Assembly: GCF_008727755.1 (NCBI RefSeq)
Contig: NZ_CP044231.1
Span: 1,984,001 to 2,048,000 of the forward strand
Source of the DNA: Microbacterium caowuchunii
Lineage (GTDB): Bacteria > Actinomycetota > Actinomycetes > Actinomycetales > Microbacteriaceae
Length of the DNA stretch: 64,000 nucleotides
Reading direction: 5' to 3'
Below are positions 1 through 64,000 of this stretch, piece by piece. The position numbers and the translations under genes are program-made. Positions within the stretch are counted from its first letter, which is position 1. Each line of letters opens with the position of its first letter. The notes beneath the pieces are model-generated. The model was not told where the DNA came from. It saw nothing but the letters and a program-made list of their open reading frames with translations, and did no database searches.

Positions 1-1325
1 ACGCGGCTGCGGAAGTGCTCCTCCAGCTCGTTCTGCCGGATCAGGGGCGCACCGGGCCGGGAGGCGTTGAGGACGACCACGGCCTGGCGGGCGAGGTCCG
101 CGTAGCCGTTGGTCTCCAGCCAGGTCAGCGTCTCCGAGGCGAGTCTCGCCTCGTCGATGCTCAGTCCGGCGACGATCACGAGCGAGTCGGATGCCTCGAG
201 CGTGGCCCCCATGACGGAGTGGACGATGCCGGTACCGGTGTCGGTCAGCACGATCGAGTAGTAGTGGGCGGCCAGTGCCGCCACGTCACGGTAGTCGGAG
301 TCGTCGAACGCCTCCGAGATGTGCGGGTCCGCATCCGACGCGAGGACGTCGAGACGGGTCTCGTCGCGCACCACGATGGAGGAGATCTCGTTGAATCCGT
401 GCACCCGCGTGCGGGAGCCGGTCAGATCGCGTACGGTCTTCCCGCTCGGGCGGCCGATCCGCTCCGCGAGCGTGCCTCGGTCCGGGTTCGCGTCGAGAGC
501 GATGATCCGGTCCTCGCGAGCGTCGGCGAGGGCCATCCCGAGAAGGGCCGTGACGGTCGTCTTGCCCACCCCGCCCTTACGGGACAGGATGGCCACGAAG
601 CGCGCGCCGCCAGCGAGGGGCGCGGCGATCTTGGCGTCGAGTTCGCGGCGACCGCGGGCACGCCGGCTGTCCGAGAGCCGGACGCGACCCCCGGTCAGGC
701 TGTACACGAGATGGGGCCAGGTACCCTCCGGCTCACGCCGCGGAAGACGGTCGCCCTGCAGGAGGCGGTCCGCCGTCAGCAGGTCCGGCGTCTCACGGTG
801 GGCGTCCTGTTCGTCGACGCGTCGCGCGGCGAGGGTCACCGGTGCGGGGACCGCATCCGCCGCCTGCTCCAGTGCGCGCCCCTCGGCGCGCGCCGGACGG
901 GGCGCGTCCGTGCGGGGCTCGGCCCTCCGGGGAGCGGCCGAGACCGGACCGGTGGGCGCGGGTTCCGCCTCCGGCGTCACGCGCGGGGTCTCGCCGGTGT
1001 CGTGGACCTCGACGGCGTCCACCGTGTCCGTGCGCGGTGCCGACGGATCCGGCTCGGTCCCCTCGACGTCGTCCTCATGCACGACATGCACTTCCTCGGT
1101 GTCGGCGGGGCGTGTGATCGACACGAAGGCGACCGGCTCCGGGGCCACGTCGTCGGCGAGGACGTCGTCATCGACGTAATCGTCCTCGTCGCTCGGTGGC
1201 AGGGTCACCGCGACCTGCGCGGTCTGTGTGCCCAGGATGTCGAACCCTGCGGCGTCGACGCTCACAGGCTCGTCGATGATGTCATCATCGCCGTCCACCT
1301 GGTTCTGATCGTCTCGATCAGGCAT
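1..1325 (-). CDS. MinD/ParA-like P-loop ATPase with long acidic N-terminus (3' end outside window)
   Basis: Reading leftward from an ATG at 1325 the frame stays open to the window edge, so the C-terminus is missing. The first ~240 residues are acidic and low-complexity (MPDRDDQNQVDGDDDIIDEP, then Pro/Ala/Arg-rich), followed by a deviant Walker A motif, SRKGGVGKTTVTALLG, and an ALDANPDRGTLAERIG segment typical of MinD/ParA proteins. GGGAG lies 9 nt before the ATG. ATPases with this long charged N-terminus occur in Actinobacteria, including type VII secretion loci (EspI-like), but no secretion gene is visible here, so the cellular role is unknown. Fold assignment is secure; function is not. Confidence 0.85.
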   Translation of the reverse strand, partial: MPDRDDQNQVDGDDDIIDEPVSVDAAGFDILGTQTAQVAVTLPPSDEDDYVDDDVLADDVAPEPVAFVSITRPADTEEVHVVHEDDVEGTEPDPSAPRTDTVDAVEVHDTGETPRVTPEAEPAPTGPVSAAPRRAEPRTDAPRPARAEGRALEQAADAVPAPVTLAARRVDEQDAHRETPDLLTADRLLQGDRLPRREPEGTWPHLVYSLTGGRVRLSDSRRARGRRELDAKIAAPLAGGARFVAILSRKGGVGKTTVTALLGMALADAREDRIIALDANPDRGTLAERIGRPSGKTVRDLTGSRTRVHGFNEISSIVVRDETRLDVLASDADPHISEAFDDSDYRDVAALAAHYYSIVLTDTGTGIVHSVMGATLEASDSLVIVAGLSIDEARLASETLTWLETNGYADLARQAVVVLNASRPGAPLIRQNELEEHFRSR

Positions 1326-1375
1326 GCTCAGACAACTCCCAACGGATCGCCGGACCTCCGGCGCCATCCACCAGG

Positions 1376-4300
1376 TTACTGCGCGGGCCGGACCACGACC
1401 AAAAGGTCCCCTGCTTCCACCTGCTGCGTGGCGCCGATCGCCAGACGTTCAACGACCCCGTCGACGGTGCTCGTGATGGCCGCCTCCATCTTCATCGCCT
1501 CGATGGATGCCAGCGGCTGCCCGGCACGGACGGACTCGCCCACCTCGACCTTGACGGTGACGACACCGGAGAACGGCGCGGCGATCTGACCCGGTTTGGA
1601 CGTGTCGGCTTTCTCGGCCTGACGGCTCTCCACGGCGATGCTGCGGTCGCGCACGAACACGGGGCGCAGTTGTCCGTTGAGCGTGGTCATGACCGTGCGC
1701 ATGCCCTTGTCGTCGGCTTCACCGATCGCCTCCAGCCCCAGCCAGAGCTGGACGCCCCGCTCGATCTCGACGACGTGCTCGACCCCCGGGGTGAGCCCGT
1801 AGAGGTAATCGTCGGTGTCCAGCGCGGACAGGTCGCCGTAGGTCTCGCGCGTCTCCTGGAACGTGCGCGTGGGCGCGGGGAACAGCAGGCGGTTGAGGGC
1901 GTCCCGCCGGGTTGCCGGGTCCGCTGCCAGAGCCGCCTCATCCTCGGCGGAGAGGTCCGCGGTCGGCTCCTTCCGCGCACGGCCCGCCAGCACCTTGCTC
2001 CGGAACGGCTCCGGCCACCCGCCGGGCAGGTCGCCGAGCTCGCCCGCCATGAACCCGACGACGGAGTCCGGGATGTCGTAGTTCTGCGGGTTCTCGGCGA
2101 AGTCCGCCGGATCCGCGCGCACCGCTGCCAGTGCCAGCGCGAGGTCGCCGACGACCTTGGAGGACGGCGTCACCTTCGGGACCCGGCCGAGGATCTCGTT
2201 CGCGGCGGCGTACATGTCCTCGATCAGCTCGAAGTCCTCGGCCAGTCCCAGCGCGATCGCCTGCTGGCGGAGGTTCGAGAGCTGACCGCCCGGGATCTCG
2301 TGGTGGTAGACGCGGCCGGTGGGGCCGGGCAGGCCGGACTCGAACGGACGGTACTGGTGGCGCACGGCCTCCCAGTAGGGCTCCAGGTCCGCAGCGGCCT
2401 GCAGCGGGATGCCGGTGTCGCGCTCGGTGTGGGCGAGTGCGGCGATCAGTGCCGACAGCGAGGGCTGGCTCGTGGTGCCGGCCATGGGCGCCGCGGCGAC
2501 GTCCACCGCATCCGCTCCGGCTGCGCTGACGGCGAGGAGCGTGGCCAGCTGGCCGCCCGCCGTGTCGTGCGTGTGCACGTGCACGGGCAGGTCGAACCGC
2601 TCGCGGAGGGCGGCGACGAGCTTCGCCCCCGCGGCCGGCCGCAGCAGGCCCGCCATGTCCTTGATGGCGAGCACGTGGGCGCCCGCCTCGACCATCTGCT
2701 CGGCGAGTCGCAGGTAGTAGTCGAGGGTGTAGAGATCCTCGGCGGGGTCGAGCAGGTCGCCGGTGTAGCAGAGCGCCGCCTCGGCGACCGCGGTTCCGGT
2801 GGAGAGCACCGCGTCGATGGCCGGCCGCATCTGGGACACGTCATTGAGCGCGTCGAAGATCCGGAAGATGTCGACACCGGAGGCCGCCGCCTCCTGCACG
2901 AACGCGTCCGTCACGGCGGTCGGGTACGGAGTGTAGCCGACCGTGTTCCGTCCGCGCAGCAGCATCTGGATCGCGATGTTCGGGAACGCCGCGCGCAGCG
3001 CATCGAGACGCTCCCAGGGGTCCTCGCCGAGGAACCGGAGCGCGACGTCGTAGGTGGCTCCGCCCCAGGCCTCCACCGAGAGGAGCTGGGGCGTGAGACG
3101 TGCCACGTAGGGGGCGACCGTGAGCAGGTCCTTCGTGCGCACGCGGGTGGCCAGCAGCGACTGGTGCGCGTCGCGGAAGGTCGTCTCGGTGACCGCCAGC
3201 GCGGTCTGCGCCCGCAGGTCGGCGGCGAACCCGGCCGGGCCGAGTTCGAGGAGCCTCTGCCGGGATCCGGGCACCGTCGGGGTCGCGAGGTCGACCGTCG
3301 GGAGCTTCAGGCGGGGATCCACCGTGAGCGGGTTCTCACCGTTGGGCTTGTTCACGGTGACGTCGACCAGCCAGCTGAGGATCTTCGAGCCGCGGTCCTT
3401 CGACTCGCGTCCGCGCAACAGCTGCGGGCGCTCGTCGATGAAGGCGGTGCTGATGTCCCCCTCGATGAACTGCGGGTCGTCGAGCACGGCCTGCAGGAAG
3501 GGGATGTTGGTGGACACCCCGCGGATGCGGAACTCGGCGAGGGCACGGCGCGCTCGCGCGACCGCGGCACCGAAGTCACGGCCGCGGCAGGTGAGCTTGG
3601 CCAGCATCGAGTCGAAGTGCGGGCTGATCTGCGACCCGGCCGCCGTGGTCCCGCCGTCGAGGCGAATGCCGGCGCCGCCGGGCGAGCGGTAGGTCGTGAT
3701 CTTTCCGGTGTCCGGGCGGAAGCCCTGCCCCGGGTCCTCGGTCGTGATGCGGCACTGCAGCGCGGCGCCGCGCAGACGGATCTCGGGCTGGGTCAGTCCG
3801 AGCTCTTCGAGGCTCGCGCCCGCGGCGATCCGCATCTGCGACTGGACCAGGTCGACGTCCGTGACCTCTTCGGTGACCGTGTGCTCGACCTGGATGCGAG
3901 GGTTCATCTCGATGAAGACGGCCTCACCGGTCCGCGGTCCCGCCGTCTCCAGGAGGAACTCGACCGTCCCCGCGTTCTGGTAGCCGATCGACTCCGCGAA
4001 GGCGACGGCGTGGCGGTGCAGGGCCTGGCGCACATCCTCGTCGAGGTTGGGTGCGGGCGCGATCTCCACGACCTTCTGATGGCGTCGCTGCACGGAGCAG
4101 TCCCGCTCGAACAGGTGGACCGTGTGGCCGTAGGTGTCCGCGAGGATCTGGACCTCGATGTGCCGCGGTCGCTGTACGGCCTGTTCCAGGAACATCCGGG
4201 CGTCGCCGAAGGCGCTCTGCGCCTCGCGCATCGCCTCGGCCAGAGCCGGGGCCAGCTCCTCCTTGGTCTCGACGCGCCGCATCCCCCGCCCGCCGCCGCC

Positions 4301-4783
4301 GGCGACCGCCTTCGCGAACACGGGGAAGCCGATCTCGTCCGCCTGCGCGAGGAGCTCGTCCACGTCGTCGGACGCGGGTGTGGAACGCAGCACCGGAACA
4401 CCCGCCGCGACGGCGTGCTCCTTCGCGGTGACCTTGTTCCCGGCCATCTCCAGGACCGCCGCGGGCGGGCCGATGAAGGCGATCCCGTTCTCGGCCGCCT
4501 TGGCGGCGAGCTCGGGGTTCTCGGAGAGGAAGCCGTACCCCGGGTAGATCGCGTCGGCCCCGCTGTCCTTGGCTACCCGGATGATCTCGTCGACATCCAG
4601 GTAGGCGCGCACCGGATGCCCCTTCTCACCGATCTGGTAGGCCTCGTCGGCCTTCAGCCGGTGCAGCGAGAACCTGTCCTCGTAGGGGTAGACGGCGACG
4701 GTGCGCGCCCCGACCTCGTATGCCGCGCGGAATGCGCGGATGGCGATCTCACCTCGGTTGGCGACCAGGATCTTCCGGAACAT
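1376..4783 (-). CDS. pyc: Pyruvate carboxylase
   Basis: Anaplerotic enzyme making oxaloacetate from pyruvate, bicarbonate and ATP in the cytosol. At 1135 aa it has the full length of a single-chain pyruvate carboxylase. The order is: N-terminal biotin carboxylase (KILVANRGEIAIRAFRAA at the start, a glycine-rich GGGGRGMR ATP-grasp loop, EMNPRIQVEHTVTEEV), a central carboxyltransferase TIM barrel (ETTFRDAHQSLLATR, HVHTHDTAGG), and a C-terminal biotinyl domain with EAMKMEA in which K1098 is the predicted biotinylated lysine. It starts at ATG 4783 and is divergent from the ParA-type gene at 4888. It appears intact. Confidence 0.97.
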   Translation of the reverse strand: MFRKILVANRGEIAIRAFRAAYEVGARTVAVYPYEDRFSLHRLKADEAYQIGEKGHPVRAYLDVDEIIRVAKDSGADAIYPGYGFLSENPELAAKAAENGIAFIGPPAAVLEMAGNKVTAKEHAVAAGVPVLRSTPASDDVDELLAQADEIGFPVFAKAVAGGGGRGMRRVETKEELAPALAEAMREAQSAFGDARMFLEQAVQRPRHIEVQILADTYGHTVHLFERDCSVQRRHQKVVEIAPAPNLDEDVRQALHRHAVAFAESIGYQNAGTVEFLLETAGPRTGEAVFIEMNPRIQVEHTVTEEVTDVDLVQSQMRIAAGASLEELGLTQPEIRLRGAALQCRITTEDPGQGFRPDTGKITTYRSPGGAGIRLDGGTTAAGSQISPHFDSMLAKLTCRGRDFGAAVARARRALAEFRIRGVSTNIPFLQAVLDDPQFIEGDISTAFIDERPQLLRGRESKDRGSKILSWLVDVTVNKPNGENPLTVDPRLKLPTVDLATPTVPGSRQRLLELGPAGFAADLRAQTALAVTETTFRDAHQSLLATRVRTKDLLTVAPYVARLTPQLLSVEAWGGATYDVALRFLGEDPWERLDALRAAFPNIAIQMLLRGRNTVGYTPYPTAVTDAFVQEAAASGVDIFRIFDALNDVSQMRPAIDAVLSTGTAVAEAALCYTGDLLDPAEDLYTLDYYLRLAEQMVEAGAHVLAIKDMAGLLRPAAGAKLVAALRERFDLPVHVHTHDTAGGQLATLLAVSAAGADAVDVAAAPMAGTTSQPSLSALIAALAHTERDTGIPLQAAADLEPYWEAVRHQYRPFESGLPGPTGRVYHHEIPGGQLSNLRQQAIALGLAEDFELIEDMYAAANEILGRVPKVTPSSKVVGDLALALAAVRADPADFAENPQNYDIPDSVVGFMAGELGDLPGGWPEPFRSKVLAGRARKEPTADLSAEDEAALAADPATRRDALNRLLFPAPTRTFQETRETYGDLSALDTDDYLYGLTPGVEHVVEIERGVQLWLGLEAIGEADDKGMRTVMTTLNGQLRPVFVRDRSIAVESRQAEKADTSKPGQIAAPFSGVVTVKVEVGESVRAGQPLASIEAMKMEAAITSTVDGVVERLAIGATQQVEAGDLLVVVRPAQ

Positions 4784-4887
4784 GGGACCTCTAATCCGTC
4801 ATGTGGCGGGCGGCGTGACGATCTCAGCGGCGACATCGCCGGGGACTGAGTGTGCTCACAGCCTAGGGGACGGTAACGTGGTCGCTT

Positions 4888-5703
4888 GTGCACGTTCTTT
4901 CCGTCAGCTCACTCAAGGGTGGAGTCGGCAAGACGACCGTGACACTCGGTCTCGCGTCCGCCGCGTTCGCCCGAGGTGTTCGAACGCTCGTCGTCGACCT
5001 CGACCCGCAGTCCGACGTGTCGACGGGATTGGACATTCAGGTGGCCGGCCGCCTGAACGTCGCCGACGTCCTCGCCAATCCGAAGGAGAAGGTCGTCCGA
5101 CAGGCGATCACGTCCAGCGGATGGACCAAGGTCCATCCCGGCACGATCGACGTGATGATCGGCAGCCCCTCGGCGATCAACTTCGACGGACCGCACCCCA
5201 GTGTGCGCGACGTCTGGAAGCTCGAGGAGGCCCTCGCGACCGTCGAGGCCGATTACGATCTCGTGCTCATCGACTGCGCACCGTCGCTGAACGCCCTCAC
5301 GCGCACCGCGTGGGCGGCCAGCGACCGCGTCGTGGTCATCACCGAACCCGGCTTGTTCTCCGTCGCCGCGGCCGACCGCGCCCTGCGGGCGATCGAGGAG
5401 ATCCGCCGCGGCCTCTCGCCCCGGCTCCAGCCGCTCGGCATCGTCGTGAACCGCGTCCGGCCGCAGTCCATCGAGCACCAGTTCCGTATCAAGGAGCTGC
5501 GCGACATGTTCGGCCCGCTCGTCCTGTCGCCGCAGCTCCCGGAGCGCACGTCGCTGCAGCAGGCGCAGGGTGCGGCGAAGCCGCTGCACATCTGGCCCGG
5601 CGACTCCGCACAGGAGCTGGCGGCCGACTTCGACGCGCTGCTGGACCGCATCGTCCGCACCGGACGCATCGCCTCCCCCGAGGACAACGCCCCCGCGGTC
5701 TGA
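4888..5703 (+). CDS. ParA-family ATPase
   Basis: A 271-aa ParA/Soj-type ATPase: SSLKGGVGKTTVTLGLASAA (Walker A) at the N-terminus, LVVDLDPQSDVSTGLD (switch region) and YDLVLIDCAPSLNALTR (Walker B). The start is GTG 4888, with a possible -10 TAACGT at 4874-4879 only 8 nt upstream, so translation may be leaderless. No parB or parS is seen nearby, so this is probably an orphan ParA that positions some other cargo rather than the chromosomal segregation ParA. It converges on the MerR gene ending at 5943. Confidence 0.93.
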   Translation: MHVLSVSSLKGGVGKTTVTLGLASAAFARGVRTLVVDLDPQSDVSTGLDIQVAGRLNVADVLANPKEKVVRQAITSSGWTKVHPGTIDVMIGSPSAINFDGPHPSVRDVWKLEEALATVEADYDLVLIDCAPSLNALTRTAWAASDRVVVITEPGLFSVAAADRALRAIEEIRRGLSPRLQPLGIVVNRVRPQSIEHQFRIKELRDMFGPLVLSPQLPERTSLQQAQGAAKPLHIWPGDSAQELAADFDALLDRIVRTGRIASPEDNAPAV

Positions 5704-5742
5704 CGCCCGTTCGTCTGCGAGGCCGCCGGGCACGGCCTTCTT

Positions 5743-5821
5743 TTCCCGCGAGACTGCATAATCGGCACGAGACGGATGCCCTCACGCGCTGTCTCGTGGT
5801 TGCCATGCTGTCTCGCGGGAA
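5743..5821. repeat. Imperfect inverted repeat between convergent genes
   Basis: Two 31-nt arms (5743-5773 and 5791-5821) flank a 17-nt spacer. The outer 12 nt (TTCCCGCGAGAC) and the inner 7 nt (ACGAGAC) of the arms are exact complements, as is a GCAT block; the rest is mismatched. It lies between the ends of the ParA-type gene and the MerR gene. It may be a bidirectional terminator or a repetitive extragenic element. There is no T-tract. Nothing else was recognised in the 239-nt gap. Confidence 0.45.
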
Positions 5822-5942
5822 GGTGTCACCGCGGCGCCACGGATGGCGCGGGCGATCGACGCCTCCGCGAGCAGGGGTCGGAGCCTCGCGAGAGGGCGGT
5901 CTCGGCGCGCGGAGAGGACGGACGCAGCCTCGGAGCGGGCGG

Positions 5943-6488
5943 TCAGGCGGTGCGGCGGACGCGACGGACGGCGAGCTCGTCGCTCGGGTCCGTGGCCTGC
6001 CCGTCGAAGTCAACCAGCGTCGACTCGACCTCGCGCAGGACCTTGCCCACGGCGATGCCGAAGACGCCCTGACCGCGGCTGACGAGGTCGATGACCTCGT
6101 CGTTGGAGGTGCACAAATAGACGGACGCACCGTCGCTCATGAGGGTCGTGCCGGTGAGGTCCCGGATGCCGGCGACGCGCAGCTGCTCGACGGCGGTGCG
6201 GATCTGCTGCAGCGAGATGCCGGTGTCCAGCAGACGCTTCACGAGCTTGAGGACCAGGATGTCGCGGAAACCGTAGAGCCGCTGCGATCCCGAGCCGCTC
6301 GCCCCGCGCACCGTGGGTTCCACGAGCTCGGTGCGGGCCCAGTAGTCCAGCTGACGGTACGTGATGCCGGCGGCGCGGGCGGCGACCGCACCGCGGTAGC
6401 CCACCTCGTCGTCCATCTGCGGGAGGCCGTCCGTGAACAGGAGGTCGGCGTCGAGAGGGATGTCGCCGAGCAGTTCGCCTGCGTTCAT
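5943..6488 (-). CDS. MerR-family transcriptional regulator (Rv1830-like)
   Basis: A 181-aa regulator with a MerR-type winged helix near residues 35-110 (ITYRQLDYWARTELVEPTVR, YGFRDILVLKLVKRLLDTG). The context matches the conserved actinobacterial block garA - Rv1828/ftsR - Rv1830-type regulator. The start is ATG 6488, preceded by a strong GGGAGG ribosome-binding site. In mycobacteria and corynebacteria these genes link growth, central metabolism and cell division. In Mycobacterium a DUF151 bifunctional nuclease (Rv1829) sits between the two MerR genes; here only ~100 bp separate them and the nuclease is absent. Confidence 0.9.
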   Translation of the reverse strand: MNAGELLGDIPLDADLLFTDGLPQMDDEVGYRGAVAARAAGITYRQLDYWARTELVEPTVRGASGSGSQRLYGFRDILVLKLVKRLLDTGISLQQIRTAVEQLRVAGIRDLTGTTLMSDGASVYLCTSNDEVIDLVSRGQGVFGIAVGKVLREVESTLVDFDGQATDPSDELAVRRVRRTA

Positions 6489-6587
6489 GCTGGCGCCCTC
6501 CCTTCCGGTGTTGTGTAAGTTCCACGCTAGAGGAGCGCGGGGCCTCGGGCAACGACATCCGACGTCAGGGGGTCGGCGTGTCGGGCC

Positions 6588-7280
6588 TCAGATGTCGAGT
6601 CGGTCGAGGGAGGCGCGGATGAGTGCTTCCCTCACGTCGCTGATGCGCCGGGCGAGTTCGGGCGCGATGTCGGCGGCGCGACCCCGCGATGCCGCGTCCG
6701 GACGCCGCCGCAACGGCGCCAGCGCGGACTCCACGAGCGCCACGTCGCGCTCGGCGCTCTGCTTCAGGTTGCGCAGGTGACGCGGCTCGATGCCGTGCCG
6801 GTCGAGCGCGACGAGGGCGCGCAGCATCCCGAGCGCCTGTTCGTCGTAGGTCTCCCCGCCGGTGATCAGACCGGTGCTGAGGGCGTCGTTGAGCAGCTGG
6901 GCGCCCGCGCCGGCGGTCCGCAGCAACTCGTCCCTGCGGTAACGCCGGGCGGTGGGCATGATCGACCGCGGCACCGAGTCCGCGGGCGGCGCGGGGTCGC
7001 GTCCGGCGTCGATGTCGTCGAGGTACTCGCGGATCACGCTGAGGGGAAGGTAGTGGTCACGCTGCAGCGTGAGGGCCAGACGCAGCCGCTCCAGATCCGC
7101 GGGCGTGAACTTGCGGTACCCGGACTCGGTGCGACGGGGCGTGACGATGCCCTGCACCTCCAGGAAGCGCAGCTTGCTGGAAGTCAGGGCGGGGAAGTCC
7201 GGGGTGAGCCGCGCCAGCACCTGGCCGATACTCAGAAGGCCCGCGGCCTCGCTGCGGCCACGGGCGGAAGCAGCCCCCAT
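6588..7280 (-). CDS. ftsR: MerR-family regulator FtsR
   Basis: A 230-aa MerR-type DNA-binding protein (LLSIGQVLARLTPDFPALTS, KLRFLEVQGIVTPRR, SGYRKFTPADLERLRLAL), matching the Rv1828/FtsR family that activates ftsZ in Corynebacterium. That function is family knowledge and cannot be seen here. The start ATG (7280) overlaps the stop of the FHA gene as ATGA, so the two are translationally coupled. The C-terminal half after residue ~105 is the family's less conserved region. Confidence 0.9.
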   Translation of the reverse strand: MGAASARGRSEAAGLLSIGQVLARLTPDFPALTSSKLRFLEVQGIVTPRRTESGYRKFTPADLERLRLALTLQRDHYLPLSVIREYLDDIDAGRDPAPPADSVPRSIMPTARRYRRDELLRTAGAGAQLLNDALSTGLITGGETYDEQALGMLRALVALDRHGIEPRHLRNLKQSAERDVALVESALAPLRRRPDAASRGRAADIAPELARRISDVREALIRASLDRLDI

Positions 7281-7771
7281 CAGGCGTCCGCGGCCGCAGA
7301 GAGATCGGCGGGCGAGACGAAGAAGTTCAGCCGGAACTTGCCGATGCGCACTTCCGCACCGTTGGAGAGGATGGCGCGGTCCACGCGCTCCCCGTTCACG
7401 TACGTCCCGTTCAGGGAGCGCTGGTCGACGATCTCGAAGGCGGATCCGACCCGCGTGATCTCGGCGTGACGCCGCGACACGGTGACATCGTCGAAGAAGA
7501 TGTCGGCGTCCGGATGGCGACCCACCGTGGTCACGTCGGTGTCCAGGAGATAGCGCGCTCCGGCGGTCGGGCCGGAACGGACGATGAACAGCGCCGCCCG
7601 CGAGGGCAGCGCTTCGATCGCCTCCATCTCGGCATCGCTCAGCTCACTGCCGAACGGCACGAACGACAGGTCCGAGTCGTGCCCGAACGTCTGGGTGGTG
7701 TCGTGGTTCGGCATCGCGCCATCACCCTGGCGCCGGACAGCGTCCGGCCGATGTGTGTACTGCTCGTCCAC
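7280..7771 (-). CDS. garA: FHA-domain regulator GarA/OdhI
   Basis: A 163-aa protein ending in a forkhead-associated domain (GRHPDADIFFDDVTVSRRHA, SLNGTYVNGERV, IGKFRLNFF). Homologues GarA and OdhI inhibit 2-oxoglutarate dehydrogenase and control glutamate metabolism, switched by Ser/Thr kinase phosphorylation of an N-terminal Thr-Thr motif. A candidate motif, DTTQTF, lies ~24 residues from the start. ATG 7771 is chosen because GAGGAGG sits 5 nt upstream; an internal ATG at 7714 with AGGGTG is possible. It heads the garA-ftsR operon. Confidence 0.92.
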   Translation of the reverse strand: MDEQYTHRPDAVRRQGDGAMPNHDTTQTFGHDSDLSFVPFGSELSDAEMEAIEALPSRAALFIVRSGPTAGARYLLDTDVTTVGRHPDADIFFDDVTVSRRHAEITRVGSAFEIVDQRSLNGTYVNGERVDRAILSNGAEVRIGKFRLNFFVSPADLSAAADA

Positions 7772-7885
7772 GTCGTCCTCCTCGGGTTCTTCAGCCTATC
7801 CGATCACGAGCCCGCTCCGACATCCTGTCGTCCGGGTGGGGAGACGTCCAGGCGGCCCTCGGCGTCACGGCCTAGGCTCGGCGGC

Positions 7886-8551
7886 GTGATCGCATCCGGT
7901 ATCCCCACGCGTGCCCGTCGGACCCTCGCGTCCACGCTCGCCGCCCTCGTGCTCGCCCTCCTCGCCCTGATGGTGTCGGCCTCCCCCGCCGCAGCCCACG
8001 ACGAGCTCGTCTCCACGGACCCCGCCGCGGGATCCACGGTCGACGCACTGCCCGCACAGCTCACGCTCGGCTACAGCGCCGAACTCCTCTCCCAGGGTTC
8101 GGGCACGGTGGTCGAGGTGACGGATGCCGCCGGCGCCTCGCTCACCGACGGCGAGCCGACGGTCGACGGCGCCGTCGTCGTGCAGCCCCTGGCCGGTGAT
8201 GCCGAAGGAACCGTGACCGTGGTGTGGCGCGTGGTCTCCAGCGACGGCCACCCCATCGCCGGCGAGTTCTCCTTCGAGGTCGCGGCGGCGGCACCGGCCG
8301 AGACCCCCACCGCCGAGACCGCCGCGACGCCGTCCGAGACCGCGGAGTCCACCCCGGAACCCACCATGACGGCCCTGGTCGTCGACGAGGACACGGACGA
8401 GCCCGCGAGCCCCCTGCCCTGGGTGATCGGAGCGATCGCCGTGGTCGCCGTCATCGTCCTGGTGGTCTGGCTCCTCGGCGCCCGCGCACGCCAGCAGAAG
8501 CAGCTCGCCCGCGACCGCACGGCCGGACGGACGGGCCGCGACGAGCGATAG
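7886..8551 (+). CDS. Secreted/membrane-anchored CopC-domain protein
   Basis: A 221-aa protein with a signal peptide (LAALVLALLALMVSASPAAA) and a mature N-terminus of HDEL (His38). In CopC proteins this N-terminal His helps bind Cu(II). The CopC beta-sandwich follows to about residue 140 (DELVSTDPAAGSTV, WRVVSSDGHPIAGEFSF), then an acidic Thr/Pro/Glu-rich linker and a C-terminal transmembrane helix with a basic tail. It starts at GTG 7886 with a TAGGCT -10 7 nt upstream, suggesting a leaderless mRNA. No CopD partner lies beside it. Its stop codon TAG overlaps the likely -10 of lpdA. Copper binding or delivery at the outer face of the membrane is inferred. Confidence 0.88.
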   Translation: MIASGIPTRARRTLASTLAALVLALLALMVSASPAAAHDELVSTDPAAGSTVDALPAQLTLGYSAELLSQGSGTVVEVTDAAGASLTDGEPTVDGAVVVQPLAGDAEGTVTVVWRVVSSDGHPIAGEFSFEVAAAAPAETPTAETAATPSETAESTPEPTMTALVVDEDTDEPASPLPWVIGAIAVVAVIVLVVWLLGARARQQKQLARDRTAGRTGRDER

Positions 8552-8560
8552 GCTTTCCTC

Positions 8561-9961
8561 ATGCCTCATTACGACGTCGTCATCCTCGGCGCCGGCCCCG
8601 GCGGTTACGTCGCGGCCGTCCGAAGCGCCCAGTTGGGCCTGTCCACCGCGATCATCGAAGAGAAGTACTGGGGCGGTGTCTGCCTGAACGTCGGCTGCAT
8701 CCCCTCCAAGGCGCTCCTGAAGAACGCGGAGCTCGCCCACACCTTCACCCACAAGGCGAAACTCTTCGGCATGTCCGGGGACGTGACGTTCGACTACGGC
8801 GTGGCGTGGGATCGCAGCCGCGAGGTGGCCGACGGCCGCGTCAAGGGCATCCACTACCTGATGAAGAAGAACAAGGTCACCGAGTACCAGGGCCGCGGTT
8901 CCTTCGTCGACGACCACTCCATCGACGTCACCAAGGGCGACGGCTCGGTCGAACGCGTCACCTTCGACAACGCGATCATCTCGACCGGTTCCACCGTGCG
9001 TCTCCTGCCGGGCGTTACCCTCAGCGACAACGTCGTGACCTACGAGGAGCAGATCCTCTCCCGGGACCTCCCGGGCTCGATCGTCATCGTCGGCGCGGGC
9101 GCCATCGGCATGGAGTTCGCCTACGTCATGTCGAACTACGGCGTGAAGGTCACGATCATCGAGTTCCTCGACCGTGCGCTCCCGAATGAGGACGCCGATG
9201 TGTCGAAGGAGATCCAGAAGCAGTACCGCAACTACGGCATCGACATCCTCACCTCCACCAAGGTGGAATCGGTCGTCGACGGCGGATCGTCGGTGACGGT
9301 GACCTATACCGACAACAAGTCGGGCGCACAGGGGTCGATCGAGGCCGACAAGGTGCTCATGTCGATCGGATTCGCCCCGCGGGTCGAGGGCTTCGGCCTG
9401 GAGAAGACCGGCGTGCAGCTCACCGAGCGCGGCGCGATCGCCATCGACGACTACATGCGCACCAACGTGCCGCACATCTTCGCCATCGGTGACGTCACCG
9501 CGAAGCTGCAGCTGGCGCACGTGGCCGAGGCGCAGGGCGTCGTCGCAGCGGAGACCATCGGCAAGGCCGAGACCATGACGCTCGGCGACTACCGGATGAT
9601 GCCGCGCGCGACCTTCTGCTCCCCGCAGGTGGCCTCGTTCGGCCTCACCGAGCAGCAGGCCAAGGACGCCGGTCACGAGATCAAGGTGGCGACCTTCCCG
9701 TTCATGGCGAACGGAAAGGCGCACGGCCTCGGCGAGCCGGTCGGCTTCGTCAAGCTGATCGCGGACGCGGAGCACCTCGAGCTCCTCGGCGGCCACATGA
9801 TCGGACCGGACGTCTCGGAGCTCCTGCCGGAGCTGACCCTGGCCCAGAAGTGGGACCTCACGGCTCTCGAGCTCGCCCGCAACGTGCACACGCACCCGAC
9901 GCTGTCCGAGGCCCTGCAGGAGGCCTTCCACGGCCTGGCGGGGCACATGATCAACTTCTGA
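8561..9961 (+). CDS. lpdA: Dihydrolipoyl dehydrogenase (E3)
   Basis: A 466-aa flavoenzyme that reoxidises dihydrolipoamide for the pyruvate and 2-oxoglutarate dehydrogenase complexes. Visible: FAD-binding [17 protein letters not shown], redox disulfide C41/C46 (GGVCLNVGC), NAD-binding [17 protein letters not shown], and the active-site base H445 with E450 (HTHPTLSE). The ATG at 8561 follows TAGGCT (8549-8554) by 6 nt, so the mRNA is probably leaderless. It ends at a very strong hairpin. The GarA homologue nearby would regulate one of the complexes that use this subunit, but the pairing may be coincidental. Confidence 0.97.
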
Positions 9962-9969
9962 TCCCGCCG

Positions 9970-10027
9970 CGCACACGAAGGAGGGCGGGTCCCGGAGCAT
10001 TCCGGGACCCGCCCTCCTTCGTGTGCG
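9970..10027. terminator. Bidirectional terminator hairpin
   Basis: Perfect 27-bp stem (9970-9996 pairs with 10001-10027) with a GCAT tetraloop, between the convergent ends of lpdA and the CYTH gene. It lacks a long U-tract, as is common in high-GC actinobacteria. Confidence 0.88.
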
Positions 10028-10037
10028 GGTGTGCGGG

Positions 10038-10664
10038 TCAGAGACCGAGTGCCCGTCCGAGCTTGGATTCGGATGCAGCGGGGCGCCCCCCGGCCGCGGC
10101 CACGAGCTCCGCCACGGCGGAGAAGAACCCGCTGCGCCATCGTTCGTCGGCGGGCGCGGCGGGACCGAGCTCGATCTCCCACTCGCGCCAGCTGCTGACG
10201 GACCCCGTGCGCTCGGCCGTCGCCGTCACGTGATCGTCCACGACCTCGGCGACGAGACCACCGGCGGCGTCCGTGAGCGCGTAAGCGGTCCGCCGATTGC
10301 GGATGCGGGCGAGCGGCGTGAACGGCGGTGCACCCCACGTCCGGACGGCAGCGGCGACGACCTCCGGGAGCTCTTCGGACTCACCCAGCGGCCAGTGCCA
10401 CTCGTGCCGGCCGTCGACAGCGGAGCTCTTCACGTGCCATCCGGCGTCGGGTCCCCCGGTACGGCGCCGCAGCGCCACGCGGGCCCGGCCGAGGGCGAGA
10501 TCCTCGGTGTCGAGGTAGCGAGCGTCGAGCTCGCGGAGTTCGGGAGCGCCGACGGCGGTGACGCCCGGCAGGCCGGACCAGTCCGGCAGGATCGCCGCCT
10601 CGTCGACGTCGAACTTCACCTCGACCTCGACGGTGCGCGTGGGTTCGTCGTATCCGTCGCTCAC
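10038..10664 (-). CDS. CYTH-domain protein
   Basis: A 208-aa protein with the CYTH signature at its N-terminus (TVEVEVKFDV, the ExExK motif that binds triphosphate and metal) and later charged strands (YLDTEDLALGRARVALRRR, EWEIELGP). The family hydrolyses or cyclises triphosphorylated substrates, for example thiamine triphosphate or inorganic triphosphate; the substrate here is unknown. It starts at GTG 10664, overlapping the previous stop as GTGA, so it is coupled to the small gene upstream. No CHAD domain is attached. Confidence 0.88.
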   Translation of the reverse strand: MSDGYDEPTRTVEVEVKFDVDEAAILPDWSGLPGVTAVGAPELRELDARYLDTEDLALGRARVALRRRTGGPDAGWHVKSSAVDGRHEWHWPLGESEELPEVVAAAVRTWGAPPFTPLARIRNRRTAYALTDAAGGLVAEVVDDHVTATAERTGSVSSWREWEIELGPAAPADERWRSGFFSAVAELVAAAGGRPAASESKLGRALGL

Positions 10665-10900
10665 GCGTTGTCGACGTCGTCCAGCTCGCCGGCCGTCGGG
10701 GCCAGCGGCTCGGTCGACTCGGCGTAGGTGAAGTGGGCCTCGGTCGGCCCGTCGTCGTCGCCGGTGTTCTCCAGTTCACCCACCCGGCGGTAGACGAGCT
10801 GTCCCTCGGCGAAGGGGACGATCAGCGTGTCGTCGATGCTCTCGTCGAGCGGGAGGACCTGCCCGTCGAGGGGGCCACCGGTCAGTCGTGCGAGTGTCAT
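10661..10900 (-). CDS. Small conserved protein of unknown function
   Basis: A 79-aa acidic protein beginning MTLARLTGGPLDGQVLPLDE, from ATG 10900 with AGGGTGG just upstream. The Gly-rich start (TGGPLDGQV) resembles small actinobacterial 'response-regulator-like' hypotheticals, but no function is known to me. It is coupled by a 4-nt overlap to the CYTH gene, so the two probably form an operon. No transmembrane segment or signal peptide. Confidence 0.75.
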   Translation of the reverse strand: MTLARLTGGPLDGQVLPLDESIDDTLIVPFAEGQLVYRRVGELENTGDDDGPTEAHFTYAESTEPLAPTAGELDDVDNA

Positions 10901-10977
10901 GCGGACCACCCTAGTCCCGCACACCGGACCCGGCCATGGCGGGCCGCTCCCCCGCGGGCTGATCTAGAATCACCCGG

Positions 10978-11016
10978 ATGGACAGCCCTCGCACTCTCCG
11001 CCGGCGCACGGCGTGA
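10978..11016 (+). CDS. Putative leaderless 12-codon leader ORF
   Basis: ATG 10978 begins MDSPRTLRRRTA and ends in TGA overlapping the GTG start of the amidotransferase gene as GTGA. TAGAAT (10965-10970) lies 7 nt before the ATG, the spacing of a leaderless start. It would let ribosomes reach the poorly supplied GTG by coupling. It is not proven to be translated. Confidence 0.4.
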   Translation: MDSPRTLRRRTA

Positions 11017-11744
11017 AGCCCTTCGCGCTCTTGGCCACCCGCGCCGAGGACCTGCCCGCGGATGAGGAGTATGCGCTCTTCCTGCGATACACGGGCCTCG
11101 ACGAACGCGACCTCCTCCGCATCCGGATGGAATCGGCTCCGCTCCCTCCGCTCGACCTCGACGGGCTCTCCGGCATCCTGGTCGGCGGGGGCCCGTTCAA
11201 CGCCTCCGACCCTCCCGAGCAGAAGTCCCCCACCCAGCACCGCGTCGAGAGCGAGTTCGCGGCGCTGCTGGACGAGGTCGTGGCGCGCGACGTCCCGTTC
11301 CTCGGGGCCTGCTACGGCGTGGGCACGCTCGGCGCCCATCAGGGGGCGACCATCGACCGCACCCACGCGGAGCCCATCTCGATCGTGCCGGTGACCCTCA
11401 CGGACGAAGGAGCGGCGGACCCGATCTTCGCCGAGATGCCGCGGACCTTCTCCGCCTTCGTGGGGCACAAGGAGGCCATCCGCACGCTGCCGCCGCATCT
11501 GACCCTGCTCGCCGGGTCGCCGGCGTGCCCGGTCCAGGCGTTCCGCGCCGGACGCAACGTCTATGCGACGCAGTTCCATCCGGAGCTCGACGTCGAGGGG
11601 ATCTCGACACGCATCCGGGCGTACGCGGGTCACGGCTACTTCGCCGACGGGGAGCTCCCGTCGACCCTCAGCGCGGTGCGCACCACATCCGTCACCGAGC
11701 CGTCCCGGATGCTGCGGACGTTCGTGGAGCGCTTCGCCCGCTGA
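11013..11744 (+). CDS. Class I glutamine amidotransferase (GMP synthase-like)
   Basis: A 243-aa stand-alone class I glutaminase domain. The nucleophile Cys100 is in PFLGACYG, and the His/Glu pair is at H189/E191 in TQFHPE. It releases ammonia from glutamine, but the synthase partner is unknown; some such proteins are fused to or act on GMP synthase-like substrates. The GTG start at 11013 has no ribosome-binding site and overlaps the stop of a tiny upstream ORF. It is a single gene facing the YihY gene. Confidence 0.9.
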   Translation: MKPFALLATRAEDLPADEEYALFLRYTGLDERDLLRIRMESAPLPPLDLDGLSGILVGGGPFNASDPPEQKSPTQHRVESEFAALLDEVVARDVPFLGACYGVGTLGAHQGATIDRTHAEPISIVPVTLTDEGAADPIFAEMPRTFSAFVGHKEAIRTLPPHLTLLAGSPACPVQAFRAGRNVYATQFHPELDVEGISTRIRAYAGHGYFADGELPSTLSAVRTTSVTEPSRMLRTFVERFAR

Positions 11745-11759
11745 CGGCGGGCCCCGAGG

Positions 11760-12806
11760 TCATTTCCCCTCCGCCGCGCCGAGGCGCTCCTTCTCCTCCA
11801 TGGCCCGTGCCTGCTCCAGTTCGGCCACCGCGGACGACACGGTGTCCTCGGCCCGCCGGAGCCGGCGCTGCGCGAAGGTCCGGGCGCCGAAGCGGGCGCG
11901 CACCCGGTCCTCCTGCTCCCGGGTGATCGTGATGATGACCGCGCTCGCGATGAGGATCACCTGAGCGGACAGATTGAACCAGAGCAGCAGCGCGATCAGG
12001 GACGCGAAGGAGGCCAGCAGGGGGTTGGCGCTCGCCCCGCCGACGAAGAGGCCGGACAGCTGCTGGAGCACCGTCAGCCCCACTCCCCCGAGGAGCGCGC
12101 CGGTCCACAGCGCCTTGGCCGGCGGGCGGAGTCCGGCGAGCGACCGGAACAGCAGCATGATCACGGCCGTATCCAGAGCGAAGATCACCAGCACCGACAC
12201 CGCCCAGGTCGCCCCCCCGACGATCGGGGAACGCTCCTCGAGCCCCAGCCAATCCGTCACCGTGGAGATCGACGCGGTGCCGAGGAAGCTCATGGCGGCG
12301 GAGAGGGCCAGCAACGCCCCGATCGCGATGGCGAGGGCGAGGTTCCGCAGGATCACCCAGATGAACAGCACGTCGTCGGCGAGCCTGTCCGCCAGCGTCC
12401 GCAGCGCCAGCCGCAGCGACCCGATGGCACCGATCGCGGCCCCGACCAGACCGACGAGGGAGATCACCCCGGCGACCGTGAGGCTCGCGGGCGCTTCCAC
12501 GGCGGACGGGTCGACGAGGCCGTCCTCACCGACGAGCCCGGGGATCGCGGCGTCCACCGCGGCGATGATCGCGTCCCAGGCCTGCGGGTTCCCGGACAGC
12601 CACAACGCCCCGACCGAGAATCCCAGGAGGACACCGGCGAAGACGCTGAACAGGGTGCGGTAGGTGACGCTGTCCGCCAGCTGGGGGCCCCGATGTTCGG
12701 CGTAGAGCAGGAACGCGCGCACCAGGGTGCGCTCGAGCGCCCACGCGATCAGGCGCGGGACGATGCCCCGCGGGGGCGGGGCCGTGGTGGCGGCGGGTTC
12801 CGGCAT
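11760..12806 (-). CDS. YihY/BrkB-family integral membrane protein
   Basis: A 348-aa membrane protein with several hydrophobic helices (FSVFAGVLLGFSVGALWL, TVAGVISLVGLVGAAIGAIG, LALAIAIGALLALSAAMSF, VLVIFALDTAVIMLLF, SLIALLLWFNLSAQVILIAS). This is the YihY/BrkB pattern, with the family's ending of helices followed by a charged Arg/Glu tail. The function of the family is not established. The start ATG 12806 has TAGCCT 6 nt upstream and no ribosome-binding site, consistent with a leaderless mRNA. Confidence 0.9.
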   Translation of the reverse strand: MPEPAATTAPPPRGIVPRLIAWALERTLVRAFLLYAEHRGPQLADSVTYRTLFSVFAGVLLGFSVGALWLSGNPQAWDAIIAAVDAAIPGLVGEDGLVDPSAVEAPASLTVAGVISLVGLVGAAIGAIGSLRLALRTLADRLADDVLFIWVILRNLALAIAIGALLALSAAMSFLGTASISTVTDWLGLEERSPIVGGATWAVSVLVIFALDTAVIMLLFRSLAGLRPPAKALWTGALLGGVGLTVLQQLSGLFVGGASANPLLASFASLIALLLWFNLSAQVILIASAVIITITREQEDRVRARFGARTFAQRRLRRAEDTVSSAVAELEQARAMEEKERLGAAEGK

Positions 12807-12862
12807 CCGGTCAGGCTAGCGGCAACGCGCCGGACCCGGTCCGCCTTGACAGCGGACGCGCG

Positions 12863-13363
12863 TCACCGACCGAGCATCTGCACCGCGAGGCCGATCCACG
12901 CCCCGAGCAGCATCCACGGGCCGAAGGCCACCCGGGTGCGCCGGTCCGCCCGCCGCGCCGCGATCGCGACCATGCTGTACAGCCCGCCGCAGAGGAACCC
13001 GCTGAACACACCGATCGCCAGGGCCTCCCACCCCGCGAATCCGAGGAGGACCCCGACGAGCCCGGCGAGCTTCACGTCGCCGCCGCCGATCCCGCCCGGC
13101 TGCAGCATCCGCAGCAGCAGGTAGAACGTGAACACGAGCAGTCCGCCGAGCACGGCGCGCCCGATCGCCCCGGGGTCGCCACCCGCGATCGCGGCGACTC
13201 CGAGGAGGATCAGCGCGACGGGGTATGCGGGCAGGACGAGCCTGTTGGGCAGCCGGTGGAACCGCAGGTCCACCACCGCGAGGACGAGGCTCAGCACGGC
13301 GAACCCCGCGTAGGCGAGGACGAGCAGGACCGGCACCCATCCGCCGCCCCCTGCATCCGCCAT
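12863..13363 (-). CDS. Type IV prepilin-like leader peptidase (A24)
   Basis: A 166-aa polytopic membrane aspartyl protease of family A24. The two catalytic aspartates are D32 (VVDLRFHRLPN) and D96 in the GxGD-type motif GGGDVKLAG. The N-terminal methyltransferase domain of larger PilD enzymes is absent, as in many Gram-positive Flp/Tad systems. No pilin or pilus assembly genes are seen within the window, so its substrates are elsewhere. It is next in line with DUF1905 and DUF2809 genes on the same strand. Confidence 0.9.
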   Translation of the reverse strand: MADAGGGGWVPVLLVLAYAGFAVLSLVLAVVDLRFHRLPNRLVLPAYPVALILLGVAAIAGGDPGAIGRAVLGGLLVFTFYLLLRMLQPGGIGGGDVKLAGLVGVLLGFAGWEALAIGVFSGFLCGGLYSMVAIAARRADRRTRVAFGPWMLLGAWIGLAVQMLGR

Positions 13364-13368
13364 GCGGA

Positions 13369-13668
13369 TCAGCCCTCCAGCACCCGCAGGTCGATGGTCA
13401 GGGTGTCGCCCTCCCCCGCCTGTGCCGCATCACGGACGGCACGCTTGATCGGCAGGTGGTATGTGCCGTTCGCGGCGTCGGGGAAGATCGAGGTGCGCCA
13501 GCGCAGTCCGGCCGCACCGGCTTCCACCCGCACCGAACCGAAGCCGCGCCGCATCCGGGGGATCTCCCGGATCTCGGCACTGAACAGGGCGGGCACCTCC
13601 ACGAGGTAGTAGGCGCTGTCGGTGCGGGAGTCCCACCGGAACAGCACGGCGTCGAACACGAACTGCAT
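13369..13668 (-). CDS. DUF1905 domain protein
   Basis: A 99-aa protein matching the DUF1905 pattern: FDAVLFRWDSRTDSAYYLVE, FGSVRVEAGAAGLRWRTSIF, and a lysine-bearing YHLPIKRAVRDAAQAGEGD end. It is a small beta-barrel family of unknown role. It lies 5 bp from the prepilin peptidase start, in the same orientation, so the two are probably co-transcribed. Confidence 0.82.
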   Translation of the reverse strand: MQFVFDAVLFRWDSRTDSAYYLVEVPALFSAEIREIPRMRRGFGSVRVEAGAAGLRWRTSIFPDAANGTYHLPIKRAVRDAAQAGEGDTLTIDLRVLEG

Positions 13669-13707
13669 CCGCCCAGGGTAGGTGCTGTCCCCGGGCGCGT
13701 GCCCGGA

Positions 13708-14103
13708 CTATCCCCAGTCTTCCCGTCGGGGCCGGGTGAAGGCGTCGACGAGACCCGCGCCGATCGCGGCGACGGCGTAGACGGCGATGTCCCGCGGGTC
13801 GAAGACCGTGCCGAACACCAGCACGACGGGAGGGAAGGCCGCGGCCCACTCCGCCGGGAGCCCGGTGACCTGGAAGGCTTCCACCGCGACGCACCAGCCG
13901 AGCGTGACGGCGGAGACCGCCACGGCCGGCAGGCGCGGCCCCACGAGCACGACGAGCGCGTAGACGAGGAGCGGGTACAGCAGATCCCCGGCCACATCGC
14001 TCGCGGCCGTGTCCGGCGCCAGCAGATGGATGCCGAGCCCCATCCCCACCGAGACGACCGCCGCGACGAGCGCGGCCGCACGACGGCGGGTCGCGGGGGT
14101 CAC
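13708..14103 (-). CDS. DUF2809 membrane protein
   Basis: A 131-aa protein with about four transmembrane helices (ALVAAVVSVGMGLGIHLLAP, LLYPLLVYALVVLVGP, VSAVTLGWCVAVEAFQVTG, FGTVFDPRDIAVYAVAAIG). The AVEAFQ and DPRDIAVY motifs match DUF2809. The start GTG 14103 overlaps the stop of the aldo/keto reductase as GTGA, so it is coupled to that gene. The family function is unknown. Confidence 0.85.
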   Translation of the reverse strand: MTPATRRRAAALVAAVVSVGMGLGIHLLAPDTAASDVAGDLLYPLLVYALVVLVGPRLPAVAVSAVTLGWCVAVEAFQVTGLPAEWAAAFPPVVLVFGTVFDPRDIAVYAVAAIGAGLVDAFTRPRREDWG

Positions 14104-15092
14104 CAGTTCGGGTGGATCTGCGCGCGCAGCCGCTCGTCGTACACGCGCCGGACCGCGGTGTCGAACCCGCTCAGGTCGAACCCGCCGTCGAGCAGGGCCG
14201 CCGCGTCGGCGTTGGCGCGTGCCTGATCGGGGGTGCGTGCCCCCGGGATGACGCTCGTCACGCCGGGCAGCGCGGCGATCCAGGCGAGGGTGGCGGCGGG
14301 GAGCGGGACGTCGGCCGGCAGCGCGGCGGCGAGCTCGGATGCCGCGGTGAGACCCGTCTCGAAGTCCACGCCGGAGAAGGTCTCACCGCGGTCGAACGCC
14401 TCACCGTGCCGGTTGTAGGCACGGTGGTCGTCCGCGGCGAAGGTGGTCGCCGCGGTGTACCGGCCGGAGAGGAGTCCGGACGCGAGCGGCACCCGGGCGA
14501 AGACGGCGACACCCGCCTCCGCTGCTGCCGGGAGCACGTCGTCGAGGGGCTTGAGCCGGAAGGGGTTCACGATGATCTGCACGTTCGACACGTGCGGGCG
14601 GGAGATGGCCGCGAGCGCCTGCGCACAGGTCTCCACGGACACGCCGTAGGCGGCGATCGTCCCCTGCTCGACGAGCGCATCGAGCGCCTCGTACGTGGCC
14701 GGGTCCTCGATCACACTCGTCGGCGGGCAGTGCAGCTGAACGAGGTCGAGCGTCGCGACACCGAGGTTCCGGCGGGAGCGGTCCGTCCACGCCCGGAAGT
14801 TCTCTGGCGTGTAGTTCGCCGGTTCCTGCGCGAGGCGACGGCCCATCTTGGTGGCCACCGTGATCCCGTGCCCCGGCCGCCCCGCGAGGAAGTTCCCGAT
14901 GGTCTGCTCACTGCGCCCGTCGCCGTAGACGTCCGCGGTGTCGAACAGGGTGACCCCGGCATCCGCCGAGGTCTCCAGCACACGACGCGCGTCGGCATCG
15001 TCGACTGTGCCCCAGTCGGCACCGAGCTGCCAGGTACCGAGACCGATGGCCGAAACGGTGCGTCCGGTCGCTCCGAGGGTGCGGGTCTGCAT
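14100..15092 (-). CDS. Aldo/keto reductase
   Basis: A 330-aa NADPH-dependent TIM-barrel reductase. The N-terminus MQTRTLGATGRTVSAIGLGT and the catalytic Asp/Tyr/Lys region (LFDTADVYGDGRSEQTIGNF, then VATKMGRR) are clear, as is the cofactor loop SVIPGARTPDQARAN. It acts on aldehydes or ketones; the substrate is not predictable. AGGAG lies 8 nt before ATG 15092. It is the first gene of an operon with the DUF2809 gene. Confidence 0.93.
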   Translation of the reverse strand: MQTRTLGATGRTVSAIGLGTWQLGADWGTVDDADARRVLETSADAGVTLFDTADVYGDGRSEQTIGNFLAGRPGHGITVATKMGRRLAQEPANYTPENFRAWTDRSRRNLGVATLDLVQLHCPPTSVIEDPATYEALDALVEQGTIAAYGVSVETCAQALAAISRPHVSNVQIIVNPFRLKPLDDVLPAAAEAGVAVFARVPLASGLLSGRYTAATTFAADDHRAYNRHGEAFDRGETFSGVDFETGLTAASELAAALPADVPLPAATLAWIAALPGVTSVIPGARTPDQARANADAAALLDGGFDLSGFDTAVRRVYDERLRAQIHPNW

Positions 15093-15124
15093 GGGAGGGC
15101 TCCTGTCGTCGTGACCGACTCAGC

Positions 15125-15325
15125 CTAGACGGGGGTCCGGGTGTCCGCCCCCACCGTCAGCGCCATCTCCGCGCCGGCTGCACCGACGCGCTCCCGTCGG
15201 CGGACGGGCCGGCGGTGGAGTCCGCCCCGGGAGAGGGCGATCCCGAGAGTGCTGGCGACGGCGAACAGGACGCTTCCTCCGCCCACGAGCAGGACGGCGA
15301 AGCTCACCGCCGCCCGCACGGCCAC
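15125..15325 (-). CDS. Possible small membrane protein
   Basis: An open frame of 66 codons from GTG 15325 with one strong hydrophobic stretch (VSFAVLLVGGGSVLFAVAST) and a basic C-terminal half. There is only a weak ribosome-binding site, and no homologue is recognised. It fills the gap between the adhesin terminator and the aldo/keto reductase. It could be a spurious ORF. Confidence 0.35.
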   Translation of the reverse strand: MAVRAAVSFAVLLVGGGSVLFAVASTLGIALSRGGLHRRPVRRRERVGAAGAEMALTVGADTRTPV

Positions 15326-15414
15326 GCGATGGTCCCCGCGCCGTGGCCCGACCGCCAGGAGCGCGACTCCTACCCGTCGCGCCGTACCTGTCCCCGATCC
15401 AGGCTACGCCGCAC

Positions 15415-15454
15415 ATGGGTCAGGGCGGACGCGGGTGCGTCCGCCCTGACCCAT
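15415..15454. terminator. Terminator hairpin
   Basis: Perfect 18-bp stem (15415-15432 with 15437-15454) and a 4-nt loop just past the stop of the wall-anchored adhesin gene at 15474. Confidence 0.85.
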
Positions 15455-15473
15455 CCGGCTCACGCGGTGCCGG

Positions 15474-17324
15474 TCACTCCGTGCCGGTGTCCGCGACGCC
15501 TCGGCGCGCTCGGTAGCCGGCACCCACCATCACGAGCCCCAGAGCCAGGACCGCTCCCCCGGCGAGGAACACCGAGGTGGGCGAGCCTGCGCCGGTCGCC
15601 GGAAGCGCACCCAAGACGGTTCCGCCGGGCCGCGGCGGGGTCACCGGCGGGATGACGGTGACGTCGTTCGTCAGCGTGGCCTCCGCCACGGCGCCCGCCT
15701 CGATGGCGATGGTCACCGCCTCGCTGGCGACGACCCGGACCTGCTGATTCGCTCCGGTCGAGGACTCGCTCACCGTGCACTCCGTCCCTGCAGGCAGATC
15801 CCCGTACGTCTGGGTGTACTCCCCCGCGGCACTGCCCGCCGGGACCACGAAGGACTCGTCCAGCACGTCGCCGCAGACGACGTCGATGACGATCTCTCCC
15901 TGCTGACCCGCCGCGGCACCGCTGAGCGCCTTCGTCAGGAGCAGGGAGCCGGGCAGGAACGTCACGGTGTTCGTCACCGTCACCGCCGCTCCCTCCTCCG
16001 TCACCGTCGCCGATTGCGGCGCATCCGTGGTCACGTCGACGACGGTGTTGGCGCCCGTCGTCGGTTCCGTCACGGTGCAGGTGTTGCCCACCGGGATGCC
16101 GGAGTAGGTGAACTCCTGGGCATCCTCCGCACCGGCGGCGATGTCCGCGGTGAAGACGTACCCTCCGCCGCACTCGATCGAGAGCTGGATGGCTCCCTGC
16201 GAACCGACGCCTTCACCCGCGAACGCCTTGTTCACCGTCAGGCCGCCGGTCGCGAAGAACGACGGCGTCGCCTCGGCGAGCGCGTCGAGTTCGGTGGTGT
16301 CCGCGAGGATGAGCCGCTGCGCGTCGGTACGGCCCGGCGTGTTGCCGTCGTACAGGTACACCTGTCCCCGCTGGACGGTGACGACCGCTCTGGCACGCAG
16401 GGTGGTCTCGTTCGCCTCCGTCGACGTGCTGGTCACCCAGATCTCGGTGCCCGAGTCGACGGCCGAGTCGTTCGCGATCGGTTGCGTCGCCCCCGCGTCG
16501 GCGAACATGGCGTAGCCGGTGGGCACCGACACCGTCACCTGCGCGGCGTTCTCCGCGGTCACGGTGAACGGTCCGGCGGCAGCACCGACCGGAGCCGATG
16601 CGGCGGGCGGTGCGATGGAGACCTCCGGCGCGGGAGGCTCGACGACCGGACCGTTCGTCTGCGCGTCGGCGACGATGGCCGCCGCCGCAGTGCGTACGGC
16701 GTTCGTACCGGCCGTCAGGACGAATCCATCGGTGAAGTACCAGATCGCCGCTTGGACGGCGGCCGCCCGCTCGTCGTCGCTGCCCAGCGACGCCGGAGCC
16801 CCGGACGTCGGGTAGTAGTTGTTCACGATGTAGGTCACATACCCGATGTTCGAGACATCGGATTCGTCCCACGTCCCCGATTCGTACCCGACGCCGCTCG
16901 CCGTCTGCACCCCGAGGTTGATGCAGTACATCTCCGCTGTGAGGGAGGGGTCCGATACGGCCCGGGTGATGATCGTGCCGGCGAAGGTGGACACCCCGGT
17001 GTATCCGGCCGGCGGCGCATCCGGATAGGGGGCGGTGGGATCCTGCGTGGTGCCGGTCGCCGGCCGGCCACCGGTCACGTCTTGACCGTCGCCGGTGGTG
17101 CTGGCGTAGATCTCGGTGTTGGGTCCCACGTTCGGCTCCGCGATGGGAGCAGGATCGTCCGGGATGTTCGCCTGCGCGGCCTGGCCGAACGGAAGCAGGA
17201 TGAGCGCGGCGGCGGCGAGCGAACCGAGAACGGGGAGCCATTCGCGGCGGGGATTTCGGTGGGAGGAGCGCGTCATGGCGCGGAAGGGTGAGCGATTCAC
17301 GTGGGTGAAGCTGCTGATGGTCAC
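15474..17324 (-). CDS. Thioester-domain (TQXA) surface adhesin, sortase-anchored
   Basis: A 616-aa cell-wall protein. A signal peptide (SLAAAALILLPFGQAAQA) is followed by a thioester domain with a Cys in TAEMYCINLGVQ and a Gln in AAAVQAAIWYFTDG, the pair that in TQXA proteins forms an internal thioester able to bond host or surface targets. Two DUF5979-type beta domains follow (LTVNKAFAGEGVGSQG and LLLTKALSGAAAGQQG). The end is LPATG, a hydrophobic helix and RARRG, so sortase attaches it to peptidoglycan. The start GTG 17324 overlaps the BON gene stop (GTGA) and has AAGGG upstream; ATG 17276 is an alternative. Confidence 0.88.
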   Translation of the reverse strand: MTISSFTHVNRSPFRAMTRSSHRNPRREWLPVLGSLAAAALILLPFGQAAQANIPDDPAPIAEPNVGPNTEIYASTTGDGQDVTGGRPATGTTQDPTAPYPDAPPAGYTGVSTFAGTIITRAVSDPSLTAEMYCINLGVQTASGVGYESGTWDESDVSNIGYVTYIVNNYYPTSGAPASLGSDDERAAAVQAAIWYFTDGFVLTAGTNAVRTAAAAIVADAQTNGPVVEPPAPEVSIAPPAASAPVGAAAGPFTVTAENAAQVTVSVPTGYAMFADAGATQPIANDSAVDSGTEIWVTSTSTEANETTLRARAVVTVQRGQVYLYDGNTPGRTDAQRLILADTTELDALAEATPSFFATGGLTVNKAFAGEGVGSQGAIQLSIECGGGYVFTADIAAGAEDAQEFTYSGIPVGNTCTVTEPTTGANTVVDVTTDAPQSATVTEEGAAVTVTNTVTFLPGSLLLTKALSGAAAGQQGEIVIDVVCGDVLDESFVVPAGSAAGEYTQTYGDLPAGTECTVSESSTGANQQVRVVASEAVTIAIEAGAVAEATLTNDVTVIPPVTPPRPGGTVLGALPATGAGSPTSVFLAGGAVLALGLVMVGAGYRARRGVADTGTE

Positions 17325-18004
17325 GCCCCGTCGCCCTTGCGCCACGGACGCACGTGGATGCGGTTTTCCACGTCCTGCACGTTCGGAGAGCCCCAGGCGG
17401 CCTGCTCCGCCTGTCGCCGCGCGCTGAAGGATTTGACCGTCCCGGTCAGGATGACCCGATCGCCCGAGACCTCCGCCTCGACGTCCGAACTCTTCAACTG
17501 CGCGTTGCGCGCCAGGGTCTGCCGGATCCGCTCCTCGGTGTCGTCCGCGGACACCCGTGGGGTGAGGGTGATGCGATTGTCCACCCGATGCACACCACGC
17601 ATGTGCCGGACCGCGCGTTCGGCGGCCTCGCGCTGGAAGTCCCAGTCCGCCTCTCCGGAGAGGGTGACCTTGTGCTTCTCGACCGTCGCCTTGACGGTAT
17701 CCGGAACGTTGTCGGCCCAGGTGAGCGCGTGCTGGACCTCCTTCGCGAGCTCCTCCTCGCTCACACGGCGCTCCGAGGTGGGCCGGACGTCCAGGTCGAG
17801 CGCGACGGCGGTGACGCCGTGCACCCGGAGTGCGGCACGCTCGGCGGCGAGCCGGGCCGAGTTGTCCTCCACTTCGCCGAACAGCGAGACGGCGCCGTCC
17901 TGGACCGCCACTCCGATCCGGCTCTCGTCCACGTCGGGACTCCACCGGAGTTCGTCCTCCACGGAGGTCTTCACGCTCGCGTCGGTGTCGCTGGGGGTGC
18001 TCAT
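17321..18004 (-). CDS. Protein with three BON domains (OsmY-like)
   Basis: A 227-aa soluble protein made of three BON repeats, each with the GxVxDxxxxxxAexAxxxVxGV pattern: IGVAVQDGAVSLFGEV, VTLSGEADWDFQREAAERA and VILTGTVKSFSARRQAE. BON proteins such as OsmY bind phospholipid and respond to stress; no signal peptide is visible here. ATG 18004 is preferred because GAGGAG lies upstream. It is coupled by overlap to the adhesin gene and shares its promoter region with the response regulator, where a DosR-box-like palindrome lies. Confidence 0.9.
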   Translation of the reverse strand: MSTPSDTDASVKTSVEDELRWSPDVDESRIGVAVQDGAVSLFGEVEDNSARLAAERAALRVHGVTAVALDLDVRPTSERRVSEEELAKEVQHALTWADNVPDTVKATVEKHKVTLSGEADWDFQREAAERAVRHMRGVHRVDNRITLTPRVSADDTEERIRQTLARNAQLKSSDVEAEVSGDRVILTGTVKSFSARRQAEQAAWGSPNVQDVENRIHVRPWRKGDGA

Positions 18005-18130
18005 GTCATTTCTCCTCGCGGTACGGCGCAACCGGGGGTGTGCGCAGCGTCATCGTCGCCCGGCTCGGGACCGGGAAGTAGTGCCGTTGGTCCCCCACCG
18101 GCGTTGCGCGGGCCGTACGAGGCGCCTCCC

Positions 18131-18144
18131 GGGACGTTCGTCCC
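18131..18144. promoter_or_regulatory. DosR-box-like palindrome
   Basis: GGGACGTTCGTCCC keeps the GGGAC..WW..GTCCC frame of the mycobacterial DosR box. It lies in the divergent region between the BON gene (start 18004) and the response-regulator gene (18379). A related copy is upstream of the P-type ATPase at 21734. Confidence 0.55.
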
Positions 18145-18213
18145 TTGCCTTCGGCCCTACCACGGCGCATCCTTGTCAGGCCGGGGGCGGTGGCGACTGG
18201 GAGGCGCCCTGAG

Positions 18214-18352
18214 CATGTTCGGACACGACATCTGGAGTCTCATCCGTTCCGGCCTCCGGAACGTCGCCCTCGACGCGGCCTTCCTGCGGGATCGGGCGAC
18301 GCTCACTCGCGCCCAGCACGCGCCCATCCGGGTCCGTGCCCTCGTCGCATGA
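18214..18352 (+). CDS. Putative 45-aa ORF upstream of the response regulator
   Basis: ATG 18214 with GGGAGG 9 nt upstream encodes MFGHDIWSLIRSGLRNVALD and 25 more residues. Its TGA overlaps a possible regulator start at 18349 as ATGA, implying translational coupling. No family is recognised. The good ribosome-binding site is the main support. Confidence 0.4.
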
Positions 18353-18378
18353 CCATACACAGGCCGGTAGCCGGAGCC

Positions 18379-19032
18379 ATGATCCGCATCTTCGTCGTCG
18401 ATGAGCAGGAGATCGTGCGACTGGGCATCACGAACCTCACCACCACGGCCCGCGATCTCGAGATCGTGGGAGAGGCCGGCACCGCGCGGCACGCGATCAC
18501 ACGCATCGCCGCCACCAGCCCGGACGTCGTCGTCCTCGACGTGCGGCTGCCGGACGGGAACGGGATGGACATCTGCCGCATCATCCGATCCGAGCGGCCG
18601 CGTACCCGTTGCCTGGTCTTCACCGCGGATGATCGCGCCTATCTGGGCGCGATCATGGCGGGCGCCTCCGGGTACGTCCTCAAGAGCGTCCGCAGCGACG
18701 TGTTCGTGGCGGCGATCCGTCGCATCGCAGCCGGGGAGAACCTGCTGCCCAACGTGGCCGAACTGCCCACTCCCGGGATCACGCACACCCCGCACGATGC
18801 GCGCCAGGAACCGGTGCTGACGACCCGTCAGGAACAGATCCTCCGGCTGCTCGCGGAAGGAATGACCAACCGCCAGATCGGCGAACAGCTCACCCTTTCC
18901 GAGAAGACCATCAAGAACAACGTCTCCGTGCTGCTGGCGAAGCTCGGGCTCGAGCGTCGCACCCAGGCGGCGGTCTACGGTGCGACCCACGCTCCGGTCC
19001 CCGTGGACACGCCGCAGCCCACCCGGTCCTGA
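18379..19032 (+). CDS. NarL/DosR-type response regulator (orphan)
   Basis: A 217-aa two-component response regulator. The receiver domain has the phosphoacceptor D54 in VVVLDVRLPDG and K102 in GYVLKSV. The C-terminal LuxR-type helix-turn-helix (LTTRQEQILRLLAEGMTNRQ, LTLSEKTIKNNVSVLLAKLG) is shared with DosR/DevR. No histidine kinase is adjacent. The usual start MIRIFVVDEQ is at 18379; an upstream in-frame ATG at 18349 overlaps a small ORF. Neighbouring Hsp20, P-type ATPase and BON genes, plus DosR-like sites, suggest that it controls this stress block. Confidence 0.9.
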   Translation: MIRIFVVDEQEIVRLGITNLTTTARDLEIVGEAGTARHAITRIAATSPDVVVLDVRLPDGNGMDICRIIRSERPRTRCLVFTADDRAYLGAIMAGASGYVLKSVRSDVFVAAIRRIAAGENLLPNVAELPTPGITHTPHDARQEPVLTTRQEQILRLLAEGMTNRQIGEQLTLSEKTIKNNVSVLLAKLGLERRTQAAVYGATHAPVPVDTPQPTRS

Positions 19033-19100
19033 TTGCCGGCGCGGGGCCGAAGGAGCGCCGTCCTGTGTTTCCCCAGCCGCAGGCGCGATACCTTTGAAGA

Positions 19101-20837
19101 ATGTCAACACCTGAGTCCGGCGCGCCCGCAGAGGCCGCCCCCGCCGACGAGCCGCAGTCCTTTTCCGATCTGGGGCTCGACGCCGCGGTACTCAAGGCGC
19201 TGAAAGACGTCGGATACGAAACCCCCTCCGCCATCCAGGCCGCCACCATCCCGCCCCTCCTGCAGGGGCGCGATGTGATCGGCATGGCCCAGACCGGCAC
19301 GGGCAAGACCGCGGCCTTCGCGCTGCCCGTGCTCTCGCAGCTCGACGTGTCGCAGCAGAAGCCGCAGGCCCTCGTCCTGGCGCCCACGCGTGAGCTCGCG
19401 CTCCAGGTCTGCGAGGCGTTCGAACGCTACGCCGCCCACCTCCGCGGCGTCCGGGTGCTCCCCATCTACGGAGGCCAGGGCTACGGCACCCAGCTGTCTG
19501 CCCTCCGTCGCGGCGTGCACGTCGTCGTGGGCACCCCCGGTCGCATCATGGACCACCTGGAGAAGGGCACGCTCGACCTCTCCGAGCTGAAGTTCCTCGT
19601 GCTCGACGAGGCCGACGAGATGCTCAAGATGGGCTTCGCCGAGGACGTCGAGACGATTCTCGGGTCCACGCCCGCGGAGAAGCAGGTCGCCCTGTTCTCC
19701 GCCACCATGCCGGCCCAGATCCGCCGGATCTCGCAGCAGTACCTGCGCGACCCGGAAGAGATCACGGTCAAGAACAAGACCGCCACCTCGGCGAACATCA
19801 CCCAGCGCTACCTGATCGTCTCGTACCCGCAGAAGGTCGACGCACTCACCCGCATCCTCGAGGTCGAGAACTTCGAGGGCATGATCGTGTTCGTCCGCAC
19901 GAAGAACGAGACCGAGACGCTGGCCGAGAAACTGCGTGCCCGCGGCTACACCGCCGCCGCCATCAGCGGTGACGTCGCGCAGGCCCAGCGTGAGAAGACC
20001 GTCAACCAGCTGAAGTCGGGCAAGCTCGACATCCTGGTGGCGACCGACGTCGCCGCGCGCGGCCTGGATGTCGATCGCATCAGCCACGTGGTGAACTTCG
20101 ACCTCCCCATCGACACCGAGTCGTATGTGCACCGCATCGGCCGCACCGGACGCGCCGGCCGGACGGGCGACGCGATCAGCTTCGTCACCCCCCGTGAGCG
20201 CCGGATGCTCACCGCGATCGAGAAGGCGACCCGCCAGCCGCTCACCCAGATGCAGCTGCCGAGCGTCGACGACGTCAACGCGACCCGGCTCACCCGCTTC
20301 GACGACGCGATCACGGCCGCCCTGGAGCAGTCCGACCGGATCGACCGCTTCCGCGACATCATCAACCACTACGTGCAGCACCATGACGTCCCCGAGGCGG
20401 ATGTGGCCGCCGCCCTGGCCCTCGTCGCGCAGGGAGAGTCGCCGCTGCTTCTGTCCGCGGAGGACGAGCGGGCGCAGCGTTTCGAGCGGGATGACCGGCC
20501 CGCTCGTGCGGACGGCGCGGACCGTCCGGAGCGGCGCCCCCGTCCCGGCAACTCCTCGCTCGTGAAGTACCGTCTCGCGGTCGGACGCCGGCACAAGGTC
20601 GAGCCCCGGCAGATCGTGGGCGCCCTCGCCAACGAAGGCGGCCTCAAACGCGAGGACTTCGGCCAGATCGACATCCGTCCTGACTTCTCACTCGTCGAGT
20701 TGCCCGCAGACCTCCCCGGCGATGTCCTGGACCGGCTGAGCGGCACCCGCATCAGCGGCCGACTCATCGAGATGCGCCTGGACCGCGGTGCACCCGGCGG
20801 TCGTCGCGACCGGGAGCGGGCTCCCCGACACAGCTGA
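19101..20837 (+). CDS. DEAD-box RNA helicase (DeaD/CsdA type)
   Basis: A 578-aa ATP-dependent RNA helicase. Visible motifs: Q motif (FSDLGL...ETPSAIQ), Walker A AQTGTGKT, PTRELA, DEAD in VLDEADEML, SAT, and HRIGRTGRAGR. The C-terminus carries a DbpA/CsdA-type RNA-binding domain (YRLAVGRRHKVEPRQIVGAL, FSLVELPADLP). It unwinds structured RNA for ribosome assembly or cold adaptation. TACCTT lies 6 nt before ATG 19101, so the mRNA may be leaderless. It ends at a strong terminator. Confidence 0.95.
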   Translation: MSTPESGAPAEAAPADEPQSFSDLGLDAAVLKALKDVGYETPSAIQAATIPPLLQGRDVIGMAQTGTGKTAAFALPVLSQLDVSQQKPQALVLAPTRELALQVCEAFERYAAHLRGVRVLPIYGGQGYGTQLSALRRGVHVVVGTPGRIMDHLEKGTLDLSELKFLVLDEADEMLKMGFAEDVETILGSTPAEKQVALFSATMPAQIRRISQQYLRDPEEITVKNKTATSANITQRYLIVSYPQKVDALTRILEVENFEGMIVFVRTKNETETLAEKLRARGYTAAAISGDVAQAQREKTVNQLKSGKLDILVATDVAARGLDVDRISHVVNFDLPIDTESYVHRIGRTGRAGRTGDAISFVTPRERRMLTAIEKATRQPLTQMQLPSVDDVNATRLTRFDDAITAALEQSDRIDRFRDIINHYVQHHDVPEADVAAALALVAQGESPLLLSAEDERAQRFERDDRPARADGADRPERRPRPGNSSLVKYRLAVGRRHKVEPRQIVGALANEGGLKREDFGQIDIRPDFSLVELPADLPGDVLDRLSGTRISGRLIEMRLDRGAPGGRRDRERAPRHS

Positions 20838-20882
20838 GAAACGACGGAAGCCGCCGAGATCCTCGGCGGCTTCCGTCGTTTC
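20838..20882. terminator. Terminator hairpin
   Basis: Perfect 21-bp stem (20838-20858 with 20862-20882) with a 3-nt loop, between the helicase gene and the convergent small-protein gene. It ends in GTTTC on the plus strand. Confidence 0.88.
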
Positions 20883-20891
20883 CGGGCCGGG

Positions 20892-21032
20892 TCACCCGGC
20901 CCGGTCGCCCGCGGAGAGCTCCGCGGCGATCAGCGCCGAGATGTCGATCGGCTCCGTGCTGGGCAGTTCGATGTCTCCCGGCCGCACCCGGTGGGGCGGT
21001 TCGGCTGTGTGGTGGGCTGACGGTTCGTTCAT
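20892..21032 (-). CDS. 46-aa protein downstream of Hsp20
   Basis: Small ORF from ATG 21032 with GAGGAGAACC immediately upstream. The product MNEPSAHHTAEPPHRVRPGD then IELPSTEPIDISALIAAELS is acidic and has no membrane segment. No family is recognised. It follows the Hsp20 gene on the same strand and ends at the shared terminator, so it is probably co-transcribed with it. Confidence 0.6.
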   Translation of the reverse strand: MNEPSAHHTAEPPHRVRPGDIELPSTEPIDISALIAAELSAGDRAG

Positions 21033-21143
21033 GGTTCTCCTCGGAGAAGACCGCGAAGCCTCGGGCAGGCCCGGTGCAGTGCATTGATTGGTGTGGGGCG
21101 GTGCGTGGCGTCGGGGAGTGCCCGTCGCCACGCGGGACCTCGC

Positions 21144-21578
21144 TCAGGACGACGACGAGGATGTACCGATGGAGATGTTCCGCGGGGAGGCGCTCTCCTT
21201 CAGCGGCACGGTGACCTTCAGTACGCCCTTGTCGAAGTCCGCGGCGATCTTGCTCTCGTCGGCCTGCTCGGGGAGGACGATGCTCCGGTAGAAGCTGCTG
21301 CTGCTCTCCCGGATGACGTATTTCTTCTCCTTGTCCTCCTCCTTCTCCCGGCGCTCCGCCTGGATCACCAGGGCGCCGCGGTCGACGGTGACGGTCACGT
21401 CCTTCTCGTCGAAGTTGGGCAGATGCGCCTCGACGATCAGGGACTTGTCGCCCTCCATGTACACGTCGGTGGTGGGGATCCTCCCCCGGGTGACGGGAAT
21501 CAGGGCGTCGTCGAAGAGCTCTCGACGCAGTGCGTCGAGGCCCGCCAGGGGGTCGAATCTCACGAGGTTGCGCGCCAT
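21144..21578 (-). CDS. Hsp20/alpha-crystallin small heat-shock protein
   Basis: A 144-aa ATP-independent chaperone. The N-terminus MARNLVRFDPLAGLDALRRE precedes an alpha-crystallin domain (PTTDVYMEGDKSLIVEAHLP, VTVTVDRGALVIQAERREKE, SIVLPEQADESKIAADF, GVLKVTVPLKES). The tail ends in a poly-Ser run. ATG 21578 has GAGAGGA 8 nt upstream. It is divergent from the P-type ATPase gene. The pairing of Hsp20 with a metal-pumping ATPase recalls the hspX and ctpF genes of the DosR regulon. Confidence 0.94.
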   Translation of the reverse strand: MARNLVRFDPLAGLDALRRELFDDALIPVTRGRIPTTDVYMEGDKSLIVEAHLPNFDEKDVTVTVDRGALVIQAERREKEEDKEKKYVIRESSSSFYRSIVLPEQADESKIAADFDKGVLKVTVPLKESASPRNISIGTSSSSS

Positions 21579-21733
21579 CGTCGGGTCCTCTCTCATCGCG
21601 GAACGCCGCAGCGCCCGCGTCCTCACGCGCTGACTGCGCGCATGACGACCCTCATCGATCCGCCCGGGTGCGGGAAGTGCCATAGGTCCTGTGCGGCGGC
21701 GACGGATCCGGCCCTCCTTCCGGGAAGGCGGAC

Positions 21734-21747
21734 GGGACCTTCGGACC
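21734..21747. promoter_or_regulatory. DosR-box-like site
   Basis: GGGACCTTCGGACC matches the site at 18131 in 11 of 14 positions. It sits between Hsp20 (minus) and the P-type ATPase (plus), centred about 42 bp upstream of the predicted start of the ATPase transcript at 21783. Confidence 0.45.
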
Positions 21748-21782
21748 GCCGTCACCGCTGGCCTGCGCGCCTACCCTGGAGC

Positions 21783-21848
21783 ATGCGCACTCCGGACCGA
21801 CGGCCACCGGCACGACGCTCGTCGCGAGTCCGATGGCCGCACGCATGA
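21783..21848 (+). CDS. Putative leaderless 21-codon leader ORF
   Basis: ATG 21783 lies 5 nt after TACCCT (21772-21777), a leaderless arrangement. The peptide begins MRTPDRRPPARR and its TGA overlaps the ATPase start ATG 21845 as ATGA. No ribosome-binding site precedes the ATPase start, so coupling would explain its translation. Confidence 0.45.
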   Translation: MRTPDRRPPARRSSRVRWPHA

Positions 21849-24730
21849 CCGGCGCCGCGGGCCCCACGCAGGGCGGTTTCGAACTCCCCGAGCCGTCGCA
21901 CACGGATGCGGACGCCGTCGCCCGGGCGTTCGTCGTGGACCCGGATGTCGGCCTCTCCGAGGAGCAGGTGATCCTCCGCAGGGAGGCGGCCGGAACGAAC
22001 GAGCTCAGACGCGCCCGGAAGCAATCCATCTGGCGTCGCGTCGGCCTCCTCCTCACCGAGCCGTTGACGCTGCTTCTCCTCGCCGCGGTCGTGGTGTCCG
22101 CCGTCGCGTGGGTGCTGGAGGGGGCGCACGGGGCGCCGATCGACGCGATCGTCATCTTCGCGATCATCGTCCTGAACGCCGTGCTCAGCCTCGTCCAGGA
22201 GTCCCGGGCGGAGAAGGCGGTGGAGGCACTCTCCGCCATGACCCGCTCGCGCTCGACCGTGCTGCGCGGTGGGGCGCAGGTCGGACTCCCCAGCGCCGAT
22301 CTCGTGCCGGGCGACATCCTCCTCCTCGCCGAGGGCGACCAGGTCGGCGCGGACGGCCGTCTCCTCCGGGCGAACGGCCTCCAGGTCGCGGAGGCGTCGC
22401 TGACCGGCGAGAGCGTGGCCGTGGACAAGCAGACCGGCACCCTCCCGGGTGACGCGCCCCTCCCCCTCGGCGAGCGATCGAACATGGTCTTCAAGGGGAC
22501 GGCCGTCACCCGCGGCACCGGGCGCGCCATCGTCACCGCGACGGGCATGTCCACCGAGATGGGTGCGATCGCGACGATGCTGGAGCACGCCGGTACCGAC
22601 ACCACGCCCCTTCAGCGGGAGGTGAACCGGCTCGGACGCACCCTGGGCCGGATCGTCGTGGCGATCGCCGTCGTGGTCGTGCTCACGATCTCCCTGCTCC
22701 AGGGCATCAGCACACCCTCGGAGTTCGTGGCGGTCCTCCTGCTCGGCGTCTCCCTCGCGGTCGCCGCCGTGCCGGAGGGCCTGCCCGCAGTCCTGTCCGT
22801 CGTCCTCGCTCTGGGCGTGCAGCGGATGGCGAAGCGCAACGCCGTGGTCAAGAAGCTCTCGAGTGTCGAGACGCTGGGTTCCGCATCCGTGATCTGCACC
22901 GACAAGACGGGCACGCTGACCACGAATCAGATGACGATCGAGCGGATCGTGACGGCTTCCGGCACGGCGGAGGTCACCGGCATCGGATACGAGCCGATCG
23001 GTCGGGTCACGCAGGGAGGTGCGGATCTCCGCCCGGGAGCGCTCGCCCAGGAGGTGTCCGAGGTCCTCCTCGTCGGATCCCTGGCCAACGACGCCCAGCT
23101 CGCCGAACGCGACGGCGCCTGGCAGATCGTGGGCGACCCGACCGAGGCGGCCTTCCTCGTCGCCGCGCGCAAGCTGCCCGCCGCGGTCCAACGCAGCGAG
23201 GGGTACGTGCGGGTGGGCGAGGTCCCGTTCACGTCCGAGCGGAAGATGATGTCCGTCGCCGTGCGCGCGGAGGACGGCGCTCTGACGATCTGCACGAAGG
23301 GCGCGCCGGATGTGCTCCTCGGGCACTGCACGCGGGTGCAGGTGGGCGAGGGCACCGTCCCCCTCGACGATGCGGGGCGGGCGCGTATCCTCGCGGAGGT
23401 CGACGTACTCTCGGCCGCGGCCCTGCGCACCCTCGGCGTCGCCTACCGCAGGAGTCTCCGGGCGGAGGACTCCGGCAGCACGGGGGCGGTCCCGCTCGAC
23501 GACGCCGACGAACACGATCTCGTCTACGTCGGGACGGTCGGGATGATCGACCCGCCTCGCCCGGAGGCGCGTCCGGCGATCGCCGAGGCCCATGCCGCCG
23601 GCATCCGGGTCATCATGATCACCGGCGACCACCCTGCCACGGCGGCACGCATAGCCGCTGACCTCGGCATCGTCCCCGCGGGCGGCGACGCCGTCAGCGG
23701 CGCGAGCCTCGACGCCATGGATGAGGAGCGGTTGCGCGACACCGTGCGGCGCACGTCGGTGTTCGCCCGCGTCGCCCCCGAGCACAAGCTCCGCATCGTC
23801 GACGCCCTGCAGGCGGACGGGCTCATCGTGGCGATGACCGGCGACGGGGTGAACGACGCCCCCGCCCTGACCTCCGCCGACATCGGGATCGCGATGGGGA
23901 TCACCGGGACGGAAGTGACCAAGGAAGCCGCGGACATGATCCTCGCGGATGACGACTTCGCCACGATCGTCCACGCGGTCCGCGAGGGGAGGGTGATCTT
24001 CGACAACATCCGGAAGTTCCTCCGATACCTGCTGTACTCGAACATGGGCGAGGTGCTCACCGTCTTCTTCGGCATCGTCCTGGCCGGCGTGCTGGGGTTC
24101 ACCGGGGCGGCCGACGGGGAGATCGTCCTCCCCCTGCTGGCGACGCAGATCCTGTGGATCAACCTCGTCACCGACACGGGACCCGCGCTCGCGATGGGGG
24201 TGGACCCCGAGATCGACGACGTCATGGCACGCAGGCCCCGCCTGCTGACCGACCATGCCGTGGATGGGGGGATGTGGGCGGGCATCGTCGTGACCGGTCT
24301 CGTGATCGCCCTCGTGACGCTCACGACCATGGACATCTTCCTCCCGGCCGGCCTGATCCCGGGAGGCGCGGACGATCTCGACACGGCCCGCACCGCGGGA
24401 TTCACCACCCTCGTGCTCGCCGGCCTGATCACGGCGTTCAACGCCCGGTCGACCACGGCCAGCGCCGCGCGCGGACTGTTCTCGAACCCTCTCCTGTGGG
24501 GTGCCGTCCTCCTCGCGGTCGCGCTGCAGATCGCGGTGGTCTACCTGCCGCCACTGCAGACCGCCTTCGGCACCTCGCCCCTCCGCGGCGACCACTGGCT
24601 GGTGTGCATCGGGATGGCGTCGTGCGTCCTCTGGGTCGAGGAGGTGCGGAAAGCCTGGGTGCGCGGCGCGCACCGTCGACGTGCACGGGATGCGGCCGCG
24701 CCCCACAGGACCAAGGCCCCTATCGGGTGA
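21845..24730 (+). CDS. P-type cation-transporting ATPase (Ca2+/CtpF-like, type II)
   Basis: A 961-aa P-type ATPase. It has LTGES in the actuator domain, VAAVPEGLPAVLSVVLALGV in the fourth membrane helix (the PEGLP motif of calcium-type pumps), the phosphorylated D353 in DKTGTLT, TGDGVNDAPAL and a six-helix C-terminal bundle. It probably exports Ca2+ or a similar divalent cation across the cytoplasmic membrane. CtpF of the mycobacterial DosR regulon is of this type. Start 21845 is chosen because it overlaps the leader ORF; ATG 21833 is also in frame. An Hsp20-like gene and a VIT1 transporter follow. Confidence 0.93.
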   Translation: MTGAAGPTQGGFELPEPSHTDADAVARAFVVDPDVGLSEEQVILRREAAGTNELRRARKQSIWRRVGLLLTEPLTLLLLAAVVVSAVAWVLEGAHGAPIDAIVIFAIIVLNAVLSLVQESRAEKAVEALSAMTRSRSTVLRGGAQVGLPSADLVPGDILLLAEGDQVGADGRLLRANGLQVAEASLTGESVAVDKQTGTLPGDAPLPLGERSNMVFKGTAVTRGTGRAIVTATGMSTEMGAIATMLEHAGTDTTPLQREVNRLGRTLGRIVVAIAVVVVLTISLLQGISTPSEFVAVLLLGVSLAVAAVPEGLPAVLSVVLALGVQRMAKRNAVVKKLSSVETLGSASVICTDKTGTLTTNQMTIERIVTASGTAEVTGIGYEPIGRVTQGGADLRPGALAQEVSEVLLVGSLANDAQLAERDGAWQIVGDPTEAAFLVAARKLPAAVQRSEGYVRVGEVPFTSERKMMSVAVRAEDGALTICTKGAPDVLLGHCTRVQVGEGTVPLDDAGRARILAEVDVLSAAALRTLGVAYRRSLRAEDSGSTGAVPLDDADEHDLVYVGTVGMIDPPRPEARPAIAEAHAAGIRVIMITGDHPATAARIAADLGIVPAGGDAVSGASLDAMDEERLRDTVRRTSVFARVAPEHKLRIVDALQADGLIVAMTGDGVNDAPALTSADIGIAMGITGTEVTKEAADMILADDDFATIVHAVREGRVIFDNIRKFLRYLLYSNMGEVLTVFFGIVLAGVLGFTGAADGEIVLPLLATQILWINLVTDTGPALAMGVDPEIDDVMARRPRLLTDHAVDGGMWAGIVVTGLVIALVTLTTMDIFLPAGLIPGGADDLDTARTAGFTTLVLAGLITAFNARSTTASAARGLFSNPLLWGAVLLAVALQIAVVYLPPLQTAFGTSPLRGDHWLVCIGMASCVLWVEEVRKAWVRGAHRRRARDAAAPHRTKAPIG

Positions 24731-24789
24731 CCCGCCCTCGCCGGACAGTGGTCAGGGACCCCATCCGGCGCAGAGGGAGGAGGGTCGGG

Positions 24790-25203
24790 ATGCAGCGTGA
24801 CCCGTATCCGGCTGCCGCACCGCTCCTGCTCCACGCCGTGCCCCGCGAGCTGGAGACGGATGGTGCCGACCCCGACTCGACGACACGATCGCCCACCACG
24901 GACATCTACGTCGAGCCCGACGGTGCGCTGATCATCGAGACGCATCTGCCGCAGTTCGCCGAACCCGACGTCACCGTCACGGTCGGCGGCGGCGGACTCG
25001 TGATCGAGGCGGAGCTTCCCGACGCCGACGCCGCGACGAGGGAGTACGTGCTCCGCGAGAGCGCCGCAGGGTTCGAGCACGCGATCACGCTGCCGGAGGG
25101 CTTCGACGTCGGACGGATGTCGGACAGCTTCGTGTGCGGTGTGCTGCGCGTGCGGGTCCCGCTCACGGACGCATCTGAGGGCGTCAGGGAGACGCCCGCG
25201 TGA
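24790..25203 (+). CDS. Divergent Hsp20/alpha-crystallin-like protein
   Basis: A 137-aa protein with an alpha-crystallin fold pattern close to that of the 21144 gene (PTTDIYVEPDGALIIETHLP, VTVTVGGGGLVIEAELP, TLPEGFDVGRMSDSFVCGVL). It is more acidic, has a short N-terminus, and lacks the usual C-terminal IxI tail. ATG 24790 follows a GGAGGAGGG site. It sits 59 bp after the P-type ATPase and 22 bp before the VIT1 gene, so all three may be one transcript. It is presumably a second small heat-shock protein of the same regulon. Confidence 0.85.
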   Translation: MQRDPYPAAAPLLLHAVPRELETDGADPDSTTRSPTTDIYVEPDGALIIETHLPQFAEPDVTVTVGGGGLVIEAELPDADAATREYVLRESAAGFEHAITLPEGFDVGRMSDSFVCGVLRVRVPLTDASEGVRETPA

Positions 25204-25225
25204 CCGATCCTTCGCGGATGCGCTC

Positions 25226-25939
25226 ATGACCGGGGCAGCCGCAAGCGGGAAGGAAGCGTCGGATCTCGCGGCACGCCTGAACCGTCTACGGGCCGCCGTC
25301 CTCGGGGCCAACGACGGGATCGTCTCGGTCGCGGCCGTCGTCGTCGGGGTCTCCGGCGCGAGCGCGGCTTCCTCGCATGTCATCACCGCGGGCACAGCGG
25401 CCCTGATCGGCGGAGCGATCTCGATGGCGGTGGGCGAGTACGTGTCCGTCAGCAGTCAGCGCGACACCGAACGGAGCGTGATCGACAGAGAGCGGCGCCG
25501 CCTCACCGACTCCCCCGCGCAGGCCCTGGATGACCTCGCCCGGGTGTACCGGGACAAAGGCCTGTCCGATGCGACCGCACGGACGGTCGCGGAGGAGCTC
25601 ACCCGGCACGACGATCTCGCCGCTCACCTGGATGCGGAGTACCGGATGAGCGAAGGGGGCGTGGTGAGTGCCTGGGCTGCCGCGTTCGCCTCGGGTATCG
25701 CCTTCGTCGTCGGTGCCGTGCTGCCGATGGCGGCGATCCTCCTTCCACCGCCCGCCCTTCGAGTCCCGGTGACGTTCGTGACGGTGCTGCTGGCGCTCGC
25801 GGTGACCGGCGCGGCGGCCGCCAGGATGGGAGGAGCGGCACCGCTGCGGGGAATGGTCCGCACCGTGGTCGGCGGCGCGCTCGCGCTGGCAGCCACGTGG
25901 GCTGTCGGGTCGCTCCTCGACACGACCGGCTTGGTCTGA
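25226..25939 (+). CDS. VIT1/CCC1-family metal transporter
   Basis: A 237-aa membrane protein of the vacuolar-iron-transporter family. The first helix region GANDGIVSVAAVVVGVSGAS and ISMAVGEYVSVSSQRDTERS are diagnostic, followed by a cytoplasmic helical segment (ALDDLARVYRDKGLSDATAR) and three more helices. It is predicted to move Fe2+ or Mn2+ out of the cytoplasm. The start ATG 25226 has no obvious ribosome-binding site and may rely on read-through from the Hsp20-like gene. Confidence 0.92.
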   Translation: MTGAAASGKEASDLAARLNRLRAAVLGANDGIVSVAAVVVGVSGASAASSHVITAGTAALIGGAISMAVGEYVSVSSQRDTERSVIDRERRRLTDSPAQALDDLARVYRDKGLSDATARTVAEELTRHDDLAAHLDAEYRMSEGGVVSAWAAAFASGIAFVVGAVLPMAAILLPPPALRVPVTFVTVLLALAVTGAAAARMGGAAPLRGMVRTVVGGALALAATWAVGSLLDTTGLV

Positions 25940-25969
25940 AACCGGCCGGGCCGGGCGGGCAAAGAGAAA

Positions 25970-25997
25970 GCCCCGGCCGTTACCACGCGACCGGGGC
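25970..25997. terminator. Probable terminator
   Basis: A 7-bp GC stem (25970-25976 with 25991-25997) encloses a 14-nt loop. On the minus strand it is followed by TTTCTCTTT. It separates the VIT1 gene from the MpaB-family gene; the remaining gap to 26211 shows only promoter-like sequence. Confidence 0.5.
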
Positions 25998-26211
25998 GAG
26001 ACGGATGAGAAATCCGCCTATCGGGATCCAGTCTACATGCCCCGGTGGGCCCGCGGCGCCCACGGGCGTCCACCCGGCCCGGCGGTCGGGGCGAGCATGC
26101 CCACATAGATATGCTCGGATCCACGCACCACGGCCGGATGACGCACCCGAGCGACATCCCTCCGGTCGACACGGCGCAAGGAGCGCCTGGTGCACTTCCG
26201 AGGGGGAATTC

Positions 26212-27084
26212 ATGACGGACGTCTACCCGAGCCGTTCACTGGCCGACGCTCCACGCGCCGACGACGGCTACTACGGACCCGACAGTGTGTCCTGGCGCGT
26301 CTTCTCCGATCCCGGATCGATGCTGGGTGCCAAGAACGCGCTCTTCCTGCAGATGCTCGAACCGGGGATGATGACCCACTTCGAGCGCGTCTCGGTGACG
26401 AGCGAGGGCGCGGACGCGATGGCGGCCCGCTTCGACCGGACCTCCGCATACCTGCGCGACGCGGTCTTCGCCGACAAGGCGCACGCCGATGCGGCGGCCG
26501 CGCACGTGGACATGCTCCACGAACGCTCCACGTGGACCAACCCGGAGACGGGCGAGGTCGTCAGTGCGAAGCAGCCGACCTGGCAGCGCTGGACCTGGTG
26601 GACATACATCTGGTCCGCGGTGCGCGGCTACCAGGAGTTCGGGCCCGGCCTGTCGACGGCGGACTCCGACCGCGTGGTCGTCGAGTCGCGCCAGGGCGCC
26701 GAGATGCTTCACGTTCCTGGGCCGTACTTCGACACGTTCGCCGAGCTCGATGCCTACATCCGCGAGGAGCTGAACACCAAGGCGCTCACGATCTTCGCCG
26801 CCCTCGCCGGACACTCGCTCCGTCACCCGGACGTGAAGGGCCCCGTCGCGAAGTGGGTGACTCGTCGCATCCTCAACGGCGTGCTCTCGCTGCTGCCGGA
26901 GACCGCGCTGTACTTCTACGCGCTGGAGGACCGCAGCGCGAAGGAACTGGCCCGTGGCGCCCGCTTCACGAAGTGGATCGCGAACCTGTCCCGAAAGAAC
27001 CAGACGGCCGAGCAGCTCATCGCGGGCGCCATCGGCGAATCCATCGCGAAGCCCTACCAGAAGGTCCGGGTCAAGAAGGGCTGA
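26212..27084 (+). CDS. MpaB-family oxygenase (DUF2236)
   Basis: A 290-aa protein of the oxygenase MpaB / latex-clearing-protein family, with the typical start DSVSWRVFSDPGSMLG, then LFLQMLEPGMMTHFERVS and conserved His/Arg residues in the helical core. Members are heme-binding oxygenases that attack diverse substrates; the substrate here is unknown. GAGGGGG precedes ATG 26212. The gene ends 14 bp inside the convergent FAD reductase gene. Confidence 0.88.
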   Translation: MTDVYPSRSLADAPRADDGYYGPDSVSWRVFSDPGSMLGAKNALFLQMLEPGMMTHFERVSVTSEGADAMAARFDRTSAYLRDAVFADKAHADAAAAHVDMLHERSTWTNPETGEVVSAKQPTWQRWTWWTYIWSAVRGYQEFGPGLSTADSDRVVVESRQGAEMLHVPGPYFDTFAELDAYIREELNTKALTIFAALAGHSLRHPDVKGPVAKWVTRRILNGVLSLLPETALYFYALEDRSAKELARGARFTKWIANLSRKNQTAEQLIAGAIGESIAKPYQKVRVKKG

Positions 27085-28300
27085 CCGCGGACGCGGTCTT
27101 CTTCTGCAGTAGCGACCGCAGCGGGACGGCGGGGTCGGCCAGCAGGTCGGCCTCGACCGCCACGCCGCGTTCGATCAGACGACGCGCGGCACGGACGGAC
27201 ATCGGATCGTCGACGCTCGCCGCCGCCCGCAGCATCCCTCCGTCGATCCGGAAGACGGTGGGATGCTGTCCCGGGCGCACGATCTCCGCGCCGCTCGCCG
27301 ACATGTCACCGACCACCTCGACGTGGTGTCCGTAGCGGTCCGACCAGAACCAGTCGGCTCCCGCGGGTTCGGCCGGGCACCCGAGGATGGCCGCGGCCAC
27401 CGCCAGCCCGTCCTGCCTCGCGGCGTCCCAGTGCCCGCGGGACGCGGCGAGGCCGACGGGCATGCGCCGACGGGTGACATCCCCTGCGGCGAAGATCCCC
27501 GGGACCGATGTGCGGCCGTCCGCATCCACGACGATGCCGTCCGAGACCTCGACACCCCCGTCCGCCGCCAGCGCCGTATCCAGTCGGATGCCGGTGCCCA
27601 CGAGCACCCCGTCGACGGTGACCGGTGCTCCGTGGGTCAGCGCGACACGGAGCCGGCCGCGGTCCTCTGTCACTGCGGCGACGGTGTCCGTCCGCACGTC
27701 CACGCCGTTGGCGACGTGCATCCCATGCAGATGCGCCGCCAGGGTGGGGCCGAACACCCTGCTGCCCGGCACGGCGTTCGGGTCGATGAGCACGACCGGG
27801 GAGCCGGCCAGCCGGAACGCGGCCGCCGCTTCCGCGCCGATCAGACCGCCACCGACGACGGCGATCGTCCGTCCGCGCAGGGCGCGTGCGGCGACGACGT
27901 CCGCATACGTCCGCAGGGTGAGGACCCCGGGCAGCTGCGCGCCGGGGAACGCCCCCTCCCGCGCGCGCCCTCCCGTCGAAAGCACGACGGCGTCGGCGGC
28001 CAGGCGCGTCCCGTCGTCCAGGACGACGGCGCGCTGCGGCGCGTCCAGCCGGACGGCGGAGCGTCCGCAGCGCACGTCGAGCCGGAGTCCCGCGGTCGCG
28101 ACGGGGTCGGCGAACGCCAGCGCGTCCAGCGGCGCGTCGTCGATGAGCGCAGTCTTGGACAGCGGCGGCCGGTCGTAGCAAGCGGGCTCGCGTTCGACGA
28201 GGACGATCTCCCCGTCGTATCCGCCGGCGCGCAGCGATGTCGCGACGGTCCACCCCGCTATCCCGCCTCCGACGATGACGACCCGTCGGAGCTCCGTCAC
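27071..28300 (-). CDS. FAD-dependent ferredoxin/rubredoxin reductase
   Basis: A 409-aa NAD(P)H:ferredoxin-type reductase. It has an N-terminal FAD site (VVIVGGGIAGWTVATSLRAG), a central NAD site (TIAVVGGGLIGAEAAAAFRL), and SVPGIFAAGDVTRRRM as the second FAD contact. It probably passes electrons from NADH to the Rieske ferredoxin encoded by the preceding gene, with which it overlaps (ATGA). A terminal oxygenase partner is not adjacent on this strand; the neighbouring MpaB-family oxygenase is convergent. Confidence 0.92.
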   Translation of the reverse strand: MTELRRVVIVGGGIAGWTVATSLRAGGYDGEIVLVEREPACYDRPPLSKTALIDDAPLDALAFADPVATAGLRLDVRCGRSAVRLDAPQRAVVLDDGTRLAADAVVLSTGGRAREGAFPGAQLPGVLTLRTYADVVAARALRGRTIAVVGGGLIGAEAAAAFRLAGSPVVLIDPNAVPGSRVFGPTLAAHLHGMHVANGVDVRTDTVAAVTEDRGRLRVALTHGAPVTVDGVLVGTGIRLDTALAADGGVEVSDGIVVDADGRTSVPGIFAAGDVTRRRMPVGLAASRGHWDAARQDGLAVAAAILGCPAEPAGADWFWSDRYGHHVEVVGDMSASGAEIVRPGQHPTVFRIDGGMLRAAASVDDPMSVRAARRLIERGVAVEADLLADPAVPLRSLLQKKTASAVSPS

Positions 28301-28653
28301 GCCAGGCGCTCGGGGTTCGGGGTGAGCATCAGGGCGTCACCGACCACCTCGATGGTGTGGGTCGCGACGCCTGTCGGTGCGGGGGCGGAGAGCGCCGCAC
28401 CGTCCGACAAGCGGAAGCTCGCGGAGTGCAACGGGCACTCCACGCATCCTCCCTCGATCCACCCTTTGGCCAGCGAGGCCTGCTCGTGGGTGCACGTGTC
28501 GTCCACCGCGAAGTAGCGCCCCTCGCTGAACATCACCGCGATGTCGTCCACGGTGCCCGCGACCTCCCGCGGAACCACGAACGCCTCGTCTTCGGCGATC
28601 TGACCTGCAGTGCCCACTTTGATCGGCGTCCCCGCCGCGACCGACATCCCCAC
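28297..28653 (-). CDS. Rieske [2Fe-2S] ferredoxin
   Basis: A 118-aa protein with a Rieske cluster: C54 and H56 in DDTCTHEQ, C73 and H76 in VECPLHSASF. It matches the small ferredoxins of aromatic-ring dioxygenases and other multi-component oxygenases. The four-nucleotide overlap with the reductase gene supports a two-component electron-transfer unit. The start is at 28653 (MGMSVAAG); an in-frame ATG two codons later is possible. Confidence 0.93.
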   Translation of the reverse strand: MGMSVAAGTPIKVGTAGQIAEDEAFVVPREVAGTVDDIAVMFSEGRYFAVDDTCTHEQASLAKGWIEGGCVECPLHSASFRLSDGAALSAPAPTGVATHTIEVVGDALMLTPNPERLA

Positions 28654-28781
28654 CCGGTCAACGTATCAGGCCCCTGCCGGTGATCGCGCGCCGGGACCAA
28701 TGGCTCGTGCACGACCTGCCCGTCGGGGCGAGACTCGGCGCAGGGTCCGACCGGGCCCGGAGACATCAGGAGGCCATCATC

Positions 28782-29792
28782 ATGCGTGCTGCCGTCGTCA
28801 CGACATTCACTGAGCCGCTGTCCATCGAGGACCGGCAGATCCCGGAGCCGGGCCGCGGTCAGGTGCTCGTCCGGCTGGAGACCTGCGGACTGTGCCACAC
28901 CGACATCCACGCGATGCAGGGCGACTGGCCGGTGAAGCCGACGCTCCCCCTCGTACCCGGCCATGAGGGGGTGGGGATCATCGAGGCCGTGGGCGAGGGT
29001 GTCACCGAGCGCGTGGTCGGCGAGCGCGTCGCGATGCCGTGGCTCGGCTGGGCGTGCGGCGAGTGCCGTTACTGCATCACCGGCCGCGAGAACCTCTGCG
29101 AACGCCAGGAGAACAACGGCTACTCCGTCGACGGGGCGTACGCGGAGTACATGCTCGCCCCCGCGAGGTTCGCGACCCCCGTCCCGGATGAGGTGACCTC
29201 CTTGGATGCCGCGCCCCTGACCTGCGCCGGCGTGACGACCTACGCGGCGGTCAAGGCCGCACACGTCGTGCCCGGCGAGCGCGTGGTCGTCTTCGGCATC
29301 GGCGGGCTGGGGCACCTCGCCGTCCAGTACGCCCGCCTGGTCGGCGCCATCGTGATCGCGGTCGACGTCACGGCCGAGAAGCTGGATCTCGCGCGCGAAC
29401 TCGGCGCCGACTACGTGGTCAACGCCGCGGAGACGGATCCTGTCGCCGCCATCCAGGAGGCCGGCGGAGCGGACGTCGCGATCGTCCTGGCCGTCGCGCC
29501 GCGCGTGGCCGAGCAGGCGTTCGCATCGCTGAACCGCGGCGGTCGCCTCGTCCTGGTGTCGCTCCCCGCCCAGGGCGAACTGAACGTGCCGATCTTCGAC
29601 ACCGTCCTCAAGGGCATCTCCGTGATCGGATCCATCGTGGGCACGAGGCAGGACCTGATCGAGGTCTTCGACCTGCACGCGGCCGGCCGTACTCGTGTGG
29701 TCGCCGTGCCGAGGGAGCTGTCCCAGGTCAATGAGGCGGTCGCGGAGGTGCTCTCCGGGTCCGTGCCGGCGCGGCTCGTCTTCGTCTACTGA
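28782..29792 (+). CDS. Zinc-dependent alcohol dehydrogenase (AdhP type)
   Basis: A 336-aa medium-chain dehydrogenase. Catalytic zinc ligands are C38 (CGLCHTD) and H61 (GHEG) with a later Cys in PLTCAGVTTY. The structural zinc site is C92/C95/C98/C106 (CGECRYC...C). The NAD-binding motif is FGIGGLGHLAVQYARLVG. It oxidises or reduces primary alcohols and aldehydes. AGGAGG lies before ATG 28782. It is a single gene, divergent from the Rieske/FAD pair. Confidence 0.95.
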   Translation: MRAAVVTTFTEPLSIEDRQIPEPGRGQVLVRLETCGLCHTDIHAMQGDWPVKPTLPLVPGHEGVGIIEAVGEGVTERVVGERVAMPWLGWACGECRYCITGRENLCERQENNGYSVDGAYAEYMLAPARFATPVPDEVTSLDAAPLTCAGVTTYAAVKAAHVVPGERVVVFGIGGLGHLAVQYARLVGAIVIAVDVTAEKLDLARELGADYVVNAAETDPVAAIQEAGGADVAIVLAVAPRVAEQAFASLNRGGRLVLVSLPAQGELNVPIFDTVLKGISVIGSIVGTRQDLIEVFDLHAAGRTRVVAVPRELSQVNEAVAEVLSGSVPARLVFVY

Positions 29793-29809
29793 CCACGCGG
29801 ACCGGACGG

Positions 29810-29848
29810 CGTCCCGGCCGGAGGCGCACCGCCTGCGACGCCGGGACG
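29810..29848. terminator. Terminator hairpin
   Basis: A 9-bp stem (29810-29818 with 29840-29848) with an inner AGGCG-CAC-CGCCT stem, between the convergent alcohol dehydrogenase and TetR genes. Confidence 0.7.
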
Positions 29849-29864
29849 GACGTTCGCGACGAGG

Positions 29865-30470
29865 TCAGGCGGGATGCCGGGCCGCACCGCGCAGGGCTTG
29901 ATCGACCAGGCGTTCGACGACCGACTCGTCGAGCGGGACCCGCAGCACGAGCAGACGGTGGTAGCAGGCGCCCCACAGCTGATCGACCATGATGTCGAGA
30001 TCGACGTCCTCGCGCAGCTGCCCCTGCTCCTGGGCGACGCGCAGCCGTTCCCGGCCGAGTTCGCGACGGGGCAGCGCATACGTCTCCGACCACGCGCGGG
30101 CGAGGTCGGGGTCGAGCTGAGCCGCGCCGATGAGCTGCGAGACCGGTCCTGCCGCCCCACCGGTCGTGAGGAGGCGGACGAACGACGTGAGCTGGGCGAT
30201 GAGGTCGGCGCGCACGTCACCGCTGTCCGGGAAGGCGAGCAGCGGTCGGCTCTGCGCGAAGTACGCCTCCGCCGCCAGCGCCCCCGGCGACGGCCACCAC
30301 TTGTACAGCGTCGTCTTGCTCGCACCGGCCTCTTTGGCGACGCGTTCGAACGTGACCGCGGTGAGCCCGTCCTCGAGCAGGATGCGGCCTGCCGCCGCGA
30401 GGACATCCGCACGCACCTCCGCCGCCGGCCGCCGGCCCCTCCCCCGGCGTACCGCTGCACTCGTGGACAT
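29865..30470 (-). CDS. TetR-family repressor
   Basis: A 201-aa regulator with a TetR helix-turn-helix at residues 15-60 (EVRADVLAAAGRILLEDGLT, FERVAKEAGASKTTLYKWWP) and a helical ligand-binding domain. ATG 30470 is chosen because GGGAG lies just upstream; ATG 30503 would add 11 residues. It is divergent from the SDR gene, and a perfect 23-bp palindrome lies between them, so it probably represses both itself and the SDR. Confidence 0.92.
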   Translation of the reverse strand: MSTSAAVRRGRGRRPAAEVRADVLAAAGRILLEDGLTAVTFERVAKEAGASKTTLYKWWPSPGALAAEAYFAQSRPLLAFPDSGDVRADLIAQLTSFVRLLTTGGAAGPVSQLIGAAQLDPDLARAWSETYALPRRELGRERLRVAQEQGQLREDVDLDIMVDQLWGACYHRLLVLRVPLDESVVERLVDQALRGAARHPA

Positions 30471-30518
30471 GGACACTCCCTCGCTTGTGGACAATGTGTT
30501 CATTTAAGCGTACCCTGC

Positions 30519-30541
30519 GATATGTACGCACCGTACATATC
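30519..30541. promoter_or_regulatory. Palindromic operator between tetR and SDR genes
   Basis: GATATGTACG-CAC-CGTACATATC is a perfect inverted repeat with 10-bp arms and a 3-nt spacer. It is AT-rich against the GC-rich background. Its size and placement fit a TetR-dimer site. Confidence 0.75.
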
Positions 30542-30561
30542 TTATCGGAGAGGTGAAGGCC

Positions 30562-31299
30562 ATGTCAGGGACCCCAGAACGCGTCGCGATCATCACCGGA
30601 GGATCCGGCGGAATCGGCCGGGTGTGTGCGCAGCGCCTGGCCGCGGACGGGTTCGCGGTCGTCATCCACTACGCCGGTCATCGGGACCTGGCCGAGCAGA
30701 CGGTCCGCGCGATCAAGGAGAACGGCGGTCGTGCCGTCGCCGGACACGGCGATGTCGCGGACGAACACGATATGGCCGCGCTGTTCACCCTCGGCCAGAC
30801 GGAGTTCGGCGGCGTCGACGTCCTCGTCCACACGGCCGGGATCATGCCGCTGTCGCCGATCGCGCAGCTGGACCTGGAAGTCCTCGACGAGGTCCTGCGC
30901 ACCAACGTGCGGGGCACGTTCGTGGTCGACCAGCTGGCCGCCCGGCACCTGCGCGAGGGAGGCGCGATCATCAACTTCTCCACGTCGGTGACCCGGTTGC
31001 AGATCCCCGGCTACGCCGCCTACACCGCGTCGAAGGGCGCGGTGGAGGCCGTCACCCTGATCCTCGCCCGCGAACTGCGCGGCCGCGACATCACCGTGAA
31101 CACCATCGCTCCCGGCCCGACCGCGACGCCGCTGTTCTTCGAGGGCAAGAGCCGGGAGCAGATCGACGGCGTAGCGGCGGCGAATCCGATGGCGCGCCTG
31201 GGTACGCCGGAGGACACCGCCGAGGCCGTGTCCTTCCTGGCCGGACCCGCGCGGTGGGTGAACGGACAGGTCCTGCACGTCAACGGCGGCGCCGCCTGA
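30562..31299 (+). CDS. Short-chain dehydrogenase/reductase
   Basis: A 245-aa NAD(P)-dependent SDR. The cofactor motif [10 protein letters not shown] is at residues 13-22, and the catalytic Ser-Tyr-Lys set is in [10 protein letters not shown] and YAAYTASKG. The conserved C-terminal [13 protein letters not shown] and [10 protein letters not shown] are present. The substrate is unknown. It starts at ATG 30562 and is divergent from the TetR gene, whose product probably represses it. Confidence 0.93.
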
Positions 31300-31366
31300 G
31301 ATCGGCGAACACCGCCATGCCATCCCGCGACCTCCGCCCCGGGGACACGCTCCTGGAGCAGAAACG

Positions 31367-32515
31367 ATGAACGCACCCCCCGCACACCGCCCCGCCGCCG
31401 TCGCGGCCGCCGCCGTTGTCGCGCTGCTGAGCGGCTGCGCCGGAGCGCCGGAGCAGCGGACGACGGAGCCCTCGATCCCCCCGCCCCTCTCCTCGCCGAG
31501 CGGTCCGGCGACTCTCGCCGTGCCCGGCGAGCCGACGGAGATCACCGCCGGTCTGGAAGCGCCGTGGGGCCTGACCTTCCTCCCCGACGGTTCGGCACTC
31601 GTCTCGGAACGCATCTCGGGCGAGATCCTGCGCATCCCCGCGGCGGGCGGCGACGCACGGACGGTCGGCGTCGTCCCCGACGTCGAGGTCTCCTCGGAGG
31701 GCGGACTGCTCGGCATCGTGGCCTCGCCGGAGTTCGCCGAGGACCGCACGGTCTTCGCCTCCGTCTCCGGCAGGGAGCAGAACCGGGTGGTGGCGCTGAC
31801 CCTCGCCGAGGACTTCGGCTCGCTCGAAGTGGACCGGGTGCTCCTCGACGGCATCCAGACCGCCGACCGTCACCACGGCGGCCGGCTCGCCATAGGCCCC
31901 GACGGAAACCTGTGGATCGGCACGGGCGACGCCTTCGAACCGGAGAACGCCGCGACCGACGACTCCCTCAACGGGAAGATCCTCCGCATCCGCCTCGACG
32001 GATCCGTGCCCGAGGACAACCCGGGCGGCACCCCCGTCTACTCCCGCGGCCACCGGAACGTGCAGGGCATCGCCTTCGGCCCGGACGGCACCGCCTACGC
32101 CTCCGAACTCGGCCACCGCACCTGGGACGAGGTCAACGTCCTCCTCCCCGGCCTCGACTACGGCTGGCCGGAGAGCGAAGGCACCGCGGGGAGCACCGGC
32201 GAGGCTCCGATCGCCGTACTGCACCCGGACGAGGCCAGCCCATCCGGTCTCGCGTACAGCTCGGGGTCGTTGTGGATCGGCGCCCTCGGTGGTCAGCGCC
32301 TCTGGCAACTGCCTGTGGCCGGCGATGCCGCGACGGGCGACCCGATCCCCCACTTCGTGGGTGACCACGGCCGGATCCGGACGGTGGAGGTCGCCCCCGA
32401 CGGATCATTGTGGGTCATCACCTCCAACACCGACCGCGCCACCTGGGGCGGCACCGCGCCCCGCCCCGGCGACGATCGGATCCTCCGCGTCCCGGTCGGC
32501 GCACCCTCCGGGTAG
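31367..32515 (+). CDS. PQQ-dependent sugar (aldose) dehydrogenase-like lipoprotein
   Basis: A 382-aa secreted lipoprotein. The signal ends in a lipobox LLSGC (Cys24), followed by a Pro/Ser linker and a six-bladed propeller of the glucose/sorbosone dehydrogenase family ([77 protein letters not shown]). The HH, RGHRN and DYGWP residues are those near the cofactor in soluble aldose dehydrogenases. It should oxidise sugars at the outer face of the membrane if PQQ is available; no PQQ synthesis genes are in the window. Confidence 0.9.
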
Positions 32516-32694
32516 CCCGCTCCTGGCAACCCGGAGGGCTTCGACCGTACACACGTCGTGGATACGCAGCCCGCTCGCCGCACGCCCCCCGCCGCCGGTT
32601 AGGCAATCGTCACCGACGCGAAGCCGCCGATGACGGTGCCATCGTGGCGATACGCCCCAGAAGCGGGACACGTCCGAGAAGGAAGGAACGAGCG

Positions 32695-32850
32695 ATGAGC
32701 ACGCAGACGACCGCGAGACCCGCCGGGAACATCCCCGAACCGCACGACGACCGAGGAGGAGACCACCCCGCCGGTGCGGGCATCAGCCTGGCCGCGGCGC
32801 TCAGCGCCACGTTGGCATGCGCCGGAGGGCACGCCTCGGCGGATCACTGA
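32695..32850 (+). CDS. 51-aa protein upstream of merR
   Basis: Small ORF from ATG 32695, well supplied by GGAAGGAA. The product begins MSTQTTARPAGNIPEPHDDR and ends ISLAAALSATLACAGGHASADH, with a weakly hydrophobic C-terminal third. No family is recognised. It lies 51 bp upstream of the MerR gene on the same strand and may be co-transcribed with it. Confidence 0.55.
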   Translation: MSTQTTARPAGNIPEPHDDRGGDHPAGAGISLAAALSATLACAGGHASADH

Positions 32851-32901
32851 CGTCCAGCGTCGGTGCGTTGCGCGCCGACGTCGAGAGAGGAGGACCCGTC
32901 C

Positions 32902-33669
32902 ATGGCATGGAGCACCCGGGAGCTGGCCGAGCTGGCCGGCACGACCGTGAACACGATCCGGCACTATCACCGGCTCGGCCTGCTCGAAGAGCCCGAGCGC
33001 AGGTACAACGGTTACAAGAAGTACGGCGTCTCTCACCTCGTCTGCCTGCTGCGGATCCGGCGACTGGCCGATCTCGGCGTTCCGCTCGCGCAGGTGGGAC
33101 CGCTGCGTGCGGACGACCGGAGCATGCCGGACCAGCTGCGGGCGCTGGATGCGGAGCTGGCGGCGAGCATGGAACGACTGCAGCGTGCCCGTACGGACAT
33201 CGCGGCGATCCTGCACGACCATGCGCCGGCCGACGCGCCGGCGGGATTCGCCTCCGTCGCGTCACGCCTGTCCGAATCGGACAGTTCCATCATCCACATC
33301 TACTCGCAGCTGTACGACGCGGACGTCATGGCGGATCTGCGGCGCATGGTGGAGGTGGATGCCGGGGCCGGCGCCCTCGGCGACGAGATCACCGCGCTCA
33401 CCCCTGACGCGGACGAGACGACCAGACAGCGCCTCGCCGAGCGGCTGGCGCCCACCCTCGCGCAGAACCTGATCGAGTACCCGTGGCTCTCCGACCCGAC
33501 CGGGCACCTCGCCACGAGCGAGAACGTGGCACGACAGACGTTCACCGAAGCGGTGCTCGAGCTGTACAACCCGGCCCAGATCGATGTGCTCACCCGCGCG
33601 GGGATCCTCGCTCACGAGCGCCTGCGGGCGCACGAATCGACCGGCGTGAAGCCCGGCCCGGGGTCCTGA
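32902..33669 (+). CDS. MerR-family transcriptional regulator
   Basis: A 255-aa regulator. The MerR helix-turn-helix is at the N-terminus (MAWSTRELAELAGTTVNTIR, HYHRLGLLEEPERRYNGYKK, YGVSHLVCLLRIRRLADLG), followed by a dimerisation helix (DQLRALDAELAASMERLQRA) and a 150-residue helical C-terminal domain that is not a known metal site (no Cys cluster). This suggests sensing of an organic ligand or antibiotic, as in TipA-like proteins. GAGAGAGGAGGA precedes ATG 32902. Three nearby promoters carry the same MerR-style operator, so it is probably their activator. Confidence 0.9.
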   Translation: MAWSTRELAELAGTTVNTIRHYHRLGLLEEPERRYNGYKKYGVSHLVCLLRIRRLADLGVPLAQVGPLRADDRSMPDQLRALDAELAASMERLQRARTDIAAILHDHAPADAPAGFASVASRLSESDSSIIHIYSQLYDADVMADLRRMVEVDAGAGALGDEITALTPDADETTRQRLAERLAPTLAQNLIEYPWLSDPTGHLATSENVARQTFTEAVLELYNPAQIDVLTRAGILAHERLRAHESTGVKPGPGS

Positions 33670-33679
33670 GCAGCACCGC

Positions 33680-33710
33680 TTGACTCTGTTCCGAGAACAC
33701 GGTTTCTACT
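33680..33710 (+). promoter_or_regulatory. MerR-type promoter 1 (TTGACT-N19-TCTACT)
   Basis: -35 TTGACT at 33680-33685 and -10 TCTACT at 33705-33710 are 19 bp apart, the overlong spacer of MerR-activated promoters. The dyad ACTCTGT-N7-ACACGGT (33683-33703) lies inside it. It reads into the small-multidrug-export-family gene at 33767. Confidence 0.7.
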
Positions 33711-33766
33711 GAGGTTCACCGCCGGATTCGACCGAACCCGACCCGTCCGAAAGGGAGACCCTCATC

Positions 33767-34351
33767 ATGAATCCGTTCCAGGACCTCGTCCTGAACCTCC
33801 AGGCGCTCGCCGCCCAGGTGCCGGAGCTCGTCCAACCCCTGATCGTCATGCTCGCCGGCGCGGTCCCCTTCCTCGAGGGAGAAGCCGGGTCCGCGATCGG
33901 CATGATCGCCGGTCTCCATCCCGTGGTGGCCGGAGTCGCTGCAGCCGCGGGCAACTTCCTCAGCGTGCTGTTCGTGGTGATGCTCACCTCGCGCGCCCGC
34001 ACGGCCGTCGTGAACCGGGACAGAACCCGAGTGGGCGCGACCGTAGGCGCCGGGGGGTCCTCGGCATCCGATCACGACGAGACCGACGCCGCGTTCGAGC
34101 AGATCGTCTCGGCCAAGCCCGAGTCGAAGGGCCGGCAGCGCTTCAAGCGGTGGCTCGTCCGCTTCGGGGTGCCCGGAGCGAGCATCCTCGGCCCGGCGGC
34201 CATCCCGACGCAGTTCACCTCGGCGATACTCGTCGGCGCCGGCACCCCGCGCGGGTGGGTTCTGCTGTGGCAGGCGGTGGCGATCGTGATCTGGACGACC
34301 CTCGCCACCGTGTCCATCTGGGCCGCGCTCACCTTCGTCGTCGGAGTATGA
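33767..34351 (+). CDS. Small multi-drug export family membrane protein
   Basis: A 194-aa polytopic membrane protein like the Sm_multidrug_ex family (PF06695), with the family's VMLAGAVPFLEGEAGSAIGM helix-loop near the start, two further hydrophobic helices and a conserved FGVPGASILGPAAIPTQFTS segment. A cytoplasmic loop of charged residues separates the halves. The family was named for a suspected transport role, but evidence is thin. It has AAGGGAG upstream of ATG 33767, follows MerR promoter 1, and is 19 bp from the next gene. Confidence 0.82.
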   Translation: MNPFQDLVLNLQALAAQVPELVQPLIVMLAGAVPFLEGEAGSAIGMIAGLHPVVAGVAAAAGNFLSVLFVVMLTSRARTAVVNRDRTRVGATVGAGGSSASDHDETDAAFEQIVSAKPESKGRQRFKRWLVRFGVPGASILGPAAIPTQFTSAILVGAGTPRGWVLLWQAVAIVIWTTLATVSIWAALTFVVGV

Positions 34352-34370
34352 GGAACCGGGAGACGAACCA

Positions 34371-35012
34371 GTGACCCGACCGGAGACCGCGAAGCCAGGA
34401 GACGGGCATCGGCTACCGCCCTATCGCCCGTGGCAGCTGATCTCGCGCTCCCTGTTCCATCTGCGCCTCACGGGCGGGGACGGCGCCGTACAGACCTGGT
34501 CCGTCGATGTCCGGCACGGCGGCGATCCGGACGGGGAGGTGCGCGCCCGGCTGTACCGGGACGGGGCGCACCAGGCGACGATGAAGCTCCCCGCCACGTT
34601 CCCCGTGCCGGGCGGGAGGATCGAGGTCGTGGGCAGCACCTATGGTCTGAAGCGCTGTCATTACGTGCGCGACGACGGGTCGGCGCGGCAGCTGACGCCC
34701 GACCCGTCGTCGGGCGAAGGGCGCCGTGCCCGCCTGGACCGGACGAGGCCCGCACTCAGCCGTTCCCTCAGCATCGCGTCCGTGAGCATCCTCGTCGTCG
34801 CCGCGGTTCTGGGCGTGCCGCAGATCATCGAGCAGATCACTCTGATCCCGCCCATCGCGGAGCACATCGGCACCTTCTCCACGCCGTTCTCGCTTCCGGC
34901 CTGGGCGAACATCTCGCTCGTGCTGGCTGCGCTCGCGGCCAGCACCGAACGCGCGCTCCGCCTCCGGTACAACTGGATCCTCGACGGCGGGCTGTTCGAC
35001 GGCGGCGACTGA
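34371..35012 (+). CDS. Two-helix membrane protein of unknown function
   Basis: A 213-aa protein starting at GTG 34371 (GGGAG upstream). The first ~130 residues are a soluble, beta-rich region (WQLISRSLFHLRLTGGDG, VRARLYRDGAHQATMKLPAT, IEVVGSTYGLKRCHYVRDDG). Two transmembrane helices follow (SIASVSILVVAAVLGVPQII, ANISLVLAALAASTERAL). No family is recognised. It is in an operon with the small multi-drug export family protein and presumably under the same MerR control. Confidence 0.8.
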   Translation: MTRPETAKPGDGHRLPPYRPWQLISRSLFHLRLTGGDGAVQTWSVDVRHGGDPDGEVRARLYRDGAHQATMKLPATFPVPGGRIEVVGSTYGLKRCHYVRDDGSARQLTPDPSSGEGRRARLDRTRPALSRSLSIASVSILVVAAVLGVPQIIEQITLIPPIAEHIGTFSTPFSLPAWANISLVLAALAASTERALRLRYNWILDGGLFDGGD

Positions 35013-35068
35013 TCCGACCGGGGCCGAGCGACACTCGACGGACGTTCCACCCGGCATCCGGTTCGCCG

Positions 35069-35503
35069 TCATCGGGCCGGCGACTGCTCCGCCTCGCCAG
35101 GATTGTTCGGCGTCCAGCCGAACCATCCGTCCGCCGAGGGGATGACGCTCCACGTCCCGCAGGCGAAGACGGTGTCGGCTTTGTACGCGTCCGGCGCGTC
35201 GTCGACCGCATAGCTCAGCGCGGACTGCCGGGGAACTTCGACGCACATGTCGGGATCCAGCGCCTGCGTGCTGGTCAGCAGCACCGCCGCATCGACGGCG
35301 TCCGGCACGGTCGTCCGCGTGACCCGGATGTCGCCGGCGTCGCCCGGCACCCACGGCGCGTCCACCCCGCTGTCGGCGAGCGCCGTCCTGGTGTCGAACG
35401 TCGCCGACTGCCGCTTGTAGGCGACCTGGTCGATGACGGCGCACCCGGCGAGGAGGCTTCCGAAGGCGAGCATGCCGGTCGTGGCGAGGGCGAGTGAGGC
35501 CAT
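35069..35503 (-). CDS. Putative lipoprotein
   Basis: A 144-aa secreted protein. The N-terminal signal ends in LLAGC, a lipobox placing the acylated Cys at position 21. The mature part has two further Cys (DPDMCVEVP and VFACGTW) that could form a disulfide. No family is recognised. It is convergent with the operon ending at 35012 and divergent from the fusion oxidoreductase at 35655. Confidence 0.75.
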   Translation of the reverse strand: MASLALATTGMLAFGSLLAGCAVIDQVAYKRQSATFDTRTALADSGVDAPWVPGDAGDIRVTRTTVPDAVDAAVLLTSTQALDPDMCVEVPRQSALSYAVDDAPDAYKADTVFACGTWSVIPSADGWFGWTPNNPGEAEQSPAR

Positions 35504-35576
35504 ACGTGTCTCGACTCGACCTCACCCGGGTGGTCAGGAGGTTCTGCGCGAGCGTCCGCGCCGACGCTCCGGATCC

Positions 35577-35607
35577 TTGACCATGTGCCCACAACAGGGT
35601 GTCTGCT
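35577..35607 (+). promoter_or_regulatory. MerR-type promoter 2 (TTGACC-N19-TCTGCT)
   Basis: -35 TTGACC 35577-35582 and -10 TCTGCT 35602-35607 with a 19-bp spacer containing ACCATGT-N7-ACAGGGT (35580-35600). It reads into the LLM/FAD fusion gene, whose ATG is 48 bp past the -10. Confidence 0.7.
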
Positions 35608-35654
35608 GGGATTGCCTCGCATCTCCGCAGGCCAGGAACCAAGGAGTCCGGCAC

Positions 35655-37859
35655 ATGGATTACGGTCATGCCCTGGAGTTCGGCGTCTTCATCACGCCGA
35701 CCAACACGCAACCCCAGGCGCCGGTGGCGTTGGCCCAGCTGAGCGAGCAGCTCGGCTTCGACCTCGTGACGTTCCAGGACCATCCCTATCAGCCGCGATT
35801 CCTGGACACGTGGACGCTGCTGTCCTACGCCGCGGCAGCGACGTCGACGATCCGGCTGGCGCCGAACGTCCTCAACCTGCCCTTGCGGCCGCCGGCCGTG
35901 CTCGCCCGCGCGGCGGCGTCACTCGACCTGCTCTCCGGTGGGCGGTTCGACCTGGCCCTGGGCGCGGGAGCGTTCTGGGACGCCATCGAGGCGATGGGAG
36001 TGCCGCGCTTGACCCCCGGGCAGTCCGTGGAAGCGCTCGAGGAGGCGATCGATCTCATCCGCGGTATCTGGGATCCCGACGAGCGCGGACCGCTGCCGAC
36101 CGGCGACCACTACCCGGTGACGGGGGCCAAGAGAGGACCCGCCCCGGCACACGACATCCCGATCTGGATCGGTGCGCTCAAGCCGAGGATGCTGCGCCTC
36201 ACCGGGAGGAAGGCCGACGGCTGGCTCCCCAGCCTCGGCAACCTCCAGCCCGCCGAGATCCGTTCCCAGCAGGAGCGGATCGACGATGCCGCACGCGGCG
36301 TCGGACGGAACCCGGCCGAGGTGCGACGCCTGCTGAACGTCCCCTACGGCACGGAGGCGGAGCGGCTCGCCGAACTCGCGCTCACCCATGGCTTCTCCAC
36401 CTTCATCGTGGTCTCCGACGATCCGAACGCGCTCAGCCGGTTCGCCCAGGAGACCGCCCCGATGGTCCGCGGACTGGTCGAGGCGGAGCGGGCGCGGCGA
36501 GGCACGGCCGCTCCGGGACGATCATCGCGCGCACTGGCCGCGCGGCGTGAGGGCATCGCCTACGACGAGGTGCCGGCATCCCTCAGGGACACGACGATCG
36601 AGCCGGGCGACTTCGCCTACCGAGCGGTGCGGTCCACGTACCTGCGCGGCGGCACACCCGGAATCGTCCTCCGTCCCGAAGACACCGCCGGTGTGCAGGA
36701 CGCGGTCGCCTTCGCCCGCGCGCACCGGCATCTACCTCTGGGCGTCCGCAGCGGCGGGCACGGCGTCAGCGGCCGCAGCACGAACGACGGCGGGCTCGTC
36801 ATCGACCTCGGCGCGCTCCGGGACATCGAGATCCTCGACGAACGGCGACGGTTGGTGCGTGTCGGTCCGGGAGCCCGCTGGCAGGACGTCGCGCGTGCAC
36901 TGGAACCGCACGGGTGGGCCATCACGAGCGGCGACTACGGGGGCGTCGGCGTGGGCGGGCTCGCCACCGCGGGCGGCATCGGATTCCTCGGCCGCGAACA
37001 CGGACTGACCATCGACCAGATGGTCGCCGCCGAGATCGTCCTGGCCGACGGCACGCTCGTGCGCGCCACGGAGGACGAGAACCCGGAGCTGTTCTGGGCC
37101 GTGCGCGGCGCAGGCGCCAACATCGGGATCGTCGTCTCCTTGGAGTTCCAGGCGACACCGGTCGGGAAGGTCGCGTGGGTCCAGCTGGTCTTCGACGCCT
37201 CGGATGCGGCATCCCTCCTCCAGCGATACGCCGCGGCGACGGAGGACTCCCCCCGCGACACGACGCTGTTCCTCATCGCCGGTACAAGCCGCGCCGCGAC
37301 CACCCCGGTCGCGCGACTGTACGGCGTGATCGATTCGGCGGACACGTCGGTCATCATCGAGCGGCTCCAGCCGTTCCTCACCATCGCCCCGCTGCTGGAC
37401 CAGTCCGTGCAGCTCGGCTCGTATGCCGACGTCATCTCCAACGCGCCCGACACCTCCCACGATGGGCGGGGCGAACCCGGTTTCCGCTCCGGCCTTCTGG
37501 ACGAGCTCGGCCCGGAGACGGCGGGAATCGCGGCAGAGCTGCTGCTCTCCGGGAGCACGCCCTGGTTCCAGCTCCGTCCGGTCGGCGGTGCCATCGCGGA
37601 CATCGCCCCGGAGGCGACCGCCTACGCGCATCGCCACGCCCGGTACTCCGTCACGGCGGTGGGCCGATCCGCGTCTTTCGATGAGCTGTGGGCGCGCCTC
37701 GAGGAGAGGTTCGCCGGCCTCTATCTCAGCTTCGAGTCACGCACCGGACCCGACATCGTGGCGCGGGCCTTCCCGCCCGCCACCCTGGAACGACTTCGCA
37801 CGATCAAGGAGCGGCGCGACCCCGAGGGCCTCTTCCGCGACAACTTCCCGGTCCGGTAG
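35655..37859 (+). CDS. Fusion of LLM flavin monooxygenase and FAD-linked (BBE-type) oxidase
   Basis: A 734-aa two-enzyme fusion. Residues 1-285 are a luciferase-like (LLM) flavin- or F420-dependent oxidoreductase (LEFGVFITPTNTQPQAPVAL, GFDLVTFQDHPYQPRF, LDLLSGGRFDLALGAG, PIWIGALKPRMLRLTGRKAD). From about 325 to the end is a PCMH/berberine-bridge-type FAD domain: GVRSGGHGVSGRS with H369 as the likely 8-alpha-histidyl FAD link, GGVGVGGLATAGGIGFLG, and the C-terminal ERRDPEGLFRDNFPV. The position where bicovalent enzymes have a 6-S-cysteinyl Cys is Asp/Tyr here, so attachment would be through the His only. It starts at ATG 35655 with AAGGAG, just after MerR promoter 2. Confidence 0.9.
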   Translation: MDYGHALEFGVFITPTNTQPQAPVALAQLSEQLGFDLVTFQDHPYQPRFLDTWTLLSYAAAATSTIRLAPNVLNLPLRPPAVLARAAASLDLLSGGRFDLALGAGAFWDAIEAMGVPRLTPGQSVEALEEAIDLIRGIWDPDERGPLPTGDHYPVTGAKRGPAPAHDIPIWIGALKPRMLRLTGRKADGWLPSLGNLQPAEIRSQQERIDDAARGVGRNPAEVRRLLNVPYGTEAERLAELALTHGFSTFIVVSDDPNALSRFAQETAPMVRGLVEAERARRGTAAPGRSSRALAARREGIAYDEVPASLRDTTIEPGDFAYRAVRSTYLRGGTPGIVLRPEDTAGVQDAVAFARAHRHLPLGVRSGGHGVSGRSTNDGGLVIDLGALRDIEILDERRRLVRVGPGARWQDVARALEPHGWAITSGDYGGVGVGGLATAGGIGFLGREHGLTIDQMVAAEIVLADGTLVRATEDENPELFWAVRGAGANIGIVVSLEFQATPVGKVAWVQLVFDASDAASLLQRYAAATEDSPRDTTLFLIAGTSRAATTPVARLYGVIDSADTSVIIERLQPFLTIAPLLDQSVQLGSYADVISNAPDTSHDGRGEPGFRSGLLDELGPETAGIAAELLLSGSTPWFQLRPVGGAIADIAPEATAYAHRHARYSVTAVGRSASFDELWARLEERFAGLYLSFESRTGPDIVARAFPPATLERLRTIKERRDPEGLFRDNFPVR

Positions 37860-37881
37860 ACGCGTATGCCGGGTCCACGGC

Positions 37882-37912
37882 TTGACCCGGTGCCGACCAC
37901 ACGGTTTTGGAT
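37882..37912 (+). promoter_or_regulatory. MerR-type promoter 3 (TTGACC-N19-TTGGAT)
   Basis: -35 TTGACC 37882-37887 and -10 TTGGAT 37907-37912, 19-bp spacer with ACCCGGT-N7-ACACGGT (37885-37905). It reads into the alpha/beta hydrolase gene at 38000. Confidence 0.68.
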
Positions 37913-37999
37913 GGGCACATCGGCACTCAGGGGCACTCCCCGGCGCCGCGCCCGTCCCTCTCCCCCGCCCCCGGCGGGCAGATCACCAGGAGCATCCTC

Positions 38000-38977
38000 A
38001 TGGCACGTGTCCATCATCGGTCGATCGACATCGACGGCCTCACGGTCTTCTACCGCGAAGCGGGAGCACGGGAGGCGCCGGCTCTGGTCCTCCTGCACGG
38101 GTACCCGACGAGTTCCCACATGTTCCGTCACCTCATGCCGAGGCTCGCCGAGAGATTCCACGTCATCGCCCCGGACCACATCGGCTTCGGGTTCTCGTCC
38201 GCTCCGCCGGTCGACGAGTTCGACTACACCTTCGACGCGCTCGCGGAGGTGACGCGCACCCTGCTCGCCCGTCTCGGGGTGACGCGGTACGCCATCTACG
38301 TCCAGGATTACGGCGCGCCCATCGGCTGGCGTCTCGCTCTCGCCGACCCGGGCGCGATCGTCGGCGTGATCTCGCAGAACGGGAACGCCTACGAGGAGGG
38401 GTTCGTCCCCGCGTTCTGGGCGCCGATCTGGACCCATGCGGAGCAGCGCAACGCTGCGAGCGAGGCCGCGCTGCTGCCGGCCCTCGGCAGGGAGGCCGTC
38501 GAATGGCAGTACACGCACGGTGAGCCGGATGTCTCCCTCGTCGATCCGGATGCGTGGGAGCACGACCTCGCGCTCCTCGCGCGCCCCGGTGTCCCTGCCG
38601 CGCAACTCGCCCTGTTCGCGGACTACGGCACGAACCCTCCTCTCTATCCGAAGGTCCACGACTGGCTCCGTGAGAGGGAGGTGCCCGTGCTGGCCGTCTG
38701 GGGGCGCAACGACGAGATCTTCGCCCCGGCAGGGGCGTCGGCCTTCGCGAAGGACAGCCCCGCAGCCGACGTCGTCCTCCTCGACGGTGGTCACTTCGCC
38801 CTGGAGACGCACCTCGACGAGGTGACCGAGGCGATCCTGATGTGGGCGGACCGGCACAGCCTCGGATCCCCCGCGTCGCGGATCCGGCTTCCCGCCCGTG
38901 ATGCGACAGGCGCCGCGACAGCCCCTGCCGTCCCCGTCAAGGGCACGGTGGACCAGGGTGCCGCGCTGCTATCGTGA
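38000..38977 (+). CDS. Alpha/beta hydrolase with Asp nucleophile (epoxide hydrolase/dehalogenase-like)
   Basis: A 325-aa alpha/beta hydrolase. HGYP (residues 33-36) is the oxyanion motif; the nucleophile elbow is VQDYGAP with D103, as in haloalkane dehalogenases and epoxide hydrolases, rather than a serine. The acid is in GRNDEIF and the base His in DGGHFALETH. The last ~35 residues are an extra Ala/Pro-rich tail. It would open epoxides or remove halides, perhaps from a xenobiotic. CAGGAG precedes ATG 38000, and MerR promoter 3 lies upstream. Confidence 0.9.
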   Translation: MARVHHRSIDIDGLTVFYREAGAREAPALVLLHGYPTSSHMFRHLMPRLAERFHVIAPDHIGFGFSSAPPVDEFDYTFDALAEVTRTLLARLGVTRYAIYVQDYGAPIGWRLALADPGAIVGVISQNGNAYEEGFVPAFWAPIWTHAEQRNAASEAALLPALGREAVEWQYTHGEPDVSLVDPDAWEHDLALLARPGVPAAQLALFADYGTNPPLYPKVHDWLREREVPVLAVWGRNDEIFAPAGASAFAKDSPAADVVLLDGGHFALETHLDEVTEAILMWADRHSLGSPASRIRLPARDATGAATAPAVPVKGTVDQGAALLS

Positions 38978-39085
38978 GTGCCGGCACTCCGAAGTGCCCT
39001 CGCGCAGTCGATGACGAAGTGCTCGTCTGACACGTTCGCGGAGAGGACTGGCCCCGGCCAGGACATGTCCGCGGTGGAGATTGCG

Positions 39086-39110
39086 CAACCGACCCCGACC
39101 CGGTCGGTTG
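39086..39110. repeat. Inverted repeat upstream of DUF1801 gene
   Basis: CAACCGACC (39086-39094) and GGTCGGTTG (39102-39110) are perfect complements around 7 nt. It may be an operator for the gene at 39156. It resembles the MerR dyads only in having 7-nt spacing; the -35 is not TTGAC. Confidence 0.5.
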
Positions 39111-39155
39111 TGTTCACCATGCCGCGAATGCGGCGCGAGAGAAGGGTGGGACATC

Positions 39156-39536
39156 ATGTCCACGACCAAGACGGACAACGCGACGAAGGACCTGCAGGCG
39201 GTCTCGGAGAAGATCGCCGAGTGGCCGGAACCGTTCGCGACGATCGGCGCCCGGCTGCACGAAACGATCCTGACGGCCGGACCGAAGCTCAAGCCACGAC
39301 TCTGGTACGGCATGCCCGGCTACGCCGTGGGCCGCAGCACGCCGGTACTGGTGTTCTTCCGCGTGGACGACGGGGTGATGTCGTTCGGCCTGTCGGAGAA
39401 GGCCACGGTCGAACGCGAAGCCGGCAGCACGTTGCGCCCCTCTGCGTGGTTCCTCGAGGAGATCGATGACGCGACTCTCCGGAAGATCGCGGACCTCGTG
39501 CGTACCGCGTTCTCCGGATCCGCAACGTCGGACTGA
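39156..39536 (+). CDS. DUF1801 (YdhG-like) protein
   Basis: A 126-aa protein with the DUF1801 features LKPRLWYGMPGYAVG and VLVFFRVDDGVMSFGLSE, similar to YdhG/frataxin-like 'iron chaperone' proteins, a function that is only partly supported in the family. AAGGGTGGG lies upstream of ATG 39156. The 178-bp upstream gap holds the inverted repeat at 39086 and the palindrome GGACATGTCC. Confidence 0.82.
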   Translation: MSTTKTDNATKDLQAVSEKIAEWPEPFATIGARLHETILTAGPKLKPRLWYGMPGYAVGRSTPVLVFFRVDDGVMSFGLSEKATVEREAGSTLRPSAWFLEEIDDATLRKIADLVRTAFSGSATSD

Positions 39537-39544
39537 CCAGCGGG

Positions 39545-39580
39545 CCCGGCCGGGGAGGACACGCGTGCTCCCCGGCCGGG
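39545..39580. terminator. Bidirectional terminator
   Basis: Perfect 12-bp stem (39545-39556 with 39569-39580) around a 12-nt loop, between the convergent DUF1801 and aminotransferase genes. Confidence 0.8.
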
Positions 39581-39632
39581 ATGCGCACGCGGTGGCGAGG
39601 GATCTCCCGCGCTCAGCGCCTCGGCGCGGCGG

Positions 39633-40733
39633 TCAGGCGGCCACCCGGGCGAGCGCGGCGGCGAGCGCTGTCTCGAAGCGGTGGATGTCGCCGACGGTGT
39701 TGTAGAAGTGCGGCGAGACGCGCACGAGCCCTCCCCTGGTGACGACGTCCACACCATCCTCCCGGAGCAGATCCACGATCCCGTTCGCGTCGGAATGCTC
39801 GAAGGCGATGATCCCCCCGCGATCGGCGGGCGTCACGATGCGGAGGCCGTGGCCGGTGACCGCTTCCGCCACCATCGCGGTGAGCGTCTCGACACGCGCG
39901 TAGACGGTGTCCCATCCCAGGTCCTCCAGATACGCGAGCGTCGTGTCGAGGACGGCGAGCCCGGGGAAGTTCGGCTCGGAGTACTCGAACCGGGGAGCGG
40001 GCTCTGGGTTGCGGTATCCCCGGTACGCCGGGGTCAGGATGGTCCGGGCCCGCTCGCGGAAGACGCCGACGGCGGTGCCGAAGCCCGACATCAGCCACTT
40101 GAACACCCCTGCGCCGTAGACGTCCACCGGAGTCAGGTCCACGGGGATGGAGCCGAGCGCCTCGATCCCGTCGACGACGAGGAGGGCGCCCACCTCCCGG
40201 CATCTCTCGCCCAGCCGGGTGAGATCGACGCGCGTGCCGGTCGTCGCGTTGACGTGGGTGACGGCCACCATCCTGGTGCGCGGTGTCATAGCGGCCAGGA
40301 GCGCATCCGTTCGCTCCTGCTCCGCCTCGATCTGCGTGGGAATGATCCGGGCGCCGGACTCACGAGCGCGCTGCCACGGCAGCACGACGGAGGGGAAGTC
40401 GTCGGAGGGGAAGACCACCTCATCGCCCGACTCCCATGGCATGCTCGCCGCGGCGAGGTTCATGACCTCCGTCGTGCTGCGCAGGAACGCGATGTCCTCG
40501 CTCGGGACATGCAGCATGCCGGCCAGGCGGGTGCGGGCCGACTCCGCCCGCTCGATCCATCCCGGCCGCGCGTCCGCGCCGAACTGCGCGATCTCGGTGA
40601 AATGCGCAGCAGCGGCCGCGGGAGCGCCCGACCACGGCAGACCGGCACCGGCCGAGTTCAGGTACACCCGCTGCCCCCGGTAGGGGAAGTCCCGGCGCAG
40701 CCGCTGCTCGAGCGGGTCCTCAGCGGGGCTCAT
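39633..40733 (-). CDS. Class V aminotransferase-fold PLP enzyme (paralogue A)
   Basis: A 366-aa fold-type I PLP enzyme of the class V (cysteine desulfurase/isopenicillin-epimerase) group. The PLP-binding Asp is D188 ([11 protein letters not shown]) and the Schiff-base lysine is K212 in [17 protein letters not shown]. The N-terminus [13 protein letters not shown] and [14 protein letters not shown] are family features. The desulfurase Cys loop is not seen, so a racemase, lyase or hydrolase role is more likely. It lies 9 bp after paralogue B, in an operon headed by a RidA-like gene. Confidence 0.92.
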
Positions 40734-40742
40734 CGCGCCGCC

Positions 40743-41828
40743 TCACCGGTTCGCGACGACGTCACGGAACTCCTCGAGGAAGCGGTCGATGTCCTCGCGC
40801 GAGTTGTAGAAATGGGGAGACACCAGGGTCCTGCCCGCTCGATCGGAGACGGACACCCGCCGCTTCTGGAGCTCTGCCGCCACGTAGGCGGAGTCGGCCG
40901 TCTCGATGGCGATGATCCCCGCGCGGAGATCAGGCGGGGTGAGCGCCGGGACGCCGATCCGCTCCAGCCCGACGAGGAGTTCTCCGGTGAGCGCGCGGAC
41001 CCTGTCGTGGATCCGTTCCCAGCCGATCCCCTCGAGATACTGGAGGGTGGCGTTCAGGACGTACAGGCCGGGGAAGTTGGGGGCGGCGTAGCTCAGAGAG
41101 GTGCTCGGCGGAGGATTCCCGTAGCTCCGGAAGATCGGCGTCAGCACGTCGCGGGTGCGCTCCCGGAACACCCCCAGGGCAGTCCCGAATCCCGACATCA
41201 GCCATTTGAAGACGCCCGCGGCGTACACGTCGACCATCGTGAGGTCCACCGGGATGGCGCCCAGAGCCTGGATGCCGTCCACCATGAACAGAGCGTCGAC
41301 GTCGCGGCAGGCAGCGCCGATCCGTGTCAGATCGAGGGTCACCCCGGTCCACGGGTGCACATGGGAGACGCACACCACGCGCGTGCGAGGGGTGATCGCG
41401 TCCAGGAGATCCTGCTCCCGGGTATCCGGCCCGGTGGGATGGACCATGGTGAGCGACGCGCCCAGCTCCGTGGCGTGCGTCCACGCGAGGAGGCTGCACG
41501 GATAGTCGTCAGCGAAGACCACGATCTCGTCGCCCGACTGCCAGGTCATGCTGTTCGCGGCGAGGTTCAGCACCTCACTGGTGTTGCGGAAGAAGCCCAC
41601 CTCGTCCGCGGGGACGTTCAGCAGCGCGGCCGACCTCTGCTTGGCACCGTCGGCCTCGACCCGCCACTGCGGCTGCGCATCGCATCCGAGCAACGCCACA
41701 TCGCGGTAATAGCGTCCGCCCGCGTCGGCCGCTCCGGGGAACGCGAGTCCCGCACCGGCGGATTGGAGATAGACCCATCCTTCGCGTACGCGGAAGTCAC
41801 CCTCGATATCGGCGAGAAGATCGTTCAC
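40743..41828 (-). CDS. Class V aminotransferase-fold PLP enzyme (paralogue B)
   Basis: A 361-aa homologue of the next gene with the same motifs: WVYLQSAGAGLAF, VSHVHPWTGVTLDL, D184 in LFMVDGIQALG and K208 in [17 protein letters not shown]. The two proteins share long blocks, so they arose by tandem duplication and have since diverged, especially in the N-terminal third. Separate substrate ranges or a heterodimer are possible. It is 56 bp downstream of the RidA-like gene. Confidence 0.92.
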   Translation of the reverse strand: MNDLLADIEGDFRVREGWVYLQSAGAGLAFPGAADAGGRYYRDVALLGCDAQPQWRVEADGAKQRSAALLNVPADEVGFFRNTSEVLNLAANSMTWQSGDEIVVFADDYPCSLLAWTHATELGASLTMVHPTGPDTREQDLLDAITPRTRVVCVSHVHPWTGVTLDLTRIGAACRDVDALFMVDGIQALGAIPVDLTMVDVYAAGVFKWLMSGFGTALGVFRERTRDVLTPIFRSYGNPPPSTSLSYAAPNFPGLYVLNATLQYLEGIGWERIHDRVRALTGELLVGLERIGVPALTPPDLRAGIIAIETADSAYVAAELQKRRVSVSDRAGRTLVSPHFYNSREDIDRFLEEFRDVVANR

Positions 41829-41884
41829 TCATCGGCCCTCAGCCACCGGAGCCGACGGCCGGGCACCGCGACGTGTCACGCGGC

Positions 41885-42292
41885 TCACTTGACGGCCGTC
41901 GCCTCGAACTCGCAGAGCATGTCCGGGTGGGCGAGACTCTCCACCGCGAGGAAGACACCCGCCGCCTTGCAGCCGACCTCGCCCAGGAAACGGCCGACCG
42001 CGTCGTTGCCGACGGCCCAGAACTGCTCGAGGTGGCTCGCCTTGACGTACCAGTTCAGCCGGACGACGTCCGACCATTCGTATCCCGCTTCCCGAAGCGC
42101 GGTCCCGGTCTTCTCCAGGGCGAACACCGCCTGGGCAGCGATGTCTCCCACGTGTTGCGCCTGGCGCTCGCGTGTCGCCGTCGTCCCGGACAACCAGAGG
42201 ATGTTGCCTCCGGTGGTCTCGATGCCCCCCTGCAGGTAGCCGATCTTCTCATCGCCGGCCCACGGTGCAATCACTCTGCGGTCGCTCGTCAT
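41885..42292 (-). CDS. RidA/YjgF-family protein lacking the catalytic Arg
   Basis: A 135-aa Rid-family protein (LWLSGTTATRERQAQHVGDI, AAQAVFALEKTGTALREAGY, VVRLNWYVKASHLEQF). In true RidA enamine/imine deaminases an Arg in a PARS-like motif is essential; here the aligned stretch reads GCKAAGVFLAVESLA, without that Arg. It may therefore be one of the non-deaminase Rid groups. As first gene before two PLP enzymes, it may bind or process the imines they produce. AAGGGGGAG precedes ATG 42292. Confidence 0.88.
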   Translation of the reverse strand: MTSDRRVIAPWAGDEKIGYLQGGIETTGGNILWLSGTTATRERQAQHVGDIAAQAVFALEKTGTALREAGYEWSDVVRLNWYVKASHLEQFWAVGNDAVGRFLGEVGCKAAGVFLAVESLAHPDMLCEFEATAVK

Positions 42293-42410
42293 CGGTATCG
42301 CTCCCCCTTGTGCGGTAACTCCTCCGAGAGTGGCGGTCTTGTAGTCCGCCGGGAAGGCCGATTCCGCCGGACGAAAGGTTGCGTGCGGCGCGTACCCGCG
42401 GCGCCGGGGG

Positions 42411-42938
42411 TCAGGGACGGAGCGGCGTCACGGACTGCGAGACGAACCGCCGGTCGGAGAGCACGCCCGCGTCGAGCAGCGTGAGGGTCGCGTCCTCGAC
42501 CTCGTCCAGCAGGCGGTTCGCAGCATCCGGGGCGAGACGGCCATCCTTCACTGCGCCGAGGGACGCCCTCGCCCACTTGGAGAACGCGCCGGCGACGCCC
42601 ATCCCGTTCCAGTGCGCGCCCGGCGCGTCCTGGACGCCGCGGTTCTTCGGGAAGCCCCATCCTTCGGGAAGCTCCCACGGCCAGATCTTCGCGGCGATCA
42701 CGTACTCATCATCGACCTCGGCGTGCGTCACGACCCTGCCGCGTGCCTCGTGCTCACCGAGACCGGTCGCCGCGAACAGCTCCTTCACCGTGCCCGGCAC
42801 GGTCTCGATCGTCCCGCCGACCGCGGCCTGCACGCGTTCCGGCAGGAAGGGGAGGATGACGGGAGCGGCCAGCGCGAGGAGCCCGGCGAGGACGAGCGCG
42901 ACCACGCCGGCGATGGCGATCTTGACACGGGTCTGCAT
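42411..42938 (-). CDS. Membrane-anchored protein of unknown function
   Basis: A 175-aa protein. An N-terminal helix (VKIAIAGVVALVLAGLLALA) anchors it to the membrane or acts as a signal. The rest has AAKIWPWELPEGWGFPKN and a helical end. No family is recognised. The start ATG 42938 has a purine-poor leader. Confidence 0.72.
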   Translation of the reverse strand: MQTRVKIAIAGVVALVLAGLLALAAPVILPFLPERVQAAVGGTIETVPGTVKELFAATGLGEHEARGRVVTHAEVDDEYVIAAKIWPWELPEGWGFPKNRGVQDAPGAHWNGMGVAGAFSKWARASLGAVKDGRLAPDAANRLLDEVEDATLTLLDAGVLSDRRFVSQSVTPLRP

Positions 42939-43050
42939 AGCGGACAGATTGCCAGCGACCCCCGCCGGAGCTCAATCAGGATTCTGCCCGGCGCGCACCG
43001 GCACGGTCCCCGGCCCGATCGCACCGGACACCCTGCCAGCGGCGTGAACG

Positions 43051-43077
43051 CCCGCCGGTGACCCGTCAACCGGCGGG
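43051..43077 (-). terminator. Hairpin over the stop of the 43066 gene
   Basis: CCCGCCGGT (43051-43059) pairs perfectly with ACCGGCGGG (43069-43077) around 9 nt that include the stop codon. Confidence 0.6.
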
Positions 43078-43602
43078 ATAGCGCGTCAGCCGCAGGTTGC
43101 TCGTGCGTTGCGAGCGGGCAAGTCCGATCCCACCGGCCGCAGCTGCGCCGAAGAACGCCAACGCACTGATGACGTACAACGGTGCTGCCCACGGTGAGCG
43201 ATCGGCGCCACTGATCAGGTAGGTATCGGCCAGCCCCATGCCTGCACCGAAGGACGCGACGAAGTACGCCGGCGCACCGAAGACAAGGATCAGCAGATAG
43301 GCGAAAACCGCAGCGATCGGCGTCGCAACGCGGCTCCGAGCGAGAAGCACCAAGGCGAGCACCGCGATGGCGACCCCGACGCTCAGCACGCCGATGGCCA
43401 TCGGGGCGCTCAGCGACTCCCCTGCCATAGCCATCTCGGTATGGATCCGATCGAGGGACCTTCCCGGAGCGGCGGCGAGCGGGTTGAGAACCAGGATCTG
43501 CAGGAGCGCCAGACCCGCGTAGGCGATCACCAGGAGGGTGCCGATGCACGCGATCACGACGACGGCGCGATGGTTCGGACTCTGCGCGCGGGATTCGATC
43601 AC
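43066..43602 (-). CDS. Four-helix membrane protein of unknown function
   Basis: A 178-aa protein with about four transmembrane helices (VVVIACIGTLLVIAYAGLAL, MAIGVLSVGVAIAVLALVLL, AAVFAYLLILVFGAPAYFV, LYVISALAFFGAAAAGGIGL). No family is recognised. It starts at GTG 43602 with no clear ribosome-binding site. Its codon choice looks less GC-biased than that of most neighbours. Confidence 0.7.
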   Translation of the reverse strand: MIESRAQSPNHRAVVVIACIGTLLVIAYAGLALLQILVLNPLAAAPGRSLDRIHTEMAMAGESLSAPMAIGVLSVGVAIAVLALVLLARSRVATPIAAVFAYLLILVFGAPAYFVASFGAGMGLADTYLISGADRSPWAAPLYVISALAFFGAAAAGGIGLARSQRTSNLRLTRYPAG

Positions 43603-43738
43603 GTCGCCAGCGTGTCAGCAGTGCGTCGGATGACACAAGCTCCGCCTCAGCCGACGCCGACGGATGGTGAGGACGCCCGAAGCCGAACGGTGAGCCGCCG
43701 AGCGGATGACGCCCCAGGGCGGCGTGCGGATCGCGACG

Positions 43739-44644
43739 CTAGGTGCGACGCTCGCTGAGCTGTTTCGGTTGCCATGCAGCGAGTTTGTCGGGGCTCATGG
43801 CGAAGTAGATGCCGCGGATCTTCCCCGAAGCGATGTGGAACGAGATGACGCCGAGCACGTCACGGCGTCCCTTCCGCTTGGTTCGAACGAGGGCGAATCC
43901 GGGGGCGTCGTTCACCACTGTGCGCTCGATCACCACGCCACGCATCGGGCGGCGCAGGATGCCGAGGAGGAAGGGCGCGACCTTCACAGCCCCGACCACC
44001 GGCTGGCGCGCGATGCCGATCCTGCCGTTTCCGTCGCTGATCGAGGTCACCTGCGGATCGAGCACCGCGATCAACCCGGCCAGGTCGCCGTGCTCGCATG
44101 CCTCCTGGAACGCATCCACGAGCCGTGAGTGCTCACCGGGATCCGAAGGACGGTATCGCCCGTCGTCGAGGTGTCTCCGCGCTGAGACCGCCGCTTGGCG
44201 CACCGCAGCGGGCGTGCGCCCGACGATTTCTGCGATCTCGGCATACGGCACCCCGAAGGCTTCGTGCAGCACGTAGGTGACGCGCTCCGCGGGGGTGAGC
44301 GATTCCAGCGCGACCAAGAGCGCCATACTCACCGAGTCGTCACGCGTGACGCGATCCAACGGTTCGACGCCCGACGTCGCATAAGCCGGGATCGGTTCGG
44401 GAAGCCACGGGCCGACGTATCGTTCCCGCCGCATCGGCGCAGAGCCGAGCAGGTTCAGACACAGGCGGGACGCGGCCGTGGTGAACCACGCGGCAGGGTT
44501 CTCGATCCGCTCACGCTCTACGGGGTCGAGCCGATACCAGCGTTCGAAGCTCTGCTGAACGATGTCCTCGGCATCGTTCCAGCTACCGAGCATGCGGTAT
44601 GCGAGCCGCATCAACCGCACTCGTTCGCTTTCGACGTCGACCAT
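43739..44644 (-). CDS. ECF41-group RNA polymerase sigma factor (SigJ-like)
   Basis: A 301-aa extracytoplasmic-function sigma factor. Regions 2 and 4 are at the N-terminus (LMRLAYRMLGSWNDAEDIVQ, VTYVLHEAFGVPYAEIAEIV), linked by the ECF41 WLPEP signature (GPWLPEPIPAY). A SnoaL-like C-terminal extension follows, with SDGNGRIG (the DGGGK position) and YFAMSPDKLA (the NPDKL position). In ECF41 proteins this extension controls activity in place of an anti-sigma factor. The divergent FAD oxidoreductase is the expected partner, as ECF41 genes usually sit beside an oxidoreductase, epimerase or carboxymuconolactone decarboxylase. Confidence 0.92.
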   Translation of the reverse strand: MVDVESERVRLMRLAYRMLGSWNDAEDIVQQSFERWYRLDPVERERIENPAAWFTTAASRLCLNLLGSAPMRRERYVGPWLPEPIPAYATSGVEPLDRVTRDDSVSMALLVALESLTPAERVTYVLHEAFGVPYAEIAEIVGRTPAAVRQAAVSARRHLDDGRYRPSDPGEHSRLVDAFQEACEHGDLAGLIAVLDPQVTSISDGNGRIGIARQPVVGAVKVAPFLLGILRRPMRGVVIERTVVNDAPGFALVRTKRKGRRDVLGVISFHIASGKIRGIYFAMSPDKLAAWQPKQLSERRT

Positions 44645-44755
44645 TCCCGCCCTCGCCCCGCTCCGCCTGGATCTGCTCTCAACATAGGGCGAAGTACCTC
44701 ACACATCGGCGCGGTGCTCGGTCATACCGGGTGTACACGAGCAGGAGGGGCATGC

Positions 44756-45802
44756 ATGTCACACCACTATGACGCGATCATCATCGGCGGCGGATACTCC
44801 GGGATCACCGCCGCCAACCGGCTACCACGCGGCACTCGAGTCGCACTCATCGACCCGAAAGCAGACTTCATCCACCGGGTCAGACTGCACGAGTACGCGG
44901 CAGGCGGCGCCCCACGCATACGGATTCCGCTGCGCCGGATGCTGAAGCACGGCGCCGAGCACCACCGGAGCCTGGCCCAGCACGTCGAGCCCGGGCTGGT
45001 GCGCCTCGCCGACGGACACGAACTCCGCGCACGCCACATTCTGGTCACCACGGGCAGCCACGACGCAGCACCGGGCAGCATCGCCTCGTATGCCGCGGCA
45101 ACCATGCAACGCGAGAGACTCGCTGAGGCCGCACCGGGCACCGATGTCGTCGTCCGCGGAGCCGGGCTGACCGGCATCGAATTCGCCGCCGAGCTCGCCT
45201 ACCGTCGAGCAGACCTCACGGTGCATCTGCTCGGCCGCGCGCCCGTGGGTGACGGGCTGCCCGAGCGAGCACGCGACCATCTCCGGACCACGCTGGAACA
45301 CCTGGGTGTGCATCTCGACAGCGAAGCGCCGGGAGACGCTCTGGCGGTGGATGCGACCGGCCTGCACGTCTCCCGCCTCGGCCGGGAATCCTCGCTCGCA
45401 GTCAGCGCACACGATCAGCTCCTCGTCGCACCAACCCTGGAAAGCGTGCCCGGTATCTGGGGCGCCGGGGATGCGGTGCGCGTGACGGGCATGCCCCATC
45501 TGCGTGCGAGCTGCGCCACCGCCATCCCGATGGGTGCACACGCCGCCGACAACATCGCCCGCGCACTCCGAAAGGAGCCACCCACCCCGTTCGATTTCGG
45601 ATACGCCTTCCGATGCATCAGCCTCGGGCGGCGGCGGGGCATCATCCTCAGCGTCGACCCGCTGGACACGCCGACCGGCAGGTTCATGACAGGGCTTGCC
45701 GCCGCCTGGTTCAAATCAGCTGTCTGCGCATCGGTGCTCCAGGCGCCCACCACGTTCGCGCGCGCTTACCGTTGGCCGCACGCGCCCCGTGAGACAACCT
45801 GA
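44756..45802 (+). CDS. FAD/NAD-dependent oxidoreductase (NDH-2-like), ECF41 partner
   Basis: A 348-aa flavoprotein. The FAD motif IIIGGGYSGITAANRL opens the protein, an NAD fold centres on VVVRGAGLTGIEFAAELA, and GIWGAGDAVRVTG is the second FAD motif. It resembles type II NADH dehydrogenases. The C-terminal half is cytosolic with a slightly hydrophobic tail. ATG 44756 follows GCAGGAGGGG. It is divergent from the ECF41 sigma factor, its likely activator, and ends at a strong hairpin. No ECF41 -35/-10 pair could be assigned. Confidence 0.9.
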   Translation: MSHHYDAIIIGGGYSGITAANRLPRGTRVALIDPKADFIHRVRLHEYAAGGAPRIRIPLRRMLKHGAEHHRSLAQHVEPGLVRLADGHELRARHILVTTGSHDAAPGSIASYAAATMQRERLAEAAPGTDVVVRGAGLTGIEFAAELAYRRADLTVHLLGRAPVGDGLPERARDHLRTTLEHLGVHLDSEAPGDALAVDATGLHVSRLGRESSLAVSAHDQLLVAPTLESVPGIWGAGDAVRVTGMPHLRASCATAIPMGAHAADNIARALRKEPPTPFDFGYAFRCISLGRRRGIILSVDPLDTPTGRFMTGLAAAWFKSAVCASVLQAPTTFARAYRWPHAPRETT

Positions 45803-45870
45803 CGGCGAACGAGTGGGCAGGATTCCCGCTCGGCACACGGCGCAACTCCCCGGGAGACGGGGACGGGAGC

Positions 45871-45919
45871 GCGCTGCCCACGGGACGCGGTCCGGCAGCG
45901 TCCCGTGGGCTCGCAGCGC
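45871..45919 (+). terminator. Terminator hairpin
   Basis: A 13-bp perfect stem (45876-45888 with 45898-45910) with a 9-nt loop and further flanking pairing of GCGCT with AGCGC. Confidence 0.8.
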
Positions 45920-45920
45920 A

Positions 45921-46136
<216 letters not shown>

Positions 46137-46137
46137 C

Positions 46138-46256
46138 TAGTAGAAGCCTTCGCCGGATGGCATGCGAAGAGCGGCAAGGGTGACCGCAAGGACTTCACGA
46201 AGGGAGAGGTCAACGAGGCGATCCTGGTGCCGCTGTGGAACGTTCGCACCCGATAG
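46138..46256 (+). pseudogene. C-terminal coding remnant
   Basis: An open stretch with good codon use but no start codon encodes LVEAFAGWHAKSGKGDRKDF then TKGEVNEAILVPLWNVRTR and a stop. It begins directly at the junction with the truncated hydrolase and looks like the tail of a lost gene of the island. The family is not recognised. Confidence 0.4.
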
Positions 46257-46294
46257 CCTCAACGCAGCAGATCAGCGCGGCGAACGGGGCATAC

Positions 46295-47608
46295 ATGTCG
46301 GATAAGGACGAACCGCGCTATGAGATCGAAATCGTCAGCGATGGGGAAGGTCTCGCCGTCATCGGCGACCCGCTCGCAGTAGAGCGCTTCCTCTCCACCG
46401 CTGGTGTCGCGTCCCGAGAACTGAACCTTTCGCAGGCGCTCGGCAGCGCGCTCAACGTCGGCTCGGCGGCCGCCAAAGGCGGATCCGAAGTCGCCGCCAA
46501 TGCCGGACGCTGGGTGAAACTCACCGAGGAGTCAGCCAAGGCGCTGAAGCTCGGCAATGCCATGAAAGGTTCGTCGGACAGCGTCAGCCGCGCAATCGTG
46601 ACGACGAGCAAGGGCAAGATCACGAACATCCTGGAGTTCGTGAAGCCCGGCACCGTCGGCTCTGTGCTGACTAATCCGGCGATACTCGCCGGCGCCGCAG
46701 GCATCATGGCCCAGCTCGCCATGCAGCAGACGATGCAGGAAATCACGGACTACCTAGCCGTCATCGACGAGAAGGTCGACGACATCCTGCGAGCACAGAA
46801 GGACAGCGCGCTAGCCCGCATGATCGGGGTCGGCCTCGTCATCGACGACGCCATGCTCAAACGCGAGCACGTCGGCCGCGTGTCCGAAGTGACCTGGTCG
46901 AGCCTCCACGGTGCGGCCCAGACCATCGCTGAGACGCAGTCTTACGCACTCCGCCGCCTTGATGCGCTTGCCGAAAAGATGGAGAAGAAGTCACATGTAA
47001 GCGACCTCGCCAAGATCGCGAAGAACGCCGAAGATGAGGTTGAAGAGTGGCTCGCTGTGCTGGCTCGCTGCTTCCACCTTCAAGACGGTCTCGCCGTTCT
47101 GGAGCTGGACCGCGTCCTGGACTCCACCCCTGATGACCTTGACCGTCACCGCGAGGCGATCCAGGCGGGGCGCGCGAAGCGCCGCGACCTGATCTCGAAG
47201 AGCACCGAGCGGCTGCTCGCACGGATGGATGCTGCTGCCGCAATCGCGAACAACAAGGTCCTCTTCCATCCGCTCAAGCCGGGCGAGGTGGTGCGTTCCA
47301 GTAACGAGGTGGGCGCCGATGTGATGGTCTTCCAGGAGACTCTCGGCATCTCTGACAGCCGCGTGAACCTCGAGAAGAAGCGGTGGACCGTCGCTGCCGC
47401 CGAAGCGCGAGACACCGTACGTGCCACCGGGGCGGCTGGCATCCAAAACGCAGCAAAGCTCGGTGCGCGCGGGACAGCTGCCGTCGGGGCGCTCAGTACA
47501 GAGGCGGCCAGCAACGCGAAAAACGCAGCCGGCAAGGCCACGAAGAACATCGTGTCGAGGCTGCGTCGAGGCGATACGTCAAAGCAGGCGGGCACCGAGG
47601 AGGAGTGA
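46295..47608 (+). CDS. 437-aa helical protein of unknown function
   Basis: It begins MSDKDEPRYEIEIVSDGEGL, a short beta-type start with AVIGDPLAVERFLS. A hydrophobic patch near residues 128-150 (SVLTNPAILAGAAGIMAQLA) is followed by long predicted helices rich in Lys, Glu and Ala, and a C-terminal Ala-rich repeat-like tail (AAGIQNAAKLGARGTAAVGA). There is no signal peptide or nuclease motif. The layout, one hydrophobic segment among long amphipathic helices, could suit a membrane-acting effector, but this is speculative. It starts at ATG 46295 and is convergent with the helicase-nuclease gene. Confidence 0.78.
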   Translation: MSDKDEPRYEIEIVSDGEGLAVIGDPLAVERFLSTAGVASRELNLSQALGSALNVGSAAAKGGSEVAANAGRWVKLTEESAKALKLGNAMKGSSDSVSRAIVTTSKGKITNILEFVKPGTVGSVLTNPAILAGAAGIMAQLAMQQTMQEITDYLAVIDEKVDDILRAQKDSALARMIGVGLVIDDAMLKREHVGRVSEVTWSSLHGAAQTIAETQSYALRRLDALAEKMEKKSHVSDLAKIAKNAEDEVEEWLAVLARCFHLQDGLAVLELDRVLDSTPDDLDRHREAIQAGRAKRRDLISKSTERLLARMDAAAAIANNKVLFHPLKPGEVVRSSNEVGADVMVFQETLGISDSRVNLEKKRWTVAAAEARDTVRATGAAGIQNAAKLGARGTAAVGALSTEAASNAKNAAGKATKNIVSRLRRGDTSKQAGTEEE

Positions 47609-47708
47609 CGCTGCTTGACGAGCGCGCGTTCCAGTCGGCGCGCGAGGTCGACGCAATCGTCCCCGACGCCTTCACTTGTCCATGTCATCCGTCTTCGAAC
47701 CGGCGGAG

Positions 47709-47733
47709 AGCTCCTGGAACCGTTCCAGGAGCT
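47709..47733. repeat. 11-bp inverted repeat between convergent genes
   Basis: AGCTCCTGGAA (47709-47719) and TTCCAGGAGCT (47723-47733) pair around CCG. It lies in the 234-bp gap between the 437-aa gene and the helicase gene and may terminate both. The gap also holds an open fragment, GGELLEPFQELLDERS, with no start. Confidence 0.5.
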
Positions 47734-47842
47734 GCTCGATGAGCGCAGCATGCACCTGATCTATCTCGGGCAGGCCAAGGAGCACACCTTGGCGGGTAAA
47801 CGGCGCAGGTGGACTCCGGCCGTGCACCGACCCACGACGGGG

Positions 47843-50800
47843 TCAGTCTCCCGCGGTGAGCCGCAACACTCCGCCGGTTTCAGTAATCGTCCCGTTCGAG
47901 AGGTTCTCCGCAACGACATGAGCAACGCGCGTGGTGAGATCAGGGGACGTGCGCAGCCAACCGAAGGCCCGTGACACGGACAGTGCGAGCTCCTCGCGGT
48001 TCGCGCCGACCTGGCTCTCGAGTACCTGCAGCACCGCGAGCCGGAACTCTGCGTCGGCAATTTCGGCGAGCGACCGCGGCCCGGCAAGGCGTACTTCCGT
48101 CACCTTGGTACGCGGCCGCTGCACGAAGTCACCGTCCAGCGTGACCGCGGCCGTCTCGATGGCGTCCATGATCGTGCGGATCGCGTGCTTGTTGATTCGG
48201 TCCATTCCGGCGTGGTCGCGGAGGCGCGCCTTGATCTGGTTGATGTGGACGGGGCCTTCGGCGTCAGCCATGGCCTGGATGAAGCTCGCGAGGTGTCGTG
48301 CGTTCGACCGCTCCGTCCAGTCGAGTGCCCTCAACTTGTACCCCGTGAGCGGGACGTAGTCCTTGATCCAGGCCTGACGGGCCTTGACGTCAAAGTCTTG
48401 AGCTTCCACCTCGATCATGGGCGATGCCGCACGGACAGGCTTCCGTCCGAGCCGCCCGGCGAATTCCTGGGCCTCCAGCTCTTCCAGGAGCTTGCGCAGC
48501 CGCTCTTCCTCGCGGTCACGGTTGCGATACCAGTCGGTGCCCCAGATATGGTGCAGGTTCCAGCCGAGCCCTTCCAGGATTTCGTGGCGAAGGCGGTCGC
48601 GGTCGCGCGCGGATCTTGACGAGTGGTACATGGCACCGTCGCACTCGACGCCGAGCATGAACACACCAGGCGCGTGCGGGTGCTTCACCCCGATGTCGAT
48701 GCGGAACCCGGAGACCCCGACCTGCGGTTGCACGTCATACCCCCAGGAGCGAATGGCGCTGATCACTGCGTCCTCGAACGGCGAGTCCGTGCCAAGTCCC
48801 GCCGACCCCAGTTCGATAGCGAGCGCAAGCGGGCCACGCTCGGCATAGTCGAGATAACGGCGGAGATGGCGACCACCCGCGCTGGGGACATCGCCGATCT
48901 GCCCCGCGGTCATCGAGGAGACGACCTCGGTCAGTTCCTTAGCGCGCGTGATGGCGACGTTCAGACGGCGTTCGCCGCCCTTCTTGTTGATGGGACCGAA
49001 GTTGCGGAACACGGTACCGGTCTCATCCGGTCCGTATCCGACGGACATGATGATGACGTCACGCTCATCTCCTTGCACCTCTTCGAGGCTCTTCACGAAG
49101 ATTCCGTCCAGACGGCTCTCCACGAACTTCTCATCGAGGTCGGGACGCTCGGCGCGCTTCATTACGAGAGCGTTGAGGATTGCATCACGCTGAGCGGTCG
49201 ACATCGCGACAACACCGACGCTCCTGCCAGGTCGGGTGTCGAGATGGTGGATGACCCGGTCGGCGACGAACTGCGCCTCCTTAGGGTTGTCCTGGCCTTG
49301 GGAGCGCCGGTAGACGCCGTCGGCTTTGAGGAACTTCACGCCCGCGTCCGGAACATCGGCCAGAGCGCCGGGGAAGGTCACCAGGCGGTCCTCATAGAAC
49401 GAGTTGTTGCTGTACGCGATGAGATGCTCGTGCCTGCTGCGGTAATGCCACCGCAGCCCAATGCTCGTGAAGGACCCGCTCGACTTCATCAAGTCGAGAA
49501 GCGACTCGTAGTCGTTGGCGAGATCCTCGTCCGCGTCGAGGTCGTCGTCCGACGATTGTGCGGCAGCGAAGAAAGATGTCGGCGGAAGCTGCTTCTGGTC
49601 GCCGGCGGCGATCACAGCACCGGCGCGATAAATGCAGTTGATCGCGTCGCCCGGCGGAACCTGGCTGGCTTCGTCGAAGATGACGACGTCGAACTGGATG
49701 TCCGCCGGGAGGTACTGCGACACGGCGAGCGGACTCATCATGAAGACCGGGTGGATCGCCTGGATGACGTCACGCGCATCGGCGATGAGTTCACGCACCG
49801 GCAGGTGACGCTTCTTCTTCTCCGCCTCACGGTGGACCAGCGTGGTCTGCCTCGAAGGCGTAGTGGGACGGCGGCGCACCGCGGCGGCTAGCACGTTCGC
49901 GGCCGCGTTGTCCACGAGAGCACGATCAAGCTCCCGGAAATTGGCAGCCATCGAATCACGTGGGAGCGGGATCCGGGACCGGAACCGGGGGTCTCGGGCC
50001 TCCGTCTCCGCCACCCAGGTCGACAGCGTGATCGCCTGGATATGGTCGGCGATCTCGGCAGCGTCAATGTCGGATCGGAGGAGCGCGTCGAGAGCATCGG
50101 CCAGGCCGAGGTCGCGCAGCCGCGCCTCGTGACTTCGCGCATCAGACAGGGCGTGCGCTCCGTCGATATCCGCCGCGAGATCCGCCAGCAGCGATTCCGC
50201 ATCGTCCGGGTCGTTCAGCTCTGAAGCGTACGGATTACCTGTGAAGTGACGTCCAAATTTTTCGCGTGCGGCATCCCATCGGAGGCCGGCCCGCTCAAGC
50301 GCGTCGCTCGACACCGTAGCGTCCAGCGCGAGGAAACCACGCCGGTCGATACCTGAGGTCAATTTGTGGAGCGCAGCTGTCCATTCCAGCCGTTCATGTA
50401 TGGTCGCCTTCCAATCTTCAGAGAGGGTCGCCCCTAGTCCAGGAAACGTGAGAGCGAGGTCAGCTAGCCGTGCATCGAACCGCCGCCACATGGCGTCGCT
50501 ATCGTCGGCATCGTTCTGCAGGCGGGCGACATCAGCGAGCGACCGGGTTCCACCCGCGGCGAAGTGGTCTGTGGTGGTGAGCAGTGCATCGATCTCGGCC
50601 GTGGCACGTTCGGCGTCGCTGGTCAGTTCCGAGATCAAGCGACTCGGGTCGTCGAACGGTGTGGCCAGACGGGTCGACAGCACTTTGAAGTGTTCGAGCT
50701 TGTCGGTCAGGTCACGGATCGACCGCCGCGTTGCCTGCCAGCCGAACTCGCTGGCCTGCAAGGCCGCCAGTTTCGCGGTCCCCACATCACCTCTGCGGTC

Positions 50801-53269
50801 GAGCACGGTCCGGCAGCGCGCGAGGATGTCGCGGGCGCTGGCCCAGGCCACGTCGTCCACCGGAACGTAGCCGAGCAGGCGCTCCACAGTCGCAGACTCG
50901 GCCTCGATCTGCTCACGTGCGTGCTGCCAGTCGGAGGCGGTCGCGATGCTGCGGAACGCGACGCGCGGCTTCACTCGTGCATGCGGCGCGATCAACTTCG
51001 AATCGGGACCAGCCAGCCCGAAGACCTTCTGCAACGCGGAACGGCCTTCCCATCGCTCTTCGATGGGATCGATGTCGACCTTGCGGATGGAGGGATGGAA
51101 CACCTCCGCCGCCGTCTGCGCCGCGGCGCGCTCCTTGTCCTGCGCGGCGGCGAGCGCGTCGAGTGCCGAGGCAAGCTCATCGAGTCCGTGTTTGGTGAGC
51201 CATGCCGACTGCAGGGCTGGTTCTCGGGCGATGACGTCGGCGAGGTCGCGGAGTGTGTCGATGTCGCCGAGGAAGCGAGGTTCGTGGAGACCGAGGTCAC
51301 CGGCGACTTCGTTCGCGGTCTGCTGGAGGGCGGTGATCTCGGCGGACCATCGGGCGACGGCCGCGGATCGCTCCTTAGTCACAGATAGGGGCGCGTTCTC
51401 GTCGACGGGGAAGACGGCGCGCGTCTGACTGCTCAGCGGTTTCGGTCGCTCGAGTCCGACTTGGGTGCGCCACTGGGGACCGAGCTGACTAGTGAGACGC
51501 GCATGGGCGCCGAGGACGGCCTCGGAGTCGCGAAGGAGGTCTGTCAGTTTCGCGATTGAGTCGGCGGGGGCGGTGGCGACCCATGCTTCATCACGCCACT
51601 CCTGCTGCCCGGAGTGCCAGTGCTTGGCGACCGCGTCCAGCTTGCTCCAGGTGTCTGTGCCGTCCAGGCCGAGGTCGGCGCGTGCAGGGGCGACCGTGTC
51701 CATCGCGGTGACGAGCTCTTGGAGGGCGGTACGAGCCGATGCGACGTCGTATTCCAAGTCGGCGAGGACGTTGATGCCGCGCCACAGATGTTTGTCGCCC
51801 TGTACGAGGTGCGGCCATGCGGCACTGACGGCCGCGCTGAGGTCGACGATCTCGTCCCATTTGAGCGGATCCAGCGGGCCACCGTCCGTGCCGGCGCGGG
51901 GAAGTGCGTCGACGGCGGGGAGGCCGGCGAGCATGCCGAGGACCTCGTGGATCGTCCATTCGGCGGGTTCGCGACGTTCGTTCATCGCGGCGGCGTACCC
52001 AGTCAGCGTCTCGCGCAGCTCCTTGGCCCGCGCGGTGCCCTGCGAGGCGCTCGCGGTGACGATGCTCGGCTTCTCGCGGAGCGCCTGCCCGAGCGACTTG
52101 GCGACCTCCGCACGCGTGGCCTTGTGGCTGTGCAGTTCGAACAAGATTGGGCCGAGGCCGCGGCTGGAGAGGCGGTCACGAACGACATCAAGAGCGACAG
52201 CCTTCTCCGAGACGAACAGCACCTTCTTACCCGCACCGGCCAGCGTGGCGATGATGTTTGCAATCGTCTGGCTCTTTCCGGTGCCGGGAGGCCCGTCCAG
52301 GACGAAGCTCTTACCTTCCGCGGCGGCGGCGACCGCGACTCGTTGGGTCGAGTCAGCATCGAGGATGAGCGGCACCTGCTCAGGCGGGGCGATGGTGTCG
52401 ATGTCGTCCGGTTCCGCAGGCGCGAAGACGAGTCGTTCGCGCGCCGCGTCAGTGCTGCCACCCAGCGCCTGCACGAGCGGGCTGGCAAGCACGCGTTCCT
52501 CGTTCGCTTCGAGGTCGCGGAACATGGCCTCCTTGGCGAACATGAACGCCGAGAGCACGCACAGCGGCTCAACCTTCCAGCCCTTCGGCATCGGCAATGC
52601 ACTCACGACGCGTTCCACGGCGGCCATGCCGCCCTCGGCGATGAGCTGCTCAATCGCCGTCTGGTCTGGCAGGGTGACGCCCTCTTCACGGAGACGGATC
52701 TCAAGGGCCGGGTTTACGACGAGGTCCTCTTCCGATGGATACACCCGCTGCGGTTGCTTCGGCCCGGCGGCGCGCAGCTCCACAGGGAAGAACACCAGTG
52801 GGCTGACGCGCGCGTCACCGTTGGCTTCGTTCCAATGCAGCGATCCAAGCGCGAGATACAAGACGGACAGGCCCCGGTCGAGGAACTCACGGCTCGCCGT
52901 CGCCGCGAGGGTCTTCAACGCGCGATCCACATCGCGCTGCGTCTTGTTCACGAACAGGTGATCCGGGAAGGCGTCGTACGCAAAGTCCTCGATGACGTCG
53001 AGCGCCTGAGCTTCCAGGTCTTCCTCCCCGGCAGCCCCTTTCGCAGCGGCAGGATCGGCGGGCGGGACGAGCCCGACCACGGGAACGCCCTTGCCCTTCT
53101 CGACGACCGCGATCACCTCATCGGCCGTTGCCCGGGTGAACTCGAGAGTGGACGAGCGGGTGGGGCGGTAGTTGAGCAGGCGATTGCGTCCGGAGAGCAG
53201 GATGAGAGATTCTCGCCAGGCTTTGACCGCCGTCGCCAGCCGCTCATCTTCCTTGACCGTGTCAGCCAT
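47843..53269 (-). CDS. DUF4011/SF1 helicase/MTES_1575 nuclease/DUF3320 protein
   Basis: A 1808-aa multidomain protein. An N-terminal DUF4011 region (WRESLILLSGRNRLLNYRPT) leads into a split superfamily 1 helicase: Walker A DGPPGTGKSQTIANII near residue 325 and Walker B VVIFDEASQVPPGDAI near 1200, then GDQKQLPPTS and INKKGGERRLNVAITRAKEL. At about 1480-1610 is a PD-(D/E)XK nuclease of the MTES_1575 type (SPFEDAVISAIRSWGYDV, FRIDIGV, GVECDGAMYHSS, WNLHHIWGTDWYRN). A DUF3320 helical domain (GPVHINQIKARLRD) follows. Such proteins are linked to phage or plasmid defence. ATG 53269 follows GGGAG. Confidence 0.92.
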   Translation of the reverse strand: MADTVKEDERLATAVKAWRESLILLSGRNRLLNYRPTRSSTLEFTRATADEVIAVVEKGKGVPVVGLVPPADPAAAKGAAGEEDLEAQALDVIEDFAYDAFPDHLFVNKTQRDVDRALKTLAATASREFLDRGLSVLYLALGSLHWNEANGDARVSPLVFFPVELRAAGPKQPQRVYPSEEDLVVNPALEIRLREEGVTLPDQTAIEQLIAEGGMAAVERVVSALPMPKGWKVEPLCVLSAFMFAKEAMFRDLEANEERVLASPLVQALGGSTDAARERLVFAPAEPDDIDTIAPPEQVPLILDADSTQRVAVAAAAEGKSFVLDGPPGTGKSQTIANIIATLAGAGKKVLFVSEKAVALDVVRDRLSSRGLGPILFELHSHKATRAEVAKSLGQALREKPSIVTASASQGTARAKELRETLTGYAAAMNERREPAEWTIHEVLGMLAGLPAVDALPRAGTDGGPLDPLKWDEIVDLSAAVSAAWPHLVQGDKHLWRGINVLADLEYDVASARTALQELVTAMDTVAPARADLGLDGTDTWSKLDAVAKHWHSGQQEWRDEAWVATAPADSIAKLTDLLRDSEAVLGAHARLTSQLGPQWRTQVGLERPKPLSSQTRAVFPVDENAPLSVTKERSAAVARWSAEITALQQTANEVAGDLGLHEPRFLGDIDTLRDLADVIAREPALQSAWLTKHGLDELASALDALAAAQDKERAAAQTAAEVFHPSIRKVDIDPIEERWEGRSALQKVFGLAGPDSKLIAPHARVKPRVAFRSIATASDWQHAREQIEAESATVERLLGYVPVDDVAWASARDILARCRTVLDRRGDVGTAKLAALQASEFGWQATRRSIRDLTDKLEHFKVLSTRLATPFDDPSRLISELTSDAERATAEIDALLTTTDHFAAGGTRSLADVARLQNDADDSDAMWRRFDARLADLALTFPGLGATLSEDWKATIHERLEWTAALHKLTSGIDRRGFLALDATVSSDALERAGLRWDAAREKFGRHFTGNPYASELNDPDDAESLLADLAADIDGAHALSDARSHEARLRDLGLADALDALLRSDIDAAEIADHIQAITLSTWVAETEARDPRFRSRIPLPRDSMAANFRELDRALVDNAAANVLAAAVRRRPTTPSRQTTLVHREAEKKKRHLPVRELIADARDVIQAIHPVFMMSPLAVSQYLPADIQFDVVIFDEASQVPPGDAINCIYRAGAVIAAGDQKQLPPTSFFAAAQSSDDDLDADEDLANDYESLLDLMKSSGSFTSIGLRWHYRSRHEHLIAYSNNSFYEDRLVTFPGALADVPDAGVKFLKADGVYRRSQGQDNPKEAQFVADRVIHHLDTRPGRSVGVVAMSTAQRDAILNALVMKRAERPDLDEKFVESRLDGIFVKSLEEVQGDERDVIIMSVGYGPDETGTVFRNFGPINKKGGERRLNVAITRAKELTEVVSSMTAGQIGDVPSAGGRHLRRYLDYAERGPLALAIELGSAGLGTDSPFEDAVISAIRSWGYDVQPQVGVSGFRIDIGVKHPHAPGVFMLGVECDGAMYHSSRSARDRDRLRHEILEGLGWNLHHIWGTDWYRNRDREEERLRKLLEELEAQEFAGRLGRKPVRAASPMIEVEAQDFDVKARQAWIKDYVPLTGYKLRALDWTERSNARHLASFIQAMADAEGPVHINQIKARLRDHAGMDRINKHAIRTIMDAIETAAVTLDGDFVQRPRTKVTEVRLAGPRSLAEIADAEFRLAVLQVLESQVGANREELALSVSRAFGWLRTSPDLTTRVAHVVAENLSNGTITETGGVLRLTAGD

Positions 53270-53366
53270 CGTGCTTAACTCCCTACCTGCGTGACACCAC
53301 TGTTCCACGCCTCACTCGTGCTCGTCTTCGGGCGCGCAGACGAGGATGGATTACCGCGCCCGGCGC

Positions 53367-56300
53367 TCATGCACTTTCCGCTGTAATGGGAACAGCAGAG
53401 TCCGAGATGGCCCGGATGCGTTCGATCAGATCGGTCACCTGCGCGTCGGTGAACAGCTCATCGGGGCCCTCTGCGGCGAGGCCCGTGAACGGATCCTCGT
53501 ACAGCCGACGCGGGTCGAGCACACCGGCGATGGTGAGCTGCTCGACGATCAGGTCGACGAAGTGGTGCTGACGCTGGGTGAAGCCCGGCGCGGCGACGAA
53601 GTCGGCGAGGGCGGCCTCGGCGGCGGACCGATCGAGGCCCACGATGGAGCGGATGAGCCGGCCGAGGCCGCCGGCGTCGGTCGATGCGCTGTGCAGCTGC
53701 GCGGCATCCACTCCCCCGGCTTCAACGAGGATTTGTTCGAGCTGTTCCAGGTCGACGGCGGTGAGCTCACGTCCGGTGCGGAGCTTGCGCAGCGCGAGGT
53801 TGTCGGCGTGGGCGTCGAGGAACCCGAGTACTTTCTGTCGGAAGGCCCGCCGGTCCAGTCCCGGAACGACACGCGAGAGGGTGACGTCGCGAACACCGTC
53901 GAGAGTGTCCTCGAAGTTGGTGTAGACGATGGCCTGCCGGTCACGATCGATGAGCCGCACGAGATCGCGCAGTCGCACACGCACGCGTTCGAGCAGTGCG
54001 ACGCTCGTCCCCTCCCACCATGCCGGGTCGGCGATGGCGTCGAGGAGAGCAGCCTGCGCGGCCACGGCAGGGATGCTCCGCCGGTCGCCGAGCGCCTGCG
54101 CGATAGCGATCACCCGGGAGGCGACAGCCGCCGGAACGGCACCACCCTCCGCGAGAGCCACCTGCGCGTCAAGGAGGAGTGCGTCGAAGCGCTTCGCGGC
54201 TTCGTCGGGGTCCTGCTCGGCGGCGGTGGGGAGACCGGCGAGCGCAGCCGCCGCGTCGAGGTCGTCCATGGTGAGGGTGTCCCAGGCCGGTGCCGTGCCG
54301 AAGCGTTCGACGGCACGCAGGTGCTTGCGGACGAGGAAGTTGTCGCGGTTCATGCCGCCGACGCCGCGGTACAGTCGCCCGGCCACCGCGGCGCGCAGGG
54401 CTTCGGTGTCGGCGTCGTGCGCGTCCACAGCGCCTGCGTTCAGCGCGGCGAGCAGCCGAGCGCGCAACAGGAAGGTGCGTTCCGAAAGCGACAGGGAACG
54501 CGGGATGGATGCCTCGGGGAGCTCCTCGTTGAAGAAGTCGATGTTGCCGCACACGTCGAAGATGACGAAGTCGCGCTTGTCGTCGCCGGGCCCGTACAGG
54601 TCGGGGCGCAAGCGGGTGCCGCGCCCGACCATCTGCCAGAACTTCGTGTGCGAGTGCATCGGCTTGAAGAACACGAGGTTCACGACGTCGGGGATGTCGA
54701 TGCCGGTGTCGAGCATGTCGACGGAGATGGCGATCTGCGGGCTCTTCCCCGGCGTGGAGAAATCGTCGATGAGCGTCTGCGCGTACGGCCCCGCCGCGTA
54801 CGTGATCACGCGCGCGAGCCGGCCGCGCTGCTCGGGGAAGTTCGCGTCGAACCGTTCCTCGATGAACTCGGCGTGCCTCTGGTTCTTGGCGAAGACAATC
54901 GTCTTGCCGAGCACGTCGCCGCCTCCCACACGGCGGCCTTCGGAGACGAGCACCTCGAGCACCTTGTCGACGGTGTCTTCGTTGAACAGCCACCGGTTCA
55001 TCGCCGCCGCATCGATGGCGTCGGGAACCTCGCCGTCCTGCCACTCCATCTCGTCCCACCGCTCGCGTTCGGCGTCGGACAGATCGGCATAGTGGATGCC
55101 GCGTTTCATGAACCCGAGATCGATCGGGCGCGCCACGGGTGGCACGAGGTAGCCGCCCGCGATCGCGTCATCGAGTTCGAACGCGTCGGTCGGCACGCCG
55201 TCGTCGAGCTCGAAGAGCCGGTAGGTGTTGTGGTCGACATCGGCGCGAGGCGTCGCCGTGAGCCCGACAACCAGGGCGTCGAAGTAGTCGAAGATCTCGC
55301 CGTACCGGTTGTAGATCGACCGGTGCGCCTCGTCGACGACGATCAGATCGAAGTATCCGGGGCCGAAACGGCGCAGCGCGTCTTGGCCGGCGTCGATGAG
55401 GCCCATCACTGTCTGGTAGGTCGAGACGAAGACGCGTCCCTCGCTGTCGCGGTCGGTGACGAGGTTCACCGGAGCACTGTCGGGAAGGTGGGCCTTGAAA
55501 GCGCCGACCGCCTGGTTGACGAGCGCCGTACGGTCGGCGAGGAACAGCACCCGCTTGACCCAGTTCGCCTTCTGAAGCACGTCGACGAGGGCGATGACGG
55601 TGCGCGTCTTGCCGGTACCGGTCGCCATCACGAGCAGCGCGCGGCGTCGCTGGTTCTCGAAGGCTTCGGTGACGGCGCGGATGGCACGCAGCTGGTACGG
55701 ACGCTCCACGATCGTGCGGTCGATCGTCGCCGCGGCGAGCGGCTTGAGGGACTGCCGCCGCTGAATCGCGAGCGCGAGCTGGTCCTTGGTCATGTAGCCC
55801 GCAACCCGACGCGGCGGGTACCGACGGTCGTCCCACAGCCAGGTCTCGTAGCCGTTCGTGAAGTAGACCAGCGGGCGCTGGCCGAAGTCGCGTTCGAGCG
55901 CGTCGGCGTAGATCTCTGCCTGCAGGCGGCCCTGCTTCGCGCTCTTCGTCGTGCGTTTGGCCTCGACGACGGCGAGCGGCTTGCCGTCGTCGCCCCACAG
56001 CACGTAGTCGACCTTGCCGCCGCCGGAGGGGCTGGGGATGCCGTGCACCGGCCATTCGCGATCGCGCGGTTCGGTGAGTGCCCATCCTGCTTCGTTCAGG
56101 TGCAGGTCGATGAGGTCGCGACGGGTCTCGGCCTCGGTGGCCAGCGTCGGGTCGGGGATGTCGAGCTCGGCGTTCGCTTTCGCCTTCTCCGTCTTCGTTG
56201 CTTCGGCGGCGGTCCTCAGTTCTTCGAGCTCGTGCTTCAGCGCGTCATTACGTTCCCGCTCTTCAGCGAGGGCTCGGCGCGCGTCCTCGAATTCGGTCTG

Positions 56301-56768
56301 GGCGCGCTCGAGTTCGGCGCGGGTGTGGCGGATCACGGTGGCCGGGGCGGGAGGAACCAGAGCGAAATCGAAGGGAGCGGGGTTGCCGGCGCCGGGGTCG
56401 CCGTAGCAGTGGTCGAGCCAGCGGCAGATCGTGTGAAGCTGCTCGAGCGAGCCCCGCGCGCGCCCCAGCGGCATCTCCTCTTCTTTGTGGACCGCGTCGT
56501 TGCCGACGCGCCGTACGATCTGCAGGCTGCCCTCGACGTTCGCACCGACCGCCTGGCGGAAGGGCTGCTGCGCCGTCAGATTCGCGAAGGAGCTGTCGTA
56601 GGGGCGGGGCAGTGCTTCCGCGGCGTAGATCCACTCGGTGAATATCTCGCCGGCGCGCCGCGAATAGGTGGCCGACGCGCGCGGGTCGCTGCGCAGGTAC
56701 GACTCGGCGCGGGATGCGGCCTCGAACACTTTCGGCCAGCGATCCCTGACGAAGTCGAAGTTCCCCAC
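53367..56768 (-). CDS. hsdR: Type I restriction enzyme R subunit (HsdR)
   Basis: An 1133-aa restriction/translocation subunit. It has an N-terminal DUF4145-like helical domain (NFDFVRDRWPKVFEAASRAE), a coiled coil at about residues 145-195, and a PD-(D/E)XK nuclease (VDYVLWGDDGKPLAVVEAKR). The SF2 motor follows (LLVMATGTGKTRTVIALVDV, VVDEAHRS, VGLTATPRA, MVGRGTRLR), and an EcoEI-type C-terminal region. It would cut unmodified DNA with HsdM and HsdS, which are encoded ~2 kb upstream on the same strand but separated by two other genes. The start is GTG 56768. Confidence 0.93.
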   Translation of the reverse strand: MGNFDFVRDRWPKVFEAASRAESYLRSDPRASATYSRRAGEIFTEWIYAAEALPRPYDSSFANLTAQQPFRQAVGANVEGSLQIVRRVGNDAVHKEEEMPLGRARGSLEQLHTICRWLDHCYGDPGAGNPAPFDFALVPPAPATVIRHTRAELERAQTEFEDARRALAEERERNDALKHELEELRTAAEATKTEKAKANAELDIPDPTLATEAETRRDLIDLHLNEAGWALTEPRDREWPVHGIPSPSGGGKVDYVLWGDDGKPLAVVEAKRTTKSAKQGRLQAEIYADALERDFGQRPLVYFTNGYETWLWDDRRYPPRRVAGYMTKDQLALAIQRRQSLKPLAAATIDRTIVERPYQLRAIRAVTEAFENQRRRALLVMATGTGKTRTVIALVDVLQKANWVKRVLFLADRTALVNQAVGAFKAHLPDSAPVNLVTDRDSEGRVFVSTYQTVMGLIDAGQDALRRFGPGYFDLIVVDEAHRSIYNRYGEIFDYFDALVVGLTATPRADVDHNTYRLFELDDGVPTDAFELDDAIAGGYLVPPVARPIDLGFMKRGIHYADLSDAERERWDEMEWQDGEVPDAIDAAAMNRWLFNEDTVDKVLEVLVSEGRRVGGGDVLGKTIVFAKNQRHAEFIEERFDANFPEQRGRLARVITYAAGPYAQTLIDDFSTPGKSPQIAISVDMLDTGIDIPDVVNLVFFKPMHSHTKFWQMVGRGTRLRPDLYGPGDDKRDFVIFDVCGNIDFFNEELPEASIPRSLSLSERTFLLRARLLAALNAGAVDAHDADTEALRAAVAGRLYRGVGGMNRDNFLVRKHLRAVERFGTAPAWDTLTMDDLDAAAALAGLPTAAEQDPDEAAKRFDALLLDAQVALAEGGAVPAAVASRVIAIAQALGDRRSIPAVAAQAALLDAIADPAWWEGTSVALLERVRVRLRDLVRLIDRDRQAIVYTNFEDTLDGVRDVTLSRVVPGLDRRAFRQKVLGFLDAHADNLALRKLRTGRELTAVDLEQLEQILVEAGGVDAAQLHSASTDAGGLGRLIRSIVGLDRSAAEAALADFVAAPGFTQRQHHFVDLIVEQLTIAGVLDPRRLYEDPFTGLAAEGPDELFTDAQVTDLIERIRAISDSAVPITAESA

Positions 56769-56958
56769 GAACGGCCCCCCGCGGCAGGTTCGGCCCTGCC
56801 TGCCGCCATGCTAGCGAAGAGCGTCGGCTCCACCACATTTGACTTGCTCGGCCACGGAATGCCGCAATGTCGGAGGTCTGGTGTGTCCTGATCTACTGGC
56901 CATCGGCCGGTGGCGCACACCTGGGGGTTTGCGCCTCGCACGACCAGAAAGCTCTGTC

Positions 56959-57729
56959 ATGTCCGAGAACAGCAACAACGCCGCACACCCCGACACTCCC
57001 AGCGGGCCGCCCGCAGCCGCACCTTCCGCGGGCCGGGCAGTCGCGGCCTCTTCGAAGCGCGGGCTGCCGAGCCTGAAGTGGTGGCAGTGGAGCCTCATCG
57101 CGCTGGGCGTGCTCGTGCTGATCAGCATGATCACGACGGGTATCAGCGGTGGCAGCGCTTCCGATGACGACGGATCCTCCGAGCAGGTGACCGTGGCCGA
57201 GGAGGTCGAGGAGCCGGTGGTGAAGACGGAGCCCGAGGACACCACCGTCGCCGTGCCCAATGTCGTCGGAAAGACGGTGGCCGAGGCGCGCGCCGACGTC
57301 GAGTCCGCCGGGTTCGTCTTCGTGGTTGATGCCGGTGCCGGCGACGACTGGGTGATCCTCTCCCAGGGCCCCGTCGGGTCCGGCAAAGCGGAACCGGGCA
57401 CCCAGGTGTCGGTGACGACCGAGGCGCCCAAGCCGGTGTACACGCTCGCTCAGCAGAATGCGATCGGCAAGGCGCAGTCCTACCTGAAGCTCACCGGCTT
57501 CTCCCGCGCCGGACTGATCGGCCAGCTGGAGTTCGAGGGCTTCTCCACGGAAGAGGCCACATTCGGCGCTGACAACGCCGGGGCCGATTGGAACGCCGAG
57601 GCGGCCGAGAAGGCGGCGAGCTACCTCGAACTCTCCTCGTTCTCGCGCCAGTCGCTCTACGACCAGCTCGCCTACGAGGAGTTCACCGACGCCGAGATCC
57701 AGTTCGGGCTCGCCGCTGTGGGTTACTGA
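56959..57729 (+). CDS. Membrane protein with PASTA and two Ltp domains
   Basis: A 256-aa protein. A cytoplasmic Pro/Ala-rich start is followed by one transmembrane helix (residues 41-62, WWQWSLIALGVLVLISMITT), an acidic linker, a PASTA domain (VAVPNVVGKTVAEARADVES) and two 45-residue Ltp repeats (AIGKAQSYLKLTGFSRAGLI; AEKAASYLELSSFSRQSLYD). Ltp domains were named from the TP-J34 phage lipoprotein that blocks entry of other phages. It is on the opposite strand to the restriction genes and sits between HsdR and Mrr. An envelope role against phage is a good guess. ATG 56959 lacks a strong ribosome-binding site. Confidence 0.88.
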   Translation: MSENSNNAAHPDTPSGPPAAAPSAGRAVAASSKRGLPSLKWWQWSLIALGVLVLISMITTGISGGSASDDDGSSEQVTVAEEVEEPVVKTEPEDTTVAVPNVVGKTVAEARADVESAGFVFVVDAGAGDDWVILSQGPVGSGKAEPGTQVSVTTEAPKPVYTLAQQNAIGKAQSYLKLTGFSRAGLIGQLEFEGFSTEEATFGADNAGADWNAEAAEKAASYLELSSFSRQSLYDQLAYEEFTDAEIQFGLAAVGY

Positions 57730-57737
57730 CTGTGAGC

Positions 57738-57769
57738 GGGGTGGCGGTCACGCCGGTGGTGGCCACCCC
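57738..57769. terminator. Probable terminator
   Basis: GGGGTGGC (57738-57745) pairs with GCCACCCC (57762-57769) between the convergent ends of the PASTA-Ltp and Mrr genes. Confidence 0.55.
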
Positions 57770-57794
57770 CTCGCGCTCTTGCCGCAGAGCAGGG

Positions 57795-58731
57795 TCACTC
57801 GTCGGCGAAGAAGTCCTCGTCGACCTTGAGGAGCTCGATCGTGCGAGCCACCTGCACGCCGACCTTGTGCCGCAGCATCAGCGCCGTCAGGCGGTCACCG
57901 TCAACGAGCGCGATCTCCTGCGGCACGCGGTCGGCGGCGTCGACAGCCTCGGCGCTGAAGCGGCTGGTTGTGAAGAACACGCCCACGTTGGCGCCGCGGG
58001 TCGCGAGTGCGCCGACGAACTCCTGCACTTTCGGACGGCCGATCGCGGCCTCGGCGTAGCGCTTGGCCTGCACGTAGATCTTGCTGCCCGAGCTCGTCCC
58101 GGTCGATCACCCCGTCGGGCCCCCCGTCGCCCGACCCACGGAGCGGGGACATCGTGCCGTCCCGCCCGTATCCCATCTTCACCAGGAGCGAGCGGACCAC
58201 CCGCTCGAAGTCGTACGGGTCGCTCTCCTTGAGGCGCTGCAGAAGAGTCGACTTCGTGTCGTTCTCGATGAGCTGGATGCCGGAGCTGATGAGCTCATCA
58301 GGGTCGGCCTCGTCAAGATCGGGCAGGGACGGCTCCGCAGAGGCTGCTCGCCGGCTTCGCGCAGGCACATACTCGCTGTAAGCCGGGATCGCCTGCACGA
58401 CGCGCTCCGAGATCGGGCCAGGGTGCTCTGCCAGCAGCTGCTGCCCCGTGTCTGTGATGCGGAACTTGGCCCGCTCCGGAGCCTCGATAGCCTTCGCCCG
58501 CCGGAGCGCCGACGTTGCCCAGCCGATACGGTTGAACGCGCGCGCCTGACCCGACTCGAGCGTCTCCTCAAGTTGCTCAGGACTGAGCCCTGCTCGCACC
58601 GCAACCGCGCGCTCAATGTCGCGCTTGCGCCACGTCTGACCGTCCGCAAGCACCTCGAGCAGAGGACGGACTAATCCCGGCCAGGGCGGAATCGTCGGCA
58701 CCGGGGTGAATCCGGACGATGTGTCAGTCAA
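57795..58731 (-). pseudogene. mrr: Mrr-type restriction endonuclease with a frameshift
   Basis: Reading from TTG 58731 (AGGAG upstream) the protein begins LTDTSSGFTPVPTIPPWPGL, with an Mrr_N helical domain (LLEVLADGQTWRKRDIERAV) and then FERVVRSLLVKMGYGRDGTM and GSGDGGPDGVIDRDELG. At about 58088-58091, in a GGG run, the frame shifts by one base. The continuation, SKIYVQAKRYAEAAIGR, through TRGANVGVFFTTSRFSAEA, is in another frame and ends at 57795. The catalytic Asp (GGPDG) and the QAK motif are thus in different frames. The TTG start overlaps the hsdS stop, so it belongs to the hsdMS operon. A sequencing error or programmed shift remains possible. Confidence 0.85.
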
Positions 58732-59885
58732 AGCTCTCCTCGGAACGCGCGGTGCTGAAGGGACGCGAAGAGCGCGCGCGCGCGGTCGAGCCGCCGGGCA
58801 GCTGTCAGCCGAGCCTCCGCGAACTCCCGGGCGACGGCGGCAATGCGATTTTGCTCTGCTTCGCTCACGACCGGTGTGGGGAGGTTGCGTAGGTCGCCAA
58901 GATTGATCCCCCGCACGGCGACGCCCTTCGTGTGGCGAGCCATCCATCGTTGCGATTGTTGCGATCGAATCCACACGGCGAGGAACTCTGGTCGTACACC
59001 GTCCGCGGCGATTCGAGCTGAGTCCTGAGTGATGTTTGCGCCATCGATTTCTTCGGGGATAAGTGCAAGGCGACCGACATGGCCCCGAATGGACATCAAT
59101 AGATCTCCACGCTTTAGCTGCGAGCGACGGTACTGTTTCGAAATCTCTGGCGTTGTCCTGCGAACGCCCGCGAGTCGGATGCCCACACCATCCATATCCG
59201 CTACTCGAATGTAGGGGATCCCGCCGTCGATGTCTGGGCCCGGTTTCAGGATGCCGTAAGTCAGGGGCCTAGCTGGATCGATGAAGTCCGAAAGTGGGCG
59301 CATTTCTACATCGGGCGTCAGCAGGATCGAATCGCCAAGACCTGAAGTGATCACGGACGTTGCGGAGTCAAGCATCATTTGGGAATTGCGAACGATGGCG
59401 TCGGCCTCGTCGAGGATCGCTGCGATGCGGCGCTGCTCGGCGAGGGGTGGGAGGGGGACGCTCAATTGGCGGAGAAAGTCGGCGGGTACACGCCGTTGCC
59501 CCCCGCTGCCGGTCATTCTGATCTGCCCGCTTGCCCTCACGACGGGGGACCGCAGGAAGTGCAGCAAGTAGCGGCGGTTTATACGAGCATCATCAGGCCG
59601 CACTACGTGGAATTCGGTTGAGCCCCAGCCCTGGTCGGTTGGGATCGACGCCTGGCCAATCTTGCCGTTTTCGAAGCAAGGTGTGATCTTCGCGACAAGC
59701 AGATCCTTGTTGCGAAAAGGTGTGTAGCCGGGCTTCAGGTCCTCGGGCTTGAGCTGAACCCCCTGGCTCGTCTTTCCGTCTTCTGCCAGGTCTGCCATTC
59801 CGAGAAACGTCGCCGTTATCTGATTGTTCTGCCCTCGCGGGTTCAAGGTGGCCAGAGTGCCCAGCGGAACGGTCTCCCAGGTCAC
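58728..59885 (-). CDS. hsdS: Type I restriction specificity subunit (HsdS)
   Basis: A 385-aa specificity subunit with two target-recognition domains, each followed by a conserved helix: PLPPLAEQRRIAAILDEADA after the first and PTPVVSEAEQNRIAAVAREF after the second. The first begins TWETVPLGTLATLNPRGQNN. It decides which DNA sequence is methylated and cut. Its start GTG 59885 overlaps the hsdM stop (GTGA), and its stop overlaps the mrr start. It contains noticeably AT-richer patches than its neighbours, as is usual for exchanged HsdS genes. Confidence 0.93.
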   Translation of the reverse strand: MTWETVPLGTLATLNPRGQNNQITATFLGMADLAEDGKTSQGVQLKPEDLKPGYTPFRNKDLLVAKITPCFENGKIGQASIPTDQGWGSTEFHVVRPDDARINRRYLLHFLRSPVVRASGQIRMTGSGGQRRVPADFLRQLSVPLPPLAEQRRIAAILDEADAIVRNSQMMLDSATSVITSGLGDSILLTPDVEMRPLSDFIDPARPLTYGILKPGPDIDGGIPYIRVADMDGVGIRLAGVRRTTPEISKQYRRSQLKRGDLLMSIRGHVGRLALIPEEIDGANITQDSARIAADGVRPEFLAVWIRSQQSQRWMARHTKGVAVRGINLGDLRNLPTPVVSEAEQNRIAAVAREFAEARLTAARRLDRARALFASLQHRAFRGEL

Positions 59886-61366
59886 GCGAGCATCTCCCGC
59901 AGGCGCTTCAGGCCGTCCTGGATCTCAACCTCGAGGGCGTCGAGCTCGTCGAGGATCTCCTGCGGCGAGCGGTGCTCGACGTCCTCGACCTCGATTTCCT
60001 TGTAGCGGTTGAGGGAGAGGTCGTAGCCGTTGTCGACGATCTCCTGCTTCGGTACGAAGAAGCTCTGATCGGTCCGGGCGCGGTCGGCTTCGGCATCCTG
60101 GTTCCGCCACCGTGACAGCACGTCCGGCAGGTCGTTCGCCTCGATCGGGGTCCGCTTGTCGTCGAGGGTCATGCCGTCAGCGCGCACGTCGTAGAACCAC
60201 ACCCGGTCCGTGCCACCAGACGACGTCTTCGTGAACAGCAGGATCGCCGTCGACACCCCGGTGTAGGGCTTGAAGGTGCCTGACGGGAGCTTGATGACGG
60301 CATCCAGCTTGTGGTCGTCGACGAGCATCCGTCGCACCGCCTTGTGGGCGTTCGACGAGCCGAACAGCACCCCCTCGGGCACGATCACGGCCGCACGTCC
60401 TCCGTTGCGCAGCATCCGGATCATCAAGACCAGGAACAGCAGTTCGGTCTTGCGCGTCTTCACGAGCTTCTGCAGGTCCTTCGACACGGTCTCATCGTCG
60501 AGCGACCCCGCGAAGGGCGGATTGGCGAGCACGAGCGTGTACGTGTCGTCGCCGGGGTGCCCCTCCGACAGGGAGTCCGCTCGTTCGATGGTCGGGTTCT
60601 CGACGCCGTGCAGCAGCATGTTCATGCTCGCGATGCGCGCCATCGCCGCGTCGGAGTCGTACCCGGTGAACATCGGCCCGTTGAAGTGGGCGCGCCGTTC
60701 GGCATCCGTCCAGATCTCGGGGTGGTGTTCGCGCAGGTGTTCCTCGGCGGCGACGAGGAATCCGGCGGTGCCGACGGCCGGGTCGATGATGAGGTCGTCC
60801 GGCTTCGGCTGCTGCAGGTCGACCATGAGCGTGATGATGTGCCGCGCGGTGCGGAACTGCCCATTCGTGCCGCTGGTCGCGAGCTTCGAGAGCATGTACT
60901 CGTATATGTCGCCCTTGGTGTCGCGATCATCCATCGGGATCTCGGCCAGCAGGTCGACGACTTTCGTCAACAGCGCGGGCGTCGGGATCGTGAAGCGAGC
61001 GTCACGCATGTTGCGGGCGTAGCTCGAACCTTCGGCGCCGAGCCGGCGCAGCCAGGGAAAGACGTGCTCGGACACGACCTCGAACATCTCGGCGGGGGCG
61101 TAGTTCGTGAACACGCTCCACCGTAGGTCGCGGTAGGGGCGTCGCCCCGGTAGGTCACTGTCGTACCCCTCGGGGAAGACCGGGTCCTCGATCAGGTCGC
61201 CGAAGCGGGCGGCCTTCCTCTCGGCGAGGGTGTGGAGGTCGTCGAGCCGCTTGATGAACAGCAGGTAGGTGATCTGCTCGATCACCTCGACCGGGTTGGC
61301 AATGCCGCCGGACCAGAACGCATCCCACACCTTGTCGACTTGGCGTTTCAACTCACCTGTGACCAC
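59882..61366 (-). CDS. hsdM: Type I restriction DNA methyltransferase subunit (HsdM)
   Basis: A 494-aa N6-adenine methyltransferase. The N-terminal HsdM_N region (VDKVWDAFWSGGIANPVEVI, EQITYLLFIKRLDDL) is followed by the catalytic domain: motif I IIDPAVGTAGFLVAAEEHL and motif IV VLANPPFAG. A helical end (EILDELDALEVEIQDGLKRL) binds HsdS. It starts at GTG 61366 with GAGGT upstream and is the first gene of hsdM-hsdS-mrr. It protects host DNA. Confidence 0.95.
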   Translation of the reverse strand: MVTGELKRQVDKVWDAFWSGGIANPVEVIEQITYLLFIKRLDDLHTLAERKAARFGDLIEDPVFPEGYDSDLPGRRPYRDLRWSVFTNYAPAEMFEVVSEHVFPWLRRLGAEGSSYARNMRDARFTIPTPALLTKVVDLLAEIPMDDRDTKGDIYEYMLSKLATSGTNGQFRTARHIITLMVDLQQPKPDDLIIDPAVGTAGFLVAAEEHLREHHPEIWTDAERRAHFNGPMFTGYDSDAAMARIASMNMLLHGVENPTIERADSLSEGHPGDDTYTLVLANPPFAGSLDDETVSKDLQKLVKTRKTELLFLVLMIRMLRNGGRAAVIVPEGVLFGSSNAHKAVRRMLVDDHKLDAVIKLPSGTFKPYTGVSTAILLFTKTSSGGTDRVWFYDVRADGMTLDDKRTPIEANDLPDVLSRWRNQDAEADRARTDQSFFVPKQEIVDNGYDLSLNRYKEIEVEDVEHRSPQEILDELDALEVEIQDGLKRLREMLA

Positions 61367-61524
61367 TGTTTACCTCTTTCGCGTGCCGTGTCCACGGTAG
61401 TCGAGCCTGCGCACGGCCAACGCGCCGTGAGCGGACGCGCCAGTGCTGCGGGGCGCCGCGACGATCTCTCCGCCCATCCTTCACGGATCTGTTCAAGGTA
61501 GTTCGGGCCGAAGAACGCGGACGA

Positions 61525-61845
61525 TTACTTTTCAGTGTGATCGTGGATCTGCTGTCCCCTCTGCGCGGCGTCGCTCCAGATGTCGTGAACCACGACATCT
61601 GCGCCAATCAAGATGAGGGGTTGGAGCAGTCGACTGGGATTCTCGCCTGGCCACTTCGTGCCGGCTACTTCGAGGGCCCCCTCCGGAACAGACATGGCGC
61701 GCGTCGGGTCGGTGATTAGCGAGTCCGCTTTTCGAGTGTTGCAGGCAGCGTGCAGGGTGGTCAGATTGTCGAGGGTGTTCTCCCCGCCGTGGGCGTGCGG
61801 GTGGATGTGGTCGGCTTCCGGCGCAAGGGCCCAGAACACGATCGC
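61525..61845 (-). pseudogene. HNH endonuclease remnant (C-terminal part)
   Basis: On the minus strand WALAPEADHIHPHAHGGENT then LDNLTTLHAACNTRK is an HNH nuclease core (DHIHPHAHGG, Asn, CNTRK), with ~60 more residues to the stop at 61525. No matching N-terminus precedes it: upstream of about 61845 the sequence is better read as a gene on the other strand. It probably lost its start in a rearrangement at the right end of the island. Confidence 0.6.
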
Positions 61846-62128
61846 CGCAGCGAGCGAGGGTCGGCCTGTGCTCTGGGTCGATGACTTCGCCAGCAACAGA
61901 GGCCTCCGGTACGCGCACTCCCCGCGGGCGCTAGCAGGCATCCGCCGCATCAACCCCTGGACCGGGATCACCATGGACGATGTGACCGCGATGAACACAT
62001 GGCTGGCGCTCGCGGCCACTCCCGACGGCCAAGACCCGCTGCGTCGCCAGTGGCGTCGGGAACGCGACCAGCTCCGCCGACTCCACAGACAGGAATTGCC
62101 ACCCGGCTGGCGTGCGCTCATCGTGTGA
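61846..62128 (+). pseudogene. 3' remnant of a HAD-domain protein gene
   Basis: The plus strand reads EGRPVLWVDDFASNRGLRYA, RALAGIRRINPWTGITMDDV and WRRERDQLRRLHRQELPPGW to a stop at 62128. The order 'RPxxWxDD ... Pxx-G-(I/L)T' is that of the C-terminal part of a HAD-like hydrolase family of Actinobacteria; the assignment is by pattern only. No start codon suits it, and it begins where the HNH remnant on the other strand ends. Confidence 0.5.
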
Positions 62129-62268
62129 CCGACCGGCGAGATACCGGCGAAACCCACGCTCACCCAGGCCAATCCAACGCGCCCGAAAACGGGCGCGTTC
62201 CGTGTTTTCCAGGCCGGGGCACCCCAGTCGGACATCCTAAGACCGAATTCAAAAACCCGAGACGCAGA

Positions 62269-62313
62269 AAAACGAGAAGGGCACCGGCTCGAAGCCAGTG
62301 CCCTTCTCGTTTT
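62269..62313. terminator. Terminator of the tRNA-Pro transcript
   Basis: A 16-bp stem (62269-62284 with 62298-62313) with an inner GGCT-CGA-AGCC extension. On the minus strand it is followed by a T-run (CGTTTTTC), 3' of tRNA-Pro. Confidence 0.82.
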
Positions 62314-62352
62314 CCAACCGTTTTGCCGTCGGTCTTACCAACGGCTCTCCGG

Positions 62353-62426
<74 letters not shown>

Positions 62427-62542
62427 GAGCCGCCCGCATGCGGGCAACTCGACTATCTTATCCCGATCCGACACCCGCCGCGAACACACAGCCCATCCGT
62501 CTGCATCTCGCGTGTGTCCCCGGTCGGCGGTAGCGTCTCGAC

Positions 62543-63124
62543 ATGGCTCGCATCACCATCCTCCCCGCGACAGCAGAACGGTTCGACGACGTCGAGATGA
62601 CCCTCACGGGCGGGGGCGACGGCAAGTCCTGCCAGTGCCAGTGGTGGCTGCTGACGAATCGGGAGTTCGAGGGCACGACGCAGGACGAACGGATGCGGAT
62701 GCTGCAGGAGGAGACCGCGCTGCCGGTGCCCCCTGGGCTCGTCGCGCAGGTCGACGGTCGGGCGGCGGGATGGGTGCGCGTGGGGCCACGCAGCATCCTG
62801 CGCCGCTTCGCCCGCTCACGGATCTACGGGCCGAACGCCCAGGGGTCCTGGGAGGACGAGGACGTGTGGGCGATCAGCTGCTTCAGCGTCCGTCGCGAGT
62901 TCCGCGGACAGGGCGTGAGCAAAGCCCTCCTGACGGCGGCTGTGGAGCAGGCACGGGCGGAGGGTGCACGAAGAGTGGAGGCGTATCCCCGCGACACCTC
63001 GGTCTCCCGGCCCAGCGCCAACGAGCTGTTCCGGGGCGCACTCTCGAGCTTCCTGGCTGCAGGGTTCAGCGAAACGGCCCGCCCCCGCCCCGATCGTCCG
63101 ATCGTCTCCCTCGAGCTCACGTAG
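62543..63124 (+). CDS. GNAT-family N-acetyltransferase
   Basis: A 193-aa acetyltransferase. The acetyl-CoA loop follows WAISCFSVRREFRGQGVSKA (RxxGxG/A type), then LLTAAVEQARAEGARRVEAY. The early SCQCQWWLLTNREFE segment belongs to the 'CQCQWW' GNAT group. The substrate is unknown. TAGCGT lies 6 nt before ATG 62543, so the mRNA may be leaderless. Confidence 0.9.
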   Translation: MARITILPATAERFDDVEMTLTGGGDGKSCQCQWWLLTNREFEGTTQDERMRMLQEETALPVPPGLVAQVDGRAAGWVRVGPRSILRRFARSRIYGPNAQGSWEDEDVWAISCFSVRREFRGQGVSKALLTAAVEQARAEGARRVEAYPRDTSVSRPSANELFRGALSSFLAAGFSETARPRPDRPIVSLELT

Positions 63125-63166
63125 CGCCTTCCGCGCCGTGCGCTCGCGCCGCGCTACCGTGGACCG

Positions 63167-63862
63167 GTGCGCACCGTAGCGGAACCCGAAACCGTCACCA
63201 CGCTGACCAGATCATGGTGGTGGGGCTTCGCCGTGTTCGCGGCTGCCTCCGTCGTGCACATCCTGGCCCTCGCTCTCGACGCCGGCGACGTCGCACGACC
63301 GACGAAGCTGCTCCTCATGCCCCTCCTGGTGCTCGCCGCACTGTGGGCATGGCGGGGAACGCGGCGCGGCGCCATCCCGGTCGCCCTCGTCATCGCGCTC
63401 ATCCTGTCCTGGTTCGGCGACGGCGCGGCCACCTTCTTCCCCTTCGCGCCGGAGCTCCCGATGATGCTGCTCTGCTTCGGGCTCGCGCACGTGGTCTACA
63501 TCTGGCTGTTCCTCACACGGCTGACACGACGGCGCGTCCCGATGTGGGCGCTCGTCTACGCCGCCTGGTGGCTGGTGCTCGTCATCGTGCTCTGGCCGCA
63601 CCTCGGCGGGCTCGCCTTCGCTGTCGCAGCGTACGGGCTCGTCCTCGCCGGGACGGCCACGGCCGCTGCGCGATGCGGCGGCGTGATCGCGCTCGGCGGA
63701 GCCTTCTTCCTCGCCTCGGACACCGTGCTGGCCTTCCGGCTGTTCCTGCCGGACGCGATGCCCGATTGGACGAGCCCCCTCGTCATGCTGACCTACTGCC
63801 TCGGCCAGGCTCTGATCGCCGCCGGAGTCGTACTCGCCACCTCCACCAGGGCGACCACATGA
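63167..63862 (+). CDS. Lysoplasmalogenase (YhhN/TMEM86 family)
   Basis: A 231-aa membrane protein with about eight helices and the YhhN-family pattern (ARPTKLLLMPLLVLAALWAW, ALILSWFGDGAATFF, LCFGLAHVVYIWLFL, FFLASDTVLAFRLFLPD). The conserved polar residues in KLLLMP, FGD, and SD support a hydrolase acting on lysoplasmalogens or alkenyl ethers. The start is GTG 63167 with TACCGT 6 nt upstream, a leaderless arrangement. Its stop overlaps the start of the next gene (ATGA). Confidence 0.88.
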   Translation: MRTVAEPETVTTLTRSWWWGFAVFAAASVVHILALALDAGDVARPTKLLLMPLLVLAALWAWRGTRRGAIPVALVIALILSWFGDGAATFFPFAPELPMMLLCFGLAHVVYIWLFLTRLTRRRVPMWALVYAAWWLVLVIVLWPHLGGLAFAVAAYGLVLAGTATAAARCGGVIALGGAFFLASDTVLAFRLFLPDAMPDWTSPLVMLTYCLGQALIAAGVVLATSTRATT

Positions 63863-64000
63863 CCGACGCCACGTCTCCGGTCCGGGTCGACTCCTGGCTC
63901 TGGGCCGTCCGCGTCTACAAGACCCGATCGGCCGCCACCACCGCCTGTCGCGCCGGGCACGTGCGGATCGGTGGAGACCGCGCGAAAGCCGCCCAGCTGG
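63859..64000 (+). CDS. S4-domain RNA-binding protein (5' part)
   Basis: ATG 63859 overlaps the previous stop and encodes VRVDSWLWAVRVYKTRSAAT then TACRAGHVRIGGDRAKAAQL up to the window edge. This is the S4 RNA-binding fold of Hsp15/YlmH-like ribosome-recycling proteins. Only the first 47 codons are visible. Confidence 0.88.
   Translation, partial: MTDATSPVRVDSWLWAVRVYKTRSAATTACRAGHVRIGGDRAKAAQL

Follow-up and report, generated by a model that had tools for sequence, protein, structure and literature searches.

The regulator gene and the three promoters beside it

The window analysed here is a stretch of 64,000 nucleotides (positions 1984001-2048000) of the 3.26-Mb single-contig genome of Microbacterium caowuchunii. 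It contains, on the + strand, a gene for a MerR-family regulator of 255 aa (32902..33669; PF13411, E 9.7e-13), followed on the same strand by the genes of a 194-aa membrane protein of Sm_multidrug_ex/VTT-like character, loosely speaking (33767..34351), of a 213-aa partner protein with no Pfam family (34371..35012), of a 734-aa fusion of a luciferase-like monooxygenase (PF00296) with an FAD-binding oxidase (PF01565) (35655..37859), and of a 325-aa alpha/beta hydrolase (38000..38977; PF00561, E 4.5e-34). Upstream of merR lies a 51-aa open reading frame (32695..32850, + strand) without a Pfam match; counterparts with a conserved SLAAAL-type end directly precede merR in five relatives, and this frame may lie outside the regulon. 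The window also carries a sigma-factor gene with regions 2 and 4 (PF04542, PF08281; 43739-44644, - strand).

Three promoters on the + strand share one architecture, a TTGACY box, a dyad within a 19-bp spacer and a hexamer: 33680..33710 (TTGACT, TCTACT), 35577..35607 (TTGACC, TCTGCT) and 37882..37912 (TTGACC, TTGGAT). A preliminary description of this DNA had placed them at exactly these positions, and its figure of 11 identical positions out of 19 in the spacers was reproduced by an eye count. The dyad that it had written as ACCnTGT-N7-ACAnGGT is present in all three, with 1, 0 and 1 mismatches rather than the 1-3 allowed for. It had called the hexamers 'T-rich'; they are indeed located there, but what they have in common is T-12 and T-7 without an A at -11. 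A pattern written from the three sites matched only these three in the window and had no match in 100 shuffles, a comparison that is circular because the pattern comes from the sites themselves. The three-site observation is correct and goes beyond chance.

The regulator has a W-S-T-type N-terminus (M-x-W-S-T start) and an asparagine at position 17, in the recognition helix. PF13411 scores above its cut-off in this protein and was matched in all 27 relatives scanned. The AlphaFold model (mean pLDDT 87.9, pTM 0.66) predicts a MerR N-terminus, a long helix spanning residues 75-105 and helices across residues 117-247; the winged-helix N-terminus and long dimerisation helix expected of the family are thus both present in the model, whose fold matches cover residues 1-125 and are to MerR-family chains. 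Over the sensor part, no Pfam family was found among the 27 members, apart from stray matches in one or two of them.

An operator shared across actinobacteria

Applied to the whole genome, the three-site pattern gave 8 matches (none when read backwards) and a looser pattern 11, against 1 in the control. Ten sites were accepted, including the three of the window; one of them is weaker, so that the genome holds at least nine and probably ten. The additional sites lie at 929627 (+), before a second copy of the membrane-protein gene, which is followed by a GPP34 gene; at 925516 (-), before a GNAT acetyltransferase gene; at 1378506 (-), before the gene of a regulator paralogue; at 1378670 (+), before a carboxylesterase-family gene, at a distance of about 280-390 bp that varies with the start assumed; at 1381746 (+), before an alpha/beta hydrolase gene; and at 3229724 (+), before the gene of a 95-aa hydrophobic protein. 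The weaker site, 948719 (-), precedes the gene of an NAD(P)-binding protein (PF13460), look-alikes of which also have a site in three relatives (L063, L064, L066). One looser match, at 2034129, has two mismatches and no TTGAC and was taken as a chance occurrence. The paralogue (G000:C1:1377694-1378440) is 54% identical to the 32902 protein and likewise has Asn17, so the latter is not the orphan that it had been taken for. No site scoring 0 bits or more was found upstream of the 32902 gene itself (window positions 32001-32960).

MerR activators bind dyads within overlong 19-bp spacers. The operator found here is a 21-bp dyad, ACCnTGTTCnnnGAACAnGGT, whose start lies within the TTGAC box. We searched 106 loci (1.62 Mb, including four stretches of the genome under study) for its 13-bp inner part, TGTTC-N3-GAACA, with at most one mismatch, and obtained 138 matches. 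TTG lay exactly 7 nt before the inner dyad, on one side, in 98 of the 138, as compared with 0-9 times at each of 19 other offsets; the other 40 had no -35 box. In these 98 sites the first base after the spacer (base 26) was T in 96, and the sixth (base 31) in 97. Because the search demanded no promoter letters, the 19-bp spacer and the edges of the -10 hexamer emerge from the data, and the dyad is found in these 98 cases where a MerR-family protein is expected to bind, within the 19-20 bp spacer of its targets.

The operator follows the regulator across genomes. Within the genus, the regulator was present in 22 of 149 genomes (E up to 1e-30) and the strict operator in 15 (reversed control, 0), all 15 being among the 22 (Fisher p 1.2e-15, with kinship uncorrected). 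Weaker sites of the same kind lie within about 2 kb of the regulator in five of the remaining seven genomes (G029, G052, G133, G142, G144), and the other two (G083, G086) have a TGCCC variant. We also scored 80 actinobacterial loci, drawn from among the listed matches to the regulator, with a matrix built from 23 sites of this genome and of the genus. Of the 80 loci, 75 contained a site scoring 20 bits or more (5 had none), and 69, over 12 families and 6 orders, one scoring 30 bits or more; a single shuffle of each locus gave nothing at 12 bits or more, and the reversed sequences gave one match, at 13.5 bits. These loci were picked through the regulator and are silent on what happens in its absence; at least 4 of them repeat contigs of the genus, three of which had supplied sites to the matrix. 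Together with the correspondence between a regulator residue and an operator base described below, this adjacency and the presence/absence pattern in the 149 genomes connect the operator to one MerR subfamily and support the earlier proposal of a MerR-type operator at the three sites of the window. We conclude that the MerR-family regulon is real and extends over actinobacteria, many of them from soil. Among the entries listed by our literature search, which covered mainly open-access journals, none dealt with it.

Target genes were drawn from 222 sites (threshold 20 bits in loci retrieved through the regulator, 25 bits elsewhere), 166 distinct sites of at least 25 bits having a gene start within 260 bp. 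Four repeats of genus contigs (L099, L129, L149, L161) were dropped beforehand. The first three genes behind each site were clustered and counted per locus over the 106 loci; genes were called with a simple codon-usage caller, which makes their starts rough, and the Pfam label of a cluster comes from one scanned member. The most frequent target was the family of the window's membrane protein (48 loci, always as the first gene), followed by GPP34 (32), the regulator itself (26), a TAP-like alpha/beta hydrolase (15), a hydrolase that we labelled chloroperoxidase-like (8), an ABC ATPase (7), the family of the window's partner protein (7, that is, the window and 6 others) and a GNAT protein (6); among the smaller clusters are a CAAX-protease-like protein (4 loci) and NAD(P)-binding proteins (3 loci).

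Compared with the regulon first sketched from the window, the one found here is larger and widespread; the membrane protein and the hydrolases are recurrent members, but the flavin fusion is not. The dyad recurs in related genomes beside the regulator and the membrane-protein gene, whereas among 30 fusion loci of the genus a site lay within 1.5 kb only in that of the window and in none of the other 29 examined (out of 35 other matches). This rules out the fusion as a core target, and it seems to have been recruited in this genome. Nor is the fusion, which is common, a novel architecture: the 120 best matches listed all have both domains. The identification of the membrane protein with a small-multidrug-export family holds loosely. 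PF06695 was matched in 12 of 28 members of its family at E<=0.01 (one scored relative reached 22.7 bits against a cut-off of 30.7) and PF09335, of the VTT/DedA superfamily, in 2 of 28 (one at 28.1 bits against 33.9), but the window's own protein stays below the PF06695 gathering score and had no Pfam match; none of 24 chains clearly matched the fold of its model (pLDDT 77.7). The enzyme described as epoxide-hydrolase-like proved to be an alpha/beta hydrolase; its highest-scoring NCBIfam models, for haloalkane dehalogenase, lie far under their cut-off. In a single other locus (L109), the operator is followed by a relative of this enzyme.

Residue 17, the half-site and the -10 hexamer

Among 126 non-identical regulators, residue 17 was Asn in 111 and Lys in 15. 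An operator of clear type lay within 2.5 kb in 101 cases, the other 25 having none or none of clear type. Of the 90 regulators associated with a TGT half-site 89 carried Asn17; the sole Lys17 protein (L106_4064) shares its locus and site with an Asn-type regulator. All 11 regulators associated with a TGC half-site carried Lys17, and no other position between 2 and 79 separated the operator types better. The site finder used for this count required TTG, AC, the final T and symmetry; it did not require TGT or TGC. L088 (37% identical, Arg17), L183, L184, L192, the four repeats named above and matches short of most of the protein were left out. In a tree computed with residues 16-20 omitted, the residue changes three times and the operator three times; supported branches provide 2 independent pairs, with the trait going in the same direction in 1.9 on average, which is too few for significance.

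Searching 394 genomes of the class from the operator side, we found TGCCC-type sites in 38, as against none in the control. At 30 TGCCC loci, the best MerR match carried Lys in 19 and Arg in 2, left the residue uncovered in 1 and was lacking in 8, the 19 to be read in view of a possibly high background frequency of Lys among MerR proteins of actinobacteria. TGTTC-type sites (one mismatch) were found in 7 of the 394 genomes; a regulator was found at 2 of these 7 loci when they were examined, with Asn both times. For metal regulators, Korostelev et al. 2016 (PMC5045206) describe one contact with C-K, T-E and G-D pairs, made by position 14. We infer that this position is the equivalent of position 17 here; if so, the contact is already known and what is added is Asn with T. 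Through this correspondence, a single residue, Asn17 or Lys17, offers a way to predict which operator type belongs to an unnamed MerR protein from actinobacteria.

The -10 hexamers show a second regularity. At base 27, the -11 position, where bacterial promoters as a rule require an A, this base was found in none of the 98 sites (C 47, T 30, G 21), the frequency of A just downstream of the sites being 0.22; A was found there in 2 of 176 sites when two dyad mismatches were allowed, and in none of the ten sites of this genome. Sorted by hexamer, 89 of 92 Asn-type sites were T-N4-T without A-11, 1 was NANNNT (with a 20-bp spacer) and 2 were of another kind; the corresponding numbers for 43 TGCCC sites at loci of subfamily regulators were 37, 3 and 3. 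By contrast, 16 sites with a similar operator, at 14 loci where the subfamily was not found, were all NANNNT (10 with a 19-bp and 6 with a 20-bp spacer; Fisher p 3e-18, with sites that are not independent). Seven of these 14 loci have a different MerR protein and in seven no MerR protein was found. The 16-site group was sorted after the sites had been seen, and sorting by motif search gave NANNNT in 16 of 21; shifted registers produced NANNNT in 15 of 368 trials.

A published structural model has BmrR ensuring that A-11 once more reaches its pocket in the sigma factor (PMC7722741, PMC9909328). Since the hexamers here do not have the base that is central to this published distortion model, the binding site stands on firmer ground than activation of the standard polymerase does. 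The missing A-11 may be read as a lock against leakage or as the mark of another sigma factor. It is conceivable, and we put it forward tentatively as something short of an even chance, that across Actinomycetes the promoters of this MerR subfamily have consistently lost A-11 and are opened by a route that does not bring this base to the sigma pocket, be it contacts that compensate, a different sigma factor or a shift of register; this would be a second mode beside the published distortion. The absence of A-11 provides a direct and cheap test of the accepted model of MerR activation.

Proposed mechanism, alternatives and relation to known MerR systems

From the sites, their geometry, their link to the subfamily and the neighbouring genes, all obtained by computation, we infer dimer binding, activation by distortion, a class of inducer and a role in detoxification. 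The regulator, a member of an uncharacterised actinobacterial MerR subfamily, would bind, as a dimer, the 21-bp dyad that its target promoters carry in their overlong spacer of 19 bp. Its sensor domain would take up an inducer, most probably a small molecule that is toxic or acts on membranes; because this domain resembles no named family, the class of the inducer is judged from the target genes only. The inducer-bound dimer would then distort the spacer and so allow RNA polymerase to open the promoters. In this genome, 9-10 promoters would be switched on, serving the two membrane-protein copies, one with GPP34 behind it, as well as hydrolases, the flavin fusion, the GNAT acetyltransferase, the NAD(P)-binding protein, the small hydrophobic protein and the second regulator. 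Taken as a whole, this explanation is in our judgement very probably right, and the regulator most likely activates a set of defence or detoxification genes in response to an inducer.

That the repeated sites are no more than promoter likeness arising by chance in GC-rich DNA is a view to which we give practically no credence: the motif is short and its -10 degenerate, but the shuffled and reversed-pattern controls, together with the co-occurrence of the regulator, rule it out. Another question is which of the two proteins acts. The paralogue has Asn17 and a site before its own gene, which the 32902 gene does not have, so the paralogue, or both proteins, might mainly serve the sites and leave the 32902 protein with a minor or different role. 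Several genomes of the genus, however, keep sites beside the regulator although it is their sole match (e.g. G017, G031, G067, G095, G139), and we hold a main role of the paralogue to be unlikely; the two paralogues may share the sites.

The absence of A-11 from the promoters of the subfamily, set against its presence in 16 of 16 similar sites elsewhere, would also suit an alternative sigma factor able to dispense with this base and co-activated by the MerR protein, and the window does contain a sigma-factor gene. This gene, however, is separated from the regulator by about 10 kb, only 2 of the 105 other loci contain a relative of it, and TTGAC at -35 with T-12 and T-7 resembles the housekeeping class; we find such a factor rather improbable. 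The 0 of 98 hexamers with A-11 can be turned in favour of a regulator that mainly represses from within the spacer and lets expression proceed upon its release, since activation through a -11A pocket is then not an obvious step; a MerR-type repressor, CvkR, has moreover been described (PMC9938897). But a plain repressor site would not need an exact 19-bp spacing, and this spacing, with the near-invariant T-12 and T-7 of the 98 sites, suits a spacer that has to be corrected; we consider repression quite improbable. The present analysis turns an anonymous MerR gene into the centre of a defined regulon, present in many actinobacterial families and equipped with a readable operator, which makes the inducer amenable to screening with a reporter. 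Bacterial GPP34 proteins, for which none of the entries listed by our literature search gave a regulatory context, thereby gain one.

How does this regulator compare with known members of the family? CueR, CadR and PbrR have a short metal loop in place of a long C-terminal domain, unlike the 255-aa regulator with its helical C-terminal domain of about 130 residues. The metal-sensor equivalog models MerR (43.7 bits against a cut-off of 150.85), CadR-PbrR (32.8 against 151.45) and CueR (30.3 against 147.4) were all far from being reached. The target promoters here also differ from those of the metal regulators in having no A-11, no metal pump is among the named targets, and Asn with T is absent from the metal-regulator pairs listed in PMC5045206. 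Multidrug members such as BmrR and Mta have a GyrI-like sensor (PMC9909328), whereas a GyrI-like C-terminal domain was found in 0 of 27 members here (E<=0.01) and in neither of two C-terminal parts (E<=10), the fold matches being N-terminal only; the BmrR model places A-11 in a pocket (PMC7722741), and the promoters here have no A there. TipA, the thiopeptide sensor of Streptomyces, has a TipAS antibiotic-recognition domain, which was likewise matched in 0 of the 27 members (E<=0.01) and in neither C-terminal part (E<=10), with fold matches to the N-terminus only; its target genes are different. Profile comparison makes it the best relative of known structure (2vz4, E 1.6e-15, positions 3-106 of the profile), it is actinobacterial as is the regulator described here, and the two share a long helical C-terminus.

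A small ORF and a short element ahead of merR

Directly upstream of merR (32902..33669, + strand), which encodes the MerR-family regulator, lies a small ORF (32695-32850, + strand) whose 51-aa product has a conserved SLAAAL-type end; a Pfam search of this ORF returned no match. Counterparts with a SLAAAL-type end are found immediately 5' of merR in five relatives (loci L063, L064, L065, L066 and L089). The small ORF is itself preceded by the short element ACCGACGCGA (32612-32621), which is present in one copy at this place in the window and in L065, and in two copies in L063, L064 and L066. ACCGACGCGA is a possible operator of the merR operon.

Other genes of the window

A sigma-70-family factor (43739-44644, - strand; PF04542, PF08281) is encoded about 10 kb from merR, and has relatives in 2 of the 105 other regulator loci. 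Between the partner gene (34371..35012) and site 2 (35577..35607), on the opposite strand, a 144-aa ORF (35069-35503, - strand) looks like a lipoprotein from a LAGC motif recognized by eye; Pfam assigned it no family.

TGCCC-type operators at other loci

In the class survey, -10 hexamers bearing A at -11 accompany similar TGCCC operators at L203-L208, L212-L214, L217 and L219-L222; other MerR proteins are encoded near such operators in 7 of these loci, and none was found nearby in the remaining 7. TGCCC-type predicted operators also adjoin related regulators with Lys17 (L083, L160, L169 and others), the window protein having Asn17 and lying beside TGT-type predicted operators. These Lys17 regulators and the operators beside them perhaps form a parallel regulon of their own.
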